In this document: piece after piece, positions 1-21,989 of the stretch
How the letters are laid out: every line of letters starts with the position of its first letter
Position numbering within the stretch: position 1 is the stretch's first letter
IMG/VR virus record: IMGVR_UViG_3300035216_000363
Location: 1 to 21,989 of that record
DNA length: 21,989 bases
Reading direction: 5' to 3' (one strand)
Origin: a virus
Translations under genes and position numbers: made by a program
Notes under the pieces: generated by a model
What the model was told of the DNA's origin: nothing
The model's input: only the letters and a program-made list of their open reading frames with translations
Database searches by the model: none

Positions 1-42
1 CGACAAATCCGATTGATTTATTTTGATAAAATTCGTTTGCAT
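1..42 (-). CDS. Next head-tail/tail gene, first 14 codons only (partial)
   Basis: An ATG at 42-40 opens a frame that runs off the left end of the window (MQTNFIKINQSDLS). Its A of ATG is shared with the last base of the TAA stop of the head closure gene (TAATG), the same one-base coupling seen between the two genes before it, which is why I accept the start. In HK97-like late operons this position usually holds a gp10-like tail completion protein, but 14 residues are too few to identify it; that role is inferred from order only. Confidence 0.6.
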   Translation of the reverse strand, partial: MQTNFIKINQSDLS

Positions 43-368
43 TAATTAGATTTTGTTGCGGTTAATTTAGTGTGAAAATCCAAATCCAATTCAAATTTTT
101 CGTTAATTCTATAATTTTGCGAACCGCCTTCAATTGTAAATATATCACCAATGACAATCAAATCCGCCGTTTTCTTACGCATTAATATTTCAACTTCTAT
201 TTCGTGATCACGTTTTCCAAATTTTTCGCTTATTTCACCGTTAATTTGCTTTAAATCGCACCATACAGATGCAACCGTTGACAATGTAGAAGTAAAACCG
301 CCGAATTGATCCGGTGTTTTAACTAAGCGTTTTATTGTAATTTTTGAATTTAGTTTTCCGGCTTGCAT
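42..368 (-). CDS. Head closure / head-tail joining protein (SPP1 gp16-like family)
   Basis: A 108-residue protein with the usual length and layout of the phage head-tail joining family: an N-terminal GKLNSKITIKR strand, a P-x-x-FGGF turn, a W-x-D-x-K-x-I segment near residues 36-42, and an alternating beta pattern through IGDIFTIEGGSQNYRI to the C-terminus. Members plug the connector after packaging and provide the surface to which the tail attaches. It is translationally coupled to the gp6-like connector gene (one shared base, TAATG) and overlaps the next gene in the same way, consistent with a morphogenesis operon. Identification is by pattern and position, not by a search. Confidence 0.8.
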   Translation of the reverse strand: MQAGKLNSKITIKRLVKTPDQFGGFTSTLSTVASVWCDLKQINGEISEKFGKRDHEIEVEILMRKKTADLIVIGDIFTIEGGSQNYRINEKFELDLDFHTKLTATKSN

Positions 369-886
369 TATAGAAACATTGTTTTATAAGACGTTAAAAT
401 TAACTTTGTATTTGTTGGAATTTCCGAAACCTCTTTTGAACTGCCTGATTCAAAATCCGCTCGGTTATCATAATAAGTTGATATTAATTGCAACATCGCT
501 TGTTTTATAAGTGAATCATTTAAACCGGTTGTTATATATGTAACCTTTACGCGATCGGCACCGCCGCCATCTAATTCAATGGTTTCATTATCTAATCCTA
601 AAATTTCAAACGCGGTTGTGTCGGTTCCGTTAACGTTAACCGTTGAAATGCTTGAAACCGGGCCAAATGGCAAATCAAAAACGCCGTTTGTTGTTGGTAA
701 ATAATAAGTTCGGTTTTTTGAAACGATATCACGCGAAATATAGTTTTCGCACCAGATACGCGCTTGCGTTATCATTGCCGAAATAATATTATCATCCGAT
801 GCCGTATCAATACGAACGTAATCTTTAACATTTTGAGCCGTTAAAATTTCATTTCCAACCGTTGAATTAATCTTGATTTGTCGCAT
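368..886 (-). CDS. gp6-like head-tail connector protein
   Basis: A 172-residue protein resembling the HK97 gp6/SPP1 gp15 connector family: an N-terminal LTAQNVKDYVRID segment, then an alpha-helical stretch DDNIISAMITQARIWCENYI typical of these all-helical adaptors, a LPTTNGVFDLPFGPVSSI segment, and a C-terminal helix QAMLQLISTYYDNR. The family forms a 12- or 13-fold ring under the portal. The start overlaps the end of the upstream 70-residue gene by 20 bases, and the stop shares one base with the head closure gene. Some relatives are shorter (about 100 residues); the length here fits the longer Gram-negative phage type. Confidence 0.82.
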   Translation of the reverse strand: MRQIKINSTVGNEILTAQNVKDYVRIDTASDDNIISAMITQARIWCENYISRDIVSKNRTYYLPTTNGVFDLPFGPVSSISTVNVNGTDTTAFEILGLDNETIELDGGGADRVKVTYITTGLNDSLIKQAMLQLISTYYDNRADFESGSSKEVSEIPTNTKLILTSYKTMFL

Positions 887-1079
887 TCTCTTTATTTTCT
901 AAATATTCAACTTTTAATTCTTTGGTTTCAATTTCGATTTTGCTTTTCTTTTTTATTACTTTAGTAGCAAACCCTTTTTGAATCCATACTTTAGCAACGT
1001 CATCAGAAAGTTCGATTGTATCGCCTTCATTATAACGTTTGCCGTTTCTTAAAATTGATTCTTTGATTTTTAAATTCAT
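867..1079 (-). CDS. Small conserved phage protein preceding the connector
   Basis: A 70-residue, lysine/glutamate-rich protein. Residues 1-41 have the pattern of a small phage beta-fold (KIKESILRNGKRYNEGDTIEL, then AKVWIQKGFATKV) common as short proteins between capsid and connector genes: a positively charged strand, a turn with EGD, and a helix ending in KGFA. The C-terminal 30 residues are charged and low in complexity. No function is known to me. It is the first gene after a promoter-like box at 1094-1101 and a strong terminator, so it begins the connector transcription unit, and it overlaps the connector gene by 20 bases. Confidence 0.7.
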   Translation of the reverse strand: MNLKIKESILRNGKRYNEGDTIELSDDVAKVWIQKGFATKVIKKKSKIEIETKELKVEYLENKENATNQD

Positions 1080-1093
1080 AATGTAAATTTTTG

Positions 1094-1101
1094 TAAAGAT
1101 A
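1094..1101 (-). promoter_or_regulatory. Promoter -7-like box for the connector unit (TATCTTTA)
   Basis: On the minus strand TATCTTTACAAAAATTT ends 8 bases before the ATG at 1079. It follows directly on the U-tract of the terminator at 1105-1137. It matches the Bacteroidota TAnnTTTG box except for the last base, and shares the extension CrAAAATTT with boxes at 4609 and 8308. No convincing -33 box at 17-23 bases was found. Confidence 0.45.
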
Positions 1102-1104
1102 AAA

Positions 1105-1137
1105 AAAAAGCGTCACAATTAAATCGCGACGCTTTTT
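1105..1137 (-). terminator. Rho-independent terminator after the endonuclease gene
   Basis: A perfect 10-bp inverted repeat: AAAAAGCGTC (1105-1114) and GACGCTTTTT (1128-1137) around a 13-base loop. On the minus strand the 3' arm runs into nine T. It lies 23 bases beyond the stop of the endonuclease-like gene; by symmetry it could also act on the plus strand. Confidence 0.85.
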
Positions 1138-1149
1138 AAACAAAACAAA
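1131..1149. repeat. 19-bp direct repeat, copy 1
   Basis: GCTTTTTAAACAAAACAAA on the plus strand, identical to 1565-1583. It comprises one terminator arm plus the flanking AAACAAAACAAA. The two copies lie 434 bases apart on either side of the endonuclease-like gene. Confidence 0.85.
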
Positions 1150-1160
1150 TATGAAAAACA

Positions 1161-1523
1161 CTATAACAATGCAAAGTTATTAAAATTTTTTAAATAATTA
1201 CCGCCTTTGTTTATAACAATTGATTTTGTGACGCCATCATTTTTAAAAATATAAAAACCTTTATGAGAATTAACCCAAATCGCAAAGTAATCAACATCAG
1301 ATAATAAATAAGGTTGTTTGTTTGTATTACGCAAATAACAACGAACTTTATCAGATTCTTTAGTTACCGATTTAATTTGGATCTTTTTAAGTCCGTTAAT
1401 CGTTTCAATGATACAATCATAAGGCGATGAATCTAACAATGGAAAAGAAACTTGCATTTCGCGTTCCATTGCCATCGTTGCAAATTTATATTCAGCTAAG
1501 CAACCGATTAAATTGTTATCCAT
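1161..1523 (-). CDS. PD-(D/Q)XK endonuclease, homing-endonuclease-like (I-Ssp6803I type)
   Basis: A 120-residue protein with the order of a PD-(D/E)XK nuclease: a conserved N-terminal helix with E11 (GCLAEYKFATMAM), D36 in SSPYDCII, then Q49-I-K51 on the next strand (KKIQIKSVT). Glutamine in place of the usual acidic residue before the lysine is a known feature of the group I intron homing endonuclease I-Ssp6803I, and the length fits that family. A role in DNA cleavage, perhaps self-spreading, is therefore likely, although no intron was seen around it. It stands alone as a cassette with its own promoter-like box and terminator, both flanks carrying the same 19-bp repeat. Other options are a restriction-like or resolvase-like nuclease. 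Confidence 0.7.
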   Translation of the reverse strand: MDNNLIGCLAEYKFATMAMEREMQVSFPLLDSSPYDCIIETINGLKKIQIKSVTKESDKVRCYLRNTNKQPYLLSDVDYFAIWVNSHKGFYIFKNDGVTKSIVINKGGNYLKNFNNFALL

Positions 1524-1527
1524 TTTG

Positions 1528-1535
1528 TAAAGCTA
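1528..1535 (-). promoter_or_regulatory. Promoter -7-like box (TAGCTTTA) 4 bases before the endonuclease ATG
   Basis: TAGCTTTA is followed by CAAA and the ATG at 1523, so a transcript begun at the usual distance would be leaderless or nearly so. It sits between the U-tract of the terminator at 1539-1571 and the gene. Confidence 0.4.
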
Positions 1536-1538
1536 CAA

Positions 1539-1571
1539 AAAAAACCGGTTGAATTAACAAACCGGCTTTTT
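1539..1571 (-). terminator. Rho-independent terminator after the membrane microprotein gene
   Basis: Arms at 1539-1550 and 1560-1571 form a 12-bp stem with one G-U pair around a 9-base loop. On the minus strand the second arm contains the run of T after AACCGG. It follows the stop of the 48-residue gene by 21 bases. Confidence 0.85.
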
Positions 1572-1583
1572 AAACAAAACAAA
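1565..1583. repeat. 19-bp direct repeat, copy 2
   Basis: Identical to 1131-1149 (GCTTTTTAAACAAAACAAA). It overlaps one arm of the terminator at 1539-1571 and lies just beyond the stop of the 48-residue gene. Confidence 0.85.
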
Positions 1584-1592
1584 ATAAAACTA

Positions 1593-1739
1593 TTATTGGG
1601 TGTTATTTTTAGTAGTTGCAACGCTTATGGCTATAATCAACAGAAATAAGGCGCAATAAATATCATTGAATTTCATTATTTGCCGAATAGCAAAAAAGAA
1701 AAATATTATTGGTAAAATTATTTTGATTTTATTTTCCAT
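1593..1739 (-). CDS. Small membrane protein (48 residues)
   Basis: A short open frame from ATG 1739 to TAA 1593. Residues 1-6 are MENKIK, then a hydrophobic stretch at 7-18 (IILPIIFFFFAI), a short polar piece and a second hydrophobic segment at about 29-43 (CALFLLIIAISVATT) with a polar tail. This is the shape of a two-segment inner membrane hairpin protein such as a small holin or an exclusion protein, but nothing identifies it. Support comes from its fit between the neighbouring cysteine-rich gene (stop at 1741) and a strong terminator 21 bases after its stop. Confidence 0.6.
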   Translation of the reverse strand: MENKIKIILPIIFFFFAIRQIMKFNDIYCALFLLIIAISVATTKNNTQ

Positions 1740-1740
1740 T

Positions 1741-1863
1741 CTACATCATATCAGCTTCAAAACAAGCGCTTGAACAAGGCCCGGGCTTTTCTGTTTGACA
1801 TCCGCAAACGCCACATTCAAATCCGGGTTCGTTATCTTCCGATAAATAATCGTAATAAAACAT
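1741..1863 (-). CDS. Cysteine-rich microprotein (40 residues)
   Basis: An open frame from ATG 1863 to TAG 1741. Residues 1-14 are acidic and aromatic (MFYYDYLSEDNEPG), and residues 15-35 contain five cysteines: C17-x2-C20-x-C22, then C30 and C34. The spacing suggests a single metal (zinc) site. It begins 3 bases after the stop of the DUF3310 gene and ends 1 base before the start of the membrane microprotein gene, which is tight packing expected of a real gene. Function unknown. Confidence 0.6.
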   Translation of the reverse strand: MFYYDYLSEDNEPGFECGVCGCQTEKPGPCSSACFEADMM

Positions 1864-1866
1864 ATT

Positions 1867-2112
1867 TTAAAATTTTAGTTTAACATTTCTTTTAACATAT
1901 TTCAATTCGCGTTGTAAATAATCAATCGCCTTTTCAATATCTTCAACCTCGTTTTCTTTTTTTCCGGCGCGACAAACGTATTTTAAAACATTGCCGCGGT
2001 TAAAGTTTAGTTTAAAATCTTGTATAACGTCAATTAAGTCGTATATTTTGCCGTTTTGATAGTGTTTAGGTACATTCCCCATAATTAAATTTTTAAAGCG
2101 CTTAGAACGCAT
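1867..2112 (-). CDS. DUF3310 family protein
   Basis: An 81-residue protein with the DUF3310 signature: PKHYQNGKIYDLIDVIQDF, then FNRGNVLKYVCRAGKK, then EDIEKAIDYLQRELK. Such proteins are very common in phages; some database records call them nucleotide kinase-like, but the short form has no P-loop here and I assign no reaction. Two starts are possible: the ATG at 2112 abuts the upstream TAA (TAAATG), while an internal ATG ten codons later (MGNVPKHY) fits the usual family N-terminus and has an A/T-rich leader. The longer form is reported because of the tight junction. Confidence 0.85.
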   Translation of the reverse strand: MRSKRFKNLIMGNVPKHYQNGKIYDLIDVIQDFKLNFNRGNVLKYVCRAGKKENEVEDIEKAIDYLQRELKYVKRNVKLKF

Positions 2113-2298
2113 TTATATTGACATTCCAATTAAGATTCCTATTGTAATTAATAAAACAGATAAAGTTAACGCGATTACAATATCGCTTTCATCTTTTTTA
2201 TCTCTTAATGATTCCATTTCATTCGGTGTGTAAACTTCAATTCGTTTACCTTTTTTGTTGATGTGTAATCCCGTTGGGGTTTTTTTTAAATCTTTCAT
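2113..2298 (-). CDS. Small C-tail-anchored membrane protein (61 residues)
   Basis: The first 40 residues are polar and basic-to-acidic (KKTPTGLHINKKGKRIEVYTPNEMESLRDKKDE); residues 41-61 form one hydrophobic helix (IVIALTLSVLLITIGILIG), so the protein is probably anchored at its C-terminus with the N-terminal part in the cytoplasm. The start is preceded by AAAACACTATG, the leader type seen before other genes here. It abuts the DUF3310 gene directly. I do not recognise a family; a superinfection-exclusion or lysis-related role is possible but unsupported. Confidence 0.65.
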   Translation of the reverse strand: MKDLKKTPTGLHINKKGKRIEVYTPNEMESLRDKKDESDIVIALTLSVLLITIGILIGMSI

Positions 2299-2318
2299 AG
2301 TGTTTTGTTTTAATTTTA

Positions 2319-2338
2319 AGGGAGCTTTTAAACTCCCT
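2319..2338 (-). terminator. Hairpin AGGGAG/CTCCCT, copy A (possible weak terminator)
   Basis: AGGGAG (2319-2324), 8-base loop, CTCCCT (2333-2338), followed on the minus strand by TTAAAATTAAAAC. It lies 15 bases after the stop of the 68-residue gene. The same hairpin occurs at 17145-17164 after the 79-residue gene. The T-run is broken, so it may be an mRNA-processing or stability hairpin instead. Confidence 0.55.
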
Positions 2339-2353
2339 ATTGTTTTGTTTTTA

Positions 2354-2560
2354 TTATTTACTTACTATATTAATGTGTGGGAATCTTGATTTTATATCCA
2401 TTAACTCGAATCTAGTTACATATCCTACGTGCAATGTTAGTAACCCTTGTACAGTTCCCTTAACTCTTGTAGCGTGACCTTCTTCATTTAAAGTATCTTG
2501 AGCTGTTAAGTATCTCCCTGTATTGCTTAATGCATTCCAATTTTTAGTATCTGTTGTCAT
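2354..2560 (-). CDS. Hypothetical accessory protein (68 residues)
   Basis: A 68-residue protein (MTTDTKNWNALSNTGRYL...) with no recognised domain; it looks like a compact soluble alpha/beta protein with the strand pattern VKGTVQGLLTLHVGYVTRFEL. It is a self-contained unit, with a promoter-like box at 2587-2594, a 26-base leader and a hairpin after the stop. Only three CpG occur in 207 bases, much fewer than in neighbouring structural genes, suggesting separate acquisition. The bases around its ATG (GTTGTCATAATAT on the plus strand) are identical to those of the 79-residue gene at 17180-17419, and both genes are followed by the same hairpin. Function unknown. Confidence 0.65.
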   Translation of the reverse strand: MTTDTKNWNALSNTGRYLTAQDTLNEEGHATRVKGTVQGLLTLHVGYVTRFELMDIKSRFPHINIVSK

Positions 2561-2586
2561 AATATAGTTATTTATTTTGTTCCCTA

Positions 2587-2594
2587 CAAATATA
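2587..2594 (-). promoter_or_regulatory. Promoter -7 box TATATTTG for the 68-residue gene
   Basis: A full match to the Bacteroidota TAnnTTTG box on the minus strand, 26 bases before the ATG at 2560. The -33 region has only a weak TTTC at about 22 bases upstream. It follows the capsid gene terminator, so the small gene needs its own promoter. Confidence 0.5.
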
Positions 2595-2689
2595 CAACTA
2601 ATATTGAGAAATGAAAGAATTTTTTTAGTTTTTTTTTAAAGTTTTTTTGTTTCTTATCTGTTATAGGCCCTAAAAATTAAGCATAAAAA

Positions 2690-2709
2690 AAAGGGCCAAA
2701 CGGCCCTTT
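2690..2709 (-). terminator. Strong terminator after the major capsid gene
   Basis: A perfect 8-bp stem AAAGGGCC/GGCCCTTT with a 4-base loop (GTTT on the minus strand), followed by a run of T on the minus strand. It lies 20 bases beyond the capsid stop codon. Confidence 0.92.
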
Positions 2710-2729
2710 TAATTTAATTATGCAAATAA

Positions 2730-3902
2730 TTACGGAGTTTCTAAAGCGGCTTGAGCCGTTGCGAATTGTCCTTTTACAAAAGCATTTGGTAAATAGTTTG
2801 TTAATGCTATTCTTTCAGATACCCTTACAGTAACAAAACCATCTCTCACGTTAGTTCCATCTTCTCTGAAAAATTCAATATTAACGCCCTCACGAACCCA
2901 AAGTTGTGTCCCAATGCCAAAGTTTCCAATTAAGAAATCACCGGCAGCGATTGCACTATTCAATACAACTTTAACGCCCATAAATACTGGCTGTAAACCA
3001 CCATACGCAGCATCTTTAATATAGTTGTTAGTTGTATCTTTTAACAATAAAATTTTGTGAAAATCTGTTGGATTTAAAAGAATTGTATCAGCATTATAGT
3101 TTAATAAAGATAATTGATTTAAAGCGGCAACAATTACGTCAAATTGATTAGCGGATTCAACCGTATCAGCGTAACTCCCGGCAGCAAATGCCGGTGCTGA
3201 ATTTACAATTCCACCTAAATCATTTCCAGTTAAAATATTAACATCCTCAACATCAAGTAGTTTTTCAGGCGCACGCGCTGAAAGATAAGAAGTTAATTGT
3301 GGCGTATCTGCTAACATTTCCTCAGAAATACGGAAATAAGTTCCAATTTTTTTAACGTTTGCATCAACCGCAGTCATGTCAAAATCGGATTGTGTTAATG
3401 TAACACCTTCAGCCGTTACGGCCGCACCATTTGAATATCCTGATTCCTTAACATAACGTACAACATCACTTTGAGTTGAACCTAATGAAAGTAATTGACG
3501 GATGTGAACCGGTCTTGTTGGATCGAATTTATATCCTGCTACTCTATCAGCCGGTATTACTTCGCCAGTAAAATCAGCGCCAACAGTCATATCAGCTTTG
3601 ATCTCAAATCTTGCACTTCTTGAATTTCCTTTTGTAATTCCTTCAATTGCACCGTTTTCGATTGCTTCAGATAAAGCACTTTTAAAAGTCATTTTCTTGT
3701 TAGCGTTGAATTGCTTCTTGTTAGCTACTTCAAACGCGTCAAGACGCTCGTTTAATTTGTTACTCATTTCAGTAACTTCAGATTTTACAATTTCAGATGC
3801 TTTCACTTCAATAGTGTTTGCAACTTCATTGTTTGATTTTTCGATTTTTGAATCGATTGAATTAGATATTTGATCTAATTGGTTTTTTAAATTTTCTTCC
3901 AT
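2730..3902 (-). CDS. Major capsid protein, HK97 fold
   Basis: A 390-residue protein of the HK97-type major capsid family. Residues 1-65 are a charged helical/coiled-coil segment (MEENLKNQLDQISNSIDSKI...) of the kind that serves as an internal scaffold (delta domain) and is cut off by the prohead protease; the core starts at about 95-110 (SARFEIKADMTVGADFTGEVIP). Typical core segments follow: RPVHIRQLLSLG, VRYVKESGYSNGAAVTAEG, KKIGTYFRISEEMLADTP, NILTGNDLGGI, LLNPTDFHKILLLKD and FREDGTNVRDGFVTVRVSERIALT. It follows the protease gene by 2 bases and ends at a strong terminator, so it is probably highly expressed. Confidence 0.95.
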   Translation of the reverse strand: MEENLKNQLDQISNSIDSKIEKSNNEVANTIEVKASEIVKSEVTEMSNKLNERLDAFEVANKKQFNANKKMTFKSALSEAIENGAIEGITKGNSRSARFEIKADMTVGADFTGEVIPADRVAGYKFDPTRPVHIRQLLSLGSTQSDVVRYVKESGYSNGAAVTAEGVTLTQSDFDMTAVDANVKKIGTYFRISEEMLADTPQLTSYLSARAPEKLLDVEDVNILTGNDLGGIVNSAPAFAAGSYADTVESANQFDVIVAALNQLSLLNYNADTILLNPTDFHKILLLKDTTNNYIKDAAYGGLQPVFMGVKVVLNSAIAAGDFLIGNFGIGTQLWVREGVNIEFFREDGTNVRDGFVTVRVSERIALTNYLPNAFVKGQFATAQAALETP

Positions 3903-3904
3903 TT

Positions 3905-4594
3905 TTAAGATTTTAAGGAATTTAATAAATATTTTAACACTTCGGAATCATTATGTTTTACCTCAACATTCGGCAAAGTGGTTTCAATAACCGGCTTTGT
4001 GAACTCCATAAATAATGATTTTAATTTTAAAACTTCGGCCTCAATAGCGAATCCCATATCATCGGATATTTTGCCATTGCGAAGTAGTTTTGATAAATTG
4101 TCGTAACGCTTTGAAACCTTTTCTAAATCAACGTTTCCTTTAACGTCTAAAATTTTTGCCTGGTCATTTGCTGCATAAGTAACGGCGCTTATTTCGTAAA
4201 GTTTAACTTCACTAATTTCGCGGTAATCACTTTTATTTTGTTTTTGGATTGGTAATATACCAACTGAATTTTCCGTTATCACGCCGCCCTTCATAAGTTG
4301 AACAACATCCATTCCTAATTGTGTTTTTGGAATTTCAGCAACGAAAACAAGTCCTTTATCATCTTCATAAAGTTCAAGCATTTTTCCGATTGGTTGATTC
4401 ATATCGTGTTGATATAAATATTTAACACGTTCACCGTTTTCGGCTATTGTCTTTTTATATGCGCCTTTAGTAATGACATCATCGTCGGAATCTTTGTTTC
4501 CAAAATAAGATCCATAACCTTTGATTATTCCGGCCTTTTCATCAGCATCAATTAATTCACCAACCGGCGCCGCTTTGTAAAGAATTGTATTCAT
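3905..4594 (-). CDS. Prohead (capsid maturation) protease, HK97 gp4/S78-type
   Basis: A 229-residue protein: MNTILYKAAPVGELIDADEKAG is followed by IIKGYGSYFGNKDSDDDVITKGAY, typical of prohead serine proteases. The expected catalytic positions are visible: H63 in YLYQHDMNQPIGK, S110 in TENSVGI and E134 in LYEISAVTYAAN. The enzyme cleaves the scaffold part of the capsid protein and itself during head maturation. The open frame extends 44 codons further upstream, but those residues are unlike the family, and the upstream ATG would overlap the whole 64-residue gene end and the promoter-like box; I therefore start at MNTILYK, 15 bases after the box at 4609-4616. Confidence 0.93.
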   Translation of the reverse strand: MNTILYKAAPVGELIDADEKAGIIKGYGSYFGNKDSDDDVITKGAYKKTIAENGERVKYLYQHDMNQPIGKMLELYEDDKGLVFVAEIPKTQLGMDVVQLMKGGVITENSVGILPIQKQNKSDYREISEVKLYEISAVTYAANDQAKILDVKGNVDLEKVSKRYDNLSKLLRNGKISDDMGFAIEAEVLKLKSLFMEFTKPVIETTLPNVEVKHNDSEVLKYLLNSLKS

Positions 4595-4608
4595 AAGAAA
4601 AATTTTTG

Positions 4609-4616
4609 TAAATATA
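4609..4616 (-). promoter_or_regulatory. Promoter -7-like box TATATTTA before the protease gene
   Basis: The minus strand reads TATATTTACAAAAATTT, ending 7 bases before ATG 4594. It is nearly identical to the boxes at 1094 and 8308 over 17 bases. A -33 box is not evident. Confidence 0.45.
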
Positions 4617-4631
4617 CGGATTTTTAAATTT

Positions 4632-4826
4632 TTAGATATACTGAATTTCACCACCATCAGAAACATCACCGGTAAAACTAGAAATCCATTTAATTTCTTT
4701 TCCGTTTGCCTTTTCCAAAACATCAATCAACCCGTCTTCACCTAATAAATTATAATAATTTAAAGGCGATTCAGAATTTGGATGTAATTCTAAATACTCA
4801 TTAATTAGTTTTTCTAATTTATCCAT
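4632..4826 (-). CDS. Small acidic protein next to the MuF-zincin gene
   Basis: A 64-residue protein (MDKLEKLINEYLELHPNSES...), clearly acidic (roughly 13 Asp/Glu against 5 Lys and no Arg), probably two or three helices followed by a short strand region ending in GGEIQYI. It starts one base after the TAA of the minor head/metalloprotease gene, indicating translational coupling. I know no family. The position directly after a gene for a possible MuF-type effector makes a protector (immunity) role a reasonable hypothesis; a small capsid accessory protein is equally compatible with what is visible. Confidence 0.65.
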   Translation of the reverse strand: MDKLEKLINEYLELHPNSESPLNYYNLLGEDGLIDVLEKANGKEIKWISSFTGDVSDGGEIQYI

Positions 4827-4827
4827 T

Positions 4828-6363
4828 TTATAAATTTATTAATTCATCAATCCATTTAATAGTATCTTGATATATATCCGGAAATAGTTTTTTAAACACT
4901 AAATTACCAGCATATTTATTCTCAAAAGAATGAGCCAACATTTCCGCGTGACGCCATCCCAAATTACTATAATAATTATTTGAATGTCCCCAACCTATTT
5001 TATTTTTAGTCATTGCACCAAAATAATCTGCAACCGCTCCATAGCTTTCATTAAACTGTTTATCTGTCAAATTTGGAAATTGACTTCTTATTGAATTCCT
5101 ATGACTTACACTAAACCTATCAACGTGTTTAAAATAATCAAATTTTCCCGGACCTCTTTTATTAATTCCAATTTTTGCTAATTGTGATTTATAAAAATTA
5201 ACAACTTCATCAATACTTCTATAATGCCTTCCGGCTAAATTAACCCAACCAAGTTGAGAATGAATTAAATGACCAAATTCGTGCGCCAATACCTTTTCAA
5301 TTGTATCAGCGTTATGTCGTACCGTATCAATAACAATTGTATTACCCGATTGATACGAACCTTTTTTTGAACTCTTTAATAATGGCTTTTCTTTAAGCAA
5401 AGATAAATATTTATCGTTCACTTTGGCGTTTTTTGGAACTATTTTATCCCAATCATCTGGGCGCATTAAGTTTTTATCACTAGAAACAACTGTTGAACCA
5501 ACCGTTGATAAAACATCAGCTATTCCAAAACCGGTTCTTGATCCACCACCTAAACTAAAATTTATATCAGTAATTTCACCAACTGTTTGCGCGGCTTCTT
5601 TTGGAAATGGTGCAATACTACATCGGCAATTTATAACTTCAGCACTCGGGCCGCTTGGATCACCTGGGTACATTAAAAACGAACCCCCAACCATAAACGA
5701 ATCATTGTATGGTATTGGATCGGATGCACCGGCTTCGGCGTGAGTGTCTCGCGTTCTATCATCAAACGAAGCTATCCATTCCTTCATCATTTGGGCGCCT
5801 GGAAATATAGTTGTAGCGGATTCCATTGTTGCAAAGTTAGCCGCGGCCGTTGCTTCAGTACGAACCAAACGCGTTGATTGATATCTTGAATAAGTATCAA
5901 ATTGATTATTTAATATACGGGCCTTTTCTGATGCGCCTAACGTCATAAATTCAGGATCGGACATCAAACGTTGTGTGATTTTAATTAACGTTTGTTTAGC
6001 CGTTCCCGATACTAACGTCACGCGTTGCGCACCAACAGCCGAACCAAATGACGCAAATGAATTAATCCATTGGTCAACAAATTCGCCAGGATTGATCCCC
6101 TTTTTAATGTATTTATCAAAGTTTTTAGCGTACCATTTAGCAAATTGCAATCCTATATCGGTATATAAATCGCGATATATTTTTGATAAATCAGTTTCGG
6201 AAAATAATAATTGAAAATTTGTTTGATCTTCAGAAATAAAAGATTCAACGCCTTTTTTATATTCCGTTTTGTAATACCGTTTTACTTTTGATAATTGACG
6301 GCGTTCGGCTTTGTCAAGTTCATTTTCAAAATCCCTTTGCCATTTTTCCCTATCTATTGCCAA
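4828..6363 (-). CDS. MuF minor head protein fused to a zincin metalloprotease domain
   Basis: A 511-residue protein with two parts. Residues about 1-255 form the SPP1 gp7/Mu gpF head morphogenesis module, with TRLVRTEATAAANFATMES (164-182), WIASFDDRTRDTHAEA (196-211) and the closing cysteine motif INCRCSIAPF (245-253). Such proteins occur inside the head next to the portal and can be ejected with the DNA. After a Gly/Ser-rich linker (272-280), residues about 300-511 contain a gluzincin-like site: H361-E362-F-G-H365, with a likely third ligand E474 in RHAEMLAHSFENKYAGN. A MuF head domain with a C-terminal enzyme is the design of phage MuF polymorphic toxins; a structural protease is the alternative. 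The gene lies between portal and protease as expected. Confidence 0.88.
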   Translation of the reverse strand: MAIDREKWQRDFENELDKAERRQLSKVKRYYKTEYKKGVESFISEDQTNFQLLFSETDLSKIYRDLYTDIGLQFAKWYAKNFDKYIKKGINPGEFVDQWINSFASFGSAVGAQRVTLVSGTAKQTLIKITQRLMSDPEFMTLGASEKARILNNQFDTYSRYQSTRLVRTEATAAANFATMESATTIFPGAQMMKEWIASFDDRTRDTHAEAGASDPIPYNDSFMVGGSFLMYPGDPSGPSAEVINCRCSIAPFPKEAAQTVGEITDINFSLGGGSRTGFGIADVLSTVGSTVVSSDKNLMRPDDWDKIVPKNAKVNDKYLSLLKEKPLLKSSKKGSYQSGNTIVIDTVRHNADTIEKVLAHEFGHLIHSQLGWVNLAGRHYRSIDEVVNFYKSQLAKIGINKRGPGKFDYFKHVDRFSVSHRNSIRSQFPNLTDKQFNESYGAVADYFGAMTKNKIGWGHSNNYYSNLGWRHAEMLAHSFENKYAGNLVFKKLFPDIYQDTIKWIDELINL

Positions 6364-6364
6364 A

Positions 6365-8281
6365 CTATTCGTTTATTTCGTTTAATTTTTTGTTAACCCA
6401 ATCTTTCATCGCAGTTCCACCCCAAAGATTCCAAGAAACAAAACCGTTATCCTTCCAAGGCGTATCTTTATAGCGATCCGCAATTGTTTGATTTCCTTCG
6501 TGACGCGCAAAAAATGATTTAATACGATTTAACATTTTAATATCTAATGGCGCCCTATTGGCTAACATTAAAGCTCTACGCCATCCCGTTGCGGTACCGG
6601 CTTGAACTTCAGAACCGTATTTTTCACGCCATTCAATCATTCGTTTAGCGTTATTACTAGCGGTTTGAGGGTATGTTGTAAAAGTTTCGGCCTTACTTAT
6701 TGGATTTTTTTTTTCGGTTGTATTGCTGTTTTTTTGTTGATCAATAGCGTTTAAATAATCTTGATGATTTTCAAAAGGCATATAAACAACTTCGCCGTCA
6801 AAACTATGTTCGTGATAACCTGAACCGTTTAATTCATTGGCGCGTGATTCAGCTTCATCAACGGTCGTAAAAACGTCGGTCATTCCTGTTACTAATTTTT
6901 TGCTTAAAAACTTATTGACGTCAATATCAATTGATTCAATTGGCGCATCCATTTGTTCGGGATTAACCGGAATTAAATTCGCCGGAATAAAGTAATCGTT
7001 TAGCGCTTCATCATCTTCATCAACTCCGTAATTCATAACGGCACGTTTTTCGTTTGGCGTTATCCACCAAGCTTTCACCAATTGATCAACAACTTTGTCG
7101 GCCTCTTCTTGAAGTTCTGGAATTACAGTGAAATCAAATTCAATACAAAGTTTATTCCCATACATTGGTGCCAACCAACGGTTTAATTCATCTTTAATTT
7201 TTATTAATTCAGGAATCACCGCGTTTTGATATAACGCTTTTTTCGCTTCCTTCATATTGTTGTAAGAACTTGAATCGGTATTGTTTAACAATTGAACCGG
7301 CACGTTGTAGATATTACACAAATCTTTTACTGATGCGTTATATTGTTCAATTAATGATAAATCCGAAGCGTTTAAACCAAAGTTAACCCAACTTAATTTT
7401 TTCGGTGTAATAATAACATCACCGGCATTTGATGAACCTTGGAATTGTTTTCTGAATTTATCTTTTAACTGTTGCGCCTGAACCTCATTTAAATCACCTT
7501 CATCAGACATTAATAACCCCCTGGCCGTTTGGTTTTGTAGATATTTAACCCCCGTTTGAATCGCTTCATTGTTAGTTGTTAACGAACGCAACCCGGCTTG
7601 TAATGGTGATTGACCGTATAAATGCGAACCAGTTCCATCATATAAAGGGTTAAAATCTTTTATGTGGCAAATATCTTTTGCAGGAATTTCAAATTGTCCG
7701 TTATACTGAACTTTATATTTTTGTACGGGTTCCATTATACCGCCCGAAATGATTTCCATTATTTGCGAAGGCATTGCGTAAAGCTCTGTATATTTTCCAA
7801 CTTTCGGGCCTGTTTCTGGCCCAACTCCATAGATATAACGATTCCCGGTTAATTTTCCGAATGATATTAATTCAGTAATAAACGCATTGTAAGATTGAGC
7901 CGGATTTGGTCGCTCTAAGATATTATGCAATTCTGTGTCACTTAATTCAACTAATGAGCGCTTTTGTAATAACGCCGCTTTCTGTATTGTTGTGCTATCA
8001 ATTGAGCCGCTAGTCATTGATTTATAACGCTTATAATCGTTTTCGTTTTGTATTTCATAGATTTGAAACGGAATCGTTGTTGCGGCCTTTGTAATCAAGT
8101 TAATCAACGAATAAATCGTTGCATTTTTTCGATAACCTTCTTGAATATATGAATCATCGTTTTCAGGGTTCCAAACAATGGATTCGCCCAACCAATTATA
8201 AATAGCTTTATTATAATTAATATTCGTGTTTTGTGAACTTTTATTGACAATTGATTTGAAACGATCTAAAAATGAAGCCAT
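6365..8281 (-). CDS. Portal protein (HK97 type) with extra C-terminal domains
   Basis: A 638-residue protein. Residues about 30-440 are a standard HK97-family portal: IYNWLGESIVWNPENDD, RKNATIYSLINLITKAATTIPF, LERPNPAQSYNAFI, KDICHIKDFNPLYDG and the clip/stem part YNVPVQLLNNTDSSSYNNMKEA. The portal forms the dodecameric DNA gate at one head vertex. Most family members end near residue 400-450; this one continues with a small segment at 469-510 (TVDEAESRANELNGSGYHEH, then VYMPF) and a domain at 537-638 (NAKRMIEWREKYG, then FFARHEGNQ, then SWNLWGGTAMKDW), a module I have seen elsewhere in phage head-region proteins but whose function I do not know. The stop lies one base before the MuF start. 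Confidence 0.93.
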   Translation of the reverse strand: MASFLDRFKSIVNKSSQNTNINYNKAIYNWLGESIVWNPENDDSYIQEGYRKNATIYSLINLITKAATTIPFQIYEIQNENDYKRYKSMTSGSIDSTTIQKAALLQKRSLVELSDTELHNILERPNPAQSYNAFITELISFGKLTGNRYIYGVGPETGPKVGKYTELYAMPSQIMEIISGGIMEPVQKYKVQYNGQFEIPAKDICHIKDFNPLYDGTGSHLYGQSPLQAGLRSLTTNNEAIQTGVKYLQNQTARGLLMSDEGDLNEVQAQQLKDKFRKQFQGSSNAGDVIITPKKLSWVNFGLNASDLSLIEQYNASVKDLCNIYNVPVQLLNNTDSSSYNNMKEAKKALYQNAVIPELIKIKDELNRWLAPMYGNKLCIEFDFTVIPELQEEADKVVDQLVKAWWITPNEKRAVMNYGVDEDDEALNDYFIPANLIPVNPEQMDAPIESIDIDVNKFLSKKLVTGMTDVFTTVDEAESRANELNGSGYHEHSFDGEVVYMPFENHQDYLNAIDQQKNSNTTEKKNPISKAETFTTYPQTASNNAKRMIEWREKYGSEVQAGTATGWRRALMLANRAPLDIKMLNRIKSFFARHEGNQTIADRYKDTPWKDNGFVSWNLWGGTAMKDWVNKKLNEINE

Positions 8282-8307
8282 AAATGAATTAAATAAGAAA
8301 ATTTTCG

Positions 8308-8315
8308 TAAAAATA
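8308..8315 (-). promoter_or_regulatory. Promoter -7-like box TATTTTTA before the portal gene
   Basis: The minus strand reads TATTTTTACGAAAATTT, sharing the extended pattern of the boxes at 1094 and 4609. A TTG lies 22 bases upstream, inside the end of the terminase gene. The leader to ATG 8281 is about 26 bases. Confidence 0.5.
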
Positions 8316-8332
8316 CGAAATTAAAATTTGTT

Positions 8333-9688
8333 TTATACAATAAAGAAATTGTTGATTAAGTTACGTTCGATTGAATATGATGTGACATCAATATGTTCAT
8401 CGTGTTTAGCGTTTGGAAATGTACTAACTTGTTGAATAAATGCGTCATTCCAATTGTCCTCAATCAAATAAACGCGGCCGCCTTCAATAAATGGCGATGA
8501 TGCGCGCGCTCTTTCAATCTTTGAATATCTTACAAAGTTTGTTTTTAATTCCGATACATTAAAATTAGTTTCACGCCTTAACAATTGAACCAATGATTTT
8601 CCCGATGCTTTAGGTTCAACCAATATTTGCGTTACATTAACACCACAAGATTTCACAAACGATGTAATAAATGATTTTAATTCAGGCATTTCCAAATATT
8701 TATCAATGCTTTTAAATATGTAAAGATTATCGCCGCTTTTACCGCTTATCTGAATACCAGTTGGATCGTTCTTAGTGTCTTTTGTGTATGCGCCGTCAAT
8801 ATACATTTCAAATACAATATCGTTCGGCATTTCGGCGCGTTTGATTGTTTGGAACCATTCTTTTCGCCATTCACCACCTTCAGGCGGTGACGGTATCTGT
8901 AAATATTGGCCGCTGAATGTATATCGGTCGGCCTGGCGTATAGCTTCCAATTCATCAAATGAATGCTTTTCGGGCCATAATGGAACGTTGTTTTCATCTA
9001 ATGCCGGTAATTTTAAATGATGCCAATCTTCACCTGAACCGCCATTCAATAAATAACCGGATAAATCTTCTTCGTGTAATCGTTGCATAATCACAATGAT
9101 TGGAACGGTTCGATCATTTACACGCGAACGGATTGTTGTGTTGTATCGGTTATTAATAAATGAACGTCTTATATCTGAAAGCGCATCATCTGGTTTCAAT
9201 GGATCATCAATTATAATGGCGCCGCCAGTACCGGCACCAAATCCCGTAATCGCGCCACCTGAAGCCGTTGCATATACACCGCCGCCTTCTTTAGTGTACC
9301 ATTTCTTTTGACTTTGTGAATCCTTCTTTAAGTTAATCCCCCAAATACGTTGAAACGAATCGGAATTAATATATTCCTTTGTCATTGAACTATTATCAAG
9401 CGCCAATGAATCCGAATAAGATAGGTGAATAAACTTTGATTCGGGCCGTTTAGCTAATGACCAAGCGATGAACATTTTAACAGCGATTTCTGTTTTACCA
9501 TAACGCGGCGGAACGTTTATAATAAGGCGCTTTATTTGCCCATTATTAACCATTTGCAGCGTGTTTGCAAGGGTTTCGTGAAATGCAGCGGCTTCGAACT
9601 TTTTACCGGTATTTTCTTTGAATATATAGCGCGTAAAAAATAACAAAGAATTTTCGCATTTTTCTTTTATTATTTGGTTAATACTCAT
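8333..9688 (-). CDS. terL: Terminase large subunit
   Basis: A 451-residue packaging motor with ATPase and nuclease parts. ATPase: Walker A P60-P-R-Y-G-K-T-E67, Walker B IIID161D162PLKPDD, and the coupling motif IVIMQRLHEEDLSG (198-211). Nuclease (RNase H-like): D298 in FEMYIDGAYTK, an acidic residue in ILVEPKASGKS, and D434 in EHIDVTSYSIE. The subunit docks on the portal, pumps DNA and cuts the concatemer. The start overlaps the small subunit gene by 11 bases. The length is near the lower end for the family but both domains are complete. Confidence 0.95.
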   Translation of the reverse strand: MSINQIIKEKCENSLLFFTRYIFKENTGKKFEAAAFHETLANTLQMVNNGQIKRLIINVPPRYGKTEIAVKMFIAWSLAKRPESKFIHLSYSDSLALDNSSMTKEYINSDSFQRIWGINLKKDSQSQKKWYTKEGGGVYATASGGAITGFGAGTGGAIIIDDPLKPDDALSDIRRSFINNRYNTTIRSRVNDRTVPIIVIMQRLHEEDLSGYLLNGGSGEDWHHLKLPALDENNVPLWPEKHSFDELEAIRQADRYTFSGQYLQIPSPPEGGEWRKEWFQTIKRAEMPNDIVFEMYIDGAYTKDTKNDPTGIQISGKSGDNLYIFKSIDKYLEMPELKSFITSFVKSCGVNVTQILVEPKASGKSLVQLLRRETNFNVSELKTNFVRYSKIERARASSPFIEGGRVYLIEDNWNDAFIQQVSTFPNAKHDEHIDVTSYSIERNLINNFFIV

Positions 9689-10052
9689 TATTTAGAATAT
9701 CGTCAATTTTTTGTTTGGCTTCGGGTGATAATTTTGACGTTGATACTTCGGCGGTCATTTCAACTTCACGCCGTTCAATATAGCCGCGTTTTTTACCTTT
9801 TGTTTTTAAATAAAATATTGTCGCGGTTGTGTTGCCTTTTTTAATTTGCTTATGCAATTGCGATTCCGCAAAGTCCAAAGTCATATTTTGCAGCTCATCA
9901 ACATCGGCCCTAAATTTAGAATCTCGATTGTAATGACCATAAAATGTTGAACGGTTGCACCCTACAATTTTGCACGCGGTTGTAACAACGCCCAATGATT
10001 GTTCAAGCGCTTCTAATAAATTTCCTTTTAATATGTTGGTTTTTGTTGCCAT
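9678..10052 (-). CDS. terS: Terminase small subunit
   Basis: A 124-residue protein with an N-terminal helix-turn-helix (LLEALEQSLGVVTTACKIVGCNRSTFYGHYNRD, residues 12-44), a central helix pair for oligomerisation (FRADVDELQNMTLDFAESQLHKQI) and TTATIFYLKTKGKKRGYIER, a common ending of the DNA-binding half in such proteins. It recognises the packaging site and recruits the large subunit. A TATCTTTG box at 10057-10064 is only 4 bases before the ATG, so the message is probably leaderless. A terminator precedes the promoter box, so packaging genes start a new unit here. Confidence 0.88.
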   Translation of the reverse strand: MATKTNILKGNLLEALEQSLGVVTTACKIVGCNRSTFYGHYNRDSKFRADVDELQNMTLDFAESQLHKQIKKGNTTATIFYLKTKGKKRGYIERREVEMTAEVSTSKLSPEAKQKIDDILNNEY

Positions 10053-10056
10053 AACG

Positions 10057-10064
10057 CAAAGATA
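10057..10064 (-). promoter_or_regulatory. Promoter -7 box TATCTTTG before terS
   Basis: A full TAnnTTTG match on the minus strand; only CGTT separates it from the ATG at 10052. No TTTG or TTG was seen at 17-23 bases upstream, so it may depend on an activator or a phage factor. Confidence 0.5.
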
Positions 10065-10085
10065 AAAAATAAACGCATATAAAAA

Positions 10086-10107
10086 AACCCCTCATTTCTG
10101 AAGGGTT
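10086..10107 (-). terminator. Terminator with a GAAA loop before terS
   Basis: A 9-bp stem AACCCTTCA/TGAGGGGTT (one G-U pair) closed by GAAA on the minus strand and followed by seven T. It follows the stop of the 50-residue gene by about 18 bases. Confidence 0.9.
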
Positions 10108-10125
10108 ATATAACTAATTAATTTT

Positions 10126-10278
10126 TTAATAAGGTTTTAAATGATCTGTATTATTTTCTAAATAATTTAAATTTTTTTTACGTTCTTTTTTTAGATTTTT
10201 TTCGTCTATTTTTTTGGCTTCATTAACCAAATCATTTAATTGAGATTTAACATTTCCAAATATAAAATTTAATTCCAT
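10126..10278 (-). CDS. Small lysine-rich helical protein (50 residues)
   Basis: An open frame from ATG 10278 to TAA 10126 encoding MELNFIFGNVKSQLNDLVNE followed by a strongly basic, Lys/Asn-rich helix (AKKIDEKNLKKERKKNLNYL). It is probably a single long amphipathic or coiled-coil helix. The start has the recurring AAAAACTATG leader, and the gene is followed by a good terminator, which is why I accept it despite its size. It starts 20 bases after the ParB-like gene. Function unknown; the asparagine/lysine content partly reflects the AT-rich DNA. Confidence 0.55.
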   Translation of the reverse strand: MELNFIFGNVKSQLNDLVNEAKKIDEKNLKKERKKNLNYLENNTDHLKPY

Positions 10279-10298
10279 AGTTTTTTTTTATTTATTTA

Positions 10299-10736
10299 TT
10301 ATTTTCCGCACAACTCGCAAAACTCTTTTGGTTCATCGTTTACTTCATTAGGTTCATCATCAATTGGTAAATCAAAAACCGGTAAATCAACCCCCCAATC
10401 AGTTAGTTCTTTTACATCCCATTCATTAGCCAATATATCCCAATCCCATTCACCAAACCCGGAATTGTCTTTTATTATGAATCGCCGCTTTTGTTCTTGT
10501 GTCAAACCTTTTTGAATGTCAATTGGTATTTCAAACATTCCGGCCGCTTTGCACGCCTTTAAGCGCATATTACCGCCTAATACTGTCATTGTTTCATCAA
10601 CAACAATGGGCCGAATGTCCATCATCCAACCATCCTCTTTGATTGACTTAACAAGTTTTTTAAATTTAGCATCTTTTATAAAACGAGGGTTTGAAGGTGT
10701 TTCATTAACTTTTTTAATGCTTACTACTTTGCGCAT
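10299..10736 (-). CDS. ParB/Srx-like domain protein with a zinc-knuckle tail
   Basis: A 145-residue protein. Residues 4-75 form a ParB N-terminal-like domain: VSIKKVNETPSNPR (box I), a helix KFKKLVKSIKEDGW, RPIVVDETMTVLGGNMRLKACKAAG (box II, GGNMRLKA) and IPIDIQKGLT. Residues 80-118 (QEQKRRFIIKDNSGFGEWDWDILANEWD) are typical of phage and mobile-element ParB-like proteins encoded near DNA methyltransferases. The last residues contain C140-x2-C143, half of a zinc site. ParB-fold proteins of this class include CTP binders and nucleases; which applies is not visible. It is not part of a ParAB partition pair, since no ParA is present. Confidence 0.82.
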   Translation of the reverse strand: MRKVVSIKKVNETPSNPRFIKDAKFKKLVKSIKEDGWMMDIRPIVVDETMTVLGGNMRLKACKAAGMFEIPIDIQKGLTQEQKRRFIIKDNSGFGEWDWDILANEWDVKELTDWGVDLPVFDLPIDDEPNEVNDEPKEFCELCGK

Positions 10737-10741
10737 TTGGA

Positions 10742-10921
10742 TTATTTAGTGTACCAAACAAAAGATATTGCAAAGATAAAAAAGTGAAGTTCCAAACAAT
10801 GTTCAACTTCGTTTTCAACTTCAGATTCCAAAACAACGTGATCCATTGATGAATCCCAATAATTAACCCCAACGCATAAACCGTAAATTGGATAAATAAC
10901 TGTATTAAAATTTAATTTCAT
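10742..10921 (-). CDS. Small phage protein with IYPIYGLCVGVNYW motif (59 residues)
   Basis: A protein starting at ATG 10921 (MKLNFNTVIYPIYGLCVGVNYWDSSM...), with an acidic middle (ESEVENEVEHCLELH) and a hydrophobic, aromatic end (FFIFAISFVWYTK). The ATG overlaps the TGA of the upstream gene (ATGA), so I reject the longer frame reaching 10966. The pattern of IYPI-x-G, YW and a final hydrophobic WY is one I associate with short proteins of phages from Bacteroidota, function unknown. The C-terminal segment could lie on a membrane. Confidence 0.65.
   Translation of the reverse strand: MKLNFNTVIYPIYGLCVGVNYWDSSMDHVVLESEVENEVEHCLELHFFIFAISFVWYTK
10771..10796 (-). promoter_or_regulatory. Promoter upstream of the ParB-like gene
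   Basis: A -7 box TATCTTTG (10771-10778) with TTG 18 bases upstream at 10797-10799 (or TTTG at 14 bases, 10793-10796). It lies within the end of the 59-residue gene, 34 bases before the ATG at 10736. Confidence 0.5.
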
Positions 10922-11142
10922 AACGCCCAATATTTTTCGTAAATATACAAATATAATTCCCAACATTTATTTTGAGCTTCTATATTTGGATAGTAAGAAG
11001 GTGACAAAGTAACTTTGTTATTATCGTTTATTTCTACTTTTAAACCTCTTTTTGTAGGTTTTACGCCGACCTTTATATTGTTTTTTAAGCACCATTGTAA
11101 AGCTTTGTAATGGTTTTCGTTTACTTTTATTTTATTAGTCAT
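10918..11142 (-). CDS. Hypothetical protein (74 residues)
   Basis: A basic protein (MTNKIKVNENHYKALQWCLKNNIKVGVKPTKRGLKVEIND...) with an N-terminal helix, a two-strand beta hairpin (KVGVKPTKRGLKVEI) and a C-terminal aromatic helix (NKCWELYLYIYEKYWAL). Its TGA overlaps the ATG of the 59-residue gene. The CpG count is low (6 in 225 bases), as in the methyltransferase just upstream, suggesting that the two arrived together. The last codons overlap promoter-like boxes. No family recognised. Confidence 0.6.
   Translation of the reverse strand: MTNKIKVNENHYKALQWCLKNNIKVGVKPTKRGLKVEINDNNKVTLSPSYYPNIEAQNKCWELYLYIYEKYWAL
10940..10947 (-). promoter_or_regulatory. Possible promoter box TATATTTA inside the end of the 74-residue gene
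   Basis: The minus strand reads TATATTTACGAAAAAT, close to the motif before the portal and protease genes, preceded by TATATTTG. It would yield an 18-base leader for ATG 10921. It lies within coding sequence, so chance is a real alternative. Confidence 0.3.
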
Positions 11143-11191
11143 AATTGATGAAATTTGTCAACAAAACTCACTTATTATTATGTATTGAGAT

Positions 11192-11809
11192 TTAAAACAT
11201 TCTTAATTGTTGTTTATGTTCTTTTATTCTTTTAATTGCTGCATAGTAATACTCTGTATCTAGTTCACAAGCTGTTAAATCATATCCTAAATTATGACAC
11301 GCTAAAGCTATTGAGCCACTACCTAAATGAGTATCTAATATCTTATCTCCTTCTTTTGCGTAATTCATTAATAAAAATTCGTATAGCTTATAAGTTTTTT
11401 GTGTAGGATGTATCTTTTGATTTTTATTATCTTGTATTGCTTTATTAAAAGAATAATCAAAGCATTTCGCAGTTCCTAAAAAAGAAGTCCACGCTAATTC
11501 TCCATCTGAAAATGTTACAACGGGGTTATGTTTATTCCAAAAAATAAACTCTCTACAACTCGGTAATAAATTAGATAAATGATTATAACCCCAAATTATT
11601 TGATTTTTTGAAACTCTAAATAATTCATTAAAATATTCTTTTTTTGGTTTTGCATCATTTATTAAACTTAAATCTTTATTCATTCTAAACCTATCTTGTG
11701 CGTTTCCTTTAGTTTCAATGCCATAAGGTGGGTCTACTATTGCTAAGTCGAAGTGATTATCTTCATACCTTGCCATTAATTCCATATTGTCTTCGTTTGT
11801 TATTTTCAT
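11192..11809 (-). CDS. DNA methyltransferase (N6-adenine or N4-cytosine, beta class)
   Basis: A 205-residue S-adenosylmethionine-dependent DNA methyltransferase. The catalytic motif IV DPPYGI is at residues 26-31 and the AdoMet-binding motif I is near the end, LDTHLGSGSIALA (158-170), preceded by IHPTQKTYKLYEFLL. This order (IV before I) is the beta class. DPPY favours adenine N6; N4-cytosine cannot be excluded. No restriction enzyme lies beside it, so it probably protects phage DNA or marks it. CpG is scarce (about 10 in 618 bases, against about 20 in 375 bases of terS), suggesting recent acquisition. It is short but has all core motifs. Confidence 0.9.
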   Translation of the reverse strand: MKITNEDNMELMARYEDNHFDLAIVDPPYGIETKGNAQDRFRMNKDLSLINDAKPKKEYFNELFRVSKNQIIWGYNHLSNLLPSCREFIFWNKHNPVVTFSDGELAWTSFLGTAKCFDYSFNKAIQDNKNQKIHPTQKTYKLYEFLLMNYAKEGDKILDTHLGSGSIALACHNLGYDLTACELDTEYYYAAIKRIKEHKQQLRMF

Positions 11810-11823
11810 TTTTTTATTTAATT

Positions 11824-13497
11824 TTAAAATGGTAAACTGTCGGTTATTACTTCAAACTTTTTTGAAGCCAATGAAATGTCTTTATAAATTCCGCCGGCAT
11901 TAAAATCGGGCGCGATATCAAAATCGCCCAATTGTCCGTTTTCTTTTCGCTTAACCTTTTCAACATACATTTTCACAATGTCCGAATTATATTGGGTTTT
12001 TTGACCTATGCAACGAAATACAATCATTCCGTTATATGCTTTATTAAAGAAATCAGCGCTTCCGGATATATCATATAATGTTGGTTTTTTATAACTACCA
12101 TTATCCGATTCAATTTTTCTTGGATGCGCCACCAAAAATAAATGTGTGTTTGTTTGTTGACAAAATTGCGTTATTTGTGAAAGCGCTTTTCCAATGTAAG
12201 AATGATCACGTTGCGCCGAATGGTCAAGCATATTCCAGGGATCAATCACGCAAACGTTAATCCCCTTTTGAAATACTAAATCTCTAAACGCGTTTAATAT
12301 TCCTTCTAAAGTTAAATTTTCTAAATCAATTTTAACCCAAAAGAAATGATCTTGAATAAAATCTTTTGTTTGATTTAAATCATCGTTATTACAGTTTTTT
12401 TCATTTAATTTATTTGCGATTCGTTTTATATGTCCCTCATAAGGAAATGATTCAGGTGAAAACATAGCGCAACGCATATCATAACGCGTTGCCATATTGC
12501 AACATATTTGGTCAACAACATCAGATTTCCCGGCGTTTGGTATTCCGGTGACAACTGTCCATTCACCCGGTGACATTTTAAAGTAATTATCCGAGTTCGG
12601 CAAACCAATTGAATAGTTTTTGACGCCGTTTTCATTATAGTTCAAAACATTATCCCAAATGTTATCAATGTTTAAAATGCCTTCTAATGGAAAGTTTTTA
12701 GCGCCTTTAATTATATTACGCAACGTTTCACCCCCCTTTGACATTAAAACCTCGTTAGCGTCTTTAAAATCACCAAATTCAACGTATTTACAACGATAAG
12801 CGCCAAACCTTCGGGCCAATTCATTGCGGAGTTCGATTCCCGGATTGTCATTGTCGGTGCAAATTATAATCTGTTTTTTATCTTTAAAATATTCAAAACA
12901 ATTATCTAAATATTCTAAACGTTGATTTCCTTTTGATGCACCATTTGGAACGCTACAAACGGAATACAAACCGGATTCGTGTAATGAAAGCGCATCCATT
13001 TCCCCTTCAACAATGTAAACGGTTTCCATTTCTTTGACATTGTCAAGTCCGTAAAAAACCAATTCAGCGCCGGAAACCATTTTAAAATTCTTTTCAGAAT
13101 CCCGATATTTTACATTTAACAACTCATTATCACGATAATAATTGAAATTAATTGCGCGCCGCTTTTTACCAACTTGCGGAAAAAACTGCAATGATTCGCC
13201 AATTTTCCAATGAACCAAAGTTGGTTCTGTTATCCCTCGTTTATTAAACCATTCAACAACTCGCGATGTCAAATTTACTTTTATTTTTTCGGGTTTAACG
13301 TATTCGGGTTTTTTCTGAAATTTAGTTGTGCCGCTGAATCCGCAATTGTGACAATTAAATAAACCCTGATCTAAATCAACGGACAAACATTTATCGCGTT
13401 TGTTTTTTCGTGTTGCGCTACATTCCGGACATTGCGTTTTTATTTTGCCGGTTGATTTATTGCCGACATCAATATTAAAATCGTTAAAAGTTTTCAT
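11824..13497 (-). CDS. Bifunctional primase-helicase (T7 gp4/Twinkle-like)
   Basis: A 557-residue protein with three parts. Zinc-binding: C23-x2-C26 and C49-x2-C52. TOPRIM: IVEGEMDAL (E165) and IICTDNDNPG (D215). RecA-like helicase: Walker A GIPNAGKS (318-325), Walker B VCVIDP (D419), and LFLVAHPRK (453-461). It unwinds DNA at the fork and primes synthesis; no phage polymerase is visible here, so the host's may be used. The last residues, EVITDSLPF, resemble the acidic -PF tail of SSB proteins. It lies 46 bases after the nuclease gene, with a CTATAAC leader before the ATG. Confidence 0.93.
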   Translation of the reverse strand: MKTFNDFNIDVGNKSTGKIKTQCPECSATRKNKRDKCLSVDLDQGLFNCHNCGFSGTTKFQKKPEYVKPEKIKVNLTSRVVEWFNKRGITEPTLVHWKIGESLQFFPQVGKKRRAINFNYYRDNELLNVKYRDSEKNFKMVSGAELVFYGLDNVKEMETVYIVEGEMDALSLHESGLYSVCSVPNGASKGNQRLEYLDNCFEYFKDKKQIIICTDNDNPGIELRNELARRFGAYRCKYVEFGDFKDANEVLMSKGGETLRNIIKGAKNFPLEGILNIDNIWDNVLNYNENGVKNYSIGLPNSDNYFKMSPGEWTVVTGIPNAGKSDVVDQICCNMATRYDMRCAMFSPESFPYEGHIKRIANKLNEKNCNNDDLNQTKDFIQDHFFWVKIDLENLTLEGILNAFRDLVFQKGINVCVIDPWNMLDHSAQRDHSYIGKALSQITQFCQQTNTHLFLVAHPRKIESDNGSYKKPTLYDISGSADFFNKAYNGMIVFRCIGQKTQYNSDIVKMYVEKVKRKENGQLGDFDIAPDFNAGGIYKDISLASKKFEVITDSLPF

Positions 13498-13543
13498 TTG
13501 TTATAGTTTTGTTTTTGCTAAAGTAAAAATATTTTTTTAATTA

Positions 13544-14059
13544 TCATAAGTTTTTTAAAAATAAAAGTTCATCTTCATTAACTAATTTGTTTTGATCTAA
13601 ACAATACGCCATCACTCGCGTTTGTTTTAAATTGGAATCTTGAAATAACATTTCGTTTGTTGCATATCCTTTGAACTGATAGTTTGGATAATTTTCGCAA
13701 ACAAAAAAGGCAAACAAATCAACATCGCATTTATTAAACTTAGGAACCATCAATGGATATTGTTTTTGCGATGTCTTAACGTCAACGGACATTGAAAGCC
13801 AATTGCAATCGTAATCATCTGTTTTTTGACGCTTTGAAGTGTTTTTAATTTCAAAATCTGGGAACGTGTTTTTTTCGCGACAAAATATGTATTCAGCGCC
13901 AAATCCGAAAACGTTTAAATTAACGCCACCAAATTCAGCAACGCGACCCGAACCATCCCAACCGGTTTTTTCTTTGTTAGATTGGCGCATTTCGGCTACT
14001 AATTCAACAATCTTTTGTTCGTGAATGTCTAACGTGTATATTTCATTTATTTGTAGCAT
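13544..14059 (-). CDS. PD-(D/E)XK nuclease-like protein
   Basis: A 171-residue protein. The order of residues fits a restriction-like nuclease: E56 in GFGAEYIFCREKN, P67-D68 in FPDFEI, then D93-V-K95 in MSVDVKTSQ, followed by a second half with FNKCDVDLFAFFVCENYP as expected for the core beta strands. The segment between D68 and D93 is longer than a minimal core. It lies between the replication initiator and the primase-helicase with only a few bases between initiator and nuclease genes, so a role in processing replication or recombination intermediates is plausible. A restriction-type role in host DNA degradation is the alternative; no family was recognised with certainty. Confidence 0.7.
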   Translation of the reverse strand: MLQINEIYTLDIHEQKIVELVAEMRQSNKEKTGWDGSGRVAEFGGVNLNVFGFGAEYIFCREKNTFPDFEIKNTSKRQKTDDYDCNWLSMSVDVKTSQKQYPLMVPKFNKCDVDLFAFFVCENYPNYQFKGYATNEMLFQDSNLKQTRVMAYCLDQNKLVNEDELLFLKNL

Positions 14060-14063
14060 ATTA

Positions 14064-14984
14064 TTAATTTTTAATTATATAGGTTTTTAGTTCGTTAAAT
14101 TCATTGGTTTGCATTAATTGTCTTAAATGAAATTCAAATAGTTCACCGCCTTTTGTTTTGGCGCCTAATTCTTGTTTTCCATCCGCCGCGCTTGTATATA
14201 TAAAAAATTCATTTAACCCTTTTACTTTTTGGAATCCTATTGGTTTTGTGTTTGCCTTTTGCATCAACATAAAACGATCAATATATTTAATCCCGTTTTT
14301 ATCTAAATTTCTAAATTTTAAAATACTTAAAAAATTAGTTTGCCAGAAATCATCGGCCCTCAAAAACTTTGTGATATTGTAAACATCGCGCAAATCATAT
14401 TTATCAATTCTTTGAATTTTATCCAAGCACTCTAACCATCGGTTTTTTTGGTTTTGTGTTTTGGGCTTATATTGAATTGGAAATAATTCCACAAAATAAG
14501 GGAACGCCTTTAAAACGGTTGAATTGTATTGTGGCGTTTTCGATTTTGAGGGTATTTCTTTATTTAGTATTTCTTTAGTTATATAGTTTATATTAGTATT
14601 ACTTTGTTGCGGATTAACCGGCGCCGGTTTAACCGCCGCGGTTTTTACCGTTGCGGTTTTTCCCGTTGCGGTGGGCTTTACCTTCTTAGGTTTGTCATTT
14701 AGATAGTAATTATAACCGGCAAATTTTCCGCCTTTTCTTATTTCTTTACGAACTAAAAACCCCGAATTTATTAGTTCATTTAAACGCGTGTTAATGGCGT
14801 CTTTTCCATCCTTAAAATGACCGCAAATAAACTGAACGGTCATTTCTGTTTTCGCTTCGTGTGAAAAAAGCCAACAATATAATCCGGTTGCGCTTGATGA
14901 AATTCCTTTATGCCTGAATATAGTGTTCGGAACGATTGTGAATCTTTCGAATTTTTTTGGCTTATATATTTTGTTTATATCCAT
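14064..14984 (-). CDS. Replication initiator-like protein with winged helix and internal repeats
   Basis: A 306-residue protein. Residues 15-95 form a helix-turn-helix/winged-helix domain of the phage replication protein type: FTIVPNTIFRHKGISSSATGLYCWLFSH, TEMTVQFICGHFKDGKDAINTRLNELINSGFLVRKEI and a GKFAGYNYYL wing. Residues 105-127 form a Thr/Ala/Pro-rich linker of near-repeats (TATGK, TATVK, TAAVK, PAPVN, PQQ) encoded by in-frame 15-bp DNA repeats. The C-terminal half (about 135-306) is helical and mixed, and probably binds the helicase or its loader. As in lambda O, the repeats could be the origin. The promoter box is at 15075-15082 and a hairpin lies directly before the ATG. Confidence 0.78.
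   Translation of the reverse strand: MDINKIYKPKKFERFTIVPNTIFRHKGISSSATGLYCWLFSHEAKTEMTVQFICGHFKDGKDAINTRLNELINSGFLVRKEIRKGGKFAGYNYYLNDKPKKVKPTATGKTATVKTAAVKPAPVNPQQSNTNINYITKEILNKEIPSKSKTPQYNSTVLKAFPYFVELFPIQYKPKTQNQKNRWLECLDKIQRIDKYDLRDVYNITKFLRADDFWQTNFLSILKFRNLDKNGIKYIDRFMLMQKANTKPIGFQKVKGLNEFFIYTSAADGKQELGAKTKGGELFEFHLRQLMQTNEFNELKTYIIKN
14598..14672 (-). repeat. Iteron-like 15-bp repeats inside the initiator gene (candidate origin)
   Basis: On the minus strand: ACCGCAACGGGAAAA, ACCGCAACGGTAAAA, ACCGCGGCGGTTAAA, CCGGCGCCGGTTAAT, then a partial CCGCAACAAAG. The first four occupy 14672-14613 with an exact 15-base period. Units 3 and 4 are near or full palindromes. The G/C-rich cluster stands out in otherwise AT-rich DNA and shares CCGCAAC with sites in the gene's leader. 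Use as the replication origin is inferred. Confidence 0.65.
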
Positions 14985-14996
14985 AGTAAAAAAATA

Positions 14997-15038
14997 ACCC
15001 TATCAAATCAGCGGTTGCGGTCGCTTCATCAATAGGGT
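14997..15038 (-). promoter_or_regulatory. Leader hairpin before the initiator gene (terminator or attenuator-like)
   Basis: Outer arms ACCCTAT (14997-15003) and ATAGGGT (15032-15038), an internal loop, then inner arms AGCG (15010-15013) and CGCT (15022-15025) around GTTGCGGT. On the minus strand it runs into TTATTTTTTT and then the ATG of the initiator gene. Since the promoter box is upstream of it, it can act as an attenuator for that gene or as a terminator for the 81-residue gene. Confidence 0.6.
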
Positions 15039-15074
15039 ATTAAAAAAAGTTAATGTTGCCGCAACTCAACTTTG

Positions 15075-15082
15075 CAAATATA
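15075..15082 (-). promoter_or_regulatory. Promoter -7 box TATATTTG for the initiator gene
   Basis: A full TAnnTTTG match on the minus strand, 12 bases past the end of the 81-residue gene; a TTTG lies upstream at only 14 bases. The leader to ATG 14984 is about 90 bases, long for this genome, and holds the hairpin and a GTTGCcGCAAC palindrome (15055-15065). Confidence 0.5.
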
Positions 15083-15093
15083 AAAATAATCTT

Positions 15094-15339
15094 TTACAAA
15101 ATGTGATTATATTTTACATTATCACAAAATGATCTTAAATCGTCAAATATTTTTTTTAGTTCATCAATGTCAATTTCTGAATCTTCATATTTAAACCATA
15201 GCAATTCAATCAATAAATCAAATTCAACTCGTGTTGATGATCCAACGTAATGATAGGTAACGGCTATTTTATCCGAATCCGATTGTGTCCACCTAATTTT
15301 TTGATTTGCATCATCAAAATAAACTCCTTTATATTTCAT
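15094..15339 (-). CDS. Hypothetical protein (81 residues)
   Basis: An acidic protein (MKYKGVYFDDANQKIRWTQSDSD...) with an N-terminal beta region and two C-terminal helices (VEFDLLIELLWFKYEDSEID and DELKKIFDDLRSFCDNV). It starts 11 bases after the VRR-NUC gene and is the last gene before the initiator promoter. I recognise no family. A role as a partner of the neighbouring nuclease cannot be inferred from sequence alone. Confidence 0.65.
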   Translation of the reverse strand: MKYKGVYFDDANQKIRWTQSDSDKIAVTYHYVGSSTRVEFDLLIELLWFKYEDSEIDIDELKKIFDDLRSFCDNVKYNHIL

Positions 15340-15350
15340 TTTTTTAACTT

Positions 15351-15728
15351 TTAAATTTCATTATTAAAATATTTGTTTATAGTGTCAATACAATCATCAA
15401 AGTTATTATGCCAATTAACCGCCCAATTGCAATTTTCAAGCCATTTAAGCCACTTTTTTTGATTTGGTGTAGGTTTGTTATATTTGTACTTTAGTTCGAT
15501 CGCTAAACCGCCTTTATTTGCGTTTGGCGTAAATATCAATAAATCAGGGATTCCAGGTTTTGCGCCCAAATACTTCATTTTGTATTGTTCAAATGGCGTT
15601 CTTTTCCCTTCATTCATTGGGTGTGTAAAAATGGCGTTCGGATATTGCATTAAAATATAATTAATAACCGCGCGTTGCAATTGATCTTCACCCTTTAAAT
15701 ATTTTTGATATGGATTTATTTTTGCCAT
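15351..15728 (-). CDS. VRR-NUC domain nuclease
   Basis: A 125-residue protein consisting essentially of a VRR-NUC domain: GEDQLQRAVINYI (E14, Q18), a central THPMNEGKRTPFEQYKMKYLGAKPGIPDLLIF with P61-D62, then LAIELKYKYNKPTPNQKKWL with E78-L-K80. The PD...ExK order is that of a metal-dependent nuclease; stand-alone phage VRR-NUC proteins are thought to cut branched or junction DNA, as a resolvase does, which would serve recombination-dependent replication and packaging. It begins 2 bases after the 46-residue gene. Confidence 0.9.
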   Translation of the reverse strand: MAKINPYQKYLKGEDQLQRAVINYILMQYPNAIFTHPMNEGKRTPFEQYKMKYLGAKPGIPDLLIFTPNANKGGLAIELKYKYNKPTPNQKKWLKWLENCNWAVNWHNNFDDCIDTINKYFNNEI

Positions 15729-15730
15729 TT

Positions 15731-15871
15731 TTATATTTCGTTATCCAAAACGCCAATTATCTTCCTAATTTCAGAACGTTCAAATTCGCCAATAAAAATT
15801 TTATCTTCAGAAATAAACGTTAATTTATAATAATCCTTTTTTGTTTTTTTTATTTTAATTTGTAACGCCAT
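15731..15871 (-). CDS. Small basic beta-rich protein (46 residues)
   Basis: An open frame from ATG 15871 to TAA 15731: MALQIKIKKTKKDYYKLTFI, then SEDKIFIGEFERSEIRKIIG, then VLDNEI. Two or three strands followed by a short helix, basic at the N-terminus. It overlaps the end of the DnaA-like gene by 17 bases and ends 2 bases before the VRR-NUC ATG, which is tight packing expected of a real gene. Family and function unknown; a small DNA-binding or nuclease partner protein is possible. Confidence 0.6.
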   Translation of the reverse strand: MALQIKIKKTKKDYYKLTFISEDKIFIGEFERSEIRKIIGVLDNEI

Positions 15872-16244
15872 TTTTTAATTTTTTATTTTCGTTTTTTAAT
15901 ATATCGTTTTCAATCAAAAGTGAATTATATTTATAAACCATTGATTCGGCGCTGATAGTATAATCATTTATTTCATTAAAAACAAGTTTTTTTAAATTTT
16001 CAAATCTTTGATTAAATGCTTTATCAAATCGAATCCAATCATCAATATTTTTTAAGCTGTGAATAACCGAAGCGTGATCACGCCCAACAGCTTCAGATAT
16101 CACTTTCATTGAAAACCTGGTTGTGTTACGCGCCAACCAATAAAATGCAGCTCGGGCCATTACAATATCTCTTTGCCTTGAGTTTTCACGAACATCAACA
16201 TTGTAGTAATTATTTACGTTTTTTATTAAATTTTCTAAGGTCAT
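15855..16244 (-). CDS. Stand-alone DnaA domain IV-like DNA-binding protein
   Basis: A 129-residue protein. Residues 1-72 match the C-terminal DNA-binding domain of DnaA: VNNYYNVDVRENSRQRDIVMARAAFYWLARNTTRFSMKVISEAVGRDHASVIHSLKNI, with the signature GRDHASVIHS (54-63). The AAA+ ATPase and other DnaA domains are missing, so it cannot drive melting alone; it may bind DnaA boxes, compete with or recruit the host machinery, or regulate genes. The C-terminus (about 95-125) is a coiled-coil helix (YKYNSLLIENDILKNENKKL) that could dimerise. It starts 2 bases after the exonuclease stop (TAA-N2-ATG). Confidence 0.87.
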   Translation of the reverse strand: MTLENLIKNVNNYYNVDVRENSRQRDIVMARAAFYWLARNTTRFSMKVISEAVGRDHASVIHSLKNIDDWIRFDKAFNQRFENLKKLVFNEINDYTISAESMVYKYNSLLIENDILKNENKKLKNGVTN

Positions 16245-16246
16245 TT

Positions 16247-17008
16247 TTATAGTATTAAAGATCCGTCATTATTAAATTCATTCCAAATAAAACCCGATAT
16301 AATTCCGGTTTCATCATATATTTTCCAATCATTAAAAGCACGCTGCCAACCTTTGCGCCCTTGGTCAATCATTTCATCGCTTAACGCGTAAACCTCAACA
16401 GAAAACGGCCAATTAGTTTCAACAGCTATAAATCGAAAGTTTTCAGCCGGAACGCCTAACATATCAGAATAAAAGGCGCATTGTAAATGATAGCCATATT
16501 TATAAACATCGCGGCGAAATGCAATTGGTGAATTATCTTGGCACGTTTTAACATCCGAAATAAAGTTTTCAACCCGGTTTAAAACATCGGGCCGAATGCG
16601 AACATCAATATCATCGTGTTTTTTGTAGTGTGAAAGCTCAATTTCGCCTTTGCAATATTTTTGGGCCAAATCGTGATTTCTAAAATTTTCTAAAATCTTT
16701 GTGATTTTGTTATGTTCATCAAAACCTAATAATAATTTTCCTTCAGCTTTTTTTGATTCGATTTCAAACGCTTCTTTTCCAGCTTTTGTACGGCGGTCAA
16801 TTTTTGGCATAATGTGATAATCTTTGTAATAAAGTTCGGGCTCTAACATAGCGCAATGAACCGCGGAACCCAATGCCATTGCGGATGATTCAAAAGGTTT
16901 TTGTTTTAAGAAATGATAAACAGATTTCTTGTGTATTGTTTTAAGGCCTGAAGCGCTTATTCCTGGTGATGAATGATATACTTCATTCGCGTCATATTGT
17001 GTTTTCAT
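16247..17008 (-). CDS. RecE/exonuclease VIII-like PD-(D/E)XK nuclease
   Basis: A 253-residue protein of the RecB/RecE nuclease fold found in phages as an exonuclease VIII-like domain. N-terminal YHSSPGISASGLKTI is typical of the family; H51 in ALGSAVHCAMLEP, D141 in RIRPDVL, D152-V-K154 in FISDVKTCQD, and the Q176-x3-Y180 motif in LQCAFYSDML complete the catalytic set. It should digest one strand of double-stranded DNA ends to give overhangs for the annealing protein at 17829-18326, forming a recombination pair with the SSB-like protein. A 38-residue gene and a 79-residue gene separate it from its partners. The leader is AAAACTATG. Confidence 0.9.
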   Translation of the reverse strand: MKTQYDANEVYHSSPGISASGLKTIHKKSVYHFLKQKPFESSAMALGSAVHCAMLEPELYYKDYHIMPKIDRRTKAGKEAFEIESKKAEGKLLLGFDEHNKITKILENFRNHDLAQKYCKGEIELSHYKKHDDIDVRIRPDVLNRVENFISDVKTCQDNSPIAFRRDVYKYGYHLQCAFYSDMLGVPAENFRFIAVETNWPFSVEVYALSDEMIDQGRKGWQRAFNDWKIYDETGIISGFIWNEFNNDGSLIL

Positions 17009-17012
17009 AGTT

Positions 17013-17129
17013 TTAACAGTCGTTTAAAATGTGATCGGTTTGTTCGTTAATAATTACTTTTAATTTTTCGATTTTGTTTTCCATCGCTTCAATGCGATAT
17101 TGCAGAAATTTAAGTGTTTCGTTGTTCAT
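17013..17129 (-). CDS. Small coiled-coil protein (38 residues)
   Basis: An open frame from ATG 17129 to TAA 17013: MNNETLKFLQYRIEAMENKI, then EKLKVIINEQTDHILNDC. A heptad-like spacing of hydrophobic residues (L6, L9, I13, M16, I20, L23, I26, I27) suggests a single dimerising helix. It starts right after the hairpin at 17145-17164 with the ACACTATG leader and ends 4 bases before the exonuclease ATG, so it is either a small partner protein of the exonuclease or a leader peptide for it. No family is known to me. Confidence 0.55.
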   Translation of the reverse strand: MNNETLKFLQYRIEAMENKIEKLKVIINEQTDHILNDC

Positions 17130-17144
17130 AGTGTTTAAATTAAA

Positions 17145-17164
17145 AGGGAGCTTTTATACTCCCT
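17145..17164 (-). terminator. Hairpin AGGGAG/CTCCCT, copy B (possible terminator)
   Basis: AGGGAG (17145-17150), 8-base loop, CTCCCT (17159-17164), followed on the minus strand by TTTAATTT. Same arms and nearly the same loop as copy A at 2319-2338. It lies 15 bases after the stop of the 79-residue gene. Confidence 0.6.
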
Positions 17165-17179
17165 ATTTAGTTTATTATT

Positions 17180-17419
17180 TTAGATATTATCTTGATCTAA
17201 GTGATAACTACTTGATCCGTTTGGAAATTCTCCGATCCAGATTAACTCTTTTTTGTAAAGAGATCCTAAGACGCCCTTTAATTCGTTTTTAGTACCGTTA
17301 AAGCTATCTAATATCGTGTCAAAACACTCTGTTGGAGTTTCCTCATATTCATCACCTTGAGATATGATAGTTAATACTTTTTTTTCTAATGCTGTAATGT
17401 TTAAATTTAAAGTTGTCAT
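17180..17419 (-). CDS. Small winged-helix-like DNA-binding protein (79 residues)
   Basis: A protein from ATG 17419 (MTTLNLNITALEKKVLTIIS...). Residues 9-20 form a first helix, TKNELKGVLGSLYKKELIWIGE (about 43-64) reads as a recognition helix plus the start of a wing, and GSSSYHLD as the second wing strand, so a winged-helix transcription factor fold is likely. An ATG nine codons further upstream (17446) is possible, but the later start is chosen because its surroundings match those of the 68-residue gene exactly and leave a sensible leader. It has its own strong promoter. Two direct repeats over the -33 box could be its operator. It sits between SSB and exonuclease as a separate unit. Confidence 0.65.
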   Translation of the reverse strand: MTTLNLNITALEKKVLTIISQGDEYEETPTECFDTILDSFNGTKNELKGVLGSLYKKELIWIGEFPNGSSSYHLDQDNI

Positions 17420-17456
17420 AATATTTGTTTTTGATTGCAGCTTCATTGCTACACTC

Positions 17457-17488
17457 CAAAGATATATATTATTTTACTTATAAACAAA
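17457..17488 (-). promoter_or_regulatory. Near-consensus Bacteroidota promoter for the 79-residue gene
   Basis: The minus strand has TTTG (17488-17485), 20 bases, then TATCTTTG (17464-17457), matching the primary Bacteroidota consensus (TTTG-N19-21-TAnnTTTG) completely. It is the best promoter in the window. Confidence 0.8.
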
Positions 17489-17500
17489 TAATAAACAAAT
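17480..17500. repeat. Tandem 10-bp direct repeats over the -33 box (possible operator)
   Basis: ATAAACAAAT at 17480-17489 and again at 17491-17500 on the plus strand, an 11-base period (about one helical turn). The first copy contains the -33 TTTG of the promoter, so a bound protein would compete with RNA polymerase. Confidence 0.55.
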
Positions 17501-17526
17501 TATTTTCAAAATAATGTAAAAAAAAA

Positions 17527-17546
17527 GCGATCCCCGAAGGAACCGC
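17527..17546 (-). terminator. Terminator with a UUCG loop after the SSB-like gene
   Basis: The minus strand has GCGGTTCC, TTCG, GGGATCGC, then nine T: an 8-bp stem with two G-U pairs and the very stable UUCG loop. It lies about 27 bases after the SSB-like stop and ends the early recombination unit. Confidence 0.92.
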
Positions 17547-17572
17547 CAATTGTTTTGAATGTCAATAATTAA

Positions 17573-17821
17573 TTAAAACGGTAAATCATCACCGCCTTCA
17601 GCAACCGGCGCCGCTTCTTGTTTAACATAAACATCACTTAATTTCAATGAAAAGAATTTTCCTTTTGCGCCTTCTTTAACCCAAGCCGCAATTTGTTGTT
17701 CGGTTCCATCTTGTAATTTAATCGTTCCCGAATATTCAGGTTGATTGTCTGAAGTTTTGTTTGTGTTCTTGAATAAACTTCCGTTTCCATTTTGGTGTTC
17801 GTACTTTTTTTCGATACTCAT
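17573..17821 (-). CDS. SSB-like protein with an acidic DDLPF tail
   Basis: An 82-residue protein. Residues 12-63 have a short beta-barrel-like pattern (GNGSLFKNT, PEYSGTIKLQDGTEQQIAAW, KGKFFSLKLSD), as in small phage single-strand-binding or DUF736-like proteins. The end, EGGDDLPF, is the typical SSB C-terminal tip through which SSB recruits partners. It is too short for a full classical SSB but keeps both elements. It lies 7 bases after the annealing protein gene. It probably coats single-stranded DNA made by the exonuclease or at the fork and links to the host proteins. Confidence 0.72.
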   Translation of the reverse strand: MSIEKKYEHQNGNGSLFKNTNKTSDNQPEYSGTIKLQDGTEQQIAAWVKEGAKGKFFSLKLSDVYVKQEAAPVAEGGDDLPF

Positions 17822-17828
17822 TTTTTAT

Positions 17829-18326
17829 TTATTTTAAATTAAACTTACTTACTATTTTATCTTTATATTCTTTTTTCATTTTAAAGGTGTTTAAAACCTT
17901 TTCCGCTTGGTCTTTAGTAGCTTTTAAAGTTGCGTTTAATTGCGCTTCCGTTAACCACTTCTTATCATCTTTTGGCGCCGTTGTTTGATTCTTAACGGCG
18001 TTCTGTACTTCATTAGCTGAAGCGATTGACGTATCAATTCCAATACCTAAATAACCCAATGCGCGGCCCAATGCTGAAGTGAAACCGTTTTCGACAAATG
18101 ATGTTTTATTAATATAACTTGAATCCCTATATTCTTGGGCGTGTGCTGATGCAATTTCAAATCCTTCGTGATTTAATATTGTCACCTTAAAAATTCCTTC
18201 TTTATCATCAATTGAAACAATTGTTTCGCTAATTTGCCAACCTTCAAATTGTTCTTGACTTCTAAAATAAATTAATCGTTCGTTAACTGTAATGTAATCT
18301 TTACCTTTAATGTTAATTGTTTTCAT
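17829..18326 (-). CDS. Single-strand annealing protein (Rad52/Erf-like)
   Basis: A 165-residue protein. The N-terminal 110 residues have features of phage annealing proteins: GKDYITVNERLIYFR, EGWQISETIVSIDDKEGIFKVTILNHEG, then SYINKTSFVENGFTSALGRALGYLGIGID, where the ENxxTSALGRALG segment resembles Erf and Sak/Rad52-type proteins. The C-terminal part (about 120-165) is a basic helical tail. Such proteins anneal complementary strands at resected ends. Context supports this: an SSB-like gene follows and a RecE-like exonuclease lies in the same region. Which annealing family it belongs to cannot be decided by eye. Confidence 0.7.
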   Translation of the reverse strand: MKTINIKGKDYITVNERLIYFRSQEQFEGWQISETIVSIDDKEGIFKVTILNHEGFEIASAHAQEYRDSSYINKTSFVENGFTSALGRALGYLGIGIDTSIASANEVQNAVKNQTTAPKDDKKWLTEAQLNATLKATKDQAEKVLNTFKMKKEYKDKIVSKFNLK

Positions 18327-18336
18327 ATAGTTGTTT

Positions 18337-18534
18337 TTAAATGTTTAAGTTTTCTGTTATTTGGCCCAAACTAAATTCATTGCGTTGTAATAATAACACT
18401 TCGCCAATGGTAAAAGTTTTAGGATTTTTTAATCTTGATTTTAATGTCGGCATTGTGCAACTAAGTAAACTGCAAACCTCGTAACGCTTTAAGTTTAAGC
18501 GCTTCATTTCCGCTTTAAATTCTTGTTCAAACAT
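18337..18534 (-). CDS. Small helix-turn-helix regulator (Cro-like)
   Basis: A 65-residue protein: MFEQEFKAEMKRLNLKRYEV, then CSLLSCTMPTLKSRLKNPKT, then FTIGEVLLLQRNEFSLGQITENL. Helix 2/3 of a Cro/CI-type HTH would be YEVCSLLSCTMPTLKSRLKN, with FTIGEVLLLQ as the following helix. It is the first gene after the promoter-like box at 18558-18565 and thus the likely early regulator of the recombination/replication block, perhaps acting on its own promoter. No cognate repressor or integrase is visible here, so a lysogenic switch cannot be claimed. Confidence 0.75.
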   Translation of the reverse strand: MFEQEFKAEMKRLNLKRYEVCSLLSCTMPTLKSRLKNPKTFTIGEVLLLQRNEFSLGQITENLNI

Positions 18535-18557
18535 ATTTTTTAATTGTTTATTTAATG

Positions 18558-18565
18558 CAAAAATA
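18558..18565 (-). promoter_or_regulatory. Promoter -7 box TATTTTTG for the early unit
   Basis: A full TAnnTTTG match, about 23 bases before ATG 18534. The -33 region is T-rich; a TTG lies too close (12 bases), so the upstream box is weak or absent. Confidence 0.5.
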
Positions 18566-18606
18566 AAAAAAAACTTTCAATAAAAAAAGTATTAAAGCAA
18601 AAAAAA

Positions 18607-18637
18607 CCGCCGCAAATCAATAAAGATATAACGACGG
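18607..18637 (-). terminator. Terminator after the tail protein gene
   Basis: The minus strand has CCGTCG, a 19-base loop, CGGCGG (6-bp stem with one G-U pair), then eight T. It lies 23 bases after the stop of the 711-residue tail gene and separates late tail from early genes. Confidence 0.75.
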
Positions 18638-18659
18638 CCTGACAAACAAAACAAAAAAA

Positions 18660-20795
18660 TTATCTTACAATTGATTGTGTTGAAACATCATCATCATCAT
18701 TTGGTAAATGACATTTTATTTTATATGCGTTTTCTTTGACGTCAAAAGTTAACCCGTCAATTATTGTGGGTTGTTCGTTTTTAATTGAATTTTGAAAATT
18801 AAACCATAAACGATCACTAATTGACATCGGCTTTCTTAAAACATTTCTAAAGGTACCGTCAAAACGTTCCACAAAAGATCTAAAATCATTCGCGACATTT
18901 TGCATTGCAACCGTATGCGGCCCTTTTTTTAAATTTGCCGGCGGATTAAAACTAAAATAATTGTCACGAGTTCGCGCAATATTTCTGTTATTTGTTAACC
19001 CTATTTTAGTGAATGATTTTTCGCCGGAATTAACGTTGTTATCACTTAAATTCATTTCAAAATTTATTCGATTAACATTTGACGTTGTCGATCCGTTATC
19101 AATTATAAAATTATCAAAATAAGTTGAATTATAAAAAGATGATGTTGCAAATGTACTTCTTAATTTTATTTCAAGTTTAATATCTGTAATTGTCCAAATC
19201 GTGTCGGCCCGTTCATCTAAACCATCAGTTGAAAATTTAATGTCAACTGATTTAAACATATTATATTCAGTATCAAAAATATAATTAATAACAACACCAC
19301 CCGATGAAATAAGTTTAAACGATTTTTCGCTTTCATCCCAGGTATATTGACCGGTTTCGGTTGTTGTTGCTGATGTATATGTAAGGGTTAAATAGGCGAT
19401 ATAACCTTGAAACAAACTTGTATCGGGAATGTTTTCGGTAAAATCGTGATAATAATTATATCTAAAGCTGTGATTTGAAATATCACCAAATGATGGAATT
19501 GTTGTTGGAGTTGATAAATTTAATATATCAGAATTTGCCGGTGCTACTGAATCTTTAATTTTTAAACTTTTAATTCCCTTGAAAATGGCTGTCTCTTCAG
19601 TAATTTCAACTTTATTTCCTGGCGTGTCAAAACCGGTCAAACCGTATTCAAAACCGGAATTAAAAAAATAATTTTTTAAATCATTTTCTGTGACATTTAT
19701 TTGAACTGATTTTAATGGTTGTAAAAACTCACGCGTCAAACTTTTATTAATTGGTAAAATATTGACCGGCGATTCACTAACATAAGGTATGTTTTTAATG
19801 CTATCTAAAACCCCCAAATAATTAAATTTATAAGTTTCGTAACGTTCGCCGCCAGTTGATACTAGTTGATTTTTAATTTTGTTTCTTATGCCCGTTAAAA
19901 TAGTTAAATTGTTTGTTAATTCATTTTGAATTTCATCTTTAATTGTTTTATCAAAAATGTTTGTAGCTTCGACAATGTACCATTTACCAAATGATTGGAA
20001 AATCCTTTGATTATACATTGATAAAATTATTTTTAATTGTTCTTTTGCTGTATATGTATCAAAATCTTTTTTTAATTCGTTTGTACCGATTTGAGTTCTT
20101 ATAAATGGAAATTTTTTATATTCGACACCGCCAACAATTATTCCATCCCTTTGAAATGTATCATTAACAAAATGAATATCAATGTCTAAATCTAAATTTT
20201 GCAATATTAAACTAATTCTTTCGATGTCCGTTAATGATGTTGAAAGGGTTGAACCGTCATAATTTGGCGAAGTTGTACCATTATATGCTGAAAGCGTTCC
20301 TAATCCATCAAACGCATTTAATTTAATTCCGAACGGCGGAGTTGTAATTGATTCTTTGTACCTATCAACAACTAAAAAACCAGTCCAAAATAAATTGTAG
20401 TTTTTTATAATATCGCCCGAACTGTCAAGTGAATATTTTGTTTCATTTTCAACGCAATTAATCGCTTCAGTAATTCCGCCATCGTTTGCCACTCTGTTTT
20501 CAAAAACTTCAGAAATTGGCTCAACATAATAAACGTTTATTTTGTATTCGCGTTCATCAAATTTATAAAAATCATCATATTGAACATTATCGGTCACCAA
20601 AAGATTCAATTGACATTTCGATCCAATAATTGGACTATAAAAATCATTTGATGATTGCCAACTAATTGTTACCGGACTTTTCGCGCCTATCATTGGCAAA
20701 ACCGCGCCGGTATAATCTTTTTTTAATATTTCTAATTTTCGCGGATATCCTAAAACATCCGAAAATTCTAATCTATATTTAACGCCGTACGCCAT
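18660..20795 (-). CDS. Tail tip / minor tail protein with carbohydrate-binding-like insert
   Basis: A 711-residue protein of a type found next to the tape measure gene in phages of Bacteroidota. N-terminal part: YRLEFSDVLGYPRKLEIL, ISWQSSNDFYSPIIGSKCQLNLLV, YDDFYKFDEREYKINV (about 8-90), then LFWTGFLVVDRYKE, KLNAFDGLGTLS and KWYIVEATNIF. These look like repeated tail-hub beta domains. Residues about 377-560 (FFNSGFEYGLTGFD, IFKGIKSLKIKD) resemble a jelly-roll carbohydrate-binding module, suggesting glycan recognition. The C-terminal part (LKKGPHTVAMQNVANDFRSF, ISDRLWFNFQ) is typical of the same family. The protein is probably the tail tip or receptor-binding base. It starts 15 bases after the tape measure stop. 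Confidence 0.78.
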   Translation of the reverse strand: MAYGVKYRLEFSDVLGYPRKLEILKKDYTGAVLPMIGAKSPVTISWQSSNDFYSPIIGSKCQLNLLVTDNVQYDDFYKFDEREYKINVYYVEPISEVFENRVANDGGITEAINCVENETKYSLDSSGDIIKNYNLFWTGFLVVDRYKESITTPPFGIKLNAFDGLGTLSAYNGTTSPNYDGSTLSTSLTDIERISLILQNLDLDIDIHFVNDTFQRDGIIVGGVEYKKFPFIRTQIGTNELKKDFDTYTAKEQLKIILSMYNQRIFQSFGKWYIVEATNIFDKTIKDEIQNELTNNLTILTGIRNKIKNQLVSTGGERYETYKFNYLGVLDSIKNIPYVSESPVNILPINKSLTREFLQPLKSVQINVTENDLKNYFFNSGFEYGLTGFDTPGNKVEITEETAIFKGIKSLKIKDSVAPANSDILNLSTPTTIPSFGDISNHSFRYNYYHDFTENIPDTSLFQGYIAYLTLTYTSATTTETGQYTWDESEKSFKLISSGGVVINYIFDTEYNMFKSVDIKFSTDGLDERADTIWTITDIKLEIKLRSTFATSSFYNSTYFDNFIIDNGSTTSNVNRINFEMNLSDNNVNSGEKSFTKIGLTNNRNIARTRDNYFSFNPPANLKKGPHTVAMQNVANDFRSFVERFDGTFRNVLRKPMSISDRLWFNFQNSIKNEQPTIIDGLTFDVKENAYKIKCHLPNDDDDVSTQSIVR

Positions 20796-20810
20796 TTTTT
20801 TGTTTTTATG

Positions 20811-21989
20811 TTAAAATAAACGATCCGCGGTGTCGTTTGCTCTTTCAATTGCAATTAATAAATCTTGACCTTCTAATCTAATTTGACCGCCTACATTTAT
20901 ATTTTGTGAACCGCCTGACGATCCGATCATTCCTTGCAATTTATTTAATGGCGCTATAACTTCAGGATTTGAACGAGCGCCCGGATATTCTCCAACAAGC
21001 CCCATTGTTGGGCCGCTTACAATTCCACCGTTGGCAAAAGGTGTAGCGCCACCGCCACCGCCGCCGCCACCGCCGCCAATCTTACCTGCTTGTGCTTTTG
21101 CAAATGAACCCAATGCAACCAATGCAATTCCGGCCGCGATAGCAACTGCCGGATTTAAAGATTGAAGCGCCTTTTTAATGGCTTCAACTCCGACACCAAT
21201 ACTAATCGCTAATTTCCCCATTTGTACCGCCATATTTCCAATAGTTCCTAAAACAACTTGAGACAAACTTTGCGCCAAATTTCCGCCACCTGAAAGCGCT
21301 TTGCCTAATGATTGACCAATTCCAACGGCTAAATCATTTAAACCACCGGTAATAATTCCGCTTATTCCTTTATTAAAAGCCATTGCGTTTTCCATTGCGA
21401 TTGCTCTGTTTTCAGCCAAAACAGTTTCTTGAGCCGACATAACTTCAGGGATTCTTAATGTATCGGCTTCAATTGCGTCTGAAATTGGTGTTATTCCTTC
21501 AGAATCTAAACCCCCAACGCTTGAAACCTGACCACGACCGCCACCACCACCGCCATCAGCACCGCCGCCGACGTTAACGCTACCACTTGTGCCGCCGCTT
21601 ATTGGTGTTGTTGTTGAATCCGAATTATTTGAAACGATTTCAGTTTGAATTTTTATTTTTGCAATTTTCTTTGATTTAATAGCTTCGTTAAAATTATCAA
21701 CAACATTTTCACCTAATATTTTAGCATCATTACCAATATCATCAAATGCCTTTGTTAAATTACTTTTCAATCCGGATGAAAGATTATTAAAACCCTTCAT
21801 TATTTTATCCTTATCAAAAGTAAAAACGCCCATTATAATATCCGCAACCGAACCAAAAATTGTCATTACACTTTGACCAAATAATTTAAAAACATTTACG
21901 ATTGTTTTAAAAACAAATTTTCCAACAGCTAAAAAGCTTTTAAACCCCATTATTAACAAATTAACCGCCAATTGTATAGGCAAAGAATT
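20811..21989 (-). CDS. Tail tape measure protein, C-terminal part (5' end outside window)
   Basis: The frame remains open to the right window edge, so only the last ~392 residues are present; a TTG near 21983 is not a real start. Seen in order: hydrophobic segments (LLIMGFKSFLAVGKFVFKTIV..., FGSVADIIMGVFTF), a Ser/Thr linker, a poly-glycine tract, a helical region with AQETVLAENRAIAMENAM, hydrophobic alanine/glycine-rich helices, a second glycine run and the typical end ATPFANGGIVSGPTMGLVGE then PEVIAPLNKLQGM. This ending is a hallmark of tape measure proteins, which set tail length and help DNA passage. Hydrophobic helices fit membrane insertion on ejection. Confidence 0.9.
   Translation of the reverse strand, partial: NSLPIQLAVNLLIMGFKSFLAVGKFVFKTIVNVFKLFGQSVMTIFGSVADIIMGVFTFDKDKIMKGFNNLSSGLKSNLTKAFDDIGNDAKILGENVVDNFNEAIKSKKIAKIKIQTEIVSNNSDSTTTPISGGTSGSVNVGGGADGGGGGGRGQVSSVGGLDSEGITPISDAIEADTLRIPEVMSAQETVLAENRAIAMENAMAFNKGISGIITGGLNDLAVGIGQSLGKALSGGGNLAQSLSQVVLGTIGNMAVQMGKLAISIGVGVEAIKKALQSLNPAVAIAAGIALVALGSFAKAQAGKIGGGGGGGGGGATPFANGGIVSGPTMGLVGEYPGARSNPEVIAPLNKLQGMIGSSGGSQNINVGGQIRLEGQDLLIAIERANDTADRLF

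Follow-up and report, generated by a model that had tools for sequence, protein, structure and literature searches.

The initiator gene and its surroundings

The window, a virus record of 21,989 bases, carries a replication initiator gene, listed here with its parts and some further genes:

14064–14984, minus strand: initiator gene, 306 aa, encoding an N-terminal winged helix (HTH_36), a predicted disordered linker and a C-terminal half (Pfam, PHROG, AF2)
14694–14984, minus strand: N-terminal winged-helix DNA-binding domain, residues 1–97 (VIA-align structure matches)
14067–14537, minus strand: C-terminal half, conserved among relatives and retained through swaps of the DNA-binding domain; DnaD-like by sequence profile only
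11824–13497: phage primase-helicase (PHROG)
15855–16244, minus strand: 129-aa protein carrying domain IV of DnaA, its C-terminal DNA-binding part, but lacking the ATPase
16247–18326, minus strand: recombination module, comprising proteins that resemble exonuclease VIII and SSB as well as a conserved phage protein of unknown function

The initiator matched HTH_36 in Pfam (E = 8e-6, 25.9 bits; cutoff 25), as did its relatives L136, L149 and L129 with 32–45 bits. RepA_N (PF06970) was not found, HTH_36 being the only Pfam family returned at E up to 0.1. Against PHROG, DnaD-like helicase loader/replication initiation proteins (E 5e-13 to 2e-9, with matches extending as far as residue 239) scored better than O-like families (E 1e-4 to 0.09). 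VIA-align comparisons of the N-terminal domain returned domain 1 of RctB (Z 9.0), the staphylococcal Rep initiators 4pql (Z 8.2) and 4pt7 (Z 7.9) and the Rep-DNA complex 5kbj (Z 7.7), values of 7.7–8.2 to 4pql and 5kbj lying in the range usual for common winged helices. At Z of 7 to 9, the modeled domain shows a suggestive resemblance to the winged helices with which RctB and staphylococcal Rep recognize repeats at their origins.

Between the two folded parts, AF2 gave pLDDT below 50 at residues 102–137 and 142–151, and the linker (102–151) is accordingly predicted to be disordered. A fold search with the C-terminal half returned no clear structural match, which is no sign of a new fold; the label "DnaD-like loader" therefore rests on PHROG profiles. 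The C-terminal half had no match in plasmids, and a search for the initiator in 199 genomes from the family of L071 recovered the seed genome only.

An array of inverted repeats inside the initiator gene

The initiator gene contains two adjoining elements, of which the array lies about 310 bp into it:

14617–14672, minus strand: iteron array of four ACCG-N3/4-CGGT inverted repeats (units 14662–14672, 14647–14657, 14632–14642 and 14617–14628; 14–15 bp apart)
14552–14601, minus strand: AT-rich stretch adjoining the iterons, a likely unwinding element (least stable 50-mer of the gene)

An earlier note on this DNA had described four repeat units of exact 15-bp periodicity within the initiator gene, and on the plus strand this is what we found: units start at 14617 (ACCGGCGCCGGT), 14632 (ACCGCCGCGGT), 14647 (ACCGTTGCGGT) and 14662 (CCCGTTGCGGT), with a period of exactly 15 bp, and a degenerate half unit, GTTGCGGAT, is present at 14606. 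The coding strand reads ACCGCAACGGG, ACCGCAACGGT, ACCGCGGCGGT and ACCGGCGCCGGT, separated by A-rich spacers; unit 4 is out of frame with units 1–3 (frames 0,0,0,2). The note had also placed the repeats in a linker between the DNA-binding half and the C-terminal half, and in a G/C-rich island within AT-rich DNA; both observations hold, the island being 47% AT compared with 67% for the whole gene. Its proposed iteron core, CCGCAAC, was rejected: the core common to the units is the palindrome ACCG-N3/4-CGGT.

The array was compared with 20,000 synonymous recodings drawn from the codon usage of the phage itself. Palindromes were in excess, both exact ones (P = 0.001) and those with at most one mismatch (P = 0.007), and so were ACCG/CGGT half sites (P = 0.002); the lag-15 score was reached by 10 of 200 recodings. 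The palindrome excess in the window alone is thus significant yet moderate (P 0.001–0.007). A palindrome search of the whole window gave 6 matches with at most one mismatch, compared with 3.1 expected, a nonsignificant difference, so that significance rests on the clustering of the units and on their relatives.

The 50-mer that starts at 14552 and reaches the edge of the array marks the minimum of stability of the gene and ranks among the least stable 0.05% of the record. The corresponding stretch was more AT-rich than the remaining gene in 25/25 genes examined. Positions 14552–14605 also form an AT-rich near-repeat of 15 bp beside the iterons (3.7 copies, consensus GTATTACTTTATTTA).

The repeats persist across reading frames in relatives

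Relatives were gathered as 26 close loci, 44 stretches recovered via the leader motif described below (some of them chance matches), 80 loci found by profile scan and 3 from cellular assemblies. Pooling yielded 74 distinct sequences of the initiator gene, not all of them complete. Since near-duplicates are frequent among the loci, counts do not represent independent events. Two of the relatives, L070 and L072, come from assemblies labeled Woesearchaeota and Rhodobiaceae and are probably misbinned phage contigs. Units of the group with the window's type of DNA-binding domain were collected at up to 2 mismatches, and their base counts are therefore conserved partly by construction.

In the group that shares the window's DNA-binding domain, ACCG-N3/4-CGGT units occupy all three reading frames. 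In L088 and L063 a single array covers all three (1,1,0,2), and in L099 every unit is in frame 2. The encoded peptides differ accordingly: units one and two of L088 give HRNRKNRDG and the next ones TATV and PGPV, and every unit of L099 encodes a KPAPV-like peptide. Adjacent out-of-frame units at lag 14 are identical at 23/24 positions in L088 and at 22/24 in L063, a score reached by 0/200 synonymous recodings in each case. The AT-rich stretch is frame-shifted as well in L086–L088, where AAGAAATACTAA encodes KEIL in some and KRNT in others. In the distant initiators L108, L117, L118, L122 and L123 the recognition helices are altered and so are the repeats, and L129 has CCGANGTSGG-like boxes in three frames.

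The arrangement could in principle reflect a useful Lys/Thr/Ala/Pro linker, with similarity of the DNA as a by-product of codon use or repeat slippage. Many units are indeed in frame and KTATV-like, and low-complexity linkers are common among HTH_36 phage initiators. However, frame shifts change the peptide while the DNA stays (HRNRKNRDG vs TATGKTATV; LLKKS vs PIEEKL), the units of L129 read TEVG, RSR and PMSE, and a codon-preserving null fails to account for the repeats; we consider such a protein-level origin very unlikely. The earlier note had held that relatives keeping a Thr/Ala linker in other codons and lacking DNA repeats would speak against an origin here. The alignments gave the opposite outcome, with DNA repeats retained and peptide and frame varying. 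As judged from these comparisons, the repeats are selected as DNA, the encoded peptide being a tolerant, disordered linker.

DNA-binding domain, repeats and AT-rich stretch are exchanged together

A sister class of initiators combines the same C-terminal half with another winged helix, likewise HTH_36 wherever tested (L024/L136, L062/L135, L133, L137, L138, L149, L071 and L072). Its members lack ACCG-N3/4-CGGT and carry instead three CCTATTGAAGAAAAGTT-like units of about 24 bp. The spacing of the first and second units is 22 bp, which 3 does not divide, and the first is therefore in a different reading frame. At this lag of 22, adjacent 24-bp units are identical at 24/24 positions in L137 and in L149 (0/200 recodings); in L137 identical substitutions occur in all three units, across frames.

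Three pairs of loci, L099/L136, L100/L149 and L092/L072, are related by swaps. They share approximately 40%–50% identity over the DNA-binding domain, the repeats and the AT-rich stretch and approximately 93%–96% from immediately past the AT-rich stretch, where the breakpoints coincide, through the C-terminal half; in L099/L136 the upstream leader is also approximately 97% identical. Since domain, repeats and AT-rich stretch travel together in these pairwise alignments, they make up one exchangeable specificity cassette. Such natural exchange of initiator specificity and origin as a unit suggests why origins reside in initiator genes.

A putative origin carried within its own initiator gene

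We propose, with a probability of roughly 0.85, that the array is the initiator-binding part of the phage replication origin, carried within the initiator's own gene. The locus has repeats between the two halves of the initiator, constraint at the DNA level and an AT-rich neighbor of low predicted stability. Two N-terminal winged-helix molecules would bind each ACCG-N3/4-CGGT inverted repeat, and, with several units occupied and A-tracts between them, a nucleoprotein complex would arise that melts the adjoining AT-rich stretch. The C-terminal half of the initiator would then recruit the phage's own primase-helicase (11824–13497). We infer each of these activities of the initiator, namely repeat binding, melting and helicase recruitment; for binding, the joint exchange of domain and repeats is indirect evidence. 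GC skew was uninformative on the origin: nearly all genes lie on one strand, and the skew accumulates one way with no turning point.

The array might instead be a binding site with a non-origin function, serving autoregulation by the initiator, the phage DnaA-domain-IV-like protein or a host protein. Operator sites are typically inverted repeats, and the DnaA-domain-IV-like gene (15855–16244) is nearby. Against this, the array lies within the gene and away from the promoter, its units are unlike DnaA boxes, and it is exchanged along with the DNA-binding domain of the initiator and the AT-rich stretch. We regard a non-origin role as unlikely. If the array is the origin, it is sequence evidence of unusual clarity for DNA-level selection on an origin within a coding region, regardless of reading frame.

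A leader RNA with complementary loops precedes the initiator

Upstream of the initiator gene, the 7-mer CCGCAAC and its complement recur within the following predicted elements:

14997–15070, minus strand: leader RNA at the head of the initiator mRNA, whose transcription is predicted to start at 15070 (pairing and covariation)
15075–15082, minus strand: predicted promoter box of the Bacteroidetes −7 type, TATATTTG (nearly every leader has TAnnTTTG)
15055–15070, minus strand: leader hairpin 1, loop GTTGCGG at 15059–15065 (compensatory changes in all 4 stem pairs)
14997–15038, minus strand: leader hairpin 2, loop CCGCAAC at 15014–15020, followed by a U-rich run until the start codon (folding, covariation and loop complementarity)

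Viewed on the plus strand, the upstream copies are GTTGCGG at 15014 and CCGCAAC at 15059. Hairpin 1 of the window begins 4 nt past the TATATTTG box; over the leaders this gap is 0–5 nt, mostly 4, and L063 has no recognizable box. TAnnTTTG occupies positions −12 to −5 in Flavobacterium psychrophilum (PMC9723704), which makes the predicted +1 the first base of hairpin 1.

In 22 aligned leaders, 97.5% of cells were paired (slid controls, 31%–58%), seven pairs were changed on both sides, and covariation was 0.187 compared with 0.099 for shuffled alignments (0/500). Pairing in the antisense strand reached 90.1%, and conserved U-G/G-U pairs are possible in the sense strand only. The leader stands in front of 40 distinct initiator genes, and loops 1 and 2 are fully complementary in 40/40 leaders, 38 of them Watson-Crick throughout and 2 with one G-U; random re-pairing of the 40 gave a mean of 23. 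There are six distinct loop pairs, including GTTGCGG/CCGCAAC, GTCGTGG/CCACGAC, GTCGAGG/CCTCGAC and GTCAAGG/CCTTGAC. The changes affect three loop positions, and re-pairing of the six succeeds in 4/720 orders owing to G-U tolerance, so that few independent events are represented. Single-sequence folding recovered both hairpins in 7/8 relatives, L103 folding differently; for the window, the prediction gives hairpin 1 a longer, alternative stem. Some initiators have no leader, their start codon following directly after the upstream gene or a promoter-like box.

No Rfam covariance model reached its gathering score at the leader; what matches there were, with E up to 5, stayed below threshold and at chance level. 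The leader was not found in deposited phages or in the three assemblies behind L070–L072 (the latter a search without positive control). In L136, positions 401–504 weakly matched the leader of ribosomal protein L20, with 32 bits where the curated cutoff is 58.7.

The earlier note had read the upstream CCGCAAC as a further copy of the iteron element, but it varies with its partner loop and not with the iterons. Their pairing pattern assigns the upstream copies to a leader RNA of the sense strand, in which the loops of two hairpins would pair over 7 bp. This leader probably tunes initiator expression. It would do so, on a reading we favor slightly, by switching translation or transcription: pairing between the loops would govern how accessible the start codon is, or would stabilize or destabilize hairpin 2 as a terminator. 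Its location between the predicted +1 and the ATG, the covarying loops and the U-rich run before the ATG are consistent with this. There are also plasmid precedents in the pseudoknot-controlled repZ of ColIb-P9 (as described in works cited in PMC10724649) and in the RNA-controlled pSK41 rep leader (PMC5703833). Some relatives lack the leader, however, and hairpin 2 was not among the hits of a terminator scan; we retain a simple intrinsic terminator as an option. Less probably, the leader is a 5′-terminal stabilizer that shields the initiator mRNA from decay with no switching. In its favor, nearly all leaders have hairpin 1 starting on the predicted +1 or beside it, but a stabilizer needs no 7-bp loop-loop pairing maintained by compensatory changes, and we hold it to be doubtful. 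That the upstream copies are extra iterons, with the origin extending into the leader, is highly improbable: the 7-mer is identical to that in the array units of the window, but the upstream copies sit in hairpin loops, change together independently of the iterons, are accompanied by conserved G-U pairs that only sense RNA can form, and belong to a leader that precedes both domain classes (L099 and L136).

Compared with the origin-in-gene architecture, the leader is the newer part of these findings. We see about an even chance that it represents an undescribed class of regulatory RNA, in which a 7-bp loop-loop lock at the mRNA start switches initiator synthesis. Uncultured Bacteroidetes phages would thereby have a plasmid-type replication control coupled to an exchangeable initiator-plus-origin cassette. 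The covarying leader is a candidate new RNA family controlling phage replication.

Comparison with known replication systems

The earlier note had likened the locus to lambda O. Iterons of lambda have inverted symmetry. In ori-lambda, iterons with A-tracts and an AT-rich region lie in the middle of the initiator gene O (PMC7466680). The window shares the intragenic repeats with A-tracts and the adjoining AT-rich region, but its units are 11–12 bp at 14–15 bp, its similarity to O-like PHROG families is weak, and the phage has its own primase-helicase. Lambda stands as a fair and classical analog; the Rep proteins of staphylococcal pSK41 and pPR9 are closer.

The N-terminal winged helix of pSK41 Rep binds four boxes in the center of the rep gene, the protein can do without the linker encoded there, the C-terminal domain is conserved, and the leader is RNA controlled (PMC5703833). 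As in this RepA_N plasmid system of staphylococci, the boxes of the window lie mid-gene between a winged helix and a conserved C-terminal domain, and staphylococcal Rep structures rank among the best fold matches of the window's N-terminal domain. The systems differ in that the window protein, from a phage rather than a plasmid, matches HTH_36 and not RepA_N, and has another box sequence, a C-terminal half unrelated by detectable sequence and a leader of another kind. In pPR9, an HTH_36 domain and its origin have replaced those of pSK41, with the C-terminal domain and upstream control region retained (PMC5703833). The HTH_36 domain and the putative origin are likewise exchanged jointly in L099/L136, although there the C-terminal family and the host are different.

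In leaders of the ColIb-P9 type, an upstream hairpin loop pairs with a stretch just before the initiator start. The phage leaders resemble them in that the loop of hairpin 1 can pair with one close to the start codon (40/40 leaders); the sequences are unrelated, and the likeness drawn here concerns loop pairing alone, apart from antisense RNA and leader peptide. According to works cited in PMC10724649, the rep leaders of ColIb-P9, IncB and IncL/M form pseudoknots.

Linker repeats in deposited phages

In a survey of twelve deposited, unrelated phages with HTH_36-type initiators (L150–L161), most had linker repeats at the same place, often with a lag of 15 bp; for several the score was not above the synonymous null, which makes the survey only a lead. 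Those with linker repeats include Bacteroides, Geobacillus, Enterococcus, Pontimonas and other phages. Linker repeats that break the reading frame of HTH_36 initiators may offer a way to find the origins of uncultured phages from sequence. In two of the surveyed phages the repeats are out of frame, with lags that 3 does not divide: Cellulophaga phage phi18:3 at lag 11, with 24/24, and Gordonia phage Clawz at lag 14. For the phage of the window, a Bacteroidetes host is suggested by the match to phi18:3, by the promoter type and by L071, which comes from a Flavobacteriaceae assembly. Cellulophaga phage phi18:3 likewise has a DnaA-like gene near its initiator.
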